64,000 nt of DNA from Marinomonas sargassi (GTDB lineage: Bacteria; Pseudomonadota; Gammaproteobacteria; Pseudomonadales; Marinomonadaceae), in contig NZ_JAOVZB010000004.1 of the NCBI RefSeq assembly GCF_025716875.1, forward strand, positions 186,001-250,000, read 5' to 3'. The notes under the pieces were generated by a model. It saw nothing but the letters and a program-made list of their open reading frames with translations. It was not told where the DNA came from and searched no databases. Made by a program: the position numbers and the translations under genes. Below are positions 1 to 64,000 of the stretch, piece by piece (the stretch's first letter is position 1; each line of letters opens with the position of its first letter).

Positions 1-98
1 TCACATTCAAACAAAAAATATGGAACGTTTGTTGCAAAACCATGACTGATGGAAACAAATGACATCAACTTACATTTAAACGTTGGAGCCCCCCTCAA

Positions 99-1094
99 AT
101 GAAAAAAACGATGAAAAAAACACTTGAACTTTCTTTGTTAGCAGGTCTTATCGCCAGCTCATCCGCTATGGCAGCAGATACAGTAACCTTTCAGTTAGAC
201 TGGTTGCCAGGTGGTGATAAAGCCCCTATTTATTCAGGGATTCAACAAGGCTTTTTTGAAGAAGTTGATATTGAAGTAAAAATTGCTAGTGGTCGTGGTT
301 CTACCGATGCGTTAACTAAAATGGCAACAGGTCAGTCTGATATAGGCACATCGGACATTGGTGCACTAATGGCTGCTAAAGCGCAAGACGATGTTCCTGT
401 TACTGCCGTGCTACCTTATTTTACTCAAGCACCTCACGCGTTTTTTACCGTTAAAGGCAGCGGTATCTCCTCGATTAAAGACTTGAAGGGCAAGAAAGTA
501 GCAACATCCCCATTCACTTCATCCAACGCCTTCCTACCTTTAGTGCTTAAACAAAACGGTTTAACAGAAGACGATATTAAATTGGTTAAGTCTGACCCAG
601 GAGCCCTGTCTCCTATGATGATTACAGGTAATGCCGATGCCATTATCGCTTGGGTGACCAATACCGCTTTGTTTGACGCTCAAACAAAAGAAGCAGGTAA
701 AGAGCTAATCGAAATGCCTTGGTCTGATTCTGGCCTATCGCTTTACAGCTCCACATTGCTTGCTGCAGATAAGTTCTTAGAAGAGCGCCCAGATGTCGCG
801 AAACGCTTTGTTAAAGCTTACGCAAAATCCATTGCTTTCACTTACCAGTACCCAGACAAAGCAGGCGCGGATATTCACAAAATGGTGCCAGAGGTGGATG
901 CAGCTATCGCTTCCGCTCAGTTGAAAAGCATTACTGGTCTAGTTTATAACGACGTGACGGAAAAAGATGGTGTGGGTAAATTCAGTACTGACCGTATTCA
1001 GCAAACATGGACATACGTTGCTGAAGCGAACGGTTTATCAGCTGATGCACTTGACCCAACAACGGCTGTTACTACAGACTTTCTTCCGGAGTAA
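99..1094 (+). CDS. ABC transporter substrate-binding protein, NMT1/THI5-like
   Basis: This is the periplasmic binding protein of a small-molecule ABC importer. A signal peptide covers about residues 1-25, with an AMA-A cleavage site. The mature protein opens with FQLDWLPGGDKAPIY, typical of NMT1/THI5-like and SsuA/TauA-type proteins that bind pyrimidines, sulfonates or similar compounds. GGAG at 85-88 lies 10 nt before the ATG at 99, which favours this start over the in-frame ATG at 111. The ATPase and permease genes follow directly, and then a deaminase and a dioxygenase, so the ligand may be a nucleobase-like compound. That substrate is inference. No thiamine genes are nearby. Confidence 0.88.
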   Translation: MKKTMKKTLELSLLAGLIASSSAMAADTVTFQLDWLPGGDKAPIYSGIQQGFFEEVDIEVKIASGRGSTDALTKMATGQSDIGTSDIGALMAAKAQDDVPVTAVLPYFTQAPHAFFTVKGSGISSIKDLKGKKVATSPFTSSNAFLPLVLKQNGLTEDDIKLVKSDPGALSPMMITGNADAIIAWVTNTALFDAQTKEAGKELIEMPWSDSGLSLYSSTLLAADKFLEERPDVAKRFVKAYAKSIAFTYQYPDKAGADIHKMVPEVDAAIASAQLKSITGLVYNDVTEKDGVGKFSTDRIQQTWTYVAEANGLSADALDPTTAVTTDFLPE

Positions 1095-1101
1095 TTAAAC
1101 C

Positions 1102-1890
1102 ATGTCACAAGATTCGCCAATGGCTTTTGTGAGCATGAAAGGTGTGGGTCATAAATATGACCCACTTCCTGATGCACCCATGGCTGTACAAGATATCGAT
1201 TTAGATATAAAGAAGCATGAATTCGTTTCTGTCGTTGGGCCTTCTGGCTGTGGTAAATCGACCCTTTTAAGAATGGTGGCAGGTTTACTTATCCCATCCC
1301 ATGGGGAAGTTTCCATTTTTAATCACCCTGTTACTGAGCCTCGTGATGACGTCGGCATCGTTTTTCAAAAAGCCAACCTATTGCCTTGGTTAACCGTTCG
1401 TAAGAATGTGTTATTCCCTCTAAAGCACAAGTATGGTCGCTATGGTACAGCTGACGAGAAACGAGCAAATGAACTGCTTGAAATGGCTGGTCTGACTCAG
1501 TTTGCTGACAAAATGCCAGACGAACTTTCTGGTGGTATGCAACAACGTGTTGGTATCGTCCGCGCCCTGCTATTAAATCCTGACATATTGCTGATGGATG
1601 AGCCTTTCTCGGCGCTGGACGCTTTAACTCGAGAGCAGATAGGCTTTGACCTACTCGATATCTGGAAAAAGCAGCCTAAAACCGTTCTATTTATCACCCA
1701 CTCTATAACCGAAGCCGTACTGCTTTCAGACCGTATTTTGGTTATGAGTAAACGCCCAGGGACAGTGTTAGATTTAATCGAAGTAGATCTACCTCGACCT
1801 CGTTCTTCCAATACTATTAACTCTAGCCGCTTTGCAGAGTTAACCGACTTAATAAGAGGCTATATCTATGAACCAAACACGCCCGCTTAA
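1102..1890 (+). CDS. ABC transporter ATP-binding protein, SsuB/TauB type
   Basis: This is the cytoplasmic ATPase of the importer. The nucleotide-binding domain is complete: Walker A GPSGCGKST at residues 46-54, Q-loop Gln near 89, signature LSGGMQQR at 142-149, Walker B ILLMDEP at 162-168 and a switch His near 200. The length of 262 aa is normal for the nitrate/sulfonate/taurine class. It starts 7 nt after the binding-protein gene and its 3' end overlaps the permease start by 23 nt, so the three genes should be co-translated. Confidence 0.92.
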   Translation: MSQDSPMAFVSMKGVGHKYDPLPDAPMAVQDIDLDIKKHEFVSVVGPSGCGKSTLLRMVAGLLIPSHGEVSIFNHPVTEPRDDVGIVFQKANLLPWLTVRKNVLFPLKHKYGRYGTADEKRANELLEMAGLTQFADKMPDELSGGMQQRVGIVRALLLNPDILLMDEPFSALDALTREQIGFDLLDIWKKQPKTVLFITHSITEAVLLSDRILVMSKRPGTVLDLIEVDLPRPRSSNTINSSRFAELTDLIRGYIYEPNTPA

Positions 1891-2659
1891 GTCTTGGTTT
1901 GCCATTCAAGCCAACCGTTTCGCCCCACTTATCTTTTTCGTAGGGCTGGTTATTTTATGGGAACTGATTTGTACCTTAGGCAAGGTACCAAACTATGTAT
2001 TGCCATCTCCATCGGCCATTATTACCGCGTTTTTTAATGTGGAATTTTCCCGCTGGATGGGCCATTTATGGGCTACTTTACGAGTCGCTTTAATGGGCTT
2101 CATTTTATCTATTCTGATCGCCTTGCCCCTATCTATTGGCATGATGCGCTCTGAATTGATGAACAGAATCCTATACCCTGCACTGATTGTGATTCAGTCC
2201 ACTCCAGTGGTCGCGGTTGCACCTTTGATCATTGTATTACTGGGCACGGATGATCCTTCACGTGTTCTTATCACCTGCTTAATTACCTTCTTCCCGCTAG
2301 TGGTTTCTACCACAACAGGCATGCTGGAAACACCGCCTGAGATGATAGAGCTGAGCCAATCATTACGCGCACCACGCTACCGTGAAACATGGCAAATTCG
2401 TATCCCTTATGCGATACCGCATATCTTCAGTGGCTTACGGGTTTCTATCACTTTGGCCATTATAGGTGCTGTGGTTGCTGAGTTTGTCGCAGCAGAAGAA
2501 GGGCTTGGGTACTTTATACAATTCTCGACCTCTTTCTTTAAAATCCCACAGGCATTTTCAGGGCTAATATTCCTGTCCATCATTAGTTTATTGCTGTTTA
2601 AATCCATCCAATGGATTCAAATGTGGCTATTCCCTTGGAGCTTACCTAAGAAGAAATAA
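1868..2659 (+). CDS. ABC transporter permease, SsuC/TauC type
   Basis: This is the inner-membrane subunit of the importer, with about six hydrophobic segments. The cytoplasmic coupling loop is near residues 165-195, where the run LSQSLRAPRYRETWQIRIP fits the BPD_transp_1 (EAA) motif. The ATG at 1868 lies inside the ATPase gene (23-nt overlap) and is preceded by AGAGGC. Only one permease gene is present, so a homodimer is expected. Transport substrate is not determined by the sequence. Confidence 0.9.
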   Translation: MNQTRPLKSWFAIQANRFAPLIFFVGLVILWELICTLGKVPNYVLPSPSAIITAFFNVEFSRWMGHLWATLRVALMGFILSILIALPLSIGMMRSELMNRILYPALIVIQSTPVVAVAPLIIVLLGTDDPSRVLITCLITFFPLVVSTTTGMLETPPEMIELSQSLRAPRYRETWQIRIPYAIPHIFSGLRVSITLAIIGAVVAEFVAAEEGLGYFIQFSTSFFKIPQAFSGLIFLSIISLLLFKSIQWIQMWLFPWSLPKKK

Positions 2660-2660
2660 T

Positions 2661-3137
2661 ATGACCCTTAACGATATTGATACGAAGTTTTTAAGGCAAA
2701 GCTTTGAGCTGGCAGAAGAAGCGAAAAAGCAAGGTATTCACCCTTTTGCCGCCATTCTTGTAGACGACAAAGGCGAAGTGCTAATGTCGCAAATAAATGG
2801 CTATTTACCTGATTTGGATATGACAGGCCATGCTGAGCGTAAGTTAATGACTCGCGCTAGCAAGGCTTACCGTCCAGACTTTCTGGCTAAATGTACTATG
2901 TATGTTTCTGCCGAGCCTTGTGCCATGTGTGCTGGAGCCGCCTATTGGGCAGGTTTAGGGCGCGTCGTTTATGGTTTAAGTGAAGCTAGACTGAAAACGA
3001 TAACGGGCAACCACCCAGAAAACCCCACTCTGGATTTACCTTGCCGCGCCGTGTTCGATTCAGGCCAAAGAAGTGTAGAAGTCATAGGCCCTTGTCTTGA
3101 GGACGAAGCGGCCAAACTACAAGAAGGGGTTTGGTAA
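2661..3137 (+). CDS. Nucleoside/nucleobase deaminase (cytidine deaminase-like, guanine deaminase/TadA family)
   Basis: This is a zinc hydrolase that probably removes an amino group from a purine or pyrimidine base. The two family motifs are intact: HAE at residues 57-59 (zinc His and proton-shuttle Glu) and PCAMC at 86-90 (two zinc Cys). At 158 aa it is close to small GuaD-type guanine deaminases and TadA, but the operon setting argues for catabolism rather than tRNA editing. It begins 1 nt after the permease stop. Guanine is a guess at the substrate; cytosine-like or modified bases are also possible. Confidence 0.85.
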   Translation: MTLNDIDTKFLRQSFELAEEAKKQGIHPFAAILVDDKGEVLMSQINGYLPDLDMTGHAERKLMTRASKAYRPDFLAKCTMYVSAEPCAMCAGAAYWAGLGRVVYGLSEARLKTITGNHPENPTLDLPCRAVFDSGQRSVEVIGPCLEDEAAKLQEGVW

Positions 3138-3243
3138 AACCAACTTAAGAATTAAAGCGAATAACGACAACCATCAACTGGAGTAGAAGCAGTCAGGCAT
3201 TGCCAGGTCATTGCTCCACATCACTTCATATTTGGAGGGAGCA

Positions 3244-4233
3244 ATGACAACTTATCAACTTGAAGAACTACAAAGAGAAACGACCTTTGGCGGTGCGGGG
3301 GAAGAAGCCAATGATAGAGAAATCCCCGTCATCGATATGGGCAACTTCGAATTACGCCGAGAAGAAATCCGCGAGCAACTTTGGCAAGCCGCGACGCAAG
3401 TGGGCTTTTTCCAACTCAAAAATCACGGTATCACAGCCCAAGAAATCGCAGCTGCGTTTACTGAATCCGAACGTTTTTTCAACCTTCCTGAAAGTATCAA
3501 AGGCCAATACTTAAAACCAAAAGGCGTCAACGCTGGTTGGGAAAGTCGCAGCCAAATAAGGCCGTCTACTGGCACTAAAGATCAAAAAGAGTCTTATCAA
3601 ATTACCCAGTATCACATGGACAACTTATGGCCGAGCCAAGATGAGTTGCCCGACTTTCAAAAAAACGCCCTAGAATTCGAAAACCGCTGTTGGCAAGTGG
3701 GTATGAAGGTACTCTCCTGCTTTGCTGATAAATTGGGCTTTGATAGAGACTTTTTCACCCAAGCCCATGACCCTAAACAAAAGGATTACCAGAGCACGTT
3801 ACGTTTATTGCATTACTTCCCTACGGAAGGTGTCACAGAACAAGGTGATATATGGCGAGCGGGGGCTCATACGGATTTTGATTGCCTGACTCTACTCTTC
3901 CAGCATGAAGGCCATGGCGGCCTACAGGTATGCCCAGGCGCAGAAGCTGACAGCCTACGTTGGACGGATATCCCACCCCTTGCCGATGTCATTACCTGCA
4001 ACATTGGCGACATGCTTATGCGCTGGAGCGACGATCAACTCAAGTCTAACTTACACAGAGTCAGACAACCTAGAATAGACGAATACTGTGGTAGCCGACA
4101 TTCTGTGGCCTTTTTCTGTCAGGCAAATAAGGAACAGATCATTCAAGGCCCTGCAAAGCATTATCAGCCTATCAGCGCCGCTGACTTTTTACAGCAGCGA
4201 ATACAGGCAAACTTTGTAGGCGAAAAAACCTAA
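3244..4233 (+). CDS. 2-oxoglutarate/Fe(II) dioxygenase, isopenicillin N synthase-like
   Basis: A cytosolic non-haem iron oxygenase of about 329 aa. DIOX_N-like residues lie near 25-140 and the jelly-roll core near 180-300. The iron and co-substrate residues are visible: HTD at 209-211, His 271, and RHS at 285-287 (the RxS that usually binds 2-oxoglutarate). A GGAGG at 3234-3238 puts the start at the ATG at 3244, not the in-frame one at 3211. It is the last gene after the importer and deaminase, about 106 nt downstream, and probably oxidises a product of that route. Eukaryotic thymine-7-hydroxylase belongs to this family, but the substrate here is unknown. Confidence 0.85.
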   Translation: MTTYQLEELQRETTFGGAGEEANDREIPVIDMGNFELRREEIREQLWQAATQVGFFQLKNHGITAQEIAAAFTESERFFNLPESIKGQYLKPKGVNAGWESRSQIRPSTGTKDQKESYQITQYHMDNLWPSQDELPDFQKNALEFENRCWQVGMKVLSCFADKLGFDRDFFTQAHDPKQKDYQSTLRLLHYFPTEGVTEQGDIWRAGAHTDFDCLTLLFQHEGHGGLQVCPGAEADSLRWTDIPPLADVITCNIGDMLMRWSDDQLKSNLHRVRQPRIDEYCGSRHSVAFFCQANKEQIIQGPAKHYQPISAADFLQQRIQANFVGEKT

Positions 4234-4309
4234 TATCTAAAGATAAAATCAATGTGGTGATGTGTTATCGCCTTTTATTTACTAGTGAGTGTAGTAAGTA
4301 ACGGGCGAA

Positions 4310-5716
4310 TCAAATCACCACATCCTGTTGGTTGTTAAATTCTTCTAGAGCACTTTTAAACGCCTCGATACCTTCTTCAAACTCTTTTCTGGTGTTAGAC
4401 CCGCCAAGAGAGATTCTAAAAGCATTTAAGCCAATCGAAACTGACGAAGAACTTGAGTGACAAAATAAGTCTGCCGTTCTGACTTTCACATTTTTGGATA
4501 ATAGAAAGGCATTCAGCTGATTTACATTGATGTGTTTAGGCAAACTTAGCCATACATTTAGCCCACCACAACGAACAGTTAAACCTTGCTGTTCTGCCAT
4601 TGCTTTAAAGGCACTTTGACGATAACGCATTTCCGTTGCCAACAAAGATTGGTTATAAGTAAAACCTTCACTGGTTAGAAATCGCGTTGCAAGCTCGAAG
4701 TTTAACGTTGAAACCATCCAACATTGACTGTGAATATTCGCATTAAACGCCTTCTGTAATTGCTTAGGAACAAGGCTATAAGCCACCCTCAAACCACCAG
4801 CAACGTATTTAGACAAACTCGAAATATAGAATACTCGATCAGCGGCTCGCTGTTGCAGTGGCGATCGCCAATTTTCTGGCAAGCAGTAATTCACATCGTC
4901 TTCAATAATATAAAACTTATATTGCCGACTCAGCTCAACAATACGGTCAAGCTGATCCTGAGAATATTGAATATTAGTTGGATTCTGCATGTTAGCAGTA
5001 ATGTAGAGGATCTTAGGTTGGTATGTTTGGCAATATTCTTCCAAAACCTCCAAATCTAAGCCTTGCGGAGCTATGGGAACCCCCATTGGCTTTACTCGGC
5101 ATGCATCTACCGCGCGAAAGAAACCGGGGTATGCGAGCTCTTCATGTAAAACATAATCCCCCTCTTGAGTGAGTATTTGTAAACAGGTATAGATGCCTTG
5201 CTGCGCGCCCTGAGTAAACACAATATCATTTGGGTCTATTGTTATTTGCTTACCAGCTAACCAATCTTTGAAGACCCGTTTATGCTTGGAAACGCCTTGC
5301 GGGGAGTAAGTCATGACTTGAGTGACGGCATTAAGGTCTTCGGCTAATTCAGTTAACGCATTCTGCATTAGAGTCTGTTGACCTAGCATTGGCTGCATAC
5401 TCGACGCAAAGTCATACTCTCTATTAGCCTCAAGCTCAATCTGCCCTTCGCCTTTACATACTATTGAACTAGGAGATTTCACATAGGTTCCAGCTCCTAA
5501 CTTCGCCCTTACTAACCCTTTCTTTTCTAGTAAATCATAGGCTCTAGTAACTGTCCCATGAGTAATCACTAGTTCATCTGCCAACCAACGTTGTGCTGGC
5601 AACTTTTGTTGATCTGGTAGATCGCCAGACAAAATGGCTTGCTCAATTAATAATGCCAAGGCTTTGTATTTAGGCTGAACCAGACAAGCCTCGTCAAATT
5701 TGATTTTACTAATCAT
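4310..5716 (-). CDS. MocR/PdxR-family transcriptional regulator (GntR HTH fused to aminotransferase domain)
   Basis: An N-terminal winged helix of GntR type (about residues 10-75, with THGTVTRAYDLLEKKGL) is joined to a fold-type-I aminotransferase domain. The PLP lysine sits in SSLSKYVAGG near residue 303, and an EDD motif near 272-274 holds the cofactor-pairing Asp. The ATG at 5716 is preferred over an upstream in-frame TTG at 5743. It is divergent from a LysE exporter, so it probably controls that gene in response to an amino acid or vitamin B6 compound. MocR proteins usually act as regulators rather than enzymes. Confidence 0.9.
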   Translation of the reverse strand: MISKIKFDEACLVQPKYKALALLIEQAILSGDLPDQQKLPAQRWLADELVITHGTVTRAYDLLEKKGLVRAKLGAGTYVKSPSSIVCKGEGQIELEANREYDFASSMQPMLGQQTLMQNALTELAEDLNAVTQVMTYSPQGVSKHKRVFKDWLAGKQITIDPNDIVFTQGAQQGIYTCLQILTQEGDYVLHEELAYPGFFRAVDACRVKPMGVPIAPQGLDLEVLEEYCQTYQPKILYITANMQNPTNIQYSQDQLDRIVELSRQYKFYIIEDDVNYCLPENWRSPLQQRAADRVFYISSLSKYVAGGLRVAYSLVPKQLQKAFNANIHSQCWMVSTLNFELATRFLTSEGFTYNQSLLATEMRYRQSAFKAMAEQQGLTVRCGGLNVWLSLPKHINVNQLNAFLLSKNVKVRTADLFCHSSSSSVSIGLNAFRISLGGSNTRKEFEEGIEAFKSALEEFNNQQDVVI

Positions 5717-5810
5717 ACAATTGTACCCATAACAATAAATCAATTGCCTACAAAACTCTAATATGAGAACCTAAATACATACAATAAACCATAAATTGTA
5801 TAGATACAAT
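5715..5810. promoter_or_regulatory. Candidate operator array between mocR-type regulator and lysE-type exporter
   Basis: The region between the two genes holds repeated 7-bp boxes. A perfect palindrome TACAATTGTA lies at 5716-5725, at the start of the regulator gene. ATACAAT at 5779-5785 and ATTGTAT at 5795-5801 form an inverted pair with a 9-bp spacer, and a further ATACAAT lies at 5804-5810. MocR proteins typically bind repeated boxes upstream of the divergent gene, so these are good candidates for the binding sites. Confidence 0.6.
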
Positions 5811-5832
5811 ACTATTTAGACGGAGTTTAAAG

Positions 5833-6435
5833 ATGAGTAATGCATTGCTAGAGTTACTTCCCGCACTAACACTATTTTGCCTAGTAAGCACATTAACCCC
5901 TGGGCCCAACAACATACTATTGGCTCACTCCGGTGCGAATTTTGGAATAAAAAGAACCTTGCCACATGTGGCTGGTATTCGTCTCGGCATGACACTTCTG
6001 CATTGCTTCATTTTATTAGGGCTAGGGAAAGTTTTTTCGTTATGGCCTAAAACACATGATGTTTTCGCCTTTATTGCGGCAGGCTACATCTTATATATGT
6101 CTATTAAAATTGCTCTGGCAAAACCCCATTCAAGCAAAAATAGTTTACAGCCAATGGGGGTGATTCAAGCAGCTCTTTTTCAAGGTATTAACCCAAAATC
6201 ATGGGCAAGCCTTATATCAGCTAGCTCTCTTTTTACTTTAGCAGGTGATCAATTTTGGCCATCAGCACTTATATGTATTATTGCTTTTAATGTGGCGACT
6301 CTTCCTGGAACATTTATGTGGATATCCATAGGTAAACTAGTGTCACGTAAACTAAAAGATCCCACCTTCCATAAGTACTTCAATATCTTAATGGGAGCGC
6401 TATTATCCACTACTTTACCTATGATGTTCCTGTAG
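5833..6435 (+). CDS. LysE/RhtB-family amino-acid exporter
   Basis: A 200-aa inner-membrane protein with about five or six hydrophobic segments. The N-terminal signature LTPGPNNILLAHSG near residue 22 is typical of LysE/RhtB exporters, which pump out amino acids and homoserine-like compounds. Divergent transcription from the MocR-type regulator, with shared palindromic boxes, suggests induced efflux. A strong bidirectional terminator follows. Confidence 0.9.
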   Translation: MSNALLELLPALTLFCLVSTLTPGPNNILLAHSGANFGIKRTLPHVAGIRLGMTLLHCFILLGLGKVFSLWPKTHDVFAFIAAGYILYMSIKIALAKPHSSKNSLQPMGVIQAALFQGINPKSWASLISASSLFTLAGDQFWPSALICIIAFNVATLPGTFMWISIGKLVSRKLKDPTFHKYFNILMGALLSTTLPMMFL

Positions 6436-6480
6436 AAAAAGACTCTACTAGCTTAAAGTAAAGCAGTGCTAAGGCTCCAT

Positions 6481-6512
6481 AAAAAAAGGACGCATAAAAG
6501 CGTCCTTTTTTT
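6481..6512. terminator. Bidirectional intrinsic terminator
   Basis: A perfect 13-bp stem (A-tract plus GGACGC pairing with GCGTCC plus T-tract) encloses a 6-nt loop. It lies between two convergent genes and carries A and T runs on both sides, so it can stop transcription in both directions. Confidence 0.9.
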
Positions 6513-6527
6513 ATATTAACCGTTAAA

Positions 6528-6737
6528 TTAAAGGTTAATTTGATTCAGTGTCAAAGCTGATGTTTCAATGTTTAACATCTTAGCTAAGTCTTCTTTCACT
6601 TCATCCATACTGCCGTATTGCGCCGCTGCGTCATATTCGCCTTTGAAGTAATGACCTTCTTTGTTGTTCACTCGGCCCAATTGAAATTTATCACCTTTTT
6701 CACCACGACCATTGATGATGTAGACATCGAGTTCCAT
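6528..6737 (-). CDS. Small conserved-looking hypothetical protein (69 aa)
   Basis: I do not recognise this family. The protein starts MELDVYIINGRGEKGDKFQL, is soluble and rather acidic, and has no signal peptide or membrane segment. The ATG at 6737 has GGAG 7 nt upstream on the minus strand; an upstream in-frame extension to 6818 lacks such support. It sits between the shared terminator and the yjf island, about 140 nt downstream of yjfC, so it may be read alone or by read-through. Confidence 0.6.
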   Translation of the reverse strand: MELDVYIINGRGEKGDKFQLGRVNNKEGHYFKGEYDAAAQYGSMDEVKEDLAKMLNIETSALTLNQINL

Positions 6738-6880
6738 AAATTCTCCAATAACATTTATACAGTAGAGGTCATTATATATGCTTATTAACAACGACCACCA
6801 GTCTTGCTTGAGAATCAAAGAAGTATTAAGGCTATATAGTGACTATATGATTAAAAAACCATTAATGCCTACACTAAAAA

Positions 6881-8047
6881 CTAAAGAATAATGTGAGGTA
6901 AATAGCGACTCATATCTTGAGTTATTGGACCACTGTCTTCCCGTACGGATATACCTGCTGCTTGGTTATCTACTAGCCAGCTGCCTATCAAGGTGTAATT
7001 ATCACCGAATCTAGGCAGTAAATGCGTTTTTTGATAGATAAATCCTTCCTCTCCATACGGCCCATCTGATATCGCCATTCCCTTTTGCTTACCAGTAAAG
7101 GAAATATTAGCTCCCTCCCGAGAAAAAATAGGCTTTTTAACTAAGGAGTCTATGTCAGACGCTAGGTGTAACTCATCTTCAAAAAAAGCAGGGAGTAAAT
7201 TCGGATGGTTTGGAAACAGCTTCCATAACATAGGTAATAACGCTTTATTGGAAAGAATACTTTTCCATGGAGGCTCTACCCAGCGAATATTATTATTCCC
7301 CAAGTCTGTCGAAAACTCTTCCTGAAACATAAACTCCCAAGGATAGAGCTTAAACATAGAAGTAATTATATGATCAGACAAATCAGTAAAACTGCCAGAT
7401 ACATCTCGACCAATATCTTCCATGTAGACAAATGCTGTTTTCAATCCAGCTTCTTTAGCGCAATCTTCTAGGTACTGAACTGTACCACGATCTTCCGGCG
7501 TTCCTTTGCAGCAGGCAAAATGCAATGTGCGATTTGGTGTGAGGATACTTATCTCTTTAAACCGATTAACTAGCTTTTCTTGAAGAGAGTTAAACTGGTC
7601 CGAATGAGAACTTAATACACCACTATCAACATTATCTTGCAACCACAGCCATTGCCAAAAGCCCGTTTCATAAATACTTGTTGGAGTGTCCGCATTATTT
7701 TCATAAAGCTTAGCATCACCGACACCGGAGTAGGCAAAATCTAGACGTGAGTACAAGCTAGGATCACCATTAAGCCAGGATTGCCGAATAAAATCCCATT
7801 GTCCCTCAGGTAAACAAAAGCGACGCATCAATTCATCGTCATGAATTACCTTCTCAACCACGGCTAAGCACATTTGATGGACATCTTCAGTTGGACCTTC
7901 AATCCCCTTCTCAATCTGTTCTAACGTAAATTGATAATAGGCTGTCTCATCCCAATACTTTTCGCCATACATGGTGTGAAATTCAAAGCCAAATTCTTTT
8001 GCCCTTTGCTGCCATTGAGCTCGTTCCATGATAGGGAGGCGAAACAT
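6881..8047 (-). CDS. yjfC: YjfC/YgiC-type ATP-grasp ligase (glutathionylspermidine synthase-like)
   Basis: A 388-aa cytosolic ATP-grasp enzyme matching the C-terminal synthetase domain of glutathionylspermidine synthase, at the length of E. coli YjfC/YgiC. Recognisable parts are the N-terminal RLDFAYSGVGDAKLYENNADTP region and the C-terminal FSREGANI segment that lines the ATP site. It lacks the amidase half of bifunctional GspS. It ends an operon with YgiB-type lipoprotein, DUF350, DUF2491 and PspA-like genes. The family probably ligates an amine or amino acid to a peptide; the real substrate is unknown. Confidence 0.88.
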   Translation of the reverse strand: MFRLPIMERAQWQQRAKEFGFEFHTMYGEKYWDETAYYQFTLEQIEKGIEGPTEDVHQMCLAVVEKVIHDDELMRRFCLPEGQWDFIRQSWLNGDPSLYSRLDFAYSGVGDAKLYENNADTPTSIYETGFWQWLWLQDNVDSGVLSSHSDQFNSLQEKLVNRFKEISILTPNRTLHFACCKGTPEDRGTVQYLEDCAKEAGLKTAFVYMEDIGRDVSGSFTDLSDHIITSMFKLYPWEFMFQEEFSTDLGNNNIRWVEPPWKSILSNKALLPMLWKLFPNHPNLLPAFFEDELHLASDIDSLVKKPIFSREGANISFTGKQKGMAISDGPYGEEGFIYQKTHLLPRFGDNYTLIGSWLVDNQAAGISVREDSGPITQDMSRYLPHIIL

Positions 8048-8050
8048 ATA

Positions 8051-8647
8051 CTAGCCTCCCCAGCTTTTAGATTTGCCGCCGCCCCAGTTAGATTTAGCGG
8101 AAGCTACTGAGCCAAACCCTCCTCTTGAAACAGTGCGTGTTGGTGTAGGCTTAGAAGACAAAGTAGACTTTGGCACCTTATAAGAAGATCTACCTGCACT
8201 ACCAATAACAGTACCGTCAGACAACATAACACGGCCATGATATGAAGAACGGCTATTACGATAATAGAACACTGGGTTATATACATACCCATGGTGGAAT
8301 GCATTACTCACCATAAAACCAGACATATAAGGCACAAAAAAGCCATCAGGCGATTGATGACAATATCTTTGGCCAAACTCTATACCGCACGCGGATAACG
8401 AGTTATATCTTGGTGCCGTTCTAGCAGCTTCTTCTAAAGCTTTTTGATAAGCAACCTCACATTGCTCCTGAGTTAAGTCTGTTTTTGACACACAATCATC
8501 AACAGAAGAAGCGACCTTCACATCTTCCTCGTTTCCACATGCAACTAAAGTTATGGACGCAACAGCTAATGCAACAGGCTTAAGCAAAGGCCTAACAATC
8601 AACTCTTTGCGCATAATAGCGATATTAATTTGTTTGCTTCTTTTCAT
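8051..8647 (-). CDS. yjfM: DUF1190 lipoprotein, YjfM/YgiB family
   Basis: The start region MKRSKQINIA and a following hydrophobic helix end in a lipobox-like LVAC near residue 37, so the protein is probably lipid-anchored. A conserved block follows (DCVSKTDLTQEQCEVAYQKA, then ERTAPRY-like AARTAPRY). The C-terminus is rich in Ser, Gly, Thr and Arg (VSRGGFGSVA), as in E. coli YgiB. GAGG 6 nt before the ATG at 8647 favours it over the GTG one codon upstream. Only 3 nt separate it from yjfC, so the two are translationally linked. Confidence 0.85.
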   Translation of the reverse strand: MKRSKQINIAIMRKELIVRPLLKPVALAVASITLVACGNEEDVKVASSVDDCVSKTDLTQEQCEVAYQKALEEAARTAPRYNSLSACGIEFGQRYCHQSPDGFFVPYMSGFMVSNAFHHGYVYNPVFYYRNSRSSYHGRVMLSDGTVIGSAGRSSYKVPKSTLSSKPTPTRTVSRGGFGSVASAKSNWGGGKSKSWGG

Positions 8648-8657
8648 CACAAACCTC

Positions 8658-9071
8658 TTAATATGTCATACAAGCTGCATTAAGTACCCCAACCGCAATA
8701 CTAGTTGCCGCTAGCATCACCCCCGCACTCACTTCATTTGCAATGATACGAGCAACAATTTTAGGCATGAAAATAAATCGCACAACAAGAAAGGCTAAAG
8801 ATTGGGCTATTAATGCCACAGCGCCCCAAACAGCAAAATCTAACAACGAAACAGAGTTTTCTGCCACACCACCCAAAGCAATAGCAAAACCGACAACAGC
8901 CCCACCAAACCCTATCGCAGCTGCTGTATTTTGCTCTTCTTTAATTAATTTCCATTCATCGTGGGGGGTTATAAGCGAATAGATAAATTTGAAGATAATG
9001 ACAAAAAGTAACGCTAAACCAAAATAGCTACCAAAATTTGCCACACTCTCCATAAGTGCCTGAATTTCCAT
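8658..9071 (-). CDS. yjfL: DUF350 inner-membrane protein, YjfL family
   Basis: A 137-aa membrane protein with four hydrophobic helices and the DUF350 pattern EEQNTAAAIGFGGAVVGFAIAL near residues 45-66. An AAGGAG-type ribosome site precedes the ATG. It lies between yjfK and yjfM in the island. The molecular function of DUF350 is not established; linkage to PspA-like proteins and ATP-grasp ligases suggests a membrane-stress role. Confidence 0.86.
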   Translation of the reverse strand: MEIQALMESVANFGSYFGLALLFVIIFKFIYSLITPHDEWKLIKEEQNTAAAIGFGGAVVGFAIALGGVAENSVSLLDFAVWGAVALIAQSLAFLVVRFIFMPKIVARIIANEVSAGVMLAATSIAVGVLNAACMTY

Positions 9072-9097
9072 AAAAACTCCTTAGTATTGTTATTGTA

Positions 9098-9736
9098 TTA
9101 ACCATGAATGGTAAGTTGTGATGGCGAAAGCGTTATACCTGTACTTAAAACAAAACAGCGATTTAAACTACCAGCTTGCTCACTTTCTTCTGCGGACAAA
9201 AATAATGACTCAGTAAAGCCATTACTCACTTCTCTCTCAAACAACATAGTGAACTGATCCGTTGATGAAACTTCCCCGTCTTCATCATAAGTATCTTCTT
9301 GTATATAGACTGGATTATGATAGTCACTAGCTGAAGTCCAAACTCGTTGATATATATTTCCCTCCACTTCATAGGAGGGGGTACCAATTTTCGTATTCAG
9401 TAAGGTATCCCAAATTTCTTGGGATACAATATCTTGGGTATCGTAGAAGTGAAATAATTTTACATCAACAACACTTTCAGACTGTTTATTACCTTCTGAA
9501 ATCACTTGTAAAAAAGCATCATCATCCGTGTAAAAGCGAAATACATAAGTACCATCTAATTCTGCAGTGCCAACCGCTTTAATAATATAACTAGTGGCTG
9601 CACCATCTGTCATTAATTCACTTTCATTCATTCTCAATAGCAATGGGTCTATTTCAAAACTGCCGCCTATACGTAGGCCCATGATAGAAGGCGTGGCACT
9701 AGCCTTCGCGTCTTTCTTTTTAAAAAATGAAAACAT
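9098..9736 (-). CDS. yjfK: DUF2491 protein, YjfK family
   Basis: A soluble protein of about 212 aa beginning MFSFFKKKDAKASATPS, matching the E. coli YjfK (DUF2491) family. There is no signal peptide; the short basic, aromatic N-terminus could touch the membrane. GGGTGA 8 nt upstream supports the ATG at 9736 over an upstream GTG. It is the first gene after an internal terminator, so this half of the island may have its own promoter in 9749-9874. Confidence 0.8.
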   Translation of the reverse strand: MFSFFKKKDAKASATPSIMGLRIGGSFEIDPLLLRMNESELMTDGAATSYIIKAVGTAELDGTYVFRFYTDDDAFLQVISEGNKQSESVVDVKLFHFYDTQDIVSQEIWDTLLNTKIGTPSYEVEGNIYQRVWTSASDYHNPVYIQEDTYDEDGEVSSTDQFTMLFEREVSNGFTESLFLSAEESEQAGSLNRCFVLSTGITLSPSQLTIHG

Positions 9737-9828
9737 ATTTAAAATCACCCACTAAACAACTGGAAATTAAAAGTTTTACTACACACAACACTATTGCAAA
9801 CCAACGAATTTAAAAGCCTACTCATAAA

Positions 9829-9860
9829 AAAGCCATTTCATTTACTTATGAAATGGCTTT
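9829..9860 (-). terminator. Intrinsic terminator inside the yjf island
   Basis: A 13-bp perfect stem (AAAGCCATTTCAT pairing with ATGAAATGGCTTT) with a 6-nt loop is followed on the minus strand by a T-run. It lies 14 nt after the PspA-like gene and should separate yqiJK-yjfIJ from yjfKLMC, or attenuate read-through between them. Confidence 0.85.
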
Positions 9861-9874
9861 GCTTTTTCATCCGC

Positions 9875-10573
9875 TTATTTTGCTTTTTTTGCTGCTAGTA
9901 TTTGAGCTAACTTATCATTGCCTTTAGCTGTATTACTGTTAGAGCCTATGCCTGCGGCTTTCAATTTTGCATCGAGATCACTACCACTTTCTTCGTTTGC
10001 AAGTTCCTCTGCTGCCTCCAATTCCGCATTACGCTGAGCTTGCTTTTCTTTGATTCGATCAAGGCTACTCAGGGCTGTTTTAACTTTGCTATTGGCTCCC
10101 ATGTGACGTGTTGACACAGCTACTTGCGCCTTTTGTACAGACTCAGTCGCTTTAACTTGTTCTATTTGCTGCTCCATTCGGCGAACATTACCTTTTGCTT
10201 TAGCTATGTTACTTTTTAACGATTGCTCTGACGTCAAAAAACTGTCCAAGATACTTTGCTCAGTTTCTAAAGTTGTTTCTAACTCAGCAACTCGATCCGC
10301 GCATTCTACTGCCAAAGCATCATCGCCTTTTTCACTCGCAGCAATAGCGTGGTTCGTGTAGGTTTCAATATCTGCTTGAAGAGCCTTCACCTTACCTTCT
10401 GCAAGTTTACGTTTTGCCATAATACGCGTCAGGTTCTCATCGCACAGTTGAAGCTCTTTTTTTGCTTCTCGCATCTCTTGGTCTAAAATACGAATCGCCT
10501 GACCATCAGCAACAGTTTCAATACCTTCATTAGCAGCACCACGCACTGCCGTCCATAGTTTTCTTAAACTCAT
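9875..10573 (-). CDS. yjfJ: PspA/IM30-family coat protein, YjfJ
   Basis: A 232-aa, almost wholly helical protein with long coiled coils from about residue 25 to 185 and PspA/IM30-type features (start MSLRKLWTAVRGAANEGIE, then LDQEMREAKKEL). PspA-family proteins form scaffolds on the inner face of the cytoplasmic membrane and help repair it. The C-terminus is low-complexity (GSNSNTAKGNDKLAQILAA). Its ATG overlaps the yjfI stop by 4 nt. No pspF or pspBC gene is nearby, so control differs from the classical psp operon. Confidence 0.88.
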   Translation of the reverse strand: MSLRKLWTAVRGAANEGIETVADGQAIRILDQEMREAKKELQLCDENLTRIMAKRKLAEGKVKALQADIETYTNHAIAASEKGDDALAVECADRVAELETTLETEQSILDSFLTSEQSLKSNIAKAKGNVRRMEQQIEQVKATESVQKAQVAVSTRHMGANSKVKTALSSLDRIKEKQAQRNAELEAAEELANEESGSDLDAKLKAAGIGSNSNTAKGNDKLAQILAAKKAK

Positions 10574-10974
10574 AGCGCTTTCTCCACATCTAAATAGTCA
10601 TCGCATAAATCAAGAAACTCTGTCACATTTTCAAATAACGTCTCGATTTCTTCCATTACTACAGTATCTTTGCTATCCACCGATAAAGCACCAAATGCCA
10701 CATAGTAGTCTTCATTTGCAATATTCTTTATGCATACTGAAGTCAGAGGCACATAATGATGACTTCGCAAAATCAATTCATTAAGAGCAGCTTTATCTTT
10801 CACACTTTTTGTTGAAAATAATGCGGCCTCGACCAAAATTTGTCTGCCACCTACATATACAAAAACATCAACACCCTCGTCATTAGATACCGCTAAGCAA
10901 TCACCTTCTGACTCTACGACCCAACTACCTTGAGACTCAATTAATTTTAATAATGCACTTCTGTTCCAAGACAT
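10570..10974 (-). CDS. yjfI: DUF2170 protein, YjfI family
   Basis: A 134-aa acidic, soluble alpha/beta protein (about three quarters through: SHHYVPLTSVCI; end: FLDLCDDYLDVEKAL) that fits E. coli YjfI (DUF2170). It overlaps yjfJ by 4 nt, so the two are probably made in fixed ratio. DUF2170 usually accompanies the PspA-like YjfJ and has no proven function; a partner or regulator of the coat protein is a reasonable guess. Confidence 0.82.
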   Translation of the reverse strand: MSWNRSALLKLIESQGSWVVESEGDCLAVSNDEGVDVFVYVGGRQILVEAALFSTKSVKDKAALNELILRSHHYVPLTSVCIKNIANEDYYVAFGALSVDSKDTVVMEEIETLFENVTEFLDLCDDYLDVEKAL

Positions 10975-11041
10975 AAGAACTCCCTTAATTTATAAAATGT
11001 AAAAATCTTTCTACTTCATAACAAACTTTGCAGTTACATCA

Positions 11042-12766
11042 TTAACTCTTTTTTTCTATGCCTTCACTCTTACCATCTTTAGGCATAAATGAAGTTGGAG
11101 AAAGATTATCGCCATTCAACAAGTTTGATAATGATCCATCAACCTTATCAACTAATCCAACCTCTCTTAATAAAGCATCGACCACTGGTGCATTGGCACG
11201 ATAATTCAACGCTGCTTGAGTTACCTGATCTGCCATATTGCCACTACTCGAGCTCACACTGTCTCCTGTTAAGCCCCCTCCCGTACTATAACCTTGTAAT
11301 ATTTTAATACCTTCAATGTTTTCTAAAGGTTTTACTGTACTAGCAATAATTTCTGGCAAGACTTTTAAAATTGCTAAAGCTTTTTGTAGCTCTATCTGTT
11401 CATCTTTTAAAGTATTTTCAGCGTCATAAAGAGCTTGTTTACCCGCTGCTTCTACTGCTAACACTTTTTCATCAGCTTCAGCCTGAAAAAGCTTCGCATC
11501 AGCATTAGCTCTGGCAGTGGTAAGTACCGCATCTGCTTCATTTTTAGCAGCTTCCATTTTGGCTTGCGCCTCCACAGTTATACCAACAGCTTCTCTCTCC
11601 GCTTCTTTCTGAGCGTCAATAACTTCAATCTTCATTTGACGATTCGCCTCAGCTATCTGGCGAGCAGTAATAACTTCTTCTTCTTTCTCAACTTTAACTT
11701 TTTCTGCACCTGCCGCTTTCGCTCTAGCGGCAGACTCTTCCTCAGACTTAGTTGCCACCGCTATTTGTTTTGTTTGCTCAGCAACCTGAAGATCCCTCTC
11801 TTGTATAATTCGAGCTTCTTCAAGCTGTTTTCGCTTGGCAATTTCTTGGGACTCAATCTCTCTAGACTTCTCTATTTCGGCAATCTCAATAGCACGCTCT
11901 TTCGCTATTTCAGCTTCTCGTTCTTCTTTCTCTTTTTGTTCTCTTTGTTTCGCTATTTCGGCCTTTTGATTCTGCCTTTTGAATGCCAAAACCTGCTCTT
12001 GATTTAAAAGAGCCTCTTCTTCATCTTGCTTGATGTTGAGGGATTGTTTATTCGCCTCTAAATTTCTAGTTTCTATTTGGATGCGATTATCTTGCTCAAT
12101 ATCATTTGTTTCTTTGCGCTTCTCTTCAATAATTTTAGCTAGACGCGCACGACCTTCCGCATCAAAAGCATTATTTTCATTAAAATACTGTAAATCTGTT
12201 TGATCAAAGCCTGTCAAGCTCACGGACTCTAACTCAAGCCCATTTTTCTCTAGGTCGTTAGCAACACTCTGCTGCACCTTTTGCACAAAGTCTGCTCGCT
12301 GCTCATGCATTTCAATCATCGACATCTCTGCTGCTACCGCACGCAAAACATCTACAAATTTGGACTCCATCAGCTTCTTAACTTCTTCTGCGCGGGTAGT
12401 GCGCGTCCCCAAAGTCTGAGCTGCCATAGATATTCCATTACCATTAGGTGATACTCGAAGATAGAAGTCCGCCTTAACATCTACACGCATTCTGTCTCTG
12501 GTAATCAAAGCATCTTTTTGTGTCTTTTCTACCTCTATTCGAAGTGTGTTCATATTAACTGGTATCACTTCATGGACAACGGGCAACACTAAGGCCCCAC
12601 CGTCTTTGATTACTTTCTCTCCTCCAAGCCCAGTTCTTACAAACGCTGTTTCTTTCGTCGCACGCTTGTAGAGCTTGGCAAAGATAATACCTATTGTTAT
12701 GAGTGCAAGAATGATTATCATCGCAAGAATAATCGATGCTGATATATTTATTGAGAATATTTCCAT
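11042..12766 (-). CDS. yqiK: Flotillin-like SPFH-domain protein YqiK
   Basis: A 574-aa flotillin. One N-terminal membrane helix (about residues 8-28) is followed by an SPFH/Band-7 domain (about 40-200) and a very long Glu/Ala/Lys-rich coiled coil (about 215-470). A Gly/Ser-rich tail comes near 495-510. This matches E. coli YqiK in layout and size. AGGA about 9 nt upstream supports the ATG. It follows yqiJ, as in E. coli, but is joined here to the yjf genes. Flotillins organise membrane microdomains. Confidence 0.92.
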   Translation of the reverse strand: MEIFSINISASIILAMIIILALITIGIIFAKLYKRATKETAFVRTGLGGEKVIKDGGALVLPVVHEVIPVNMNTLRIEVEKTQKDALITRDRMRVDVKADFYLRVSPNGNGISMAAQTLGTRTTRAEEVKKLMESKFVDVLRAVAAEMSMIEMHEQRADFVQKVQQSVANDLEKNGLELESVSLTGFDQTDLQYFNENNAFDAEGRARLAKIIEEKRKETNDIEQDNRIQIETRNLEANKQSLNIKQDEEEALLNQEQVLAFKRQNQKAEIAKQREQKEKEEREAEIAKERAIEIAEIEKSREIESQEIAKRKQLEEARIIQERDLQVAEQTKQIAVATKSEEESAARAKAAGAEKVKVEKEEEVITARQIAEANRQMKIEVIDAQKEAEREAVGITVEAQAKMEAAKNEADAVLTTARANADAKLFQAEADEKVLAVEAAGKQALYDAENTLKDEQIELQKALAILKVLPEIIASTVKPLENIEGIKILQGYSTGGGLTGDSVSSSSGNMADQVTQAALNYRANAPVVDALLREVGLVDKVDGSLSNLLNGDNLSPTSFMPKDGKSEGIEKKS

Positions 12767-12787
12767 AGAATAACAATCCTTTTTTAT

Positions 12788-13405
12788 TTATAAGTAACCT
12801 GTCACTAACCAAAAACCAGTTTCTTTCTTTACAAGAATAACTTTATCACCGCTTACAAACTCATCATCATTTTCAAATGGCTGAACAAGCACATAGTGAA
12901 GCTGATTAAATTTATCTATATATTTCGCTTCTGCGGAACAGCCCATACGAGCAGAACCAACTGTTATTTGAGCTACCACACCGACAAAGTCATCATCACT
13001 CATTGCTGAGGACTCTTCTTTAGGTAATATAAGCGCTATTAATGCACCCACTCGCCCAGTTAGTAAAGCTGCAAAAAATAGGGCCATCGGTACAGATATT
13101 ACTGGTGTAATAAAAGACTCTTCATTCGCAAACAACCAAACTATATTAAAAACATACCCTGACAAACTAAAAATAGTTAAAAAAATAACAAGCCAAATAA
13201 TCATTGGTAAGCGATCAAGAGCCAACCAACTTATTAACGCTACAACACTCGGTACCTCAATATCAAAATCAGGAATGTCGCTGAATAGCCCAAACAAACT
13301 CGAACCTAAAAAAATCCCAATAACTTCTGCCGAAAACAATAGAACAACAATGAATAATGCAGTACTGAAAAGAAAATTTGCATCATTAAAGAAGAATGTG
13401 GTCAT
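12788..13405 (-). CDS. yqiJ: YqiJ-family membrane protein (NfeD-like OB-fold partner of flotillin)
   Basis: A 205-aa protein with about three or four membrane helices in residues 10-130 and a C-terminal beta-rich domain (GVVAQITVGSARMG, then FNQLHYVLVQPF and SGDKVILVKKE). The arrangement and conserved positions match E. coli YqiJ, in which the C-terminal part is an NfeD-like OB fold. NfeD-type proteins pair with SPFH proteins, and the flotillin gene follows after 21 nt. This is the first gene of the island. Confidence 0.85.
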   Translation of the reverse strand: MTTFFFNDANFLFSTALFIVVLLFSAEVIGIFLGSSLFGLFSDIPDFDIEVPSVVALISWLALDRLPMIIWLVIFLTIFSLSGYVFNIVWLFANEESFITPVISVPMALFFAALLTGRVGALIALILPKEESSAMSDDDFVGVVAQITVGSARMGCSAEAKYIDKFNQLHYVLVQPFENDDEFVSGDKVILVKKETGFWLVTGYL

Positions 13406-13700
13406 AGTTTGTCATCCTGAATGTGAGTAATTTCCATCTTTTTTATCGCACCTATAAATGTATATTGATTATCTTTCTCAAGATTAACTTCCACAACCTA
13501 AATCCACTTATTAATGCGAAAAACATAAACATGACTCATTATAAGAAACTCTAAGGAAACGAAATATTTGTTACTTATAAGCAACAAATATACAATATAA
13601 ACAACTATTATCAAGCATAATTTTATATATAGATGCTGTTTTTTAAATTTTATGCTACCTTCATACATTAACTGAGCCCTCTAACTTAGTGAGTAATCAT
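13406..13700. other. AT-rich divergent promoter region
   Basis: About 295 nt of AT-rich DNA separates the divergent yqiJ and DUF6471-type genes. It should contain both promoters. I see no convincing palindrome, riboswitch or hidden gene in it. Confidence 0.4.
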
Positions 13701-13979
13701 ATGAATCAAGACCAAAGTATTAAAAACAGACACTCTCTATCCCCTTATAAGCTTGCAATTACACGCTACATTCGCTCATCTCTTGCTTTAAAAGGTTTAA
13801 AATATGATGACTTATGTGAGCTACTTCAACGAAAGGGCATTACTATGACACCAGAAAACCTACGCAGTAAAACCCACAAAGGTATGTTCTCTGCAGATTT
13901 ATTTACAGCTATTATCGACGTGCTTGAATTAGAAGAAGATGCTCTGAAGACTATTCTGAAGGAAGCAAAAAGTGCCTAG
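13701..13979 (+). CDS. DUF6471-type small helical protein
   Basis: A 92-aa helical protein with a layout like a compact helix-turn-helix (YDDLCELLQRKGITMTPENL, then SKTHKGMFSADLFTAIIDVL). This pattern fits the DUF6471 family of uncharacterised proteins. The start is taken as the ATG at 13701, with GTGAG 7 nt upstream; a GTG at 13689 is possible. The last 8 nt overlap the rhomboid gene, which implies coupled translation. Whether it binds DNA is not known. Confidence 0.72.
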   Translation: MNQDQSIKNRHSLSPYKLAITRYIRSSLALKGLKYDDLCELLQRKGITMTPENLRSKTHKGMFSADLFTAIIDVLELEEDALKTILKEAKSA

Positions 13980-14523
13980 AGCTTTCCTTCCTTATACCGT
14001 GCTTTATTTTGTCATGGCCATTTGGTTGGTATATATACTTGACCTTGTTCTGATTGGTGTCGATTTAGATCAATTTGGTATTCGCCCCCGAACCCTCACT
14101 CATATTCCCAGCATATTGCTATCACCATTTTTGCATAGCAATTTATATCACCTACTATCAAACACAGTAGCAATTTTGATACTCGGTATATTAGTAAACA
14201 TGTCTGTGGGGAATATAAGACTAAGACAAATTATGATGGGTGGTGCAATAGGCTCAGGTATAGGTATATGGCTATTTTCTGCTAGTGGCTTAGTGATTGG
14301 TGCTTCAGGTATAGTTTTTTCACTACTTGGGTTCTTACTTGCGAACGCTGCTTGCAACCCAACTATAAGAAGTTGGGTTGCTGCTATTGTGGCTTTTTTG
14401 GCTTATGGTGGAACTCTATTCTCTTTTGCTCACTTTCTCCCTCATATTTCTTGGGCAGCACATTTCTGGGGATTTTTAAGTGGCATCCTACTAGCGGCCC
14501 TTTTCAAAAAACAAAGTACATAA
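13972..14523 (+). CDS. Rhomboid-family intramembrane serine protease
   Basis: A 183-aa membrane protein with about six helices, the size of minimal bacterial rhomboids. The catalytic Ser is at 112 in GASG and the His at 164 in AAHFWGFLSG. The oxyanion-side motif HSNLYHLLSN is at 55-64. It starts with GTG inside the upstream DUF6471-type gene (8-nt overlap). Rhomboids cut transmembrane substrates; none is identifiable here, though the neighbouring membrane-stress island is a possible source. Confidence 0.9.
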   Translation: MPRAFLPYTVLYFVMAIWLVYILDLVLIGVDLDQFGIRPRTLTHIPSILLSPFLHSNLYHLLSNTVAILILGILVNMSVGNIRLRQIMMGGAIGSGIGIWLFSASGLVIGASGIVFSLLGFLLANAACNPTIRSWVAAIVAFLAYGGTLFSFAHFLPHISWAAHFWGFLSGILLAALFKKQST

Positions 14524-14602
14524 CAGCAAACTTAGGAGCGGTATAAGTATAACTGTAATTAAGTACTTGCTATTTTTTGACATAGAAAGATTATGTGCTC
14601 AT

Positions 14603-15124
14603 CTACAATTCAGCTAATCGAAATCCTGCGATTTTATGTACTTCATTTAATGCTCGGTCAAACTCAGTTTGCCAATCGTTGGGCATCCTTTCTTCAAAGC
14701 CTTTAAGTATTTGTTCTTTGGTTGCGCCTTTTACCGCCATGATGAAAGGGAAGCCAAATTTGCCTCGGTATTCATCATTTAACTGTAGAAAGTGAACTAG
14801 CTCTTCATCACTGCATTGATCTAAACCAGCACCCGCTTGTTCTGACTTAGACGCATCAGTGAGTGAACCAGCTAATGCTGCTTTGCCTGCTAGATCTGGA
14901 TGCGCCCTTAGTAAAATAAGCTTTTGCTCATCAGAACTTTGATCCACAACGTCACGCATGGCCGCTTGAAGCTTTTCTTTACCATCTAGGTAACTGCTTG
15001 GGTGTTGTGTTTTTTGCTGCCACACTAATTCCGCTACCCAAGGCGAATGTTCGTATATGCTACCCAATACAGCCACAAAGTCTGCTTCATCTAGTGAGGC
15101 AAACACAGCTTGTTCATTCTGCAT
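14603..15124 (-). CDS. uraD: 2-oxo-4-hydroxy-4-carboxy-5-ureidoimidazoline (OHCU) decarboxylase
   Basis: This enzyme carries out the last step of urate oxidation to (S)-allantoin. The catalytic His 75 lies in RAHPDLAG and the conserved NDEYRGKFGFPFI block is present near residues 130-142. GGAG 6 nt upstream supports the ATG at 15124; a TTG four codons upstream overlaps that ribosome site. It is divergent from uraH, with hpxO beyond it, so the whole urate-to-allantoin route is encoded within 2.5 kb. Confidence 0.95.
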   Translation of the reverse strand: MQNEQAVFASLDEADFVAVLGSIYEHSPWVAELVWQQKTQHPSSYLDGKEKLQAAMRDVVDQSSDEQKLILLRAHPDLAGKAALAGSLTDASKSEQAGAGLDQCSDEELVHFLQLNDEYRGKFGFPFIMAVKGATKEQILKGFEERMPNDWQTEFDRALNEVHKIAGFRLAEL

Positions 15125-15326
15125 TTTCTTCTCCAATCACTTGCGCTTTCTAAACGCGTATTTATTATTAACGCCTGCTCAGATCAATAATCTAAGTCGA
15201 TGGCATAAATATTGATTTATTTTTTGCAGCTCTCTTTATTGTTATGGTGATAAAGAGTTCTAATTTAAAGATCTATCTGCAAAAACTGGGCTCAAACCGC
15301 AATACCTCTATTATTAAGGAAATATT

Positions 15327-15683
15327 ATGGGTTACCTAACCACTCACATTCTCGATACGACAAAAGGCATTGCTGCCGAAAATGTCGCAATTCGTTTATT
15401 CCAGCATACAAATACAGGTCAACGTCAACTGATACACACCACTATCTCTAACCACGATGGCCGATGTGACAGCCCATTATTAGAAGGCTCAGCATTCATA
15501 GCTGGCGTCTACGAGCTAGAATTTGATATTGATGCATACTTTGCGAACCAAGGTATCGAGTTAGAAGAACCTAATTTTTTAAATACCGTGGTTATTCGCT
15601 TTGGTATTCATGATGAATCCACTCACTACCATATACCTTTACTGGTCTCGCCTTATTCCTACAGCACCTATCGCGGTAGCTAA
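15327..15683 (+). CDS. uraH: 5-hydroxyisourate hydrolase (transthyretin-like)
   Basis: A 118-aa transthyretin-related protein that hydrolyses 5-hydroxyisourate to OHCU. The family hallmarks are present: THILDTTKG near the N-terminus with the active-site His, and the C-terminal YRGS. No signal peptide is seen, so it should be cytosolic. It lies between divergent uraD and co-directional hpxO and bridges their reactions. Confidence 0.96.
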   Translation: MGYLTTHILDTTKGIAAENVAIRLFQHTNTGQRQLIHTTISNHDGRCDSPLLEGSAFIAGVYELEFDIDAYFANQGIELEEPNFLNTVVIRFGIHDESTHYHIPLLVSPYSYSTYRGS

Positions 15684-15944
15684 TTTTGTTTTCTTGAACA
15701 AAGGCTTTTCTAAACAAAGAAAAGTATGAGTCATATAAACGCACCACGACAGTAAGAACGCACTAAAAGAAAGCAATCAAACCCTTTAATAGGCGATTAA
15801 AATATTGGGGAAACCCTATTTTATTGCATTGAAGAACTGTGTGAAGCAGTGAAACATATATTTCACTTAAAATAAATGACGGAACCATTGTTTCGTGGTA
15901 CGTTTATTGCCTCTAAATATTCGTATCTTAGATGGGAGCAAAAT

Positions 15945-17117
15945 ATGAAGGCGTTAATTATTGGAGCCGGTATTGGCGGCATGTCCGCTGCAGCCGCTTT
16001 AAAGCAACAAGGCATAGAGTGTGATGTCTTTGAAGCCGTAAAAGAAATTAAGCCAGTCGGTGCTGCGCTTTCTATTTGGTCAAACGGTGTGAAATGCATG
16101 AACCACCTTGGTATGGGTCATATTATGGATCAGCTAGGTGGCCCAATGCATAACATGGCCTACCAAGATGGAATTAGTGGTTCTGTTATGACCCAATTTA
16201 GCCTCAGCCCATTAGTGGAAGCCGTTGGTGAGCGCCCTTGCCCCGTTTCCCGGGCCGACCTACAAAGCATGATGGTCGACTCTTGGGGTAAAGAGAACAT
16301 TCAATTTGGCAAACGTATTGAAAAAGTCGAGCAAACAGAAGAAAGCGTGACGGCTTATTTCACCGATGGTTCCAGTGCCACAGGCGACTTTATGATCGCA
16401 GCTGACGGCGCCCATTCTAAAGTTCGTACCCACGTCATTGGCTACCAAGCGGAACGCCGATACGCAGGCTATGTGAACTGGAACGGTTTAGTCGATGTCG
16501 ATGAGGACATTGCTCCTGATAATCAATGGACGACTTTTGTTGCTGAAGGCAAACGTGTTTCCATTATGCCGGTTGCCGACAAACGCTTTTATTTCTTCTT
16601 TGATGTGCCATTACCAACAGGTCTAGAAGAAGACCGCACAACTGTGATTAAAGATTTAACTGGCTATTTCCAAGGCTGGGCGGAGCCGGTACAAAAACTT
16701 ATTTCAGCCATTAATCCAGAAACCACCAATCGCATTGAAATTCACGATATTGACCCTTTTGACACCTTAGTAAAAGGCAACATTGCTTTGCTTGGTGACT
16801 CTGCCCACAACACTACACCTGATATAGGTCAAGGTGCTTGCTCTGCGTTAGAAGATTCGGTTGTACTAGGACAATGTTTCGCTGAACATGGCGCTATTGA
16901 ATCCCCTGCTGATATCGAAGCCGTTTTAAAAGCTTATGAAGAGAAACGCCGTTTCCGAGTGAAAGATTTGGTCCTCAAAGCACGCAAGCGTTGTGATGTT
17001 ACTCATGGTGCCAACATGGCGGAAACACAAGCTTGGTACGACGAGTTAAAAGTAGAAAAAGGCGACAAGATTATTGAGGGTTTACGCAACACCATCATTA
17101 ATGGCCCACTAGGTTAA
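15945..17117 (+). CDS. hpxO: FAD-dependent urate hydroxylase
   Basis: A 390-aa flavin monooxygenase that oxidises urate to 5-hydroxyisourate with NADH and O2. The FAD-binding Rossmann motif GAGIGG is at residues 7-12 and the second flavin motif GDSAHNTTPDIGQGA near 285. This fits Klebsiella HpxO rather than a classical cofactor-free uricase. GGAG 6 nt upstream fixes the start at 15945; an in-frame extension upstream has no such support. The gap 15684-15944 contains no other gene. Confidence 0.92.
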   Translation: MKALIIGAGIGGMSAAAALKQQGIECDVFEAVKEIKPVGAALSIWSNGVKCMNHLGMGHIMDQLGGPMHNMAYQDGISGSVMTQFSLSPLVEAVGERPCPVSRADLQSMMVDSWGKENIQFGKRIEKVEQTEESVTAYFTDGSSATGDFMIAADGAHSKVRTHVIGYQAERRYAGYVNWNGLVDVDEDIAPDNQWTTFVAEGKRVSIMPVADKRFYFFFDVPLPTGLEEDRTTVIKDLTGYFQGWAEPVQKLISAINPETTNRIEIHDIDPFDTLVKGNIALLGDSAHNTTPDIGQGACSALEDSVVLGQCFAEHGAIESPADIEAVLKAYEEKRRFRVKDLVLKARKRCDVTHGANMAETQAWYDELKVEKGDKIIEGLRNTIINGPLG

Positions 17118-17141
17118 TTATGTCTGTTACGGCATAGATAC

Positions 17142-17183
17142 AGAATAGAGAAAGGGGAGCCATTACTCCCCTTTCTCTATTCT
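17142..17183. terminator. Long perfect hairpin after hpxO
   Basis: An 18-bp perfect inverted repeat (AGAATAGAGAAAGGGGAG and its complement) flanks a 6-nt CCATTA loop. It lies between the converging hpxO and anti-sigma genes. There is no good T-run after either arm, so it may act as a transcript stabiliser or boundary as well as a terminator. Confidence 0.7.
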
Positions 17184-17239
17184 AGTTCTTCTCCTAATCC
17201 ACTCATATTTACAAAAACATATTTACAAAACATTAGCAC

Positions 17240-18013
17240 TTAGGAGTTAAGGTCGTGTTTCCAACTGCCGAGCTGTATACAAGGCCCTGTAAATAAGGTG
17301 TTCTCTTCGGATGGGCTGTCGGCGTTTTTGGTGAATACCAGCTCGCTACTGTTAGAAACGGCGGTCCATGTGCTTTTATTCAAATTCCACGGAGTCGCTT
17401 TATTTGGCTCACTACCAATGTAAGTTAACAACCCTGTTTCCCTGTGTTTCGCCCACAAATGAATACCTTGCTTTAAACCTCTAGGACTGTTTTCAGACCA
17501 TTGAAGAAAAAGCCTAGATGGGGACGTTTCTGTTTTTTGATAAACATTAACCACAAAACTTATGGCGCTGTTCGAATCGTCTGCAGAAGCTGGAGACATC
17601 ACTGCCAGATAACTTGGCGTCGCACTGACAATAGGTTCTTTCATGGACGAAGCAGGATAGAAGAACAATAACGCCGCAAAAGTGAGAGACAAAGCGGAAG
17701 CCCCTATCCCGGTAAATTGCCAGAATCGTAAGCTACTCCAGACACTCGATTTCTCTACTTTCTGTTCAGTTTTTTCAAATACGCTGCGCTCAATTTTTTC
17801 CCATACTTTAGGGCTAGGTGTTATCTCCTCTAGCGAATCATGTATAGGAGAAAGCGTCTCAGCCCACTCAGCTATTGCTCTGCTTAACTCAGGACAAGTC
17901 AAAGACAAAGCTTCTGTACGCGCACGCACTCTTGGCGTCATGACACCCGCCACATATTGGCTCGCCAAATGCTCGCAAATCACAGGGTTCTTATATCTTA
18001 GGGCTTCAGACAT
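17240..18013 (-). CDS. Anti-sigma factor, RskA/ChrR-like with single membrane helix
   Basis: A 257-aa protein with an N-terminal sigma-binding region (about residues 1-80), one membrane helix near 117-136, and a periplasmic domain resembling the RskA C-terminal fold (LFLQWSENSPRGLKQGIHLW). AGGAG 8 nt upstream supports the ATG at 18013. It overlaps the sigma-factor gene by 16 nt, as expected for a sigma/anti-sigma pair. The inducing signal cannot be read from the sequence. Confidence 0.85.
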   Translation of the reverse strand: MSEALRYKNPVICEHLASQYVAGVMTPRVRARTEALSLTCPELSRAIAEWAETLSPIHDSLEEITPSPKVWEKIERSVFEKTEQKVEKSSVWSSLRFWQFTGIGASALSLTFAALLFFYPASSMKEPIVSATPSYLAVMSPASADDSNSAISFVVNVYQKTETSPSRLFLQWSENSPRGLKQGIHLWAKHRETGLLTYIGSEPNKATPWNLNKSTWTAVSNSSELVFTKNADSPSEENTLFTGPCIQLGSWKHDLNS

Positions 18014-18537
18014 AGTTTTAACTCCTGTAAACCGCGACGAATCCAAGCCTTCATGGTGCCTAGCGGCACAGCCATCTTATGGGCCAATTCACTATGGCTA
18101 TAGCCATGCACATAAGACAATAAAACGCTCTCTCTTGCCTGCTCCTTCAGCTTGTATAAGCAGCGGTTCAAGGCAATATTACTGGATTCATCAAATTCCT
18201 CAGTAAGCGAACTAATAAACTCTTGATGTTCGTCTGTGGAAATATGAGGATGTTTTTGTGCTTTTCTTAATCTATCCAAACTGGCGTTTCGTGCCATCAC
18301 GCACAGCCAAGCCAACGCACTGCCCTCTCCGCGGTACTTGTCCGCCTGATGCCAGACTTTTATAAAGACTTCTTGCAATAGCTCTTCTGCCTCAGCGTGA
18401 TCCTTAATGATTCGATAGATCAAACCAAGCAGCTTGCTACTGGTTAATTCATAAAGCTGTTTAAGGGCGAGCTTATCTTGTGTTTGAATCCGAAACAGTA
18501 AAGCATTCACTTCAGTGTTCCATTGTGAGTTTTCCAC
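17998..18537 (-). CDS. ECF-type RNA polymerase sigma factor (SigK-like)
   Basis: A 179-aa sigma-70-family protein. Region 2 is near residues 30-95 (AEELLQEVFIKVWHQADKYR, then AWLCVMARNASLDRLRK) and region 4 near 125-175 (SYVHGYSHSELAHKMAVPLG). The start is a GTG. The linked RskA-type anti-sigma factor points to the SigK-like class. The secreted protein gene just upstream is a likely target, but I could not define a shared promoter motif. Confidence 0.93.
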   Translation of the reverse strand: MENSQWNTEVNALLFRIQTQDKLALKQLYELTSSKLLGLIYRIIKDHAEAEELLQEVFIKVWHQADKYRGEGSALAWLCVMARNASLDRLRKAQKHPHISTDEHQEFISSLTEEFDESSNIALNRCLYKLKEQARESVLLSYVHGYSHSELAHKMAVPLGTMKAWIRRGLQELKLCLKP

Positions 18538-18578
18538 TAATACACATCTCTTTGTTAAGTAAATGGTTTCTCAAGACA

Positions 18579-18609
18579 ATAAAGCAGTAAGTTAAACTTA
18601 CTGCTTTAT
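18579..18609 (-). terminator. Hairpin after the COG4315-type gene
   Basis: A 13-bp perfect stem (ATAAAGCAGTAAG pairing with CTTACTGCTTTAT) with a TTAAA loop lies in the gap between the secreted-protein gene and the sigma gene. It separates two otherwise co-directional genes, so the sigma gene should have its own promoter. The T-run is weak. Confidence 0.65.
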
Positions 18610-18664
18610 AAGATTCTTAACAAGGATAGGCCTTGCTCTGCTACCAAGTTCTGTCACGACAATG

Positions 18665-19045
18665 TTAGTAGGAGTAGCCCTGTTTTTTCGCCACATGCCA
18701 AACACCGCCAATACCATCACCTGTCATATCACCTTTTTTGACGTCACCAATCCATGTATATAAAGGTTTATTATCGTATGTCCATTGTTTAGCGCCATCG
18801 TCACGCACCGTAAAACCGTAACCCTTTTTAACTGATGCGCCATCTTTCATGATGTAAGGTGGCCACTTTTTAGCACACCCATCGTTACAATAAGAAAGAC
18901 CGTCTGAATCAATATCAAAAGTATAAAGCGTCATACCGTCTTTATTCACTAGGACAGTCTCAGCGGCTACCGCTGTTGCAGATAAGATAAATGGGCTTGC
19001 CATTAAGATAGTGCCAGCGACCAATTTATTAAGTTGAATTTTCAT
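18665..19045 (-). CDS. COG4315-type secreted protein (PF03640 repeats)
   Basis: A 126-aa exported protein with a signal peptide cleaved near residue 27 (AVAA-E). Two copies of the secreted-repeat motif are present: MTLYTFDIDSDGLSYCNDGC followed by KKWPPY, and KPLYTWIGDVKKGDMTGDG followed by GVWHV. The two Cys residues could form a disulfide. Proteins of this family often sit beside ECF sigma/anti-sigma pairs, as here. Function is unknown. Confidence 0.88.
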   Translation of the reverse strand: MKIQLNKLVAGTILMASPFILSATAVAAETVLVNKDGMTLYTFDIDSDGLSYCNDGCAKKWPPYIMKDGASVKKGYGFTVRDDGAKQWTYDNKPLYTWIGDVKKGDMTGDGIGGVWHVAKKQGYSY

Positions 19046-19176
19046 TGTTTACTCCATTTTGACTTTAATAATGTGGGATACACTATTAAAGACGAAATGA
19101 AATAAAGGATTGGACGCAGCCTTTCTAAAAAAATTTAAAATATTTATTTTTTCTGGGCGGTAGAGCAAAACATTCG

Positions 19177-20517
19177 CTAATTTAAATAGCTATCTAAGCG
19201 CTTTTGCAGCGTTTTTCTAAATGGGTAACATTTCAATATTTCATCAAACAAGATAACCCCAAAAACCACGTAAAGCGGTGCATCCCAGTAAATAAGCAGA
19301 GCGCACAAAGGCAGAGCAATCAGCCATTGGGTAATAATATTAATACGCACGATTAAATAACTGTCTCCCATTGCTCTTATCATGTTGCCGCAAAACATAT
19401 TATTGGTACGAACTAGGGGTAAGATAATATAAATAGGTGCAATGATACTCAGCGCCATCAGTGTTTCTTCTGATAGATTGGGGTAAAGGAAAGAAAACGA
19501 CAGGCTAAGTGCAAAAAAGCCTAAAGCGATAAACACAGCAATAAGTCGTGTTACCCATAGGGACTGGTAAACAAAATCAGGGATGCTAGCAAACTCTTTT
19601 TTCCCCACATACTGGCTGACTAATATGGTACTCGCCTGAGCCCATGTATTGGCAAACATAGAGCCTATTTTAATCCAAGGCAGTATCAGGGTAATAGCCG
19701 CATAAGCTGGTACTGAAAGCTGGGCGAAGAGAATTTGGAAGATTAAAAGTCCAGTTAATAAAACAATAAAGTTCGCCACCACAGGTACGACTTCATTGAG
19801 ATGATTTTTTATATCCTGCCGCTTAGGTAAGTTTAAGCTGCCCACAAGCCCTTGTTTATTTTCCATATAGAAGCGAATAGCCAAATAGCTAAAGCGCAAA
19901 GCAATCGCCATGACACTACCTAATGCAGCACCTGCTAGGCCTAATGCTGGAGCGCCCAAATAGCCGTTAATCAGTATCACACTGAACACCACATTAAGGG
20001 GAATTTCGATCATAAAGCCATATAAAGGAATACGTGTCTTTTTATTGGCATTAAAGTAAGACACCATCACCACGGAAGCAGAAGCCAATACCAATAGAAC
20101 TAAGGATATTAGGATATACTGCGTGGCCTGTTTGATGACTTCTGGGTTATCTGTAATCAAGCTGACGATAAACTCTGCCGAGAAGAATAATGCCACTACA
20201 GATAAGCACGAGAAGCTTAAATTAATTAACCATGCTGATACCATTTCTGTCGCTATCTTTTCTTTATCGCCCGCCCCAGCTGCCCGAGATAAAACCAACT
20301 GCGTGCCATTAGAAATCGCAAATTGGATTCCAAGAATAAAGGTCACTATGGCCGCCGCGATACCAAACGCCGCAATAGGCAGCTCCCCTAATGATGCAAT
20401 CAATAACAAATCTATGATGGCCACAGACTGCATTAATATCGCATTGCACGTCATTGGCCATGCAAGGGATAAGTTTTGCTTTAACGTGACTTTTGACCAT
20501 GGAATGGACTTGAACAT
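19177..20517 (-). CDS. MATE-family multidrug/sodium efflux transporter
   Basis: A 446-aa inner-membrane protein with twelve predicted helices in two pseudo-repeats, typical of MATE exporters. The N-terminal LAWPMTCNAILMQSVAIIDL region is characteristic. It is a lone gene with no adjacent regulator. Substrate cannot be inferred. The 131-nt gap upstream of the COG4315-type gene holds nothing I recognise. Confidence 0.9.
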   Translation of the reverse strand: MFKSIPWSKVTLKQNLSLAWPMTCNAILMQSVAIIDLLLIASLGELPIAAFGIAAAIVTFILGIQFAISNGTQLVLSRAAGAGDKEKIATEMVSAWLINLSFSCLSVVALFFSAEFIVSLITDNPEVIKQATQYILISLVLLVLASASVVMVSYFNANKKTRIPLYGFMIEIPLNVVFSVILINGYLGAPALGLAGAALGSVMAIALRFSYLAIRFYMENKQGLVGSLNLPKRQDIKNHLNEVVPVVANFIVLLTGLLIFQILFAQLSVPAYAAITLILPWIKIGSMFANTWAQASTILVSQYVGKKEFASIPDFVYQSLWVTRLIAVFIALGFFALSLSFSFLYPNLSEETLMALSIIAPIYIILPLVRTNNMFCGNMIRAMGDSYLIVRINIITQWLIALPLCALLIYWDAPLYVVFGVILFDEILKCYPFRKTLQKRLDSYLN

Positions 20518-20593
20518 CTTAGGGTTTACTCACTTAGCAAAGGTTAATAAAACACAATGAACTGGAAGAACAAATTTCAAAAAAGGTAAGGAA

Positions 20594-21709
20594 TTAAGCC
20601 GGTAAAATAATCTTAGTTAGCCAGTCGTTAGCAAGGTTACCTATTACTTCCATACGACTATCTTGTTGCCATTGGGATAGACGAATAGATACTTCCCCAC
20701 GGGACACATTGACAAAAGCAGCTTCATTATCATCAATAGAGAATACCCCTTTTATACGGTACACCCCTTCTATCTTGGCAATATTTTTAATCACAGACTC
20801 TAGTTCAGTGACTGAGAAATGCGTATTCAATGGCCAACGCCAACCAGCCACCATCATACTGTCCTGACATTTTTGATAACTAGAGACAGCAATGCTCTTA
20901 CCATTCACTGATGTAAACTGATCAGATTCAGCATCATCCTTATGGGAGTGCTCATGGTCATGACTATGAGAGTGATCATGTGTGTGGCTATGGTCGTGTG
21001 AGTGGCCATGATCGTGGGAATGAGATTGTTCTGGCGCTTTTTCTAGAGAGCTAGTTTGTTGAATATCTTCTAGCCCTAGGTCTAAGTCCTCATGACTGAA
21101 CTCCATAGAGGTTGCATAAAACAACTGAGGGTTCAATTTACTCTCAAGACTATTCCCTTCTATAACACCAAAGCGTTCATTTAACGCGACTATATCTGAC
21201 TCGTCATATAAGTCTACGTGGCTAAATACAATGCCATGGGCCGACTCTATTTGGTCATTAAATAATTCATGTTCTGTGTATCTTTCATCTTGCAGGTTTC
21301 GAGCATCTAACACACAGATCACGCCTGTCAGTAGCAATACATCTTGGTAGGTTTGACTACGTAGCTTTTGGATAATTTGTTTTGGATGACCTAATCCAGA
21401 AGGCTCGATGAAAATTCGATCTGGGTTCTGCTCACAAATCAGCTTATTAAGCCCTTGCTGAAAGGCAGCTGAGGTAACACAGCAAACGCAACCACCCGGA
21501 ACTTCTTTAATCGCTACGCCTAAATCCGAATAAAAAGCCCCATCTAGGCCGATATCACCAAATTCATTTACTAAAACTGCCCAGCGCTCATTAGCCGGTG
21601 CTTGCTGTAATATGTGGCGAATTAATGTAGTCTTACCCGCCCCTAAAAAGCCCGTCACCATAGTGACTTTTATGCCTTGATATCTTGGTGTTGCTTTCTG
21701 CTTATCCAT
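20594..21709 (-). CDS. CobW/COG0523 G3E-family GTPase with His-rich metal-binding stretch
   Basis: A 371-aa putative metallochaperone. Walker A GFLGAGKT is at residues 20-27 and the COG0523 metal motif CVCC near 74-77. A long His/Asp/Ser-rich tract follows (about residues 230-262), then the CobW C-terminal domain. The usual NKxD guanine-recognition motif appears as SHVD (FSHVDLYDE near 190), which is atypical. The start shares a base with the stop of the upstream methyltransferase gene (TAATG). Zinc is the most likely metal; no Zur box was seen. Confidence 0.9.
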   Translation of the reverse strand: MDKQKATPRYQGIKVTMVTGFLGAGKTTLIRHILQQAPANERWAVLVNEFGDIGLDGAFYSDLGVAIKEVPGGCVCCVTSAAFQQGLNKLICEQNPDRIFIEPSGLGHPKQIIQKLRSQTYQDVLLLTGVICVLDARNLQDERYTEHELFNDQIESAHGIVFSHVDLYDESDIVALNERFGVIEGNSLESKLNPQLFYATSMEFSHEDLDLGLEDIQQTSSLEKAPEQSHSHDHGHSHDHSHTHDHSHSHDHEHSHKDDAESDQFTSVNGKSIAVSSYQKCQDSMMVAGWRWPLNTHFSVTELESVIKNIAKIEGVYRIKGVFSIDDNEAAFVNVSRGEVSIRLSQWQQDSRMEVIGNLANDWLTKIILPA

Positions 21710-22233
21710 TAGCGCCTTACTTTTACATTGTTGTTCATGTCTTTACTTTGAAGGATAAGATCATCCCCCGCATTGGCTCTTTCGGATTTGGCTAATCTAT
21801 CGTACAAAAGCACGTTCACAGATGCGGCCAGATTCATACAGCCTACCGTTGGCACAAACACTACATGATCAGCTTTATCGACCACCTTTTGATCTATCGT
21901 TCCATCTTCAGGGCCAAATATATAAAGGGCTTTTTCAGGATGTTTAAAAGCTGGTAACGGCGTAGCGCCTTGTATTAAATCCACACAAACGACTTGTATA
22001 TCATCATCAATGGTATCAAAAAAAGTATCTGCTTCTAACGCGTCGATATTCATTAACGGAATAGAATGGCTGGCCTTTTTGGTGTCGGTAGACATTTTTG
22101 CAGCCCGATCATAACGCTTGCCTGTGTAAAGCACCTGATCGGCAGAATAACAACCCGCAGCCCGCATAACAGAACCCACATTTTCGGTTCCCTTCGGGTT
22201 AATAAGACCTATTACAACTTTTTCAGTTTTCAT
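21709..22233 (-). CDS. TrmH/SpoU-family RNA 2'-O-methyltransferase
   Basis: A 174-aa SPOUT methyltransferase with all three family motifs: NVGSVMRAAG near residues 17-26, LYIFGPEDG near 108-116 and GCMNLAASVNVLLYDRL near 132-148, which forms the trefoil-knot SAM site. It has no extra RNA-binding domain, so it resembles minimal enzymes such as TrmL. The tRNA or rRNA target is unknown. It is coupled to the downstream GTPase gene by a 1-nt overlap. Confidence 0.87.
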   Translation of the reverse strand: MKTEKVVIGLINPKGTENVGSVMRAAGCYSADQVLYTGKRYDRAAKMSTDTKKASHSIPLMNIDALEADTFFDTIDDDIQVVCVDLIQGATPLPAFKHPEKALYIFGPEDGTIDQKVVDKADHVVFVPTVGCMNLAASVNVLLYDRLAKSERANAGDDLILQSKDMNNNVKVRR

Positions 22234-22334
22234 TTATAAGAGATTACATCGACAAAGAATATCCCTAGAATAATACCACCTATTTCGATAGGCTAAGTGA
22301 TTAATCTGCATATTGATAACCAAGGATGCTCAAG

Positions 22335-23207
22335 ATGAACAGGCATGTTTTTCAACTGATATCAGCCATTACTCTCCTTATTGCGCCATTAAACAGCCAA
22401 GCTGCAGCCGTTTGGGAAGTCACCTCAGAGAAGAGCACACTTTACATAGGTGGCACGGTTCATATGCTTAGCGAACAAGATTATCCCCTACCCAAAGCTT
22501 ATGAAGCAGCCTACTTAGCATCCGAAAAGCTTGTCTTTGAAACAGACGTTAATGGGTTAAACACACCAGACACCCAACAAAAATTTCAACAGGTCGTATT
22601 CGCTAATGACGGCAAAACCATCGATCAAAAAATCAATCAACAGAACTTATCAGACCTTAAAAAGTATTTAGACAGCCGTAATATCCCTTTAGCTAATGTT
22701 GAAAGCTTTACTCCCAGCTTTCTAGCAACCTACCTAAGCCTTATTGAATTAGAACACCTCGGTTTTACCAACCAAGGCGTTGATGAGTTTTACGCACAAA
22801 AAGCGAACCAAGACAGTAAATCCATAGCATGGCTTGAAGAGATTGATGAACAAATTAACTTTCTGGTTGAACTAGAACAGCTCGATCATGATTTCGTGAT
22901 GAAATTCGGATTAATGGAACTCAATAAGATATCTGAACTTATAGACAGTATCAGAACAGATTGGCGCTCTGGCGATATGGAGGCTTTAGCAAAAATGGGA
23001 ATCACCGAACTCCTCAATGACTACCCAAGTATCTATAGGTCTTTATTATCTGACCGTAACCACAACTGGCTACCCCAAATAGAAAACATGCTAACTGACG
23101 ACACCATTGAATTCGTATTAGTTGGCGCTTTACACCTCGCTGGCCCAGACAGTGTACTGACGCTACTAGAAAACAAAGGCTACACTGTTAGTCAGCTCAA
23201 TTTATGA
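22335..23207 (+). CDS. TraB/GumN-family (TIKI-like) exported protein
   Basis: A 290-aa protein with a signal peptide (about residues 1-23, ending SQAAA) and the TraB/GumN fold. The GGTVHM motif near the N-terminus and the closing VGALHLAGP match the paired His motifs of TIKI-type metalloproteases. AGGA 8 nt before the ATG at 22335 favours it over the ATG at 22326. Function in bacteria is not settled. A diverged copy of its 3' end lies 0.6 kb downstream. Confidence 0.85.
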   Translation: MNRHVFQLISAITLLIAPLNSQAAAVWEVTSEKSTLYIGGTVHMLSEQDYPLPKAYEAAYLASEKLVFETDVNGLNTPDTQQKFQQVVFANDGKTIDQKINQQNLSDLKKYLDSRNIPLANVESFTPSFLATYLSLIELEHLGFTNQGVDEFYAQKANQDSKSIAWLEEIDEQINFLVELEQLDHDFVMKFGLMELNKISELIDSIRTDWRSGDMEALAKMGITELLNDYPSIYRSLLSDRNHNWLPQIENMLTDDTIEFVLVGALHLAGPDSVLTLLENKGYTVSQLNL

Positions 23208-23265
23208 TGAAAGGCAAAAGCATGTGTATTAATACTCAAAACTTTTTGCCTTTCAATTTATTTGA
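23057..23265 (+). repeat. Direct repeat, copy 1 (3' end of the TraB/GumN gene plus terminator)
   Basis: This segment contains the last 50 codons of the TraB/GumN gene and its hairpin. It recurs, diverged and with about 80 nt missing, at 23797-23914. The shared blocks are TAACCACAACTGGCTACC at the left and the region from the stop codon to TTCAATTTATTTGA at the right. Confidence 0.8.
23210..23253. terminator. Hairpin after the TraB/GumN gene
   Basis: A 10-bp stem AAAGGCAAAA/TTTTGCCTTT encloses a loop that itself holds the palindrome GTATTAATAC. It lies 2 nt after the stop codon and before a convergent GNAT gene. A near-identical hairpin occurs at 23859-23902. Confidence 0.6.
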
Positions 23266-23300
23266 TTTTGCCTCTAGATGTTAAATTGTATCTCTAATAT

Positions 23301-23750
23301 CTATAACTCAACACGCAACCGCACCATATCAATACAACGAACTCCATTCTCAATGATTGGTTCTGGATAAGATTTAAAAAAATTTGGTTCAATGCTGTGC
23401 ATTCTAAATCCGCATTTTTGATAGAGTGCCAGCTGAGAAAAGCTAGAGTTACCTGTTCCTACCTCCATCATTTTAGCACCGGCCTCTTTTGCAATTTGTT
23501 TAGACTTCTGAATCATAGATTTAGCAATACCTAAACCCTGATAGGGTTTTAAAACCGCAAGGTTCTTCAACTCAAACGCTCCTGCCGAATTAATTAAAAC
23601 CGCAATACTCACAAATATATCGCCATCTTTGCAGACCAACACTAACGCCCCAGATAGATACGATAAGATCGCTTTTTTATCTGGGTCTGCACTTAATAAT
23701 AAATTCATTAAGTCAGGCGTTATTTCTTCTTCATATACTTCAATATTCAT
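23301..23750 (-). CDS. GNAT-family N-acetyltransferase
   Basis: A roughly 149-aa acetyltransferase with the acetyl-CoA-binding loop in PYQGLGIAKSMIQKSKQIA near residues 75-93 and a C-terminal LYQKCGFRMHSIEP motif. The ATG at 23750 is preferred over a TTG two codons upstream. It sits between the two copies of a direct repeat derived from the neighbouring TraB/GumN gene, so it may have entered the chromosome as a unit. Substrate unknown. Confidence 0.87.
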   Translation of the reverse strand: MNIEVYEEEITPDLMNLLLSADPDKKAILSYLSGALVLVCKDGDIFVSIAVLINSAGAFELKNLAVLKPYQGLGIAKSMIQKSKQIAKEAGAKMMEVGTGNSSFSQLALYQKCGFRMHSIEPNFFKSYPEPIIENGVRCIDMVRLRVEL

Positions 23751-23796
23751 TTTCAATTTTAGCCATACCTTAATGGTGTATTTTTCAATCTGTACT

Positions 23797-23914
23797 TAAC
23801 CACAACTGGCTACCTCAAATTAAAAAAGCCACACTGTTAGCCATCTCCACTCATGATGAAAGGCAAAAGCATGTATATTAATACTCAAAACCTTTTGCCT
23901 TTCAATTTATTTGA
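23797..23914 (+). repeat. Direct repeat, copy 2 (decayed copy of TraB/GumN 3' end)
   Basis: A truncated copy of the end of the upstream TraB/GumN gene and its terminator. It keeps the CACAACTGGCTACC block, the ACACTGTTAG block and the AAAGGCAAAA hairpin, with an internal deletion. It lies on the far side of the GNAT gene. The hairpin at 23859-23902 may now serve as terminator for the minus-strand reductase gene. Confidence 0.8.
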
Positions 23915-23926
23915 GCCTGAGCCTAA

Positions 23927-24541
23927 TTATGTATTTTGATGTATATATGCCACAACATTTTGCTGTGCCTGAGAAACGATCTGCTCTACCCTATCCACAT
24001 ATTGATTTAGACCATGGGCAATAATACTTTCCGACTCTATTCCCATAAACCCCATTAAAGACTCAGCTAATGGTGTTGCGTGATTCATACTAACCATTGG
24101 CTCTTCCGTGAAGTCACCACCGCATGTCATCAGGATTAACGCCTTCTTGCCTTGGCATAAACCTTGATAACCTGATTCGCCAATCGTAAAGGTTTTACCT
24201 ATTTGAATAATGGCATCGAACCAAGCTTTCACTGTGGCAGGCAAGCTTAAGTTATACATAGGGAAAGCTAAAACAATTCTATCCGCCGCTAGCAACTGCT
24301 GAACCAACAGATCAGCACTTTCAACCGCACTCCTCTCACCTTCAGATAATGCCATCCCCATAAAATTTCGCTTTATTAACGCATTTAGGTTTTCTTCTAG
24401 TAGCAAAGGGGCTGGTGTTTTAACTAAATCAAGGTGGGTAATATTTTGTTTATCGCCTACCTCATCAATATAGGCCTGTACTAACTTTGCAGTATTCGAC
24501 TCTTCACGAGGGGTATAGGTAACCAATAAAATTTTCATCAT
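23927..24541 (-). CDS. FMN-dependent NAD(P)H reductase, azoreductase/flavodoxin-like
   Basis: A 204-aa flavodoxin-fold reductase. FPMYNLSLPATVKAWFD near residues 93-109 is the FMN-contact segment of AzoR-type enzymes, and LMTCGG near 137-142 is the second flavin loop. GAGG 7 nt upstream supports the start. A second member of the family is encoded at 44054-44629. It probably reduces quinones or azo compounds. Confidence 0.85.
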   Translation of the reverse strand: MMKILLVTYTPREESNTAKLVQAYIDEVGDKQNITHLDLVKTPAPLLLEENLNALIKRNFMGMALSEGERSAVESADLLVQQLLAADRIVLAFPMYNLSLPATVKAWFDAIIQIGKTFTIGESGYQGLCQGKKALILMTCGGDFTEEPMVSMNHATPLAESLMGFMGIESESIIAHGLNQYVDRVEQIVSQAQQNVVAYIHQNT

Positions 24542-24610
24542 AATCGTGCCTCAGTGTTATGTAAGAGACACGATTGTAGGACTTACCAAAATACGACTTT
24601 TGATATTTTG
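24542..24610. promoter_or_regulatory. Inverted repeats upstream of the azoreductase-like gene
   Basis: Two short perfect inverted repeats lie in the promoter region: AATCGTG (24542-24548) with CACGATT (24569-24575), and CAAAATA (24587-24593) with TATTTTG (24604-24610). The first overlaps the ribosome-binding region. They could be operators, but no regulator gene is adjacent. Confidence 0.35.
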
Positions 24611-24708
24611 TGCTTTTATTGATGACTTCTTATAGCAGGGGAACAAGTCTTAAAAGCCTTCTGTGTCACCCCGATTGTATGCAAAAGAGCGCCTAGGGAA
24701 TGAGGAAT

Positions 24709-25098
24709 TCAAGGCTCTTCATTCATCGCCTTCTGGCGCTCTGCATGCTCAATTGCTAGCGCCTTTTTTTGCTTTTCTTTTATTTCAGACCATTTCACAC
24801 CCGCCTCAATACCAGAGATGCGTTGCTCGTATTTTTTACAGGCCCTTTCTAAAACAGACTGAATATCAATACCTTCTTCCTTTTCCAAAGCGGTCAAAAT
24901 ATTAAGGTAATCCCAAAGAACATCACCTAGCTCATCTTCTAAGTAACATTTCCTAGATTTGGGTATCTCCTCTATTACTTCATCAATCTCATTCTTAATT
25001 TCTTTTAAATACGTCTTTGAACCATTCGACCAAGTGTTATTTTGATCAAAGGTTGATTTTCGCTTTGCAATAGCAAGCAATGTATCAAACTCTTTCAT
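24709..25098 (-). CDS. MazG-like nucleotide pyrophosphohydrolase
   Basis: A 129-aa all-helical protein with the MazG-type metal-binding pattern EIKNEIDEVIEEI (residues 33-45) and EDELGDVLWDYLNIL (residues 54-68), in which the clustered Glu/Asp bind Mg2+. Such enzymes hydrolyse non-canonical or excess nucleoside triphosphates. The C-terminal tail is charged and probably disordered. It stands alone in an accessory-looking stretch. Confidence 0.85.
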   Translation of the reverse strand: MKEFDTLLAIAKRKSTFDQNNTWSNGSKTYLKEIKNEIDEVIEEIPKSRKCYLEDELGDVLWDYLNILTALEKEEGIDIQSVLERACKKYEQRISGIEAGVKWSEIKEKQKKALAIEHAERQKAMNEEP

Positions 25099-25209
25099 GA
25101 AACCTCTTCAACCAATTTAGTCTCATATCGCCCCTTCAATGTGAACGCTTTAAGGCCACACTCAGTTTCTATGTGGTTTTAAAGCCAAACACATGCATGA
25201 CTTTTATTT

Positions 25210-25605
25210 TTAGCTTTCATAACACACTGCTTGCAGCTTATTTCCATCAGGGTCACGCACATAGGCTGCATAATAATTCGTGCCATAGTGTTCTCTTAGC
25301 CCCGGCTTACCTTCATCTGAACCGCCATTCGCTAGTGCTTCTTTATAAAACTCATCAACAGCACTCCTTGTTTTCGCCGTGAAAGCAACATGAGTCCCGT
25401 TCCCCCAAGTAGCAGGCTCGCCATCATACGGCTTGTACAAATATAAGTGAGGCATTTCACCATTTACTGCATACATAGGAGGCTTTTCAGCAGGCTTAGG
25501 CTCCCGCGTAAACCCCAACGACTTCAGCGCAGCATCATAAAAACGAGCCGCTTTCTCGTAATCATTCGTTCCTAACGTGATGTGACTAATGATAGAACTA
25601 GACAT
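25210..25605 (-). CDS. VOC-family (glyoxalase-like) protein
   Basis: A 131-aa protein with paired beta-alpha-beta-beta-beta modules. ITLGTNDYEKAARFYDAAL near the start and VRDPDGNKLQAVC at the end are typical of vicinal-oxygen-chelate proteins; His 9 and Glu/His residues may bind a metal. Members range from dioxygenases to antibiotic-binding proteins, so no reaction can be assigned. Confidence 0.85.
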   Translation of the reverse strand: MSSSIISHITLGTNDYEKAARFYDAALKSLGFTREPKPAEKPPMYAVNGEMPHLYLYKPYDGEPATWGNGTHVAFTAKTRSAVDEFYKEALANGGSDEGKPGLREHYGTNYYAAYVRDPDGNKLQAVCYES

Positions 25606-25676
25606 TCGATTTCCCTTATTAAGGCTACTTTCTAATTAAGTTAACTCAACTATTACTCGAACTCTTTTGCATAGTT

Positions 25677-26567
25677 TTATCGATAAAACGGCTCCAAGTC
25701 CTTAATCTGCCAAGCAGGGTATTCACTGTTATCTGTATAAACCATAATATTACGAATACTTTCAAATGCCTTATTTACGTCTTCCAAGTTCACTGAGTGC
25801 AAAGGGAATGGTGGCTGAGGATATAACCCCAACACATCTCCATACATTTTCTCGGCTATAGCTCCGTCATCTTTTGGAGAGAGAATTAAAGACTCTCCCG
25901 CAGATCTAGCTAAATAGAAGTTAAGCATATGAGCCTGCCCTTTCTTTAACTGCTGACCTTTAATTTCTTGAGTTTCATTAGAAAAAGCATTCCAGTCTTT
26001 TGGCATTGAGCACGCAACAAAGCATAACTTAGGAGATAAAGGATAAAATAGACATGTATCTGGTAACTCAATAAACCCTGTTTGCAATATAGGGTTATCG
26101 CTCCTTACAAAGAAGTCATCCTCGTGTGCTAACAGTAAGTACCAATTCCTATTGGCTATGAAGCGTAAATCAGAACAATCTTTACAACCCACACGGCAAT
26201 GCTTTGCAACCTCTGTAATACCAAAGATATCATGTGCTGCCTTCTCATATTTCATATAAGTTGGTGTACGAACTAATTGGGATAATATAAATTGGGACCA
26301 CACGATACGCTCGTCATCAGACAACTTCTTATAGTTCAGAATTTTTTGATATATCGGCCCCGCCAAAGTTTCCAGTTCTTGGTCCAGTGCTTTTTCTACA
26401 GCCCAAGAATAAAGTCCTCGCTCAACCCCCCATTGCTTCCAGCCTTTACCCGACTTTTTAATCTTCTCACTATATGAACAATGAAAATACGATATATAGT
26501 CTGTGCTATCAGCCCATGCTTTATTAGCAAATTTCGGAGAATAGTGTGATCGTGGTGGTTTAGCCAA
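25677..26567 (-). CDS. DUF4238 protein
   Basis: A 296-aa protein with the DUF4238 features HYSPKF near the N-terminus and SDNPILQTG followed by FYPLSPKLCFVAC in the second half. A small Cys-rich segment (CRVGCKDCSD near residue 145) could bind a metal. No ATG lies near the start; a TTG at 26567 with GGGA 6 nt upstream is the best choice. DUF4238 proteins are often found in variable genome regions and have no known function. Confidence 0.78.
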   Translation of the reverse strand: MAKPPRSHYSPKFANKAWADSTDYISYFHCSYSEKIKKSGKGWKQWGVERGLYSWAVEKALDQELETLAGPIYQKILNYKKLSDDERIVWSQFILSQLVRTPTYMKYEKAAHDIFGITEVAKHCRVGCKDCSDLRFIANRNWYLLLAHEDDFFVRSDNPILQTGFIELPDTCLFYPLSPKLCFVACSMPKDWNAFSNETQEIKGQQLKKGQAHMLNFYLARSAGESLILSPKDDGAIAEKMYGDVLGLYPQPPFPLHSVNLEDVNKAFESIRNIMVYTDNSEYPAWQIKDLEPFYR

Positions 26568-26667
26568 GTTAAATCCCTTTTTCTGTAATACAGTTCAATT
26601 TATCTAGGCTACACATTCATAATGCCCACCCCTCTCACAGCATCTTAATACAATTACGTTGCCCTAC

Positions 26668-26899
26668 AAAAAAACATTCGATGCAATTTATTGCACGACA
26701 GCTCGATGGTCGGGCTGCCGTGTTTGAAGAAATTCAAAGATACAAGAAAAGCCCTAAACACCTTTCGTAAAAGACCGCGTAGGAGAAAAATATATAGAAG
26801 AGAAAAATGAGGCGTTAAGATTCTGATCAAGCGAATTTTTGGTTACTTTTTGGGCGCTAGCAAAAAGTTACCCGCCCAGCAGGGCGGAAAAATGCTCCC
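26668..26899. repeat. Structured dispersed repeat, copy A
   Basis: A roughly 230-nt non-coding element that recurs at 40959-41195. It contains a row of hairpins: TGCAA/TTGCA (26682-26695), CGAC/GTCG (26696-26712), a 12-bp stem 26841-26852 with 26861-26872, and CCGCCC/GGGCGG with AGCA loop (26872-26887). It fills most of the gap 26568-26969; I see no gene in the gap. Confidence 0.8.
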
Positions 26900-26969
26900 A
26901 CCCCAAAGCCATTCGAAAGGACTCTAAAGCAATAAAAACCACCCTAGAATCCTTATATCCAAAAGAAAG

Positions 26970-28352
26970 TTAAGCCTTAACCAAAGGCAAACTCACCTCC
27001 ACCAGCAGTCCACCTAACTCACTACAAGAAGCCTGAATACTGCCATTATGTTGACGAACCGCACTCTCGGTAATAGCTAAGCCCAAGCCCGTTCCACCCG
27101 AACGTCTATCCCGTGCTGTAGAAACCCGATAAAACGGCCTAAAGATAGACTCCAATTCTGTTTCTGGTACACCTTGCCCATCGTCCTCTACACGAATTGT
27201 AAGCTTGTCACCCGTTATCTGCATATTGATACGAATTTGACTGTGACCATAGCAGATGGCATTGCGGACGATATTTTCAAGTGCGCTCATCAGCAATTGC
27301 GGGTAACAAAGAACCGTACGCTCTGGAATAGCAGAAAAACTTAATGCTTTACCGTTTTGTTCTGCTTCAAACTGACTATCTACCAAGAGCGCTTCCCACA
27401 AACTAGAAAGCGGTTGCTCTTCCCGATTTAAATGGCTGTCCACTTGCATTCGAGATAACTCAAGCAGCTCGGAGATCATGGTCTCCAGCCTTTCCGACTC
27501 AGTCTCGATACGTGAGAGTTCTGTGCTTTCCCCCTGCTTTCTAACCGCTAACCCTTGAGCCATTTTCAAGCGTGTCAGCGGGGAGCGCAATTCATGGGAA
27601 ATATCCGATAACAACCGTTGCTGACGGGAAATCATAGAGTTCACTGCTTCAACCATGTGATTAAAACTAGCACCCGCTTGCTGAAATTCCGATGGGCCTT
27701 TTTCTAGTTTTTCATCCGTTTCGAAGTTACCTTGAGCTACCCTTTTTGCTGCTGCCTCTAAACGGCGCGCGGGTTGAGTTAATGCCCACGACAACCAAAG
27801 TAAGAAAGGAGTACTAACCAGCATGACAGCAAGCAAAAAACGCCACGGGTTATCCAATAAATGTAATAGGAAAAATGGTGGGGCATCGGATTTGACTCCA
27901 ATGTAAAGAAAGCCCGTTTGATTCGTTAACTGAATGGGAAAAGGGCCTGACAATAATGTTCTACCATACAATTTTTGTTGAGGCTGTTCTGGATTCTCAA
28001 TGAGGGTAATAAAGTTTCTCAGGATACGCATGGAGAAGCCTGCACGGTTAGACCAAGCTAACAAAGTCCCTTCTGCATCAGTAATAAAAAGCTTCGCCTT
28101 ATCTTCTTTATCGCGTTTAGACTGTTTTTCCACTGCGTTAATAGCCTGCTTAAGGCTTTTCCCTTGCATAGACTCTTGCTGAAGAAGGTCTCTTAACAAG
28201 ATATTTTCGCTGTAGGAACGCTGGGGCAAGTCTTTCGTCAAACGCGGATCAAGCTTTGGCAGAGCCAATACCGCCATGGTAACCAGAAACATGGTAAACC
28301 AAAAAATAGCGAAGATACGGCCATATAAGCTACCTATATTAGGGAGTTTCAT
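26970..28352 (-). CDS. cpxA: Two-component sensor histidine kinase, CpxA-like
   Basis: A 460-aa inner-membrane kinase with helices at about residues 12-32 and 171-191 flanking a periplasmic sensor, then a HAMP domain (about 190-243). The phospho-accepting His 253 is in ISHELRSPLTRLK, and the ATPase domain has N, G1 (DDGQGVPE) and G2 (GGTGLGL) boxes. It overlaps the response-regulator gene by 4 nt. The divergent CpxP-like gene and the CpxR box support a Cpx assignment. Cpx responds to misfolded envelope proteins. Confidence 0.92.
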   Translation of the reverse strand: MKLPNIGSLYGRIFAIFWFTMFLVTMAVLALPKLDPRLTKDLPQRSYSENILLRDLLQQESMQGKSLKQAINAVEKQSKRDKEDKAKLFITDAEGTLLAWSNRAGFSMRILRNFITLIENPEQPQQKLYGRTLLSGPFPIQLTNQTGFLYIGVKSDAPPFFLLHLLDNPWRFLLAVMLVSTPFLLWLSWALTQPARRLEAAAKRVAQGNFETDEKLEKGPSEFQQAGASFNHMVEAVNSMISRQQRLLSDISHELRSPLTRLKMAQGLAVRKQGESTELSRIETESERLETMISELLELSRMQVDSHLNREEQPLSSLWEALLVDSQFEAEQNGKALSFSAIPERTVLCYPQLLMSALENIVRNAICYGHSQIRINMQITGDKLTIRVEDDGQGVPETELESIFRPFYRVSTARDRRSGGTGLGLAITESAVRQHNGSIQASCSELGGLLVEVSLPLVKA

Positions 28353-29038
28353 GATTCGCCCTCAACCAACAAATAGCCACGGCCTCGTAAGGTTTTTATC
28401 CTCGGTTTGCCGTTCGACCAGTCTGGTAGTTTTTTTCGTAAGTTCGATACATGCATGTCTACAGCGCGATCAAAGGCGGCTAGCCTTTTCCCTAATACAT
28501 CTAGGCTCAAAGCTTCTTTAGTGAGCACTTTTCCAGGGTGTAATAAAAAATAATGAAGAAGAGCAAACTCTGTACTGGTTAACTCCAATTGGTCGCCACC
28601 ACAGAATGCTTCTAAGCGCCCCGGATAAACTTTAATATCTTGATACATGACGTAGTCATTTTGCGGGTTACTCTTGGTTGCTTGAGTTCGACGTAAAATC
28701 GCTCGTATTCTCGCAAGCAATTCACGTTCACTAAATGGCTTGGGTAAATAGTCGTCTGCACCGAGCTCTAAACCGATAACCCTATCTACTTCATCACCTT
28801 TAGCGGTAAGCATCAGCACAGACACATCCCACTTTTCTCGCAATTGCTTTAAGGTGTCGAAGCCATTGAGTTTCGGCATCATCACATCTAATAGGACTAG
28901 ATCGACACTTTCATTCATAGCTTCCAAGCCTGCTAGGCCGTCGTATGCCGTTGAAACAGTACAGTTCTCATAAGACAGGACTTCTTTAAGTAAATCACTC
29001 AACTCAGCATCGTCATCAATAATCAAAATATGTGGCAT
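28349..29038 (-). CDS. cpxR: Response regulator, CpxR-like (OmpR family)
   Basis: A 229-aa regulator with a receiver domain (phospho-acceptor Asp 51 in LLDVMMP, Lys in MLTAKG) and an OmpR-type winged helix (LTSTEFALLHYF, then VDMHVSNLRKKL and GRGYLLVEG). It precedes the kinase gene. The upstream region shared with the CpxP-like gene contains a consensus CpxR site, consistent with autoregulation. Confidence 0.94.
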   Translation of the reverse strand: MPHILIIDDDAELSDLLKEVLSYENCTVSTAYDGLAGLEAMNESVDLVLLDVMMPKLNGFDTLKQLREKWDVSVLMLTAKGDEVDRVIGLELGADDYLPKPFSERELLARIRAILRRTQATKSNPQNDYVMYQDIKVYPGRLEAFCGGDQLELTSTEFALLHYFLLHPGKVLTKEALSLDVLGKRLAAFDRAVDMHVSNLRKKLPDWSNGKPRIKTLRGRGYLLVEGES

Positions 29039-29080
29039 ATCACTACTTCCTAGCTCTACTTACTCATTAACTTGCTTCAT

Positions 29081-29126
29081 TTTACGTGTAAAGTCGTAAA
29101 AACCCGAATCCTTTACGTTACTTTAC
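29081..29126. promoter_or_regulatory. CpxR-box cluster
   Basis: A perfect CpxR-type site, TTTAC-N5-TTTAC, lies at 29112-29126 (GTAAA-N5-GTAAA on the other strand). Further half-sites are TTTAC at 29081-29085 and GTAAA at 29088-29092 and 29096-29100. They sit in the divergent cpxR/cpxP-like promoter region, as in E. coli. Confidence 0.8.
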
Positions 29127-29229
29127 TTTGGCAATACACCCCTTTACCTTGCAGACCCTATTCTATCCCCATGCACTGAAACACAGCGCTAGCAAAACAT
29201 TTATTTTAAAATTCCAAGGGGAAATAATT

Positions 29230-29724
29230 ATGAAAGCTACTAAAAAATTCGTTATTGCAGCAGTGACTCTTCCATTAGTATTGGGTACAGCAAGTGCTTA
29301 CGCTTTTGGAGGTAAAGACCATAAGGGTAAAGACAACAACTGCCGCAATGAACTAGGCCGCGGCATGATGAAAGCACTAGAGATTACTGAAGAACAAAAA
29401 GCAGAAATTAAAGAGCTTTGCCAAGTGGCAAAAGAAGAAAAACGCGGTGCAAAAGAGCAACAGCCTTTTGATATGGAAAAGCACAAACAACGCTTTGAAC
29501 AACTAAATGCTTTGTTACTTGCTGATACCTTTGATAAGTCAAAAGCCAATGCAATTGCCCAAGAAATGGCAGAGAAACATGCAGCTCAACAAATGAGCAA
29601 GCTAGAAATGAAGTTCAAAGTACTAAATGTGTTAACACCAGAGCAAAAAGCTAAATATGTTGAACTACAAGAAGAGCGTATGGCTAAAAAGGCCGAGAAA
29701 AAACAAGAACGCCGAGATAAGTAA
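29230..29724 (+). CDS. Spy/CpxP-family periplasmic protein
   Basis: A 164-aa exported protein with a signal peptide of about 24 residues (ending AYAFG) and the Spy/CpxP helical hairpin. Two LTxxQ-like motifs are visible: ITEEQKAEI and LTPEQKAKY. The ATG at 29230 has an AGGGGA about 8 nt upstream. It is divergent from cpxR with the CpxR box between, so it is probably the feedback inhibitor or chaperone of this Cpx system. The tail is very Lys/Glu/Arg-rich. Confidence 0.9.
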   Translation: MKATKKFVIAAVTLPLVLGTASAYAFGGKDHKGKDNNCRNELGRGMMKALEITEEQKAEIKELCQVAKEEKRGAKEQQPFDMEKHKQRFEQLNALLLADTFDKSKANAIAQEMAEKHAAQQMSKLEMKFKVLNVLTPEQKAKYVELQEERMAKKAEKKQERRDK

Positions 29725-29746
29725 TCTTTAAACGTTCTATATAAGC

Positions 29747-29787
29747 AAAAAGGCGACTATGGATATTTCATCATAGTCGCCTTTTTT
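29747..29787 (+). terminator. Intrinsic terminator after the CpxP-like gene
   Basis: A 15-bp near-perfect stem (AAAAAGGCGACTATG with CATAGTCGCCTTTTT) and a 10-nt loop are followed by a T-run. It should also work for the opposite strand. Confidence 0.92.
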
Positions 29788-29867
29788 ATGTACTCTGCAT
29801 TTTTTAACTTGGTATTCATTAACGAATACTGAAAGCCTCTAGCTAAAAGCCTCTATTAGCTACGTTT

Positions 29868-30146
29868 CTAGTTACGCTTCCATATTCTGGCTACTGCTCG
29901 ATCTGTTCCTAACCAAGCAACCACCTCACACACCAAACCCGTTGTATAAAACAATAAAACTGGAATGAATCCAACAGGCTCGCCAAGACCTAAAGCAAAG
30001 GTTAATGATATTGAGCCAATCAAAAAGCACAGTAAGCCAAATACCGCTAAGATAGTCCGATGAGACTTTTTGTAGTTGTATTCTCCTTCTCCCTTTTCAA
30101 ATATGGATAAGATCGGAGAAAACAGTTTTCTAAATAGCTTTTTCAT
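29868..30146 (-). CDS. Small membrane protein, conserved hypothetical (92 aa)
   Basis: A short basic N-terminal segment (KKLFRKLFSPILSIF, possibly amphipathic) is followed by two membrane helices near residues 32-55 and 60-82 and a basic tail. The pattern EKGEGEYNYKKSHRTIL looks conserved in proteins I recall from other marine gammaproteobacteria, but I know no function. The ATG at 30146 is chosen over a TTG two codons upstream. Confidence 0.65.
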   Translation of the reverse strand: MKKLFRKLFSPILSIFEKGEGEYNYKKSHRTILAVFGLLCFLIGSISLTFALGLGEPVGFIPVLLFYTTGLVCEVVAWLGTDRAVARIWKRN

Positions 30147-30383
30147 AAACAACTGTACCTAACTCTTTATTTTAATTCGTGAATATATTTTTAGCTTAAA
30201 TGATAGAACTCAAGATCTGAGCTTTGTTTAAGCTCCAAAGGTGAAGCTTTTGATTAAAGTGAATGCACATAGCCCACTGATTCTATTTACTAAAGTTTAC
30301 CTGTCATATACCGTTATACCAAGCTATAGATAGGAAGTAGTTATCATTCAATTTTAACTTAGCGATCTCAGAGGTCTATGAAT

Positions 30384-30905
30384 ATGAAAAAGGTTATTCT
30401 ATCCACTTTAGCAGCTAGCCTTATTAGTCTGTCTACCGCCAGCTATGCAGAAGGCCCATTTAATTATATTGATTTCACCTTGGGTAACATCAGTTACGAT
30501 AATTCAGGCAGTGGCACCTATTCCGCTTTAACCACCTCTTTTGAAACCGAAGTTGTCCCTTTGGTAAATGTTAAAACTCAAGACTTTGATGGTTCCGATT
30601 CCTTATGGCTCGGTGCAGGGGCTTACACAGAAGTCGGCACCTACTCCCACCTTTATGGCCTTCTTCATTATGTAAATGATGACGGTGACAATGACGTGTC
30701 TTTAACAACAGGTGTCAGAAGTACAGTCAGTGACCGCATCGACCTCGGTGTCGAGATGTTAGTTATTCTCACAGACAGTGATCAAGCAAACCAATACACT
30801 ATATCTGCTGGCTATTACTTCACCGAGAAGCTTTCTGTCTCAGGGAAATACATTACATCAGACGGTTATAGTATCTTAGGCGCTACACTAAAAGTGGGAC
30901 TGTAA
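30384..30905 (+). CDS. Predicted outer-membrane beta-barrel protein
   Basis: A 173-aa exported protein with a signal peptide (about 21 residues, ending SYAEG). It has alternating amphipathic beta-strands and the C-terminal pattern ILGATLKVGL typical of small barrels such as YfaZ-like proteins. GAGG 9 nt before the ATG at 30384 favours it over the ATG two codons earlier. No clear function. Confidence 0.7.
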   Translation: MKKVILSTLAASLISLSTASYAEGPFNYIDFTLGNISYDNSGSGTYSALTTSFETEVVPLVNVKTQDFDGSDSLWLGAGAYTEVGTYSHLYGLLHYVNDDGDNDVSLTTGVRSTVSDRIDLGVEMLVILTDSDQANQYTISAGYYFTEKLSVSGKYITSDGYSILGATLKVGL

Positions 30906-30952
30906 GGCTGAGGTAACCTAAAATTTTTCATTGCTAAAACCACCAGATATAC

Positions 30953-30996
30953 TTATAAAAAAAGGGAGACGATGTATCGCCTCCCTTTTTTTATAA
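30953..30996. terminator. Bidirectional terminator between barrel gene and ilvE
   Basis: A 16-bp stem (TTATAAAAAAAGGGAG with CTCCCTTTTTTTATAA) has an inner CGAT...CG extension. It lies between converging genes and carries A and T runs on both sides. Confidence 0.92.
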
Positions 30997-31007
30997 CGTT
31001 TTATTGA

Positions 31008-32006
31008 TTAAACGACTTTCGTTAACCAACCGTGCTTATCTTCCGCTTTGCCCCATTGAATGTCATTCAATGCTTGGCGAAGCTTATCTGCAACTGGCCC
31101 AGGCTCTCCCGAACCTACTTTGTACTCTTTCTCGTTATGAATAAAAGTGCCCACTGAAGTTAATACCGCAGCTGTTCCAGAAAGAACCGCTTCAACACCC
31201 GGCTTAGCGGCACGCTCCAATAACTCATCCACAGTAATGTCGCGCTCGCTTACTGTCATGCCCATATCAGCAGCCAGCGTTAGAATAGAAGAACGTGTCA
31301 CACCGTGCAAGAAGCTAGAATCCAAGCCTTTAGTGATGATTTCGTTGCCATCAATTAACAAGAAGTTAGCCGCACCCGTTTCTTGTACATCGCCGTTTGG
31401 ACAGAACAAAATTTGATCCGCTTGAACTTCCTCTTTCGCTTTAGCGATTGGCCCTAGTGCACTGGCATAGTTACCACCACTTTTGATCATTCCCATGTGA
31501 GGCGCACAACGCATTCCTGTTTCATCTAGTAGCAACCTAAGTGCTTTTGCTCCGCCTGTGAAGTAATCACCTACTGGAGACAACAATACGTACAGCAAAG
31601 AAGTTGCACTTGGTGCAGCCGCTTTACCTACCGCTGCTTCGGTGCCCACATGCGTTGGGCGAATGTACATAGAACCCGGTGGTTCTGGTACGTCTGTCGC
31701 AAACTCGGCAACAGCATCTAGAATCATCTTAGAGGTTTGCGCTTCATCAATTTCTGGCAAAAACAACAAGCGGCTACTCTGTGCAAGACGTTTAATATTC
31801 TGTTCCATACGAAACACATGCACACTGCCATCTTCGTGACGGAAAGCTTTTAAGCCCTCAAAACAAGTACTTGAATAATGTAAAACGTGAGCACCTGGGT
31901 GAAGTTGGATACTATCTGAAGAAACTAAACTTGATTCACTCCAGTTATTGTTTGCAAATGTTGCTAACGCCATTTTAGGCATAAATACGCTACCAAAAGC
32001 CGCCAT
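31008..32006 (-). CDS. ilvE: Branched-chain amino-acid aminotransferase
   Basis: A 332-aa fold-type-IV PLP enzyme that interconverts leucine, isoleucine and valine with their 2-oxo acids. The PLP Lys 175 is in GMIKSGGNYASAL, with the cofactor Glu in VQETGAANF and the pocket motif FEGLKAFRHEDG at 49-60. The size and sequence style match the longer bacterial/eukaryotic-type BCAT rather than E. coli IlvE. AGGAAAC upstream supports the ATG. The 250-nt region upstream holds no gene. Confidence 0.93.
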   Translation of the reverse strand: MAAFGSVFMPKMALATFANNNWSESSLVSSDSIQLHPGAHVLHYSSTCFEGLKAFRHEDGSVHVFRMEQNIKRLAQSSRLLFLPEIDEAQTSKMILDAVAEFATDVPEPPGSMYIRPTHVGTEAAVGKAAAPSATSLLYVLLSPVGDYFTGGAKALRLLLDETGMRCAPHMGMIKSGGNYASALGPIAKAKEEVQADQILFCPNGDVQETGAANFLLIDGNEIITKGLDSSFLHGVTRSSILTLAADMGMTVSERDITVDELLERAAKPGVEAVLSGTAAVLTSVGTFIHNEKEYKVGSGEPGPVADKLRQALNDIQWGKAEDKHGWLTKVV

Positions 32007-32256
32007 TTTTGTTTCCTATATAAATAATGGTGCCAAGCAGTGTCAGATAAAAAGCACTGCGCTACTTGGCCTGTAATTTTTTTGGTGAAGTCCAATAACC
32101 AAAAGGTACGATGGAAATCTTCTTGAGGAAAGTAAATCGTTGAACGCTATAACATTAAAGCGTATTTACTGACTTATCATTAGTGGTAAATACTACCTGT
32201 AAGCAACACGACGCTCAATAAAGCACTAAGAAAAAGTCATCCTTTAAAGACACTTT

Positions 32257-32556
32257 TTAAACTTTGAAGGTTAAATAGGTGACCATGGCCGCCAAAAGGA
32301 TGTTCATTGACACGGTTATCCAGAAATACACACGAAATCGCTTCTTTATAGTTTTATGGCGAAACAGTTTTTGAGCACACAAGGCACCTATCCAGCCACC
32401 GAAAAAAGATAATGTATGTAAGGTCAACTCGCTAATTCTGCGCCAGTGTTTTATAGCTAGCCACTTATCCAAACCATAGAAAATAAAAGTGATAAGATTC
32501 AGACAAAGCAGGTAAAATAGTACGTAAAGAGTCAGGTTCATTTTTGATTTTTTCAT
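32257..32556 (-). CDS. DUF1294 small membrane protein
   Basis: A roughly 99-aa membrane protein with three hydrophobic segments. The DUF1294 pattern is clear: FYGLDKWLAIKHWRRISE followed by FFGGWIGALCAQKLFRHKT. The start is uncertain: ATGs at 32556 and 32541 and an upstream TTG are all in frame with no strong ribosome site. Some relatives carry an N-terminal cold-shock domain; this one does not. Confidence 0.8.
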   Translation of the reverse strand: MKKSKMNLTLYVLFYLLCLNLITFIFYGLDKWLAIKHWRRISELTLHTLSFFGGWIGALCAQKLFRHKTIKKRFRVYFWITVSMNILLAAMVTYLTFKV

Positions 32557-32650
32557 TAAACAATCATTTAATATACGGGCTTTGGTTTTTGCTTCAAGCA
32601 AACACCGCTAAAATGGCACTCTTAGATTCAGTAGGATCAAATAAAACACC

Positions 32651-33601
32651 ATGAGAGACAAGGTCACCATATCGGTTTCTTCCATTCAAGGAACCAAACA
32701 ATTTAACCTAGGCAAGAAAACACGTTTCACCTTGAAAGTGTTTTGCTATACGGTTTTTCTTGCTTTAGTCGCTATGGGTACTGCCATTTATTACTTATTG
32801 CATGAAGCGGAATTTGCCAAAATAAAGCAAATTGAACTTGAGCATAAGTCGACGTCACTGAGTAAAGAAATTGAGTCTTTAACCACCCTAAAAACTCGCT
32901 TAGAAACCGACCTTTCAGCCCGTGAAGAGCGTATACAGCTTGTATCAGACAAGCTACAAGACCTCGAAAACCTCTTAGATATGGACAGTGCGAATGACAG
33001 CCAATTAGAGTCTCGCCTCGACATCGCCACTATTAACACTTCCATCCGCGTCAGCATGCTGAACCAAATACCTAGCGGCTCTCCTGTAAAAGACGCTAGA
33101 ACATCGTCAGGCTATGGTAAAAGAAAACACCCTGTCACAGGCATTCTGAAGTTCCATCGCGGTCAGGATTTTGCCGTCAACACAGGCACTCCAGTTTATG
33201 CTCCAGCCGATGGCGTGATTGAAATCACTCGTCCAAGCGACAAAGGCTCAGGCAACTTTATTAATGTTTTACACGCCTATGGCTTTACTACCTCTTACTC
33301 ACACTTAAGCAAATTTGCCGTCAAGAAAGGCGACTTTGTCAGAAAAGGCGACCTGATCGCCTATTCTGGCTCCAGCGGATTATCGTCTGGTCCGCACCTT
33401 CATTATGAGGTCAGATTTTTAAAACGGGCATTAGACCCAAAACCATTTATTGAATGGAACGTCGATAACTTCGACTCCATATTTAACAGCGTAAGGGGAA
33501 TAGAATGGGAATCTTTGGTGGGAAAAATAGAATCCAGAGTCAGCCTAAAGCGACCACACTCATCGCAGAGGGTTGCACAGTTAACGGCCATATCCAAGTA
33601 G
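32651..33601 (+). CDS. M23-family peptidoglycan endopeptidase, membrane-anchored
   Basis: A 316-aa protein with one membrane helix (about residues 30-50), a periplasmic coiled coil (about 55-112) and a LytM/M23 domain (about 145-260). The zinc residues are intact: His 169 and Asp 173 in HRGQD, His 218 in YSHLS and His 251 in GPHLH. It should cut cell-wall cross-links. The last 97 nt overlap the bactofilin gene; M23-bactofilin pairs shape cells in other bacteria. Confidence 0.93.
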   Translation: MRDKVTISVSSIQGTKQFNLGKKTRFTLKVFCYTVFLALVAMGTAIYYLLHEAEFAKIKQIELEHKSTSLSKEIESLTTLKTRLETDLSAREERIQLVSDKLQDLENLLDMDSANDSQLESRLDIATINTSIRVSMLNQIPSGSPVKDARTSSGYGKRKHPVTGILKFHRGQDFAVNTGTPVYAPADGVIEITRPSDKGSGNFINVLHAYGFTTSYSHLSKFAVKKGDFVRKGDLIAYSGSSGLSSGPHLHYEVRFLKRALDPKPFIEWNVDNFDSIFNSVRGIEWESLVGKIESRVSLKRPHSSQRVAQLTAISK

Positions 33602-33930
33602 CCAATGCGTTACAAATTGACGGCCATGTAGAAGGCCAAATTGAAGCCTCTAAACTACTGAGAATTAGCCGCTCTGGTTATGTGGTGGGAGAAATCACCA
33701 CGGAAAGACTTATCATCAACGGAACATTTGAGGGCACTTGCCATGCTAAATTCGTCGAGATTCTGAGCTCTGGTCACATTACTGGTACCATTTACAGCGA
33801 TAACCTGACGATTGAACCGGGCGGTAAGTTTAACGGCAACTCAAGTGATAATAAGGTAGAAAAGGCTGAGAAAGAGAGCGAACTGATTGATGATAAAGTC
33901 GCCATTATGGACAACCTAAAGCTAGGTTAA
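33505..33930 (+). CDS. Bactofilin
   Basis: A 141-aa polymer-forming cytoskeletal protein with a right-handed beta-helix core (about residues 16-115) built from repeats such as VNGHIQVANALQIDGHVEGQ. The N-terminus MGIFGG is short and could contact the membrane; the C-terminal tail is acidic. An AGGGGA site within the peptidase gene precedes the ATG. The 97-nt overlap with the M23 gene in another frame implies tight co-expression. Confidence 0.93.
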   Translation: MGIFGGKNRIQSQPKATTLIAEGCTVNGHIQVANALQIDGHVEGQIEASKLLRISRSGYVVGEITTERLIINGTFEGTCHAKFVEILSSGHITGTIYSDNLTIEPGGKFNGNSSDNKVEKAEKESELIDDKVAIMDNLKLG

Positions 33931-33992
33931 AGCATGACAAGGTAAAGCCATAATAAACATTATGGCTATGACAAAGTTAAATAAAGACAAAG

Positions 33993-34514
33993 CTAAACCG
34001 CGATTAACTCATCTCGAATCAAGCACAATAAAAAGGTCTCCCGCTCAATCGACATACCTTTCTTATCACTGTTTTTAATCGTATCGAGATTATGCTGAAT
34101 GGCATCGTGAATATTCATCCACACCGCCTTCATACCATTTTTCATCTCGTAGTCTTCTAGGCTAGTTTCCCCTAACGCCTCATCAATATCACAGGTATAA
34201 CAATAAGACTTCATCTGCATAATATCCGCGTTTTCTTTATACCAAGGGCGAAACTCTTCATACAAACCAAACTCAGCAATATTGTGAATATTCTGCGCCC
34301 CCGTCTCTTCTGCTAGCTCACGAATCAAACCCTCTACCGGATTCTCACCTTCATCAATCCCCCCACCCGGCAAAGTGTAATCATCGTAACGCTGGGTATA
34401 CAACATCAGAATCTCTTCCCCCCTTAACACAATGCCACGGGCAGCAAGGCGTAAAAAGGAAGGCAAATCAAGGGACTCAATACTGGGGTGGATAGACGAC
34501 TTCAACAAACGCAT
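33993..34514 (-). CDS. NUDIX hydrolase
   Basis: A 173-aa pyrophosphatase with a complete Nudix box: GGGIDEGENPVEGLIRELAEETGA near residues 51-74 includes the REL and EE metal-binding residues. Substrate unknown (nucleoside diphosphate derivative). Its 5' part and leader are copied elsewhere: a decayed remnant at 35407-35459 and a truncated copy at 39048-39228. Confidence 0.9.
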   Translation of the reverse strand: MRLLKSSIHPSIESLDLPSFLRLAARGIVLRGEEILMLYTQRYDDYTLPGGGIDEGENPVEGLIRELAEETGAQNIHNIAEFGLYEEFRPWYKENADIMQMKSYCYTCDIDEALGETSLEDYEMKNGMKAVWMNIHDAIQHNLDTIKNSDKKGMSIERETFLLCLIRDELIAV

Positions 34515-34519
34515 AAAAG

Positions 34520-34584
34520 AACAACACTAGAGGTAATTTAAATAGGCAGAATAATAACCACCAAAGCTAGGTAGTTAAAGGACT
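34520..34584 (-). repeat. NUDIX-leader repeat, copy A (partial)
   Basis: The leader just upstream of the intact NUDIX gene (ACAACACTAGAGGTAATTT through the CACCAAAGCTAGGTA block) matches copies at 35460-35592, 35593-35704 and 39233-39435. Only the gene-proximal half is present here. Confidence 0.75.
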
Positions 34585-34652
34585 ATAGATTGCTTCTCTA
34601 GTTAAATTACTAAATCACCTGTTTTAACGAATAAGAGAGGGTATTTGAAAGG

Positions 34653-34720
34653 TATTGCTAAAAACTAAGAAAGCATTAACAGCTTGATAATCAGCATGGT
34701 TTTCTTAGCTTTTAGCAATA
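34653..34720 (-). terminator. Long hairpin after the RidA gene
   Basis: A 20-bp stem (34653-34672 with 34701-34720) has a single non-Watson-Crick position, which becomes G-U in the minus-strand RNA, and a loop of 28 nt. It starts 12 nt after the ridA-like stop codon. There is no T-run, so its role as terminator is not certain. Confidence 0.55.
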
Positions 34721-34731
34721 TAGTGGGCGCT

Positions 34732-35220
34732 TTATTTGGCCGCGATCAACGACACTTCAACTAAGACTTCTGCACCAGGTTTACCACCAGGTAATGCACC
34801 GATTTCAATCGCTTCACGCGCTGGTGGTATTTTATCGCCAGGCCAGTATGTCGCGTATACCTTATTAAAAGCGCCATAGTTTTTAATGTCTGTCATAAAA
34901 ACAGTTACCTTCACAGCATCATCAAAGGTATAACCCGCTTTATCCAAAACAGCCCTCAACCCCTCCATGACGATCTTAGCCTGATCTGCCATGTCATCCT
35001 TACCGTCACGAGCGTACTCAGGAATTTCACCATTTACATAAGGGATATGCCCCGATACAAACAGCATACCATTAGACAATTTAATACCTGGAGTAAATGG
35101 TAACGAAGGCTTACTAGTAGGATATACAGGTTCAATAACACTCGAACCGTAAGCACTTCCCATTACACAAGCACCAAATAAAACAAGAAAGAATTTAGTA
35201 ATCATTTTATTTCTTAACAT
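34732..35220 (-). CDS. RidA-family protein with signal peptide
   Basis: A roughly 162-aa RidA/YER057c-like protein carrying an N-terminal signal peptide (ends AYGSS near residue 25), so it is probably periplasmic, unlike the usual cytosolic RidA. The active-site Arg is kept in PPAREAIEIGALP near residue 137. AGGGGAA 8 nt before the ATG at 35220 favours it over the ATG two codons upstream. RidA enzymes hydrolyse reactive enamine/imine intermediates. Confidence 0.85.
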   Translation of the reverse strand: MLRNKMITKFFLVLFGACVMGSAYGSSVIEPVYPTSKPSLPFTPGIKLSNGMLFVSGHIPYVNGEIPEYARDGKDDMADQAKIVMEGLRAVLDKAGYTFDDAVKVTVFMTDIKNYGAFNKVYATYWPGDKIPPAREAIEIGALPGGKPGAEVLVEVSLIAAK

Positions 35221-35459
35221 ATACATTTCCCCTTTTAATAAATATTCGACAAAAACACCTTAGCTAAAGTCAAAGGGCACAGCAATCAATTAAAACTGAT
35301 CGAAAGTGATCACATTTTTAAAAATAAAAACCTAACTAACGGCTCCGAAGGCATTAATATTATTGATTAATAAAGGTGAGGATTTTTTTATAGAAAGGTT
35401 TAAATGGCTAAGGAATTCAACACTTGGATGGATAGACGACTTTTAAAGACACACAAAGG

Positions 35460-35592
35460 AACAACACTAGAGATAATTTGAATGGGCACAATAATAAGAA
35501 CCAAAACTAGGTAATTAAAGGGCTTAAGAGATACAAGCCCTAATAATTTTCCACCAAATTACAGATCTAATTTTACTCTGACCCGATTTATT
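35460..35592 (-). repeat. NUDIX-leader repeat, copy B
   Basis: A full-length unit from ACAACACTAG to CCCGATTTATT. It contains a hairpin AGGGCTT...AAGCCCT. A NUDIX 5' remnant adjoins on the left, giving the same order as at 34.5 and 39.2 kb. Confidence 0.8.
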
Positions 35593-35704
35593 AATGGGCA
35601 GAATAATAACCACCAAAGGTAGGTAATTAAAGGACTTAAGAGATACAAGCCCTAATAACTTTTCGCCGTATTACAGGATTAATTTTACTCTGACCCGATT
35701 TATT
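35593..35704 (-). repeat. NUDIX-leader repeat, copy C
   Basis: This copy starts at AATGGGCAGAATAATAACC directly after copy B, in tandem, and ends with the same CCCGATTTATT. The hairpin arms are AGGACTT and AAGCCCT, so one pair is changed to a mismatch. Confidence 0.8.
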
Positions 35705-35834
35705 CTTATTATGTATAACTCTATCTACAACAGATTCATGCCGTTTATCTGGATTGACAAAAACTTCTATATCATATTTCCTCGGGCTCGATTAATGCCC
35801 AAGGAAAAGACCAACAACGGGATTTTTAAATTAT

Positions 35835-36716
35835 TTACCGGTAGCTTACCCAACTGCCTTCTGCGATGACATCGACCGCAACATTGTGTACCTGTGCTTT
35901 ATCGATTAATACACTAATTGGCTCTAGGTAAAGTGCATAGGTGGAGTGATGACTAGGTAAAGTACGTTTAGGTTTTAAATATTTAATGGCGTCTATGACA
36001 TCATCGGCGCCCATCGATAATTGCCCAAGAGGTCCTGTCGTGCCCACTCGGCCAACATGTGGGATAAAAAGATCGGGGTTATCATATTTAGTTAACAGGC
36101 TCAGCAATTCGGGGGTTAAGAATGAATCTCCCATCCAATAAACAGATCGCTTCCAGTCTTGATGGGTAAATTCAAGCCAATAACCATTACCATGACCTAT
36201 CACTTCTTCTAGTGCATGGTTTTCAGTGTGGTAGGCAGGAATGGCAGTTATCTTAATATGATAATCGCCTTCGCTAACATCCCAACTTTTTCCCCAAGTT
36301 AAAGGAATGTGATTACTAAAACCAAGCCCTTTAATTAGTGTTGCGTCGCTCTCGGGGGATATCAACGGGAGTGTTTTAGATAATTCTTTTTGCGCTACTT
36401 GGTCAAAGTGATCCTCATGTGTATGGCCAATAAGTACTACATCAATATTACCTTGATTGAAGTCAGGCAGAGCGCCTATGCGTGCATGGTCTTTAATGGT
36501 TGGGCCTTTGCTAAGGTCAAAGTTTTCATTAGGATCTGCCATTTTGAAAGCTTTATCCCCTTGTCCAAGCATCGGATCAGTAAGCAACTGAATGGTGCCA
36601 AACTCTATTAATAAAGTGGGGCCACCTAGCCACTTTATATCCAGCTGTTGACTTAAGCTCAGCGTTGAATAAACGCTCACAGCCAATAAAAAAATTGATT
36701 TATGTAGTTGTTTCAT
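35835..36716 (-). CDS. Exported metallo-beta-lactamase-fold hydrolase (UlaG/YtnP-like)
   Basis: A 293-aa protein with a signal peptide (about 22 residues, ending LSLSQQ) and an MBL fold of the UlaG/RomA lactonase-like group. The metal motif is HTHEDHFD near residue 98, with a further metal residue expected at WMGDS. AGGAG 8 nt upstream supports the ATG. It is divergent from a LysR regulator, which probably controls it. Substrate unknown. Confidence 0.87.
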   Translation of the reverse strand: MKQLHKSIFLLAVSVYSTLSLSQQLDIKWLGGPTLLIEFGTIQLLTDPMLGQGDKAFKMADPNENFDLSKGPTIKDHARIGALPDFNQGNIDVVLIGHTHEDHFDQVAQKELSKTLPLISPESDATLIKGLGFSNHIPLTWGKSWDVSEGDYHIKITAIPAYHTENHALEEVIGHGNGYWLEFTHQDWKRSVYWMGDSFLTPELLSLLTKYDNPDLFIPHVGRVGTTGPLGQLSMGADDVIDAIKYLKPKRTLPSHHSTYALYLEPISVLIDKAQVHNVAVDVIAEGSWVSYR

Positions 36717-36784
36717 ATCGAGTATCTCCTTGGTTTGTGATTGATGGCCAGTTTATAGATAGTATTTATCGCCATCTATACGGT

Positions 36785-36800
36785 ATAGTGTGGACACTAT
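36785..36800. promoter_or_regulatory. Palindromic operator candidate for the LysR regulator
   Basis: ATAGTGT-GG-ACACTAT is a perfect 7-bp inverted repeat centred in the divergent promoter region, 18 nt before the LysR start. It fits the T-N11-A type of LysR-binding site. Confidence 0.6.
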
Positions 36801-36818
36801 GTATAAGATTTTTTGACA

Positions 36819-37652
36819 ATGAACTTACTTTCCCCTTTTAAAACTTTCGTATTGGTCGCCGAGCATCTCAATTTTTCAGCCGCTGCTCGACAACTTGACC
36901 AACCCAGAGCAACCGTCAGCGCGCGTATAATAGAGCTAGAAAAACAGTTGGGTGTGCGTTTGTTTCAGCGCAATAATCGCAATGTTTCACTCACTGCTGA
37001 AGGCCTACAATATTTGGCTGCTTGTCGGCAAACATTAAGTGCCTTTGAAGATGCAGATGAAGCTTTGGATATTGGATCAAAGTTAAAAGGGGAAATACGT
37101 TTAGCGTTACCTGCCACGCTACCTAATCAGCATTTCTTAACGACACTGATGGACTTTCAAAAACATTATCCAGAGATCCATCTTGAATTAATATTCAGTG
37201 ATCAGGTCTTAGACTTAGCTGAGAATAGAATAGATATTGCGATCCGTGGCAAAAGCCCTGTGAGTAAAGACTTAGTCGCAAGGGAGTTAGATCCCACAGA
37301 TATGATTCTTGTGGCAACAAAAGAGTGGATATCGATAAATTTACCTATTAAAGATTGGAATCACTTAACCTTGCACGATCCACTTACTTTATGCCCATTT
37401 TCTTATCGACAGACAATGATTAAAACCACAGAGATTAGTCAATCATTATCACTTTGTTTACTCGGCATTGGGGCTGCTTTATTGCCACGTTCTATTTGTG
37501 AATCTCAACTAAAAGAGGGGAGTTTGCTGCAGTTTGAGTGTGAAAGTGAATTACCTCGTTTGAATAAATATCTTATTTATCAGCAGCCTAAATATCTTCC
37601 TAAACGAACGAAAGTGTTGATCGATTTTCTATTACAAGCATTGCGCAGTTGA
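36819..37652 (+). CDS. LysR-family transcriptional regulator
   Basis: A 277-aa regulator with an N-terminal winged HTH (FKTFVLVAEHLNFSAAARQL, then RATVSARIIELEKQLGVRLF) and a substrate-binding domain that seems somewhat short. The ATG at 36819 is used; a TTG two codons upstream is less likely. No clear ribosome site is present. It is divergent from the exported MBL-fold hydrolase, its probable target. Confidence 0.88.
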   Translation: MNLLSPFKTFVLVAEHLNFSAAARQLDQPRATVSARIIELEKQLGVRLFQRNNRNVSLTAEGLQYLAACRQTLSAFEDADEALDIGSKLKGEIRLALPATLPNQHFLTTLMDFQKHYPEIHLELIFSDQVLDLAENRIDIAIRGKSPVSKDLVARELDPTDMILVATKEWISINLPIKDWNHLTLHDPLTLCPFSYRQTMIKTTEISQSLSLCLLGIGAALLPRSICESQLKEGSLLQFECESELPRLNKYLIYQQPKYLPKRTKVLIDFLLQALRS

Positions 37653-37685
37653 TATCTAGAGCCCTAAAACCAAAATCAATTAACG

Positions 37686-39044
37686 AAATTAACTAGGCCA
37701 TGCACCTCTCAAAGCCAATAAAACCCTAACTTCAGTAAAATAACAGAACTATCACTTAAAACACAATGAACAGCATATCTTGCCGTAGAATCACCTTGGA
37801 AAACTGTGTCTTATAGATTGTCACTTTATATGACGATCTGGCTTTAAGATTTGAACTAATGAGGACTGTTTGACGAATAAGAACCACTCTGAATCCCCGA
37901 AGATCATTCTCGGTTATAATTGTGTTTTAACGGTTGTTCTCGTTATAACTAAGCGAGTAACTTAGTGCATTTTTTATTCGGCTTTCGGTGTCGGTGATGT
38001 GAGTCACAATAATGATCGATGGACTGTTCTTGGCCAACAACGCTCCCTGTTCTTTTTTCAAACTCTGTGGCGATACATAGCCAGTTGTCAGAAGAAATAT
38101 TTAAGCGTTGCAGAATAGGTAATAAGGAGGCATCAATAGCACCTCGCTTGTCATTTCTTATGATTCGCCCAGTTAAGTCCACCAGCTCAAGATAATCGGT
38201 GAGTTTGAATGGTAAGCCATTGGGCATATCTTTCTTTGGGTTGCCAACAAAAGGAGATAAGGCTTTTGGTTGATGCTTACCTTTGGCAGAAGTTACTCGT
38301 TTCTTAATGCTAGTAAATTCAGAGTCTTCTGGTGTTTTAGTCATGTTTGCTCGTAGTGGGTTTAGATCAACATACGCCATGCAGGCCATTAGAGCTGCTT
38401 CGTCTAATAAGGCTTGAGACTTAAAGCGCCCTTCCCAAAAATGCCCTGTGCAACCGTCTTCAAAATTAGCTCTTCTAGCAATGGGTTCATTCAACTCTTT
38501 CATAAACCAGCTGATGTCCATCAGCCGTTCCCTATAGGTTTTGGCGGAGACTTCGGCTAAGGTTACAGCGTAATCAGGTAAGGTTTCTCCTTTTACGTAT
38601 TGTTGAGTAAACAAAGTGCCTTTATGAAGTTGATGCCAACGTTTCAACACTTCTAAGGTTGACCATGATTTGGCTTTTTCTGCATCGACATGCAACACAA
38701 CATGAAGGTGGTTACTCATCACAGCATAAGCACAAATATCAATTGAAAAGACACTGGAGAGAAACAATAAACGGTTTTCCACCCAACCCCGTCTGTGTTC
38801 GTAACTGGCGCCATTTATTGGGTCTTCACCACATAAAAAGGCACGGCGAACGCATCTTGAGACACAATGGTAGTAAGGGGTATCGGACAAACACACTTGC
38901 TGGGTTCTTGGGGTAGACATCACTCACTTCCTCTTCCTTGAGAAAACATGAATTCAGTATAGAAAAGATCACCAAGAAAATCTGAGAAAATAGCTAAATG
39001 CACGGATTTACTGGCTTTGAGAGGTGCATGGCCTAGTTTAATTT
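37686..39044 (-). mobile_element. IS200/REP-type transposase element with 37-bp terminal inverted repeats
   Basis: Nearly perfect inverted repeats (37686-37722 and 39007-39044, with 27 bp exact) bound a 1.36-kb segment that contains one Y1-type transposase gene. Immediately beyond the right repeat lies a NUDIX gene cut at its Nudix box. No target-site duplication is visible. Canonical IS200 elements lack such repeats, so this may be a RAYT unit with associated palindromes. Confidence 0.7.
37949..38920 (-). CDS. REP-associated/IS200-like tyrosine (HUH) transposase
   Basis: A 323-aa Y1-type transposase. The HUH motif is HLHVV in VMSNHLHVVLHV, and the N-terminal YHCVSRCVRRAFLCG region is typical of the long RAYT-like group. 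An AGGAAG stretch about 9 nt upstream supports the ATG at 38920 over the adjacent GTG. It lies inside a segment with terminal inverted repeats. The catalytic Tyr was not pinpointed. Such proteins mobilise short palindromic repeats. Confidence 0.87.
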   Translation of the reverse strand: MSTPRTQQVCLSDTPYYHCVSRCVRRAFLCGEDPINGASYEHRRGWVENRLLFLSSVFSIDICAYAVMSNHLHVVLHVDAEKAKSWSTLEVLKRWHQLHKGTLFTQQYVKGETLPDYAVTLAEVSAKTYRERLMDISWFMKELNEPIARRANFEDGCTGHFWEGRFKSQALLDEAALMACMAYVDLNPLRANMTKTPEDSEFTSIKKRVTSAKGKHQPKALSPFVGNPKKDMPNGLPFKLTDYLELVDLTGRIIRNDKRGAIDASLLPILQRLNISSDNWLCIATEFEKRTGSVVGQEQSIDHYCDSHHRHRKPNKKCTKLLA

Positions 39045-39047
39045 GTT

Positions 39048-39228
39048 CTACCGGATTCTCACCTTCATCAATTCCCCCACCCGGCAAAGTGTAATCATCA
39101 TAACGCTGGGTATACAGCATCAGAATATCCTCACCCCTTATCACAATGCCACGGGCAGCAAGACGCAAAAAAGAAGGCGAATCAAGGGACTCAATACTTG
39201 GGTGAACAGACGACTTTAACAAACGCAT
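39048..39228 (-). pseudogene. Truncated NUDIX hydrolase copy
   Basis: About 60 codons match the N-terminus of the intact NUDIX gene at 33993-34514 (MRLLKSS through GGGIDEGENPVE) at high identity. The copy breaks within the Nudix box, next to the right inverted repeat of the transposase element, and then reads into unrelated sequence. It lacks the REL...EE metal residues and so cannot be active. Confidence 0.9.
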
Positions 39229-39232
39229 AAAA

Positions 39233-39435
39233 AACAACACTAGAGGTAATTTGAATGGGCAGAATAATAACCACCAAAGCTAGGTAATTAAAGGGCTTAA
39301 AGGGCTTAAAGGGCTTAAAGGGCTTAAAGGGCTTAAAGGGCTTAAAGGGCTTAAAGGGCTTAAAGGGCTTAAAGGGTGTAAGCCCTAATAATTTTTCGTC
39401 GAATTACAAAGCTAATTTTACTCTGACCCGATTTA
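39233..39435 (-). repeat. NUDIX-leader repeat, copy D (expanded)
   Basis: This is the leader of the truncated NUDIX copy. It matches copies B and C but is about 70 nt longer because the 9-mer AGGGCTTAA in the hairpin arm has been amplified. It ends with ACTCTGACCCGATTTATT, immediately before a truncated attC-like site. Confidence 0.85.
39292..39381. repeat. 9-bp tandem repeat array (AGGGCTTAA)n
   Basis: Nine perfect head-to-tail copies of AGGGCTTAA (39292-39372) are followed by one imperfect copy AGGGTGTAA. Sister repeats hold a single copy. The next bases, GCCCTAATAA, follow from AAGCCCT, which can pair with any AGGGCTT unit. Confidence 0.97.
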
Positions 39436-39504
39436 TTTTAAACACTAAAACCAACGCATAGTGAAAATGCTATACGTTGCTACCCCCTTTTGAACAGTTT
39501 GTTA
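39436..39504 (-). other. Truncated integron attC-like site
   Basis: Read on the minus strand this begins at the stop codon of the neighbouring gene as TAACAAACTGTTCAA and continues with an imperfect stem AACGTATAG...CTATGCGTT around CATTTTCA, then GGTTTTAGTG. This resembles the left half of Vibrio-type attC repeats. The right half is missing; the NUDIX-leader repeat takes its place. Confidence 0.5.
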
Positions 39505-40104
39505 GTTTTTAATTAGATGCGCCTCTAAAGGCACTGAAACGTTATAGATTACAAGGCATGCAACTAGTAATGAGATGATTACACCAATTACACCAACTCT
39601 TTTTGAGTTAACAAATGAAGGCTCACCAACCTTAACTCTGTCCCACTCCTCTTTTAACGTCAGTTGAGCAAAGTCACGAATGTTATCAACCATTTCTACT
39701 GACTCTTCCCACTTACCTTTACTCGCAAGTTTTTTTGATTGCACGAGGCAATTACGCAAATCTTTTTGGTGTTTGCTTTTATCATCAGGGTTTAGACGCA
39801 TCATGATATTTGAATAGGCAATTGCAAGTGCTTTATGTTCTTCCTTTGTCTCCATCGAACGAGCTAAAACATCCACTGAATCTCCATGCTTCTGCTCTAT
39901 AGCCCAATATATTTCTTCCGTTGCGACCAGAGCTGAAATGTACTTTGAAATATCATCTCGTAGTGCATCAATCCAGTTCTGTCGTAATTGAGATATTTGC
40001 TGCTCTTTGGTTAAAACTAAACTAAGAAACGAGAATGCCCCCGCTATAAGGGCAGCAATAACAACCCCAACAGGTACAAGCGTATTAACTGGAATTTCAC
40101 TCAT
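39502..40104 (-). CDS. Hypothetical membrane protein, probable integron cassette gene
   Basis: A 200-aa protein with membrane helices near residues 9-31 and 170-190 and a helical cytoplasmic or periplasmic middle (KEQQISQLRQNWIDALRDDI). I do not recognise a characterised family. AGGAAAG precedes the ATG. The stop codon merges with a TAACAAAC attC-like start, and another attC-like site lies upstream, so the gene is framed as a gene cassette. Confidence 0.75.
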   Translation of the reverse strand: MSEIPVNTLVPVGVVIAALIAGAFSFLSLVLTKEQQISQLRQNWIDALRDDISKYISALVATEEIYWAIEQKHGDSVDVLARSMETKEEHKALAIAYSNIMMRLNPDDKSKHQKDLRNCLVQSKKLASKGKWEESVEMVDNIRDFAQLTLKEEWDRVKVGEPSFVNSKRVGVIGVIISLLVACLVIYNVSVPLEAHLIKN

Positions 40105-40119
40105 AACTTTCCTTAAAAA

Positions 40120-40176
40120 CTAACGCTTCAATAACCGGCACAGCTTTGCTGCGTCCGGCGCCTGAAAGGCGCGTAG
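40120..40176 (-). other. Candidate integron attC recombination site
   Basis: A 57-nt imperfect inverted repeat. The outer arms are CTAACGC and GCGTAG with one bulged base; then TTCA/TGAA; an unpaired ATAA/CGCC spacer; CCGG/CCGG; CAGC/GCTG; and a TTT loop. On the minus strand it ends in GCGTTAG, the usual right end of attC. It lies between two co-oriented genes. No integrase is in the window. Confidence 0.55.
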
Positions 40177-40188
40177 TTAACTAATTTG

Positions 40189-40707
40189 TCAGTACCTGTT
40201 ATAGCCATGAAACTGACCGGAGTCTTTAAAGTTAAATACAGCCCATAAACATACAGACAGTGAATAACATAAATTGGGTAAAAGAGCTTGATCAAGAGGT
40301 AAACTTGTTTTTGTGAGAACAAAATAATTCAGGTATGAAATTTGAGTTAGCATGAGGACACTGATAAGCAAAACTATTCTAATTGCAAAATCTTCCCCTG
40401 AATTCATGGCGGAAATAGTTATTTGAGAGACTATAATGCCAACAACTATTGGAATTATTGTGGCAATACTAAGCACCTTTAATAGACTCGCATCGGTTAC
40501 GGCAATAAGCATTAAATCAGCAAATGTAATACCAAAAGCCTTACTTCCTAAAAATAGAAGTAGACCCGCTGAAACTGCAGTCATTCTTACAAACTGTTCC
40601 GCACCACTTGCTTGAAGCACAATCTTTGCCGAGACAAATACTTGGCCCAACATAACCAAGATTACCAAGGCTTGCATAAAGCCGGAATCAAACCCCCAAT
40701 CAATCAT
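40189..40707 (-). CDS. Hypothetical polytopic membrane protein, probable integron cassette gene
   Basis: A 172-aa protein with four or five hydrophobic helices and no family I can name. AAAGGAG about 11 nt upstream supports the ATG. The gene is followed by the attC-like site at 40120-40176 and points the same way as the next gene. This is the layout of gene cassettes in an integron array. The upstream boundary is not clear. Confidence 0.7.
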   Translation of the reverse strand: MIDWGFDSGFMQALVILVMLGQVFVSAKIVLQASGAEQFVRMTAVSAGLLLFLGSKAFGITFADLMLIAVTDASLLKVLSIATIIPIVVGIIVSQITISAMNSGEDFAIRIVLLISVLMLTQISYLNYFVLTKTSLPLDQALLPNLCYSLSVCLWAVFNFKDSGQFHGYNRY

Positions 40708-40958
40708 TTTTATGAATTACTCCTTTAGTGTACTAACATTTTAAATAGTGCGTATGCGCGTTCACACACTTTCAAAAATGGCCAAATAAGCTAGTTAACT
40801 TGATATAACCTTTTTAAGTTATAAACAATTTCGAAAACAGGAAAAACGAGCTTGTAAGTTATTTATTATACTGACTCCCTTACTCATTAATACCAAAGCA
40901 CTTTCAAAAACACCACCAGCACAACATATAATCAAAGAAGTAAAACTAGCATCTCATA

Positions 40959-41195
40959 CAAAAAACATTCGATGCAATCCTGATTGCACGACCGCTCGAT
41001 AGTCGGGTTACCGTGTTTAAAATAAGCAAGGAATTAACCAAGGGTAAACTAAACACCTTACGTAAAAGACCGCCTAGAAGATAAAAAATATAGAAAACAA
41101 TAATGAGGCGTTAAGATTCTGACCAAAGAGACCTTTTGGTTACTTTTATGGCTCTGGATAAAAGTTACCCGCCCAGCAGGGCGGAAAAATGCTCC
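40959..41195. repeat. Structured dispersed repeat, copy B
   Basis: This matches copy A at 26668-26899. The hairpins are kept: TGCAAT/ATTGCA (40973-40988), CGAC/GTCG (40989-41005), a 12-bp stem 41138-41149 with 41158-41169, and CCGCCC/GGGCGG (41169-41184). In the 12-bp stem the bases differ from copy A but pairing is kept. Confidence 0.8.
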
Positions 41196-41262
41196 CTATA
41201 ACAAAGCCCTTAAATGGAACTTGAACTGTTTATTCCTCAAAAACCTTTTTAAAACCACAAAA

Positions 41263-41283
41263 AAAGAGGCCTAAGCCTCTTTC
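41263..41283 (-). terminator. Intrinsic terminator after dcd
   Basis: The stem AAAGAGGC/GCCTCTTT with CTAA loop is followed on the minus strand by a T-run, 28 nt downstream of the dcd stop. Confidence 0.88.
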
Positions 41284-41310
41284 TTATAAACAACTAAAAA
41301 AACCAAAAAC

Positions 41311-41898
41311 CTAATTCTTATCCCCCGAAATTCGACTCCCAACCGCCGAATTCTGGTTCTTATATTTCGCATTATCACGCTTGTTATAAGGGCGATCCGC
41401 AGAACCTGACATGGTCTCAAAATTGATCGCGCCAATGGTCATACCGGGCGTCAGGGCAATGGGCAGTTTGCCGCCATTTAAAAACTCAAGCACAATACCA
41501 CCACTCCAACCGGGATCAATACGGTGTGCCGTCACATGCACCATTAAGCCTAAGCGTGCCAGTGATGAGCGACCATCTAACCAACCCACTAGGTTATCAG
41601 GCAAGGTCACAGACTCTTTCGTGACGCCTAATACCAATTCACCTGGGTGGATGAAAAATGGCTGACCATCTTCAATCAGTATTTCATCCCCCATGACAGA
41701 TTCAATGACCTTACTTAAATCGGCTTTTGAATTGCTTAAATCAAGGTATGGTGCTGTGTGGCCTTGGAAAGTACGGAAGGAGTTACCTAGCCTCAGGTCA
41801 ACAGAAACACCACTGATAACACTGTTATCTGGGCGTGGTTCAATAACAATTGACCCTTCATCTAAAGCGGAAATGATATCTCTGTCGCACAAACGCAT
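41311..41898 (-). CDS. dcd: dCTP deaminase
   Basis: A 195-aa trimeric enzyme that converts dCTP to dUTP for dTMP synthesis. It shows the dUTPase-like fold with [14 protein letters not shown] and [16 protein letters not shown], and the deaminase catalytic Glu is expected in the latter. Length equals that of E. coli Dcd. It lies downstream of apbC, separated by about 110 nt, as in pseudomonads. Confidence 0.96.
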
Positions 41899-42005
41899 TT
41901 CGGTTCCTTACATTGTTACTTTCAATTTTTATGGTGAATGACTTTATAGCAAATTACTTGGCACAAAATGTCTCAGTAGTTAATCATCGCTCATGCTGCC
42001 AGTGA

Positions 42006-43091
42006 TTAATCATCGCTCATACTTATGGTCGGCATCACAAAGGCACCACTGTCTTCATCACCTTGTTGGGACGCTAGAGTAGCACCAAGTTTACGAGCAA
42101 TCGACTGATAACTATTGGTCACATCACTTTCAGGTGAGGCAACAACAATCGGTTTGCCTTCATCACTCAATTGGCGAATAGACATACTAAGCGGCAACTT
42201 GCCTAACACACAAACGTCAAACTCTTGGGCGAGACCTGCTCCACCCTCATCACCAAAGATAGCTTCTTGATGACCGCAGTTAGAGCAAATGTGAGTAGAC
42301 ATGTTTTCTACCACACCTAATACGGGAATTTTCACCTTGTTGAACATTTCAATGCCACGGCGTGCATCGAGCAAAGCAATATCTTGTGGAGTGGTCACAA
42401 TGATTGAACCTGCCACAGGGACTTTTTGCGCCAAGGTTAATTGAATATCCCCTGTGCCTGGTGGCATATCAATAAACAAGTAGTCCAAATCTTCCCACGC
42501 AGTTTGATTTAAGATTTGCATGAGCGCCCCTGTTACCATAGGACCACGCCACGCCATTGGTGTGTCTTGGGTAGTAAGAAATGCCATAGACATGACTTGA
42601 ACACCGTGAGCTTTCGGAGCGATAAAGAACTTTTCATCACGAACCTGTGGGCGAGTGCCATCGGCAAAGCCCATCATCATGCCTTGGCTAGGGCCATAAA
42701 TATCCGCATCGAGAATACCGACTTTCGCCCCTTCTTTTACCATGGCTAGAGCAAGGTTAACTGTGGTGGTCGATTTACCCACACCGCCTTTACCTGATGC
42801 CACAGCAATCACATTTTTCACGCCTTTCAGGCCGGGTAGGTTGCCTTGGGTTTTGTGGGAGGCAATATCTGCCACAAGGTTTAAATCAAATGAAGTGTCA
42901 TCTCCAACCTCGGTTTTAATGCGAGAAATCAAATCCGACTTTTGCTCTTCGCATGGGTAACCTAAGGTTAGGGTGATATTGAAAGTGTCTTGATTTTGAA
43001 CAATCTCCCACACATTTTCACCATAGCTATGACCCGTATTCTGGTCTTCTAACTGAGCTAATTTAGCGAGTAGTTGTTGAGGTGTAGGCAT
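42006..43091 (-). CDS. apbC: Iron-sulfur cluster carrier ATPase, Mrp/ApbC
   Basis: A 361-aa P-loop ATPase that carries Fe-S clusters. An N-terminal DUF59/MIP18-like domain (about residues 1-85) precedes the ParA-like domain with the deviant Walker A GKGGVGKST near 104-112, and CSNCGH supplies the CxxC cluster ligands near 269. GGAG 6 nt before the ATG at 43091 excludes the upstream TTG. Confidence 0.95.
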   Translation of the reverse strand: MPTPQQLLAKLAQLEDQNTGHSYGENVWEIVQNQDTFNITLTLGYPCEEQKSDLISRIKTEVGDDTSFDLNLVADIASHKTQGNLPGLKGVKNVIAVASGKGGVGKSTTTVNLALAMVKEGAKVGILDADIYGPSQGMMMGFADGTRPQVRDEKFFIAPKAHGVQVMSMAFLTTQDTPMAWRGPMVTGALMQILNQTAWEDLDYLFIDMPPGTGDIQLTLAQKVPVAGSIIVTTPQDIALLDARRGIEMFNKVKIPVLGVVENMSTHICSNCGHQEAIFGDEGGAGLAQEFDVCVLGKLPLSMSIRQLSDEGKPIVVASPESDVTNSYQSIARKLGATLASQQGDEDSGAFVMPTISMSDD

Positions 43092-43189
43092 GAAAAACTC
43101 CAAGACAAGGTATAAATTGAGAGCCTAATAATACCCTGTCTTGATCTTGGTTCCTACATTATTCAAGGTCGGAAGTTTTTTCTTCTAAA

Positions 43190-44044
43190 TTAGTCAGTTA
43201 ACACACCATTTTGATAATCACGCATGGCTTGACTAAGTTCTGCTTGAGTATTCATCACATAAGGGCCGTACTGGGCAATAGGCTCTTTAATAGGAAGACC
43301 CGCAAGCACAAACACTTTCGATTCTTTGTCAGATTTATTGCTAATTATAAGGTCGCCTTCTGTATTGAATCGAGTCAATGTGTTCTGCTGCACAACATCA
43401 GATGAACCAGAGTACGACACTTCCCCTTCATAAAGGTACGCCATCAAATTATGACCTTGTGCCACTGGGAACCTAATCTCCCCACCAGCCAACAAGCGAA
43501 CATCCAAGAGTAAAATGTGCGTATCTTCCACAGATAAATACCCTTGAACAGCTTTACCATTAACTTCAGTGGAGCCAGCTACGGCTTTTATAGAGGCCGT
43601 TTCAAACTCATATTGCGCCATAGTGTCATGGGGAATATCTTGGTAATGGGCAGGCTGCATTTTCTTACTCGCTGGCAAGTTTAACCATAACTGGAAGCCC
43701 TGCATCTTGCCCGAGGTTTGCTTTGGCATCTCGGAGTGAATGACTCCTCGTCCAGCAACCATGTATTGCACATCGCCATCGTTTAATAGACCGACGTTAC
43801 CCATGTGGTCGCGGTGTTCCATTTTCCCTTGCAGCATGTAGGTAATGGTTGAAAAGCCACGATGGGGGTGAGGAGGAAAGCCTCCTATGTAATCGTCCGC
43901 TCGATTCGACCCAAATTCATCCATCAATAGAAATGGATCAAATCGCTCTGGGGCGGCACCACCAAACACTCGTAATAGCTTTACCCCATCGCCATCAGAA
44001 GCAGACCTTGCATATACATGCTCTAATTGCTCTCTAGTTTTCAT
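43190..44044 (-). CDS. Pirin-family protein
   Basis: A 284-aa bicupin. The N-terminal cupin has the metal-binding pattern FPPHPHRGFSTITYML followed by HRDHMGN and HSEMP, which holds the His/Glu ligands. Some pirins are quercetinases. It is the second gene of an azoR-pirin pair (9 nt apart) controlled by the divergent LysR gene, so it may act in redox or aromatic stress. Confidence 0.9.
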   Translation of the reverse strand: MKTREQLEHVYARSASDGDGVKLLRVFGGAAPERFDPFLLMDEFGSNRADDYIGGFPPHPHRGFSTITYMLQGKMEHRDHMGNVGLLNDGDVQYMVAGRGVIHSEMPKQTSGKMQGFQLWLNLPASKKMQPAHYQDIPHDTMAQYEFETASIKAVAGSTEVNGKAVQGYLSVEDTHILLLDVRLLAGGEIRFPVAQGHNLMAYLYEGEVSYSGSSDVVQQNTLTRFNTEGDLIISNKSDKESKVFVLAGLPIKEPIAQYGPYVMNTQAELSQAMRDYQNGVLTD

Positions 44045-44053
44045 AACCGCCCC

Positions 44054-44629
44054 CTACACTGTTAACGCCATGATTTGCTGCTTGGCATTGGCAATGCTTT
44101 GTTGCTTAGATTCATCGCCCATGGCTAAGCCTTCAGCATAGATAAATTCGACATCCTTCAAGCCAATAAAACCTAGCATAGTTTTCAAGAACGAAGATTG
44201 AGTATCTGTCACTTGGTCTTTATGTTTACCACCAAAAGACAGTACCACGTACACCTTCTTATCACTTAACAAGCCCACAGGCCCTTCATCTGTGTATTGG
44301 AATGTGACGCCTGCACGGGCAATATGATCAAACCAAGACTTCAACTGGCTAGGAACCGAGAAGTTATACATGGGTGCCGCCAGCAGTAAATAATCCGCCG
44401 CTTTCACTTCTTCAATCAAGGTATCAGCCAGTTCCGCTTTCCCCTCACCAATAGAGGCCATTGTGTTACCATCAAAATGCGGCAAGCTGCCATCCATCAC
44501 ATTTCGGGTAACCAATTCAGGTTCAGGCAAAAGTGAGCTCAAGTGATCCTGAAGCACTTTTAATAGTTCCGTTGATACACCCTGCTGGCCAAACAAACTC
44601 GCTTCAATCGTTAAAATATTCTGTGACAT
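44054..44629 (-). CDS. azoR: FMN-dependent NADH:quinone reductase / azoreductase
   Basis: A 191-aa flavodoxin-fold enzyme close to E. coli AzoR. The FMN segment is APMYNFSVPSQLKSWFDHIARAGVTF near residues 93-118, and the second flavin loop is LSFGGKHKDQ. It reduces quinones and azo dyes with NADH. It is divergent from a LysR regulator, with a clear operator between, and probably co-transcribed with pirin. Confidence 0.92.
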   Translation of the reverse strand: MSQNILTIEASLFGQQGVSTELLKVLQDHLSSLLPEPELVTRNVMDGSLPHFDGNTMASIGEGKAELADTLIEEVKAADYLLLAAPMYNFSVPSQLKSWFDHIARAGVTFQYTDEGPVGLLSDKKVYVVLSFGGKHKDQVTDTQSSFLKTMLGFIGLKDVEFIYAEGLAMGDESKQQSIANAKQQIMALTV

Positions 44630-44678
44630 TAATCTTCTCCTAATGATTATTTAATTGCATAAACAGAGTTTAAAAGAT

Positions 44679-44726
44679 AAATTTCGATTGAATGTCGCAT
44701 TTTTCACTCACTATAGATCGAAATTT
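44679..44726. promoter_or_regulatory. Inverted-repeat operator between azoR and its LysR regulator
   Basis: AAATTTCGAT (44679-44688) and ATCGAAATTT (44717-44726) are perfect 10-bp inverted repeats 28 nt apart. The span of about four helical turns suits a LysR tetramer binding two sites. It supports starting the regulator at 44734 rather than 44692. Confidence 0.65.
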
Positions 44727-44733
44727 TAGATAT

Positions 44734-45612
44734 ATGATTCCCAAAATAACATTAGAACAATGGGCAACTTTTAAAGCTGTGGTGGATGAAGGGTCTTTTG
44801 CTAAAGCCGCAGAGCAACTTAACAAGAGTCAGTCCACCGTCAGTTATAGTCTTTCAAAAATGGAGCAGAGACTTCCCTCTCCAATTTTCAACCACTCTGG
44901 AAGAAAAGCTGAACTGACGGAATTTGGTGAATCCATGTACCGTCACGCCTCCACATTACTCGCGCAGGCCTTGCAACTGGACCAAGCTGCACAATACCTT
45001 GCTAGCGGCTGGCAAGATGAAGTTACTATCGCGGTAGATGCATTGGCTTCTATGGAAGATGTGTTTAAAGCACTGCAATTATTCTCCACGAAACACCCTG
45101 ACACTCGAATCCGTATTCTAGAAACAACCCTATCAGGAACAATCGAAGCTCTGATTCAAAGGGACGCCGATATTGTTATTACCCCCCACGTACCACCCGG
45201 CTTTTTCTCAGAAAACTACCGAACTATCACCCGTACATTAGTGGTCGCCCCTAGCCACCCACTTGCAAAGGCCTCCTATTTAAATGAAGACTTGCTTAAA
45301 ACTCACCGACAGATTGTTGTGCGGGACAGTGGTGCTAAGCGCAATCAAGACGCGGGCTGGTTAGATGCCAAACAGCGCTGGACAGTGTCCCACCTTTCTA
45401 GCAGCGTTTTAGCGGTTAAATCAGGGTTAGGCTTTGGTTTTATCCCAAAAGACAAAATCAGAACAGAACTTGAAAATGGTGAGCTAGTAGAGCTCGATTT
45501 AGAGTATGGCAGCAAAAAGGATGTACCTATTTATCTGGTTGCAAGCGCCCAAAGTCATGCGGGTATCGCGACCAAAACCGTCCTAGAATACTTACAAGGT
45601 AAGCGAACATAA
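44734..45612 (+). CDS. LysR-family transcriptional regulator of azoR-pirin
   Basis: A 292-aa LysR protein. The HTH is LEQWATFKAVVDEGSFAKAA followed by KSQSTVSYSLSKMEQRL; the effector domain follows. The ATG at 44734 is preferred because the upstream ATG at 44692 lies inside the operator repeat. It is divergent from azoR and pirin and probably senses a quinone or electrophile. Target assignment rests on position and the operator. Confidence 0.88.
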   Translation: MIPKITLEQWATFKAVVDEGSFAKAAEQLNKSQSTVSYSLSKMEQRLPSPIFNHSGRKAELTEFGESMYRHASTLLAQALQLDQAAQYLASGWQDEVTIAVDALASMEDVFKALQLFSTKHPDTRIRILETTLSGTIEALIQRDADIVITPHVPPGFFSENYRTITRTLVVAPSHPLAKASYLNEDLLKTHRQIVVRDSGAKRNQDAGWLDAKQRWTVSHLSSSVLAVKSGLGFGFIPKDKIRTELENGELVELDLEYGSKKDVPIYLVASAQSHAGIATKTVLEYLQGKRT

Positions 45613-45814
45613 GACGGATTAATGAAACGATCAAAAGACGTATTAATGAATCGCACAAAGAAAAGCCAGCCTAGCCCTTGCACACAGCTAGCTGAGACTT
45701 ATAATTACGCCTTCATTAATTAGCACTCCCTATTTCAATTGCTCAATACACAAGGGCAATACAGGAATGCGGATAATTATTCGACCTTATTTAAACCCAA
45801 CAGGCTTATCAAAA

Positions 45815-47872
45815 ATGGCACAAACGCAACGCAAAATATTAGTCACCAGCGCCCTTCCTTATGCTAATGGTTCTATCCATTTAGGGCACATGCTGGAACA
45901 CATTCAAACTGACATTTGGGTGCGTTTTCAGAAAATGCGTGGCCACTTGTGTACTGCGGTTTGTGCGGATGATGCCCATGGCACAGCCATCATGATCAAG
46001 GCTGAGCAAAATGGCATTACGTCGGAAGAGCTTATCGAAGGTGTTCGCCAAGAGCACATGTCAGACTTTAATGACTTCTTAATTGGTTATGACAATTACC
46101 ATTCTACGCATTCTGAAGAGAACCGTGAGATTTCCTCTAGCATTTACAAAGCATTGCGTGACAACGGTAAGATATCCGTTCGCTCTATTGTCCAAGCCTA
46201 CGACCCTGAAAAGGAAATGTTCCTTGCTGACCGTTTTGTAAAAGGCACTTGTCCTAAGTGTAAAGCGGAAGATCAGTATGGCGATAACTGTGAAGTCTGT
46301 TCTGCGACTTACACGCCAATGGAAATGATCGACCCTCGTTCTGTTTACTCTGGCGCGACACCGATTGAAAAAGAGTCTGAGCATTACTTTTTTAAACTGC
46401 CTGATTTCCAAGAGTTTCTAGCCGAGTGGACACGCAGCGGTACATTACAAGACCAAGTCGCCAACAAGCTTGCTGAGTGGCTAGATTCTGGTTTACAAGA
46501 ATGGGATATCAGCCGTGATGCACCTTACTTTGGTTTTGAAATCCCAGATGCTCCGGGTAAATATTTCTACGTTTGGCTAGATGCCCCTATTGGCTACATG
46601 GCCAGCTTCCAAAACTTATGTGAACGCACGGAAGGCTTAAACTTTGATGATTACTGGGCGAAGGATTCTGATGCTGAGCTTTACCACTTCATAGGTAAAG
46701 ACATCATTAATTTCCATGCTCTATTCTGGCCAGCCATGCTTGATTGCGCAGGCTACCGCACACCAACCAAAGTTAATGCCCATGGTTATGTGACGGTAGA
46801 CGGCAAGAAAATGTCTAAGTCTCGCGGTACGTTCATTAAAGCCCGCACTTACTTGAACCATTTAGACCCACAGTATTTACGCTACTACTTTGCAGCGAAG
46901 CTAAATGCCAGTGTGGATGACATTGACCTTAACTTAGAAGACTTTATCCAGCGCGTGAACTCAGATGTGGTTGGTAAGGTAGTCAATATTGCCAGCCGTA
47001 CTGCCAGCTTCATTACGAAGAAGTTTGATGGCCAACTTGCGGCACAAGCCAGTGAAGCAGAGATGATTCAGTCTTTCATTGATGCTGGTGACCTTATTGC
47101 CGAGCATTTTGAGAACCGTGAATACGGCAAAGCGGTACGTGAAATTATGCGTTTGGCGGATGTGGCGAACACCTACATTGCGGATCAAGCACCTTGGGTA
47201 TTAGCAAAAGACGAAGCAACTTTACCGAAAGTACAAGAAGTTTGCTCTGTCGCTCTAAACCTATTCAGCATTCTAGCCACTTACTTAAAACCTGTTATGC
47301 CAAACATGGTGGCGGATGCAGAAGCTTTCCTAAATAAAGAACTAACTTGGGAAAACCGTAGTGAACTTTTATTTGGCACGGCCATCAATAAGTTTAAACC
47401 GCTAATGGGCCGTATCGATCAGAAGCAAATTGATGCCATGATCGAAGAAGGTAAGCAAGAAGCGGAATTAGAAGCACAAGCAAGCGCTGGCAATACGGTA
47501 AAAGAAGAAGCGGTAGAAACAGAGTTAAGCAAAGAGCCCATTGCAGATGAAATCAGCTTTGATGACTTTGCTAAAGTTGACCTTCGTGTGGCATTAATCG
47601 CAAAAGCCGAGCATGTTGAAAAAGCCAACAAGCTTCTTAAACTGACACTCGACCTTGGTGGTGAAACTCGAACTGTGTTCTCTGGTATCAAGTCTGCTTA
47701 TAAGCCAGAAGACTTGGAAGGTAAGCTGACGGTTCTTGTGGCCAACTTAGCACCTCGAAAAATGAAGTTCGGTTTATCGGAAGGCATGGTATTAGCAGCA
47801 GGCCCCGGTGGTGAAGAGATTTACCTACTAGAACCCCATGACGGTGCTAAACCCGGTCAACGCATTATGTAA
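45815..47872 (+). CDS. metG: Methionyl-tRNA synthetase
   Basis: A 685-aa class-I synthetase. The HIGH-like motif is HLGH at residues 22-25 and KMSKS lies near 335. The zinc-binding Cys cluster (CPKCKAED...CEVC) is near 146-162. The C-terminal EMAP/Arc1p-like tRNA-binding domain (about 580-685) is present, after a Glu/Ala-rich linker. The start matches the family N-terminus; the extension to 45767 lacks support. Confidence 0.97.
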
Positions 47873-47906
47873 CTTACGCACTTTTTGTAAGCTAGTCTGT
47901 ATATTA

Positions 47907-47942
47907 AATAAGGGCTTTTGGTTTTCTCCATAAGCCCTTATT
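47907..47942 (+). terminator. Hairpin after metG
   Basis: An 11-bp perfect stem AATAAGGGCTT/AAGCCCTTATT with a 14-nt loop lies 34 nt after the metG stop. No T-run follows, so efficiency is doubtful. The rest of the 270-nt gap before rsxA shows no gene and should hold the rsx promoter. Confidence 0.6.
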
Positions 47943-48143
47943 GATATAGACAATAGTAACTAAACCAATTAAAAATCATTCTCATATAACTTTTACCTAT
48001 TATCTATATACTTAATTGGACTAGTTTTACATCAGTTTTAGCTTTGTTAGTTATAAGCAGATTGGTATAGTGTCGCCATTAGAGGTGCACCTCCACTCTG
48101 CATCGTATTTTTCCGTAATAAACACTTATTTTTGGGACGTGAG

Positions 48144-48725
48144 ATGACTGAATATCTCTTGATACTGGTCAGTACCATACTGGTTAACAATTTTGTTCTG
48201 GTTCAATTTTTGGGCCTTTGCCCTTTCATGGGGGTTTCTGGCAAGCTAGAAACCTCTATTGGTATGGCCATGGCAACGACCTTTGTACTGACTCTATCAA
48301 GCCTATGCAGTTACCTTACGTTTACCTATATTCTCCAGCCTTTTGGCCTTGAATACTTACAGACAATCTCCTTTATTCTGGTGATTGCTGTGGTAGTGCA
48401 GTTCACCGAAATGGTAGTGCGAAAAACCAGCCCTCTACTTTATAGAGTACTAGGTGTGTTCTTACCGCTTATCACGTCCAATTGTGCTGTATTGGGTGTG
48501 GCGTTACAAAATATCAGCAAGCAAAATGCCTTTGTTGAATCTATCTTATATGGCTTCGGCGCGGCCGTTGGTTTCTCTTTCGTACTGGTGCTTTTTGCTG
48601 CTATGCGCGAACGCATTAACGTTGCCGATGTTCCCGTTGTCTTCAAAGGCTCGGCCATTGGTATGATCACTGCTGGCCTTATGGCGCTTGCCTTCATGGG
48701 CTTCAGCGCCCTTGTGCAGATTTAA
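48144..48725 (+). CDS. rsxA: Electron transport complex subunit RsxA/RnfA
   Basis: A 193-aa membrane subunit of the Rsx/Rnf complex with six helices, identical in length to E. coli Rsx[20 protein letters not shown] near the N-terminus and [13 protein letters not shown] in the middle hold the conserved Cys residues thought to bind an intramembrane Fe-S cluster. The start at 48144 is chosen over an ORF extension at 48132. It opens a tightly packed rsxABCDGE operon. Confidence 0.97.
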
Positions 48726-48737
48726 AGGGCTAATACT

Positions 48738-49346
48738 ATGTTTACGATTCTATTAGCCATTGCCGTCCTCGTTATTCTCGCCTTAATTTTTGGTGCGATT
48801 TTAGGTTATGCCAACGTGCGCTTTCATGTTGAAGGCGACCCTATCGTTGATCAGATCGATGCCCTACTTCCACAAACCCAATGTGGTCAATGTGGCCACC
48901 CAGGTTGTCGCCCTTATGCTGAAGCGATTGCTAACGGTGAAGCTATCAACCATTGCCCACCGGGTGGACAAGCAACTATCCAAGCGTTAGCCGATTTACT
49001 AGACGTTGAAGCCATCCCTCTCGATGGTGATCACGGTGAAGAAACTGCCACCCGTGTTGCTGTTATCCGAGAAGACGAGTGCATTGGTTGTACCAAGTGT
49101 ATTCAAGCTTGCCCTGTTGACGCCATTTTGGGTGCAGCAAAGCAAATGCACACGGTAATTTCGGATGAATGTACTGGTTGTGACTTATGTGTTGAGCCTT
49201 GCCCTGTAGATTGTATTGATATGGTAGAAGTTGGCGTGACGACAAAAACTTGGTCTTGGGAAAAACCTCAAGGCATTACTAATAGTTCATTAAACATTAT
49301 TGCTACTGACCGTACTTCTGAGCCTAGTTCGGAGGTGTTGCACTAA
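48738..49346 (+). CDS. rsxB: Electron transport complex subunit RsxB/RnfB (ferredoxin)
   Basis: A 202-aa protein with an N-terminal membrane helix and three Cys clusters: a CxxCxxxxC-type motif at CGQCGHPGC followed by a later Cys, and two ferredoxin motifs [12 protein letters not shown] and [12 protein letters not shown]. It passes electrons within the Rsx complex. Its stop overlaps the rsxC start by one base (TAATG). Confidence 0.97.
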
Positions 49347-52300
49347 TGGAAGCCGTTAATATCTTTTCTTTTCATGGCGGCATCCACCCACCAGAAAACA
49401 AAGCGCAATCCTTACAACTGCCATTAGGACGCCCTCGTCTTCCTAAAGAGCTGATTTTGCCTTTAGGTCAACACATTGGCCAAGCTTCTCGCCCTTTGGT
49501 CAAAGCTGGCGATAAAGTACTAAAAGGCGAAAGCATAGCGGTAAACAATGGCTTTCTAAGCAGTTACCTACACGCCCCCACGTCTGGCATAGTAACCAGC
49601 ATTGAAAGTCGTCCAATTGCTCACCCTTCTGGGCTAAGCGATATCTGTATCATCATTGAGCCAGACAACAAAGAAGAGTGGATTCCTCTTTCGCCTCTCA
49701 ATAATTGGCAAGAAGAAGCACCAACCGACGTATTAGCTTATCTTTCCAAGATGGGTATTGTGGGTATGGGTGGTGCAGGCTTCCCTACCCAAGTTAAGTT
49801 ACAAGGTGCGCAAAAAAACATCCTAAAACATTTCATCATTAATGCCGCAGAATGTGAGCCTTACATTACTGCCGATGACATGTTGATCCGTGAAAAAACA
49901 CTGGAGCTTATTCTCGGTATTGAGGCACTTCAGCACTTAGTACAAGCAGAACAAGTCATTATTGGTATTGAAGACAACAAGCCAACGGCTATTGCTAAAC
50001 TAAACGAGCTATTAAGCGAACGGGGCAGCGAAATTCAAGTGGCGGTTGTTCCGACTAAATACCCTTCTGGCGGTGAGAAGCAGCTTATTCAGCTGATTAC
50101 AGGCCAAGAAGTACCGAGTGGTCAATTTCCTGCAGACATTGGGGTTTTATGTCAAAACGTTGGTACCTGTGTGGCCGTTCACAATGCTATTTATCTAGGT
50201 CAGCCACTTATCTCTCGTTTCACTACTTTGACAGGGGATGCCTTAAAGGCGCCTCAAAACGTTGAAGTACTGCTAGGCACACCGGTTGACCACCTTTTAG
50301 ATTACGCAGAAGCAAACAACAAGAAGCTACACAGATTGGTTATGGGCGGCCCTATGATGGGCTTTACACTCGATTCCACCGCTGTGCCTGTGGTAAAAAC
50401 CAGCAACTGTATTCTCGCTGCGACTAAAAAAGAGTTGCCAGAGCCTGACCCAGAACAAGCCTGCATACGCTGCGGCATGTGTGAGCAAGCCTGCCCTGCG
50501 AGCTTATTACCACAACAACTTTTGTGGTTCAGTAAGAGCCAAGAGCTTGAAAAAGCTGAGCACCACAACCTGTTTGATTGCATCGAGTGTGGTGCTTGTT
50601 CCTATGTATGCCCAAGTAGCATTCCATTAGTGCAGTACTACCGCCACACTAAGAGCAGTATCCGTGAAGCTCGTGAAGCGGCTGTCAAATCAGACCTAGC
50701 GAAGCAACGCTTTGAAGCCAGAAAAGCGCGTCAAGAAGCTGAAATCGCCGAGAAAGAAGCAAAACGTCTTGCTCGTAAGGCTCCGGCACCAGCAAAAGCC
50801 GCAGACACTACTAAAGCCGCATCAAAAGCCGCTTCTGCTAGTGCAGCCCCTGCCGCCAATGCTGAGGCTAAGAAGCTAAAAGTGGATGTTGCCATTGCGA
50901 AAACTAAACTGAAAAAACTGCAAAAGCAGTTGCTTGAAGCGCAAGAAAATGAGCATATTGAAGACATTCAGGCTTTACAGCTGCAAGTCACCGAGCAAGA
51001 GCAGCAAGTTAAGCAACTTGATGAGCAATTAGCGAAAGTTACGGCTGCACAAGCACCAGCAGCAAGCGCTTCAACAGCTCAAAGTAATCCAGCGGTCAGC
51101 GCAGAGTTGAAGAAAGCCAAAGTTGACCTTGCCCTTGCGGGTGTCAAACTGAAAAAACTGCAGAAGCAACTTGTAGAGTCCCCTGACGACACAGAGTTAA
51201 AAGATAAAATCAGCAGCCTTGAAAAAGAGTTGAGTGCAGCACAAGCTCTGGTTGATAAATTATCTGCCGCTCCTGCATCTAACGCTCAAGAGCCTGCAGC
51301 AAAAGCGCCTGTCAGTGCAGAACTGAAAAAAGCCAAAGTCGATGTGGCTATGATAGACGTGAAGCTGAAGAAGCTACAAAAGCAATCGACAGAATCCCCT
51401 GATGATCAGGCATTAAAAGATCAAATATCAGGCCTAGAAAAAGACTTATCCGCAGCGCAAGCTTTGGTTGAGAAGTTATCTGCGCCCGCGCCCGAAGCTA
51501 AAGCGCCAGCAGCAAAAACACCTGTCAGTGCTGAGCTGAAAAAAGCCAAAGTCGATGTAGCTATGATAGGCGTCAAACTGAAAAAGCTGCAGAAGCAACT
51601 CGCCGAGTCTCCCGACGATCAGGCAGTTCAAGATCAGATAGCCAATTTAGAGAAAGACCTAACAGCAGCACAAGCTCTGGTTGAGAAGTTATCTGCGCCA
51701 ACGCCTGAACCTAAAGAGTCAGCACCGGCTGCCAATGCACCATCAGCTGCAGATTTGAAAAAGGCCAAAGTCAGTGCCGCTATGGCTGGGGTGAAGTTAA
51801 AGAAACTTCAGAAACAGCTAACAGAAACACCTGACGATCAAGGGTTAAAAGAGCAAATTGGCAAACTAGAAAATGAGCTCAAAGACGCTCAAGAACTGGT
51901 TGAGAAACTATCTGCCCCAGCAGTTCAAACATCGACTACTCAAGCCACTGCTCCGTTAGCAGCCAATGTCGGTGATCTAAAGAAATTAAAAATAGATGCT
52001 GCCATGGCCAAGGCAACTGTGAAGAAAGTTGAAAAGGCACTGAAGAAAGCGGAAGAAATAAAAGCACCTGAAATAGACATTCTTCGCCAGCAATTGGTTG
52101 AAGCTCAAAAACGTGCCGATGACCTTGAAAAAGCATTAGCTAACCCAGCTGAGGTTAAAGCAGAAGTTGCTGCGCCTGCAGCACCCTCCAACGCTAATGA
52201 AGATAAAAAACGAAAAATTGATCTCGCTATTGCCAAAGCCAGCATCAAGAAAGCAGAAAAGAATATAGAGCTATTGAAAGAACAAGGTAAATCAGAAGAA

Positions 52301-52672
52301 GAGATAAATTCTTCTGAATGGCCTAAGAAACTCGAAGAAGCGCAACAAAAATTAGATGCTCTTACTTCTGATGAAATGCCAGAGAGTGTTCAAACTGCAA
52401 CACAGAGTGAAACCAAAGAGCAGGATAAGTCGCCTTCAGATCTTAGCGCCCTATCGCTTGAAGAGCTTGCGGATAAGATAAAGAAACAAAAAATCGCTGC
52501 GGCAATGGCAAAAGCTCAGATCAATAAGCTCAACAAACAATTGGCAAACGAACCTGAGTCAGCGTCTAGCATTCAACAAGACATTGACGCAGCAAGACAA
52601 AAACAAGCCGACGCAGAAGCGCTACTAACTCAGCTTACTGACGCGCAAGCTAAAGCAAAAGAGAGTCAATAA
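49346..52672 (+). CDS. rsxC: Electron transport complex subunit RsxC/RnfC with long repeat tail
   Basis: A 1108-aa NADH-binding subunit. The N-terminal RnfC core spans about residues 1-440, with two 4Fe-4S motifs CIRCGMCEQACP (near 373) and CIECGACSYVCP (near 412). From about residue 450 to the end lies an Ala/Lys/Glu-rich coiled-coil tail of about eight repeats of roughly 70 aa, with the recurring phrase VKLKKLQKQL. E. coli RsxC has a similar but much shorter tail (740 aa in all). The core is ordinary; the tail length is unusual. Confidence 0.96.
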   Translation: MEAVNIFSFHGGIHPPENKAQSLQLPLGRPRLPKELILPLGQHIGQASRPLVKAGDKVLKGESIAVNNGFLSSYLHAPTSGIVTSIESRPIAHPSGLSDICIIIEPDNKEEWIPLSPLNNWQEEAPTDVLAYLSKMGIVGMGGAGFPTQVKLQGAQKNILKHFIINAAECEPYITADDMLIREKTLELILGIEALQHLVQAEQVIIGIEDNKPTAIAKLNELLSERGSEIQVAVVPTKYPSGGEKQLIQLITGQEVPSGQFPADIGVLCQNVGTCVAVHNAIYLGQPLISRFTTLTGDALKAPQNVEVLLGTPVDHLLDYAEANNKKLHRLVMGGPMMGFTLDSTAVPVVKTSNCILAATKKELPEPDPEQACIRCGMCEQACPASLLPQQLLWFSKSQELEKAEHHNLFDCIECGACSYVCPSSIPLVQYYRHTKSSIREAREAAVKSDLAKQRFEARKARQEAEIAEKEAKRLARKAPAPAKAADTTKAASKAASASAAPAANAEAKKLKVDVAIAKTKLKKLQKQLLEAQENEHIEDIQALQLQVTEQEQQVKQLDEQLAKVTAAQAPAASASTAQSNPAVSAELKKAKVDLALAGVKLKKLQKQLVESPDDTELKDKISSLEKELSAAQALVDKLSAAPASNAQEPAAKAPVSAELKKAKVDVAMIDVKLKKLQKQSTESPDDQALKDQISGLEKDLSAAQALVEKLSAPAPEAKAPAAKTPVSAELKKAKVDVAMIGVKLKKLQKQLAESPDDQAVQDQIANLEKDLTAAQALVEKLSAPTPEPKESAPAANAPSAADLKKAKVSAAMAGVKLKKLQKQLTETPDDQGLKEQIGKLENELKDAQELVEKLSAPAVQTSTTQATAPLAANVGDLKKLKIDAAMAKATVKKVEKALKKAEEIKAPEIDILRQQLVEAQKRADDLEKALANPAEVKAEVAAPAAPSNANEDKKRKIDLAIAKASIKKAEKNIELLKEQGKSEEEINSSEWPKKLEEAQQKLDALTSDEMPESVQTATQSETKEQDKSPSDLSALSLEELADKIKKQKIAAAMAKAQINKLNKQLANEPESASSIQQDIDAARQKQADAEALLTQLTDAQAKAKESQ
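50870..52660 (+). repeat. In-frame ~70-codon repeats in rsxC tail
   Basis: About eight degenerate repeats. Units 2-5 are the most alike, each built as SAELKKAKVDVAM...KLKKLQKQ...SPDD...EKLSAP. The outer units have diverged. The repeats keep the reading frame and coiled-coil pattern. Confidence 0.9.
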
Positions 52673-53731
52673 ATGGGATTATTGAGAATTTCATCACCCC
52701 ACACCCAACGCGGAGGCCGACGCACCTCTTGGGTAATGCAAATGGTCATTCTCGCCACTGTGCCGGGTATTATTGCCCAAACTTGGCTATTTGGCTGGGG
52801 AGTATTAATTAACTTAGCCATTGCAGGCTTAACAGCCCTTGCTTGTGAAGCGGCTATTTTATCTATACGCCGTCGTGCGGTTGCCTTTTTCCTTAAAGAC
52901 TACAGCGCCCTATTAACAGCGGTTTTATTGGCTATTGCCTTACCCCCTAGTGTGCCTTGGTGGGTAACCGTGACAGCGGTTGGTGTGGGCATCATTTTTG
53001 GTAAACAACTCTATGGCGGTTTGGGCAATAACCCATTTAACCCAGCCATGGTCGGCTATGCAATGGCGCTCGTTTCTTTCCCTGTACCTATGACCCAATG
53101 GTTAGGTGCTGGTTCTTTAGTAGCAGCCAATGAAATCCTTTCGTTTTCACAAAGCATAGACGCCATTTTTTCTGGTTTGCCTGCTATTGATAGCTACACC
53201 ATGGCAACGCCTCTGGATGGTTTCAAACATAAAGACACATTAGATAGCCAAGCGGCTTTTGCGAGCATTCCTGCCCTACAGGCTGCCAGCATCAACAGCT
53301 GGTTGTGGGTGAACCTTGCCTATCTAGCAGGTGGCATCGGCCTCCTTTGGTTGCGTATCATCACTTGGCACACGCCTGTTGCCCTATTAGCCACTTTATT
53401 TGCACTAGCGGGTGTTTTTCATCTATTCGATATGAACCACGCTGCAACACCTTGGTTTCACCTCACCACGGGTGCCGCTATGTTTGGTGCTTTCTTTATT
53501 GCTACTGACCCTGTGTCTTCTTGCACCAGTAACAAGGGCAAGTTGATTTATGGCGCTGGCATCGGATTGTTGATCTACATAATACGTACTTGGGGTGGTT
53601 ACCCTGATGGTGTGGCGTTTGGTGTGTTGTTAATGAACTTCTCAGCACCATTGATTGATTACTACACCCAACCTAGAACTTATGGCCATAAGAAAGCCAA
53701 AACTGGCCTTAAAATAGGGGAGGATAACTAA
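52673..53731 (+). CDS. rsxD: Electron transport complex subunit RsxD/RnfD
   Basis: A 352-aa membrane protein with about nine or ten helices. The covalent-FMN threonine motif is in SYTMATPLDG near residue 182. The C-terminal GYPDGVAFGVLLMNFSAPLID is conserved. The start abuts the rsxC stop, and the stop overlaps rsxG by one base. Confidence 0.96.
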   Translation: MGLLRISSPHTQRGGRRTSWVMQMVILATVPGIIAQTWLFGWGVLINLAIAGLTALACEAAILSIRRRAVAFFLKDYSALLTAVLLAIALPPSVPWWVTVTAVGVGIIFGKQLYGGLGNNPFNPAMVGYAMALVSFPVPMTQWLGAGSLVAANEILSFSQSIDAIFSGLPAIDSYTMATPLDGFKHKDTLDSQAAFASIPALQAASINSWLWVNLAYLAGGIGLLWLRIITWHTPVALLATLFALAGVFHLFDMNHAATPWFHLTTGAAMFGAFFIATDPVSSCTSNKGKLIYGAGIGLLIYIIRTWGGYPDGVAFGVLLMNFSAPLIDYYTQPRTYGHKKAKTGLKIGEDN

Positions 53732-54348
53732 TGGAAATATTAGCCTCTATACGCCGTAACAGCTTGGGTTTAGGTCTATTTGCTGTGATGACAGCTGGCC
53801 TTATTGCAGTGACTCAACAATTTACCAAGACGACTATTCAAAATAATATATTGAATGCTCAGGTGGCGGCTTTTAATGAAATTCTACCGTCTAATTTGTA
53901 CGACAATGATTTAACAATAGATACCGCTCTGCTAGCAGCAGACCCATTACTAGGTGGCGATAGCGGTACTAAAATCCACATTGCCCGTAAAAACAATGAA
54001 GTGACTGGGATTATTTTTGCCACAACAGCACCCGGTGGTTACAACGGTAATTTGGACCTTTTGGTGGCTATCGATAAAAATGGCGTAGTCACAGGTAGCC
54101 GAGTGATCAGCCATAAAGAAACACCCGGGCTTGGAGATAAAGTGGATCTACAAAAGTCCCCATGGATACTAAGCTTCACCAATAAGTCTTTAGACAACCC
54201 AAAATTAGTAGGTTGGGAAGTAAAAAAGAATGGCGGCGACTTTGATCAATTTACTGGTGCAACCATTACACCAAGAGCCGTCGTACTGGCAGTAAAAAAC
54301 ACTCTTATCTATTTTGAAGAAAACAAAACGTCGCTGTTAGCGCGTTAG
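53731..54348 (+). CDS. rsxG: Electron transport complex subunit RsxG/RnfG
   Basis: A 205-aa protein with an N-terminal membrane anchor (about residues 11-30) and a periplasmic FMN-binding domain. The flavinylation motif is TGATITPRAV near residue 175, with FMN attached to the second Thr. HKETPGLGDK is another conserved motif. It shares TAATG with rsxD. Confidence 0.96.
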   Translation: MEILASIRRNSLGLGLFAVMTAGLIAVTQQFTKTTIQNNILNAQVAAFNEILPSNLYDNDLTIDTALLAADPLLGGDSGTKIHIARKNNEVTGIIFATTAPGGYNGNLDLLVAIDKNGVVTGSRVISHKETPGLGDKVDLQKSPWILSFTNKSLDNPKLVGWEVKKNGGDFDQFTGATITPRAVVLAVKNTLIYFEENKTSLLAR

Positions 54349-54357
54349 GATATTTTC

Positions 54358-55149
54358 ATGAAAGCGAGCGCTGAAATGGCAACTAACGATACTCTTGCTG
54401 AAGGCACAGCTAACGAAGCAGCCGAAGAAGCCGAAGAAGCCAAAATAACCACCAATTATGCCGAGATCATTTATAACGGCATTTGGAAGAACAACCCCGC
54501 CTTAGTACAACTACTTGGCTTATGTCCTATGCTTGCGGTTACCAGCACGGTAGTTAACTCTTTAGGTTTGGGACTTGCCACACTTATCGTATTGGTTGGC
54601 TCAAACATCGCCGTATCCTTGATTCGTAACTATGTCGCAGACGCAGTACGACTACCTGCTTTTGTGATGATCATCGCCTCTTTTACCACTTGTATTGAAT
54701 TGATCATGCAAGCTTATACCTACGAGCTGTATCAGATTCTCGGGATTTTCATTCCTCTTATCGTAACTAACTGTGCGATTCTTGGTCGCGCTGATGCATT
54801 TGCTAGCCGTAACCCTGTCCTACCGTCCGCTATCGATGGTTTCATGATGGGCATAGGCTTTGGCATTATTCTCGTTGCATTGGGTGCTATGCGTGAGCTC
54901 ATTGGTCAAGGTACCCTATTTGCTGACATGCACTTACTGTTTGGTGAAGCCGCTGTGAATTGGAAATGGGTGGTTTTTGAAGACTATCCTAATGTACTTT
55001 TTGCTATTCTTCCTCCCGGTGCTTTTATCGGCTTAGGTTTGATCATTGCCTTTAAAAATTACTTAGATGAACAAGAGAAAAAGCGCATCGCGGCAGAAAA
55101 GGCGAAAGCAGGCCCAAGTGAGTCTAAACGTGTTCGAGTCACCAGCTAG
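54358..55149 (+). CDS. rsxE: Electron transport complex subunit RsxE/RnfE
   Basis: A 263-aa six-helix membrane subunit homologous to RsxA ([16 protein letters not shown] and [14 protein letters not shown]). An N-terminal extension of about 35 residues rich in Ala and Glu precedes the core. AGGA 8 nt upstream supports the start at 54358; the ATG at 54373 is an alternative. This ends the rsx operon, followed by nth as in E. coli. Confidence 0.95.
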
Positions 55150-55172
55150 GTCGATATAAAAAGGCAAAGAGT

Positions 55173-55808
55173 GTGAATAAACAAAAACGTCATGAAATCT
55201 TTTCTCGGTTACGAGCAGAAAACCCAAACCCTGTTACCGAATTAGAATACAGCTCACCATTTGAGCTGTTAATTGCTGTTTTGTTTTCAGCTCAAGCAAC
55301 CGACGTGAGTGTTAACAAGGCCACACGTAAACTCTTCCCTGTCGCCAATACTCCTAAAAGCATGCTCGAACTGGGCGTTGATGGTTTAAAAGGCTATATT
55401 AAAACCATTGGCCTATTTAACGCCAAAGCAGAAAATGCCATTAAGACATGCAAAATTCTAATTGAGAAGCACAATAGTGTCGTTCCTGAAACCCGTGAAG
55501 AGCTAGAAGCCCTTCCCGGTGTTGGCCGTAAAACAGCCAATGTTGTCCTTAATACTGCATTTCGACAAGTGGCTATGGCGGTTGATACGCATATTTTCCG
55601 CTTTGGTAATCGCACAAAAGTAGCGCCAGGAAAAAACGTTTTAGAAGTGGAAATGAAGCTGCTTAAGTTCGTCCCAAAAGAGTTTCTATTAGATGCTCAC
55701 CACTGGATGATACTCCATGGCCGTTACATCTGCGTCGCTCGCAAGCCAAAATGCAACGCTTGCATCATCGAAGACCTTTGTGAATACAAAGAGAAGACCT
55801 CTGATTAA
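55173..55808 (+). CDS. nth: Endonuclease III (base-excision repair)
   Basis: A 211-aa DNA glycosylase/AP lyase for oxidised pyrimidines. The HhH motif LPGVGRKTANVVLN carries catalytic Lys 120, Asp 138 is in VDTHIFR, and the 4Fe-4S cluster is bound by Cys 187, 194, 197 and 203. Positions are the same as in E. coli Nth. It starts with GTG, 23 nt after rsxE, the same order as in E. coli. Confidence 0.97.
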   Translation: MNKQKRHEIFSRLRAENPNPVTELEYSSPFELLIAVLFSAQATDVSVNKATRKLFPVANTPKSMLELGVDGLKGYIKTIGLFNAKAENAIKTCKILIEKHNSVVPETREELEALPGVGRKTANVVLNTAFRQVAMAVDTHIFRFGNRTKVAPGKNVLEVEMKLLKFVPKEFLLDAHHWMILHGRYICVARKPKCNACIIEDLCEYKEKTSD

Positions 55809-56043
55809 GACCTTAAAGTTATAAAATCTTTTTATAACAAAGCCTTAGACTAGAGTTAATTTCACCTAATCACCTGTAAAAAAAGCTCCCATACCCACTA
55901 TGAAACTCAGTTTATTAATGTAAACCTTAGTTTCATACTGTTGCCAAAATGTAAAAAAACTGCCAATAATAGCTTTGTATATATCATGCTCCACTGCAAG
56001 GACCAGACCTTATTCAAGGTTAATAATTAGGGATAGCACTTTT

Positions 56044-58257
56044 ATGTCAATTAAGAATAAACTTTTACTTAACCCCGTCTTTATTATCTTCATCCTATGT
56101 TTCTTCAGCGGTTTGATGCTTTATGCAGAAAAGCATATACAGATTTTGAATAAGGTTGCACTTTTATCGGAGGAGCTGAACACTCACCTAATGGAGCTTA
56201 AAGTCCATGAGTATGGCTTTTTATATAAGAACGATAGAGCGCATTTAACGCAATATGAGGCTATTGAGCAGAAAGCTGAAGATAAAAAAGTCGAGCTGAT
56301 TAAAGCATTTTACGCCATAGACTTTGAAGCAAAGAGCATTTTGTCTTTAAAAGACAAGTTGGCAACACACAAAGATGCCTTTCATGAACTTATTACGCTT
56401 AAAAATGCATATGGTCTTAGTATTGCGGAAGGGCTAGTCCATTCATTGGAAAAAAGCGCAACGGCAGTAAAAGAACAACTAGCAAAAAAACAAGACAATG
56501 ACTTGCTTTACAGCTTCACAAAATTAGAGTCTTTAGAAAAGAATTACCTCTTGTCTAAAAGTGATCGCTTAATTAACGAAATCACAAGTCATATCACTCA
56601 ATTTGAGCAGGCACTCAAAAGCCTAAAGCAGCAAGACTCAGCACTAGTAACCTTGTTCGCAAACTACAAATCATTGATGAACAATGTGATCGATGCTGAT
56701 AAAGAGATCGCCACTAAGTTTAAACAAATTTCTACCCTTGAGGACTCAATGAGTAGAGATGCTTTGAATTTAGCTAGCGAGATTAAATCGAATATAAGTG
56801 AATTTGAAAACAGTCTGTTCACCTCACTCTTCATATTCTTCATTGCCTTTTTTATCATTTCCCTTTTATTCTCTTTCACACTCAACAGAAGTATTATCAC
56901 TCCCCTTACCAAACTAAAAAACTCCCTTAAGAGTATTGAAAAATTTGATTTCACTCAGGGCATTGATATCCCAGAAAAGAAACGTGATGAATTGATAGAC
57001 ATCAGTATGATTATCAATGCAACTATCAAGCGTTTTAATAAGGTTTTGTGTGAAATTGAACGCACAGGGTTTCATATTAAGCAGTCATCCCATCAAATAT
57101 CTCTGTTTTCTAAAGAGGTACAAGCTATTAGTGAGCAACAAAGTCAGTACTCTACTGATGTAGCGGAAGTTACCAAGCTGCTTCATAGCAATGCTTCAAG
57201 CACCTTAGACCATGCCACTGGCACAAAAGAAAAATCCCAAAATACATTATCTAAAGCAGAAGAAGGACACATGTACTCATTAAAGAGTATTGATAAGTCC
57301 AATACCATTTCCACTATCCTGCTAGATAGCACCAAGGATATGAAGGAATTAGAATCTTCCACAGAGCAAATTAATGGCATTCTCGATACTATTAGCCTTA
57401 TTGCCGAACAAACCAACCTGCTTGCTCTCAATGCTGCTATAGAAGCCGCTCGCGCTGGAGAAACAGGTAGGGGATTTGCCGTTGTAGCAGATGAAGTCAG
57501 AAGTCTTGCAACACGTACCGAAAGCTCAGCAGATGAAGTGAAGCACATCATCAACAAACTAGTAGAAAAGGTTGATAACGTTTCCGCTGGCATGACGCGA
57601 CTTGAACAAGAAGTATCGGAAAACCAAGCTCTCACCAATAAAACCAGTGAGCTATTTGCACAAGTTGAGTCAGACGCCAAAGACACGGACCGTTTAAATG
57701 GCTTGATCATGTCAGAAAGTAACAACCAGCTTGAAAAATGTAATGAGCAAGAGAACAAACTTGACGTTCTTTTCAATGCAATCAAAGGCAGTAATACCAA
57801 GTTGTCTAATACATCCAATATTAGTGACTCCCTATTGAGCCTCACTGCGTCCCTTGATAGTTCAATGCAGGACTTTAATTTCATTAGAGACGACAATAAC
57901 AATGATTACACGGGCCATGAAAAAAGAAATGCTAAACGCTACACAGGCAATTTGATCACAACGATTGACTATAATGGCTTATCTGCAGAAGGTTTAACGA
58001 AAGACATTAGCGAAACAGGATTAAAAGTAGTATTAACAAGCCCTCTAGAAGCTAATACTTTGTGCGATGTTACTTTAAGAACACCCACATCAAACCATAT
58101 AAACAACCTGCCGGAAGCCTTTTCAGTCAAAGCAAGAGTTGTTTCTTGCAGTCAAATTGAAGGGGATAAAAACTATATTCATTTTGAGTTTAGTAGCCTT
58201 GATAGCCAAAGCAAAAGCCTTCTCAAAAAATGTGTCGAGATTTTTAAAAGCGTATAA
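56044..58257 (+). CDS. Methyl-accepting chemotaxis protein with C-terminal PilZ domain
   Basis: A 737-aa chemoreceptor. Membrane helices lie near residues 10-28 and 257-278 and flank a helical periplasmic sensor. A HAMP domain follows (about 280-330), then the signalling coiled coil with the hairpin tip [22 protein letters not shown] near 450. A PilZ domain (about 625-735) has RNAKRY and DISETGLKV, the usual c-di-GMP-binding motifs. AGGGAT about 10 nt upstream supports the ATG at 56044. It stands alone with no che genes nearby. Confidence 0.93.
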
Positions 58258-58273
58258 AGCTTAACGGCAATTC

Positions 58274-58315
58274 AAACTAAAAGGCATACAACTCAGTTGT
58301 ATGCCTTTTAGTTTT
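58274..58315. terminator. Bidirectional intrinsic terminator
   Basis: An 18-bp perfect stem (AAACTAAAAGGCATACAA with its complement) and a CTCAG loop with T-run lie between the converging chemoreceptor and RRM genes. Confidence 0.93.
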
Positions 58316-58358
58316 AAATCGCTACGGGATAGCTTTAGCCTAAACAAGCTATTGCCTT

Positions 58359-58601
58359 CTATTTAGGCTCTGCTTTCTTCACTCGAATCTTACTACCATC
58401 TACATCTTTACCATTAAGGTTTTTAATGGCTACCTTCGCCTCACCGATTTTTGGCATTTCAACAAAACCAAAGCCCTTTGACTCGCCTGTGGCTTCATCT
58501 AGGACCAAGGAACAAGACTGCAGACTGCCAAATTCAGCAAATAATGCCTTTAGCTCTTCTTCTGTTGTGTTTCTAGCAAGGTTTCTAACTAATAGTTTCA
58601 T
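58359..58601 (-). CDS. Small RNA-binding protein, single RRM domain
   Basis: An 80-aa protein that is essentially one RRM: RNP2 is LLVRNL near residue 4, and RNP1 is KGFGFVEM near residue 42. It resembles glycine-poor bacterial RRM proteins linked to cold adaptation, as found in cyanobacteria and marine gammaproteobacteria. RNA targets unknown. Confidence 0.9.
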   Translation of the reverse strand: MKLLVRNLARNTTEEELKALFAEFGSLQSCSLVLDEATGESKGFGFVEMPKIGEAKVAIKNLNGKDVDGSKIRVKKAEPK

Positions 58602-58645
58602 TTATTTTTTCTCAAGATAAGGTTGCTCAACTCATTCAGAGCAAT

Positions 58646-58680
58646 AAAAAAGGCATGAGAACATGGTCTCATGCCTTTTA
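58646..58680 (-). terminator. Intrinsic terminator after the nucleoside hydrolase gene
   Basis: A 13-bp stem AAAAGGCATGAGA/TCTCATGCCTTTT with a 6-nt loop and a T-run on the minus strand, 34 nt after the hydrolase stop. It separates the rbsK-hydrolase operon from the RRM gene. Confidence 0.9.
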
Positions 58681-58713
58681 CTAGTGACTTTTATAAAAAG
58701 CTTATTTTACTGG

Positions 58714-59658
58714 CTATTTAGATAGCGTCTCTTCAAATAAAGAAAGTAGCTTTTCACTGTCCACTTCCATACAAACTTGGGTCATTGGCACATCGTTCCA
58801 GTAAGGCTCAGGGAATGACATTTCCTGTGGCGCAAAAATGGTTTGACCAATACCAATACCTTCACAAGCCACTCGCACAGCACCTAGCTCAATGCCAAAC
58901 AAACTTGGATCCATCACATAGGCAATGGTTGAGGCATCATGGAAGTAACAGCCACTCATATCAAATCGGCTACTGTAAAAATCGATATAGAATTGGGCAC
59001 AGTCAAATAAGAAGCCCCCTTCTGTTGGGTTAACTTTTTTAATGCGCTCCAAGATAGCATTGTCGAGCAAGACTTGGTGTGTCACATCCAAACCTATCAT
59101 GGTCACTTGCCAAGGGGCGGTAAACACCTTATCCGCAGCATGGGGATCATTCATGATGTTTGCTTCAGCGACTGGAGAGACATTACCGTACTCTATGGCT
59201 GTACCACCCATTAAGACAACTTCGTCTACAAGATCAGCCACTTCAGGATCGATCTCTAATGCTTTCGCCAAGTTACCTAGAGGCCCCAAAGCGACAATGG
59301 TTACTTCACCTGGGTTCTCGCGTACGGTATCGACAATAAACTGCGCAGCACTTTTATCTATTGCTTTACCCTTTGGGGCTGGCCAATTAATGTTGCCAAA
59401 GCCATCTTCACCATGAACAAAATCAGGAAATGGGCGTGGTTTGATTTGAGAAGGCACTGAGACCCCCATAGCAACAGGCACGTCAACTTTCGCGATCTCT
59501 GTTAAGGTCACAGCATTACGTGTTGAAACTTCAACAGGCACATTACCATAGGTCGTTGTTAAGCCCAGCACTTCTATTTCCGGCGCTTGGAAAGCAAAAA
59601 AGATGGCCATAGCATCATCTATACCCGGATCTGTATCTATAATAATTTTACGCGTCAT
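58714..59658 (-). CDS. Nucleoside hydrolase (IUNH family, RihA/RihB-like)
   Basis: A 314-aa enzyme that splits ribonucleosides into base and ribose. The calcium-binding DTDPGIDDA motif is at residues 8-16; a further metal Asp lies near the C-terminal half. It follows rbsK after 2 nt, so ribose released by hydrolysis can be phosphorylated by the partner. Base specificity is not evident, although HDASTI-type residues suggest the RihA-like group. Confidence 0.93.
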   Translation of the reverse strand: MTRKIIIDTDPGIDDAMAIFFAFQAPEIEVLGLTTTYGNVPVEVSTRNAVTLTEIAKVDVPVAMGVSVPSQIKPRPFPDFVHGEDGFGNINWPAPKGKAIDKSAAQFIVDTVRENPGEVTIVALGPLGNLAKALEIDPEVADLVDEVVLMGGTAIEYGNVSPVAEANIMNDPHAADKVFTAPWQVTMIGLDVTHQVLLDNAILERIKKVNPTEGGFLFDCAQFYIDFYSSRFDMSGCYFHDASTIAYVMDPSLFGIELGAVRVACEGIGIGQTIFAPQEMSFPEPYWNDVPMTQVCMEVDSEKLLSLFEETLSK

Positions 59659-59660
59659 TG

Positions 59661-60575
59661 TTAGACTTCCTCGGTCTTATCATTCTTATGGGCTATCAGG
59701 AATTCAGAGACTTCATCCAAACTCGGAATAGACGACATTGCACCAATACGTGTAACACAAATAGCTGAAGCAGCGCAGCCAAACTGCATAGCTTCTGATA
59801 TCTCTTTTCCAGACAACAAAGCAGATAAAGTGAAACCTATAAAGGTATCCCCAGCTGCCGTCGTATCTAATGCCGACACCTTAAAGGCTTTAACTTTCAA
59901 GCTTCCCTTACCATCAAAGTAAAGTACACCATCACTTCCCAATGTCATTAATACTGCTAAATCTGGGTACATTTCTGGCAAAGCTTGTGCTGCGGCATCA
60001 ATAGTTTCAACACCTGCTAAGTCCATTGCCTCTATCTCGTTAACAATTAATAAGCTAACAAAAGGTAGAACCGACTTAGTCAGAGCCACATCCATTGGTG
60101 CTGGGTTAAACGCAACTTTAACGCCTCTAGAATGAGCAGCTTGAATAATATAGTCAACTTCGTTGGTTTCATTTTGCAATAAAGCCCAATCGTCCGTTGT
60201 AGCCTTATTTAAAACACTATTTACTCTCTCTCTGCTCAGGTAATGATTTGCTCCTGGGAAAAGAATGATAGAGTTCTCTGCCTCTTTCGTTAGCTGGATA
60301 ATCGCATGGCCTGTTGGCACATCAAGTTGCTCGACTAGACTCACATCGACACCTTGTGACTCAAGCTCAGCTAATATGATTTTATCACTGCTATGGATAG
60401 CACCAACATGTTTAATACTTGCGCCTGCTTTCGCTAACGCAGCAGATTGATTGGCTCCCTTGCCACCTAATAAACATTGATATTCATTCGAAGCCATAGT
60501 TTCACCTGGGCGAACAAAGTGATCAAGCTGATAAAGGTGATCTAAATTTATTGAACCAAAATTGTAAATGGTCAT
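59661..60575 (-). CDS. rbsK: Ribokinase (PfkB family)
   Basis: A 304-aa carbohydrate kinase. GGKGANQSAALAKAGA near residues 38-53 and the anion-hole/catalytic motif DTTAAGDTFIGFTLS near 238-252 are typical of ribokinase. It converts ribose to ribose 5-phosphate with ATP. First gene of a two-gene operon with the nucleoside hydrolase; no ribose transporter is nearby, so the likely source is nucleoside breakdown. Confidence 0.92.
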   Translation of the reverse strand: MTIYNFGSINLDHLYQLDHFVRPGETMASNEYQCLLGGKGANQSAALAKAGASIKHVGAIHSSDKIILAELESQGVDVSLVEQLDVPTGHAIIQLTKEAENSIILFPGANHYLSRERVNSVLNKATTDDWALLQNETNEVDYIIQAAHSRGVKVAFNPAPMDVALTKSVLPFVSLLIVNEIEAMDLAGVETIDAAAQALPEMYPDLAVLMTLGSDGVLYFDGKGSLKVKAFKVSALDTTAAGDTFIGFTLSALLSGKEISEAMQFGCAASAICVTRIGAMSSIPSLDEVSEFLIAHKNDKTEEV

Positions 60576-60663
60576 AAAAACTATTCCTAACTATTTAGGG
60601 CGATAAGCACAGCCATCAATCTTATATCAAGGGCCATAATTGACCAAGTAGTCAAAAACAAAA

Positions 60664-60695
60664 AACGCCCCAATTCTTTAGAATGGGGCGCTTTT
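60664..60695 (-). terminator. Intrinsic terminator after argG
   Basis: The stem CGCCCC-ATTC with GAAT-GGGGCG (one bulged A) and a TTTA loop is followed by a T-run on the minus strand, about 30 nt after the argG stop. Confidence 0.9.
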
Positions 60696-60725
60696 TAAGC
60701 GTACTGCTTTGCTCTAGCGATAAAA

Positions 60726-61958
60726 CTATTTATCGTTATCTAAAAAGCCACGGCCTTTTTGAGCTGCAATACGCATGCGTAGAGCGTTTAGCTTGATGAA
60801 GCCTGCCGCATCTTTCTGATCGTATGCACCAGCATCATCTTCAAATGTAGCCACTGAGCTATCAAACAAGCTGTTTGGAGACTGACGACCAACCACACTA
60901 ACGTTACCCTTGTACAATTTAAGACGTACAGTACCGTTAACGTGCTCTTGTGAAGTATCAATCAAAGCTTGCATCATGCGACGCTCTTCTGACCACCAGA
61001 AACCGTTGTAAATGATTTTTGCGTAACGCGGCATCATTTCATCTTTCAGGTGCATTGCTTCACGGTCTAAAGTGATGGACTCAATAGCGCGGTGAGCTCT
61101 CATCATGATAGTGCCGCCAGGTGTTTCATAACAACCACGTGCTTTCATACCAACAAAACGGTTTTCAACGATATCTACACGGCCAATACCGTTCTCGCCA
61201 CCAATTTTATTTAGTGTTTCAAGCATAGTTGCTGGAGATAGCGCTTCACCATTCAAAGAAACTGGGTCGCCTTTTTCATAACCGATTTCGATGTAAGTCG
61301 CTTCATCTGGAGCTTCTTCTGGAGAGACTGACCAACGCCACATATCGGCTTCAGCTTCTGTCCAAGGATCTTCAAGTTGATCACCTTCATAAGAAATATG
61401 AAGCAAGTTAGCGTCCATTGAGTAAGGAGATTTCTTCTTCTTAGTTGAGAAATCAACAGGGATTTTATGCTCTTCACAGTAAGCCATTAAGGTTTCACGA
61501 GAAGTTAAATCCCACTCACGCCAAGGGGCGATCACTTTAACGCCTGGTTTTAATGCATAAGCGCCTAACTCGAAACGAACTTGGTCATTACCTTTACCCG
61601 TCGCACCATGAGAAATGGCATCTGCGCCCGTCTCGTTAGCGATTTCGATTAAGCGTTTAGCAATAAGAGGACGTGCAATAGAAGTACCCAATAGGTACTC
61701 ACCTTCATAAATAGTATTGGCACGGAACATTGGGAATACGAAATCGCGAACAAACTCTTCACGCAAATCTTCAATGTAAATTTCTTTAATGCCTAACGCT
61801 TGAGCTTTAGCACGAGCTGGTTCTACCTCTTCACCCTGCCCTAAATCAGCAGTAAAGGTAACCACCTCACAATTGTACTCTTCTTGAAGCCACTTCACGA
61901 TTACGGAAGTGTCCAGGCCGCCAGAGTAGGCAAGCACTACCTTCTTCACGTCAGACAT
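60726..61958 (-). CDS. argG: Argininosuccinate synthase
   Basis: A 410-aa enzyme of arginine synthesis joining citrulline and aspartate. The N-type ATP pyrophosphatase P-loop AYSGGLDTS is at residues 9-17, and [15 protein letters not shown] near 115 binds ATP. The start at 61958 is favoured by GAGGAG about 10 nt upstream; a TTG six codons upstream overlaps it. This is the shorter form found in pseudomonads, not the 447-aa E. coli form. Confidence 0.96.
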
Positions 61959-62072
61959 TATTTCTATTCTCCTCAATAAGCTTGCACTTTAAAGACCAAA
62001 TAAAAGCGGTATGCACAAGCAATTTAAAACGGGGGCTAAGTGTAAGATTTCGTCTCTTTCTTAGCAAGTAAA

Positions 62073-62113
62073 AAGCCCTATTCTACTCAGAAAATTGAGT
62101 AAATATAGGGCTT
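62073..62113 (-). terminator. Intrinsic terminator after motY
   Basis: A compound hairpin: an outer AAGCCCTAT/ATAGGGCTT and an inner TACTCA/TGAGTA, with a T-run on the minus strand. It lies 30 nt after the motY stop. Confidence 0.85.
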
Positions 62114-62142
62114 AATATTTCAGTATTGGAAGTGGGTTAGGC

Positions 62143-63030
62143 TTAACTCTCGTCTGACTTCTCTAAACGAATGGTTACACGACGGTTTCGTTCACGACCC
62201 GACGCGGAATTATTATTCGTTGCGGGATAACGTTCACCATGATAACGGGAAATGATTTTATCTACGGGCACGCCCTGCTCTAAAAGGTAGGCTGTTACTC
62301 TTTCTGCACGAACTTTTGATAATTCACGGTTTTCACGGCGTGAACCAATAAAGTCCGTATGTCCATCAATATAGATATATTCTACGCTAGGGTCCGCCGC
62401 AACATATAAGGCAACCAAGTCTAAACGGGCTTTAATTCGTTGCGTTAACTCCATGCCGTTAGTAGGGAAAAGAGCAGCTGTTCTTGCAATTTGGTCATAA
62501 TTGACAGGCAATAAGGTGGCTAAACATTGACGAAACTCGTTGTATGCAGGCGCAAAGTTAATATTCGACAAACCCACTTCGACTGTTTCTCGCTCGTTCT
62601 CCCATGCGGTTCCAGCCACAACTGGGTGACGACCTCTGTCTAAGCTAGTCAACATTCTTTCTGCCACTTTACCACCCACTTCAACCGTTAAGCCGTAACC
62701 TGGGTAAGGTAGAATCTCTAAGGTTTCCGGCTTCACTCCCGGCGACCATTCTGGCGCTTGAGAAATAATATAGACTTGCCCAGGCCCGAGCTTTTCATTT
62801 CTCGGCTGTAAGACAAACTTCATTGGCTCGCCAGCTTCTTTAATGAAACGGCCTTCGCCATAGTTCGGCACAGGATGCGTCAAGCTACAGGAGAATATAT
62901 CACCTGACAAAAACCATTCGGAATTCATAATTCCAGACTGGTAGTGAGAAAGCGCCCCTGCTTTTCCAAACGGTAAAACCGTTGTAAATAAAAGCAAGGT
63001 GCGAATTAAATATTGTTGGGAAGTTCCCAT
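62143..63030 (-). CDS. motY: MotY-like flagellar motor protein with OmpA domain
   Basis: A 295-aa exported protein: signal peptide (about 25 residues), then the MotY N-terminal domain (FSCSLTHPVPNYGEGRFI near 45) and a C-terminal OmpA-like peptidoglycan-binding domain (IDGHTDFIGSRRENRELSKVR near 225). MotY forms the T-ring of sodium-type or polar flagellar motors. Its position between argG and rnt matches the pseudomonad arrangement (argG, motY, rnt region). Confidence 0.9.
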   Translation of the reverse strand: MGTSQQYLIRTLLLFTTVLPFGKAGALSHYQSGIMNSEWFLSGDIFSCSLTHPVPNYGEGRFIKEAGEPMKFVLQPRNEKLGPGQVYIISQAPEWSPGVKPETLEILPYPGYGLTVEVGGKVAERMLTSLDRGRHPVVAGTAWENERETVEVGLSNINFAPAYNEFRQCLATLLPVNYDQIARTAALFPTNGMELTQRIKARLDLVALYVAADPSVEYIYIDGHTDFIGSRRENRELSKVRAERVTAYLLEQGVPVDKIISRYHGERYPATNNNSASGRERNRRVTIRLEKSDES

Positions 63031-63124
63031 TTAGACGTCTCGTTCAAGCATTATCAATTGTGTTATGATCTAATCCTATTACATACCGTGATTGTTCATC
63101 AACGGCAGAATTAAGGACCTTCTT

Positions 63125-63793
63125 TTGGCAAACCACGAAATAAAAGAGCGATTCCGAGGGTTCCTACCGATTGTTATCGACGTAGAAACCGCAGGCTTTA
63201 ATCAAAAAACAGATGCATTGTTAGAAATGGCAGCAAGTATAGTAAGAATGGACGATAATGGTGACTTTTACATTCACGAAACCATTGAGTTTTTGATCAA
63301 ACCATTCGAAGGTGCAAACCTAGAAAAAGCAGCGTTAGAATTCACTGGCATAGACCCTTTTGCTCCTGACCGCGAGGATATGCCTGAATACGATGCACTC
63401 AAAGAAATGTTCTCAAAAGTACAAAAAGAGCTCAAATCTACAGGTTGTAAACGCGCTATTTTAGTGGGCCACAACGCCGCTTTTGATCATGGCTTTTTGA
63501 ATGCTGCCATAGAAAGAAATGGTATTAAACGTAACCCTTTCCATCCATTCTCCAGTTTCGACACCGCCAGTTTAGCCGGCCTAGTTTTCGGTCAAACGGT
63601 TCTTGCGAAAGCCTGTGAAGCCGCTTCTATCCCATTCAGCAATTCAGAAGCGCACTCAGCAAAATACGATACAGAAAAAACTGCAGAGTTGTTTTGTGAA
63701 ATGGTGAACCGCTGGAAACAGTTAGGTGGCTGGCCACTCATTTCCAATGAAGCAGAAGAAAGCATGGAGTCGATTTTTAATTCTGGTCAATAA
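63125..63793 (+). CDS. rnt: Ribonuclease T
   Basis: A 222-aa DEDD exoribonuclease that trims tRNA and other RNA 3' ends. The catalytic motifs are VIDVETAGF (Exo I), [10 protein letters not shown] (Exo II) and HSAKYDTE (Exo III). The best start is a TTG at 63125, with AAGGA 7 nt upstream and alignment to the usual RNase T N-terminus; the upstream frame opening at 63092 also begins with TTG. Confidence 0.95.
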
Positions 63794-63847
63794 GTTACCG
63801 TCACCTTAAATGACTAAAACATTAAGAACTAAACTGTAGGCATAAGT

Positions 63848-64000
63848 ATGCAAGGAAAACGTATTTTATATCTGTTATTAGGGTGGTTTTCTCTGGTAAG
63901 CGGAATTATTGGTATTTTCCTTCCTCTTTTGCCCACTACACCTCTTGTGCTACTAGCAGCTTGGTGTTTCTCTCGCTCTTCGGAACGCTTCCATACTTGG
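63848..64000 (+). CDS. DUF454 (YbaN-like) membrane protein, 5' part
   Basis: The reading frame opens with ATG at 63848 and runs off the window. The first 51 residues read MQGKRILYLLLGWFSLVSG onward, with two hydrophobic segments and the DUF454 pattern LPLLPTTPLVLLAAWCFSRSS. Relatives are about 120 aa and uncharacterised. It is co-directional with rnt, 54 nt downstream. Confidence 0.85.
   Translation, partial: MQGKRILYLLLGWFSLVSGIIGIFLPLLPTTPLVLLAAWCFSRSSERFHTW

Follow-up and report, generated by a model that had tools for sequence, protein, structure and literature searches.

A flotillin gene pair lies between the predicted promoter and the first gene of the yjf operon in a Marinomonas genome

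The window analysed here, a 64-kb stretch of the Marinomonas sargassi genome (G000 in our samples), is part of a 376-kb contig in an assembly of 3.14 Mb given as 99.99% complete. ORF calls fill its minus strand from 6881 to 13405 with eight genes, as the preliminary description had stated; all are open frames, and the Pfam matches of all eight exceed the gathering score. In reading order (YqiJ, flotillin, DUF2170, PspA, DUF2491, DUF350, DUF1190 lipoprotein, GSP_synth ligase), the intergenic spacers are 21, 67, −4, 126, 26, 7 and 3 bp.

12788..13405, minus strand: yqiJ, NfeD-like membrane protein with OB-fold (YqiJ_N, YqiJ_OB; 28.5% identity to E. coli YqiJ)
11042..12766, minus strand: yqiK, flotillin (Band_7 and Flot; 43.8% identity to E. 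coli YqiK)
10570..10974, minus strand: yjfI, DUF2170, CesT/Tir-like chaperone family (Pfam; single copy detected in the genome)
9875..10573, minus strand: yjfJ, PspA/IM30 family (PspA_IM30; Pfam; single copy detected in the genome)
9098..9748, minus strand: yjfK, DUF2491, predicted beta-rich, signal peptide not evident (Pfam, structure model)
8658..9071, minus strand: yjfL, DUF350 membrane protein (Pfam)
8051..8650, minus strand: yjfM/ygiB-like DUF1190 lipoprotein (Pfam; LVAC-G lipobox by eye)
6881..8047, minus strand: ygiC/yjfC-like GSP_synth ATP-grasp ligase (Pfam, identity to YgiC/YjfC)

The flotillin is of the YqiK type, with a Band 7 plus a Flot domain and an adjoining NfeD-type gene, and it is 79% and 80% identical to its counterparts in genomes G348 and G799, respectively. 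The six genes read after it form a yjf operon, that is, a DUF2170-PspA dyad, then DUF2491, DUF350, DUF1190 and GSP_synth. The lipoprotein is closer to E. coli YgiB (34.7%) than to YjfM (24.5%). No Rfam family reached the gathering score at 6300-14600. The YjfK protein was modelled with a pLDDT of 92; its best Foldseek match (E 6.5e-3, but TM 0.16) is not trustworthy, and its best VIA-align match, E. coli YgiF (Z 6.6, rmsd 2.7, 81 residues), was too weak for use. Several other VIA-align matches were to what we take to be triphosphate-tunnel folds.

Both component neighbourhoods are already published. Two separate groups are described in Ravi et al. 2024 (PMC11237479): DUF2170-PspA together with flotillin and YqiJ, and DUF2170-PspA together with ATP-grasp, DUF350, DUF1190, DUF2491 and a potassium channel. 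The designation of the island as under-described is therefore half right, and no report of the joined arrangement was found in open-licence papers. Compared to the yjf neighbourhood of Ravi et al. and to E. coli yjfIJKLMC, the window has the same six gene types in the same order, but only in the window is a flotillin pair found between the promoter and yjfI, and its ligase and lipoprotein are closer to YgiC and YgiB. The potassium channel gene is absent from the 126-bp gap between yjfJ and yjfK; it is found at this site in two of the yjf loci surveyed (L035 and L078) and is absent there in E. coli K-12. In K-12, yqiJK (3.19 Mb) and yjfIJKLMC (4.41 Mb) are separate, as had been noted beforehand. 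The K-12 yqiJ-yqiK locus is an NfeD-like and flotillin pair as in the window, but without an adjoining PspA, and E. coli ygiBC is a separate pair, whereas the corresponding ligase and lipoprotein genes of the window lie inside the operon.

Runs of the same kind are known from other bacteria. The P. aeruginosa bac locus is a transcribed DUF2170-PspA-short NfeD-SPFH operon with two more genes, a gene content obtained by combining PMC10948618 with PMC13086221, the latter making no mention of PspA in the parts considered. The same four gene types are adjacent on one strand in the window. On the other hand, the bac operon also contains bacE-F and is proposed to carry a sigma-54 site, and the parts of these papers considered describe no ligase in it. 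The dyad is downstream of yqiJK in the window, versus upstream in three other yqiJK loci (L170, L171 and L173), and for this reason we do not file the island as a bac-like member, merely as one that may work like it. The B. subtilis pspA-ydjGHI operon (PMC8581546) resembles the window in holding an SPFH protein and PspA together; there, a terminator follows pspA, and membrane association of PspA depends on the SPFH protein. YdjI differs from classical flotillins, however, in having no membrane anchor, and the parts of that paper considered describe no DUF2170 or ligase in the operon. As for phenotypes, biofilm and rhamnolipid are reported to be affected in a bacA mutant (PMC10948618), deletion of P. 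aeruginosa SPFH genes is described as having no pronounced phenotype (PMC13086221), and for E. coli yqiK mutants no growth defect is reported in the part considered of a paper that cites unpublished data. Heat-evolved E. coli strains are reported to have raised yjfIJKL, which is predicted to result from a promoter deletion.

The rarity of the join was estimated in four genome samples from the positions of DUF2491 relative to YqiJ (PF07290) or flotillin. Among 48 genomes of the genus, DUF2491 was found in 8, YqiJ/flotillin over the cut-off in 5, and both in 4. The corresponding figures were 27, 10 and 4 for the window's order (194 genomes), 8, 8 (over the cut-off) and 2 for the class (369 genomes), and 23, 27 and 5 for the order of G348 (247 genomes); PF07290 is short and may miss diverged YqiJ, and flotillin itself was searched in the order of G348 only, at E 1e-100. 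Co-occurrence of the two sets was above expectation in a hypergeometric test ignoring ancestry, for the genus (0.0017), the class (0.011) and the order (0.035), with a weaker excess in the order of G348 (0.089). Twelve genomes in the union of the samples had both sets (G000, G566, G575, G592, G383, G508, G553, G348, G604, G634, G719 and G799). The sets were adjacent in the window genome only (1/12); the nearest other same-contig pair, in G799, was about 249 kb apart, and the sets were on different contigs in 5 of the other 11. The same picture was obtained from the loci themselves: flotillin or YqiJ was near none of 111 other distinct yjf loci, and yjfK, L, M or C was in the fetched stretch of none of 45 other yqiJK loci. 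The yjf loci were scored with flanks of 3 to 20 kb, upstream not being scorable in 8 of 112 rows, after dropping L058 (YjfK not found) and removing duplicates through the last 120 YjfK residues; the named set consists of the best 80 out of 226 confirmed loci and is thus biased to near relatives. The joined arrangement is real, as far as a single assembly shows, and the island is a rare fusion of two published neighbourhoods rather than a conserved eight-part machine. The idea that the join represents a general system did not hold in these samples.

In all seven other Marinomonas with a yjf operon, yjfI is immediately next to a divergent gene pair, DUF6471 and rhomboid. The pair is kept in the window, and yqiJ-yqiK stands exactly between it and yjfI, together with a predicted promoter and a palindrome; a hairpin is found further inside the operon.

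13689..13979, plus strand: DUF6471 protein, predicted XRE-like fold, divergent, candidate regulator (locus survey, structure model)
13972..14523, plus strand: rhomboid-family intramembrane protease, behind DUF6471 (locus survey)
13587..13614, minus strand: predicted promoter TTGATA-16-TATATT, counterpart of the relatives' yjfI promoter, upstream of yqiJ (best matrix match; found in a separate scan too)
13568..13587, minus strand: palindrome TTGTTGC-TTATAA-GTAACAA at the presumed start site, candidate DUF6471 operator (sequence pattern)
9829..9860, minus strand: hairpin then TTTTTT, between yjfJ and yjfK, terminator or attenuator candidate (fold and sequence)

The seven relatives share a common promoter before yjfI, TTGACA-16-TATATT, placed 48-50 bp from the start codon. 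A promoter weight matrix of 41 bp was built from these seven sequences, the window being excluded, and run on both strands of the 64-kb window. The best match lay upstream of yqiJ, on the minus strand at 13617, with 18.1 bits against 8.7 for the next one, and none of 5000 shuffles of the promoter region reached this score. The yqiK-yjfI gap contained no match to the matrix (best score −18.6). As the relatives' own promoters score 51-60 bits, the window copy has drifted. Its −35 box is 75 bp from the DUF6471 start, versus 82 bp in G566 and G575. With the promoter counterpart found ahead of yqiJ and no such sequence in front of yjfI, the simplest reading is that the yqiJK pair was inserted downstream of the yjf promoter, between it and the first yjf gene. 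Lying as yqiJK does between the ancestral promoter and yjfI, the eight genes make one predicted transcription unit, and the flotillin pair and the yjf operon, systems that are normally apart, are probably switched on together. Within our sample the join is unique to this strain, but its promoter position argues for shared regulation.

Inspection of the junctions for a mobile element or scar gave no direct repeat occurring in the two junction spacers alike. The stretches 12780-12798 and 13570-13588 form one 19-nt inverted pair (84%), and there is no tRNA within the window. The window clusters with G348 in the YqiJ tree (98/96), while in the flotillin tree it groups with other Marinomonas (92/86) and not with G348; a joint tree, omitting L184, L185, L186, L188 and L243, placed all seven in one clade (99.3/100). 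From these placements, the window pair is of a circulating type.

The DUF6471 gene is divergent and less than 1 kb from yjfI in 88 of the 111 other distinct yjf loci; at least 600 bp of upstream sequence was available in 104 of the 112 rows (window included). No mention of DUF6471 was found in open-licence papers. Its model consists of five helices (pLDDT 95), and its best structural matches are mostly XRE-type DNA-binding proteins. The match to a controller protein had a VIA-align Z of 11.1 (rmsd 1.4, 74 residues), below the value of about 13 advised for helical models, under which a match may reflect a common arrangement; the best Foldseek match was ClgR (E 0.12, probability 1.00). A palindrome, TGTRAM-(4-7)-KTYACA with a central TAT, is common to the upstream regions of yjf operons. 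Allowing up to one mismatch, it was found in 60 of 88 regions, versus 5 of 1485 random same-locus stretches and 10 of 880 shuffles, figures which are descriptive only, as the consensus was drawn up after reading some of the same sequences. The copy in the window touches the −10 box, and is a good palindrome, but with 3 of 12 positions differing from the wider consensus. A looser form of promoter plus inverted repeat occurs once in the window, at 13614, and in 14 of 89 regions, window included.

Hairpins are also present at the yjfJ-yjfK site in the relatives, with a clear stem and T run, judged by eye, in 5 of 7. The terminator scan listed the 9829-9860 stem on the plus strand only, among 8 sites in total, which is not clearly above shuffles (5.2, sd 2.6). 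Placed after the PspA gene, the hairpin might cause the PspA half to be produced more strongly.

A PspA-family gene was directly upstream in 17 of the 45 other yqiJK loci. Of these, 15 were among the 19 loci L170-L188 (11 of 12 for those from the window's own order) and 2 among the 26 from the order of G348. Within the first set, L185 is a short contig, and the PspA of L172 is weak (30.3 bits versus a Pfam cut-off of 33.9), L172 being moreover in the training set of the scoring profile. In the PspA tree, 13 flotillin-linked proteins form one clade (98.1/99), and four Marinomonas flotillin-linked proteins (99.6/100) fall on the YjfJ side. The window PspA is not of a flotillin-linked lineage: it is nested among YjfJ proteins of yjf operons (15-row clade, 98.7/100), deep nodes being weak. 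By gene order and phylogeny, linkage of flotillin to PspA is thus seen repeatedly, involving PspA proteins of more than one lineage and not of the window's own, and the flotillin-PspA half of the machine proposed beforehand is plausible. The window genome has one PspA and one DUF2170 (E 0.001), whereas G566 and G575 each carry three PspA and two DUF2170 genes, each of the two loci having its own dyad. It follows that the window flotillin shares the sole DUF2170-PspA dyad with the ligase operon, where these two relatives keep one per locus. A linked PspA is nevertheless not required by the flotillin, as the remaining 28 of the 45 loci, including those of the most similar flotillins, G348 and G799, have no directly upstream PspA.

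Of the two E. coli enzymes, YgiC (PDB 7uk8) is nearer to the ligase, at 58.5% identity against 48.7% for YjfC (PDB 7uk6). The ligase matches the solved YgiC structure 7uk8 (E 3.5e-159) and GSP_synth over its full length, which, with the close identity to YgiC, makes it a predicted YgiC/YjfC-type peptide-spermidine ligase. The E. coli record annotates both YgiC and YjfC as peptide-spermidine ligases. A 2025 paper names them peptidylpolyamine synthetases, citing Pederick et al. 2023, whose title, as given there, claims peptide-spermidine ligase activity; Sui et al. 2012 is cited elsewhere for YgiC having no glutathionylspermidine synthase activity. On the basis of this likeness and of these annotations and citations, we propose peptide-polyamine ligation as the reaction class of the window enzyme; to call the ligase substrate not known, as had been done, was too strong. 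Almost every scored yjf locus joins PspA to the ligase, and the best-supported view is that the peptide-polyamine ligase arm is an older partner of PspA. A partnership between flotillin and ligase is not supported by any other genome sampled.

We lean towards the following explanation. The island would be a fused operon, produced when a two-gene yqiJ-yqiK unit entered an existing yjf operon behind its promoter and ahead of yjfI. The promoter beside DUF6471 would read NfeD, flotillin, DUF2170 and PspA first, then, beyond the terminator-like hairpin, DUF2491, DUF350, the lipoprotein and the ligase. The DUF6471 protein may hold this promoter through the start-site palindrome until membrane or polyamine stress occurs. 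The membrane-bound YqiJ-flotillin assembly would then help recruit the cell's only PspA to damaged membrane, with DUF2170 chaperoning or regulating PspA, and the ligase arm might join a polyamine to a peptide or protein at the same place. The best-supported function is a flotillin-PspA membrane-stress module under the yjf promoter. Gene content, rarity in the sample, the place of the promoter and the repeated flotillin-PspA linkage can be read from sequence, whereas co-expression, repression by DUF6471, PspA recruitment and polyamine ligation are inferred. The fused operon is supported by the location of yqiJK exactly between yjfI and the DUF6471-rhomboid pair and by the promoter match upstream of yqiJ, and the flotillin-PspA module by the 17 linked loci out of 45, the single PspA of the window genome, the bac operon and the need for the SPFH protein in B. 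subtilis. The 28 yqiJK loci without a directly upstream PspA, the drifted promoter, the off-consensus palindrome, the mild P. aeruginosa and E. coli mutants and the lack of a flotillin-ligase link in any other genome sampled speak against it.

The two systems could alternatively be chance neighbours, a moving flotillin pair having settled in a tolerated spot and borrowed a promoter, with the flotillin and yjf proteins acting independently. A join in one genome out of 12, a pair of circulating type and the lack of PspA beside the most similar flotillin pairs would all be expected in such a case. Yet the pair landed exactly behind the promoter of the operon holding the only PspA detected in the genome, flotillin-PspA linkage recurs elsewhere, and the two sets co-occur above expectation, if less clearly beyond the genus, so that we find this account possible but doubtful. 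It is improbable that one eight-part machine is at work in which flotillin and PspA scaffold the ligase, as the preliminary description had suggested. The single predicted transcription unit and the near-constant PspA-ligase association would fit such a machine. The single unit and the recurring flotillin-PspA linkage uphold part of the earlier idea of one membrane-associated device; the link from flotillin to ligase is the part left unsupported, since no other yjf locus has a flotillin, no other flotillin locus has yjfK, L, M or C, and the hairpin separates the PspA half from the ligase half. That an assembly artefact joined two loci is very hard to believe: although the join is seen in one assembly, the genes are intact, the spacers are short, the site is inside a large contig, and the distance from promoter to DUF6471 is nearly the usual one.

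The fused-operon module would have further implications, which we put forward tentatively as a natural partner swap. A flotillin pair lacking its own PspA, once under the yjf promoter, may use the PspA-DUF2170 dyad of yjf, under DUF6471/palindrome control, with rhomboid as a further part of a PspA-polyamine-ligase system. If true, the yjf dyad would be an exchangeable working partner of YqiJK flotillins. Gene neighbourhood is a main argument for joint work of flotillins, PspA and polyamine ligases, and may be passively inherited; insertion of a flotillin under the promoter of the only detected PspA is an event separate from such inheritance. The strain offers a compact system for asking whether flotillin recruits PspA. 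DUF6471, the palindrome and rhomboid become a candidate switch and protease for a widespread, poorly understood yjf operon. The word rhomboid is absent from the main text of Ravi et al. 2024 (PMC11237479). In our survey, a rhomboid gene accompanied 57 of the 111 other yjf loci, upstream in 16, directly after the ligase gene in 40, and inside the cluster in 1.

Like the window, 88 of the 111 yjf loci compared with it (for example L066, L078 and L101) have a DUF6471 gene divergent from yjfI, and its product is predicted to adopt an XRE-like fold. The palindrome TGTRAM-(4-7)-KTYACA is conserved in the upstream region common to DUF6471 and the yjf genes. The name DUF6471 was not found in the open-licence literature searched. 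At 57 of these 111 loci (L067, L071, L121 and L142 among them) the yjf operon comes with a gene for a rhomboid protease, which is placed upstream, behind DUF6471, or immediately 3′ of the ligase gene. The genes that flank the island in the window are as follows.

13689-13979, plus strand, DUF6471 gene
13972-14523, plus strand, rhomboid protease gene, behind DUF6471
6528-6818, minus strand like the ligase gene and downstream of it, 96-codon ORF, with no match in Pfam or NCBIfam

Past the rhomboid gene, OHCU decarboxylase and HIUase/transthyretin-family genes were observed at 14603-15683; these families correspond to steps of urate breakdown.

A confident predicted model, rich in beta structure, was obtained for YjfK (DUF2491, window 9098-9748). 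Comparison with the PDB returned no trustworthy match, the weak top one being E. coli YgiF (Z 6.6). An outer-membrane porin was suggested for YjfK in PMC12492005; the model agrees better with an internal protein.

A potassium channel gene lies between yjfJ and yjfK in, for example, two yjf loci:

L035, 8664-9716
L078, 8892-9965

No such gene is present between yjfJ and yjfK in the window, where the gap is 126 bp (9749-9874), and the seven other Marinomonas loci with the yjf operon have a similarly short one.

In three loci of other Marinomonas (L170, L171 and L173, from genomes G566, G575 and G430), a second DUF2170-PspA dyad lies immediately 5′ of yqiJ-yqiK. The gene types of this dyad plus yqiJ-yqiK are also those of the P. 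aeruginosa bac operon.
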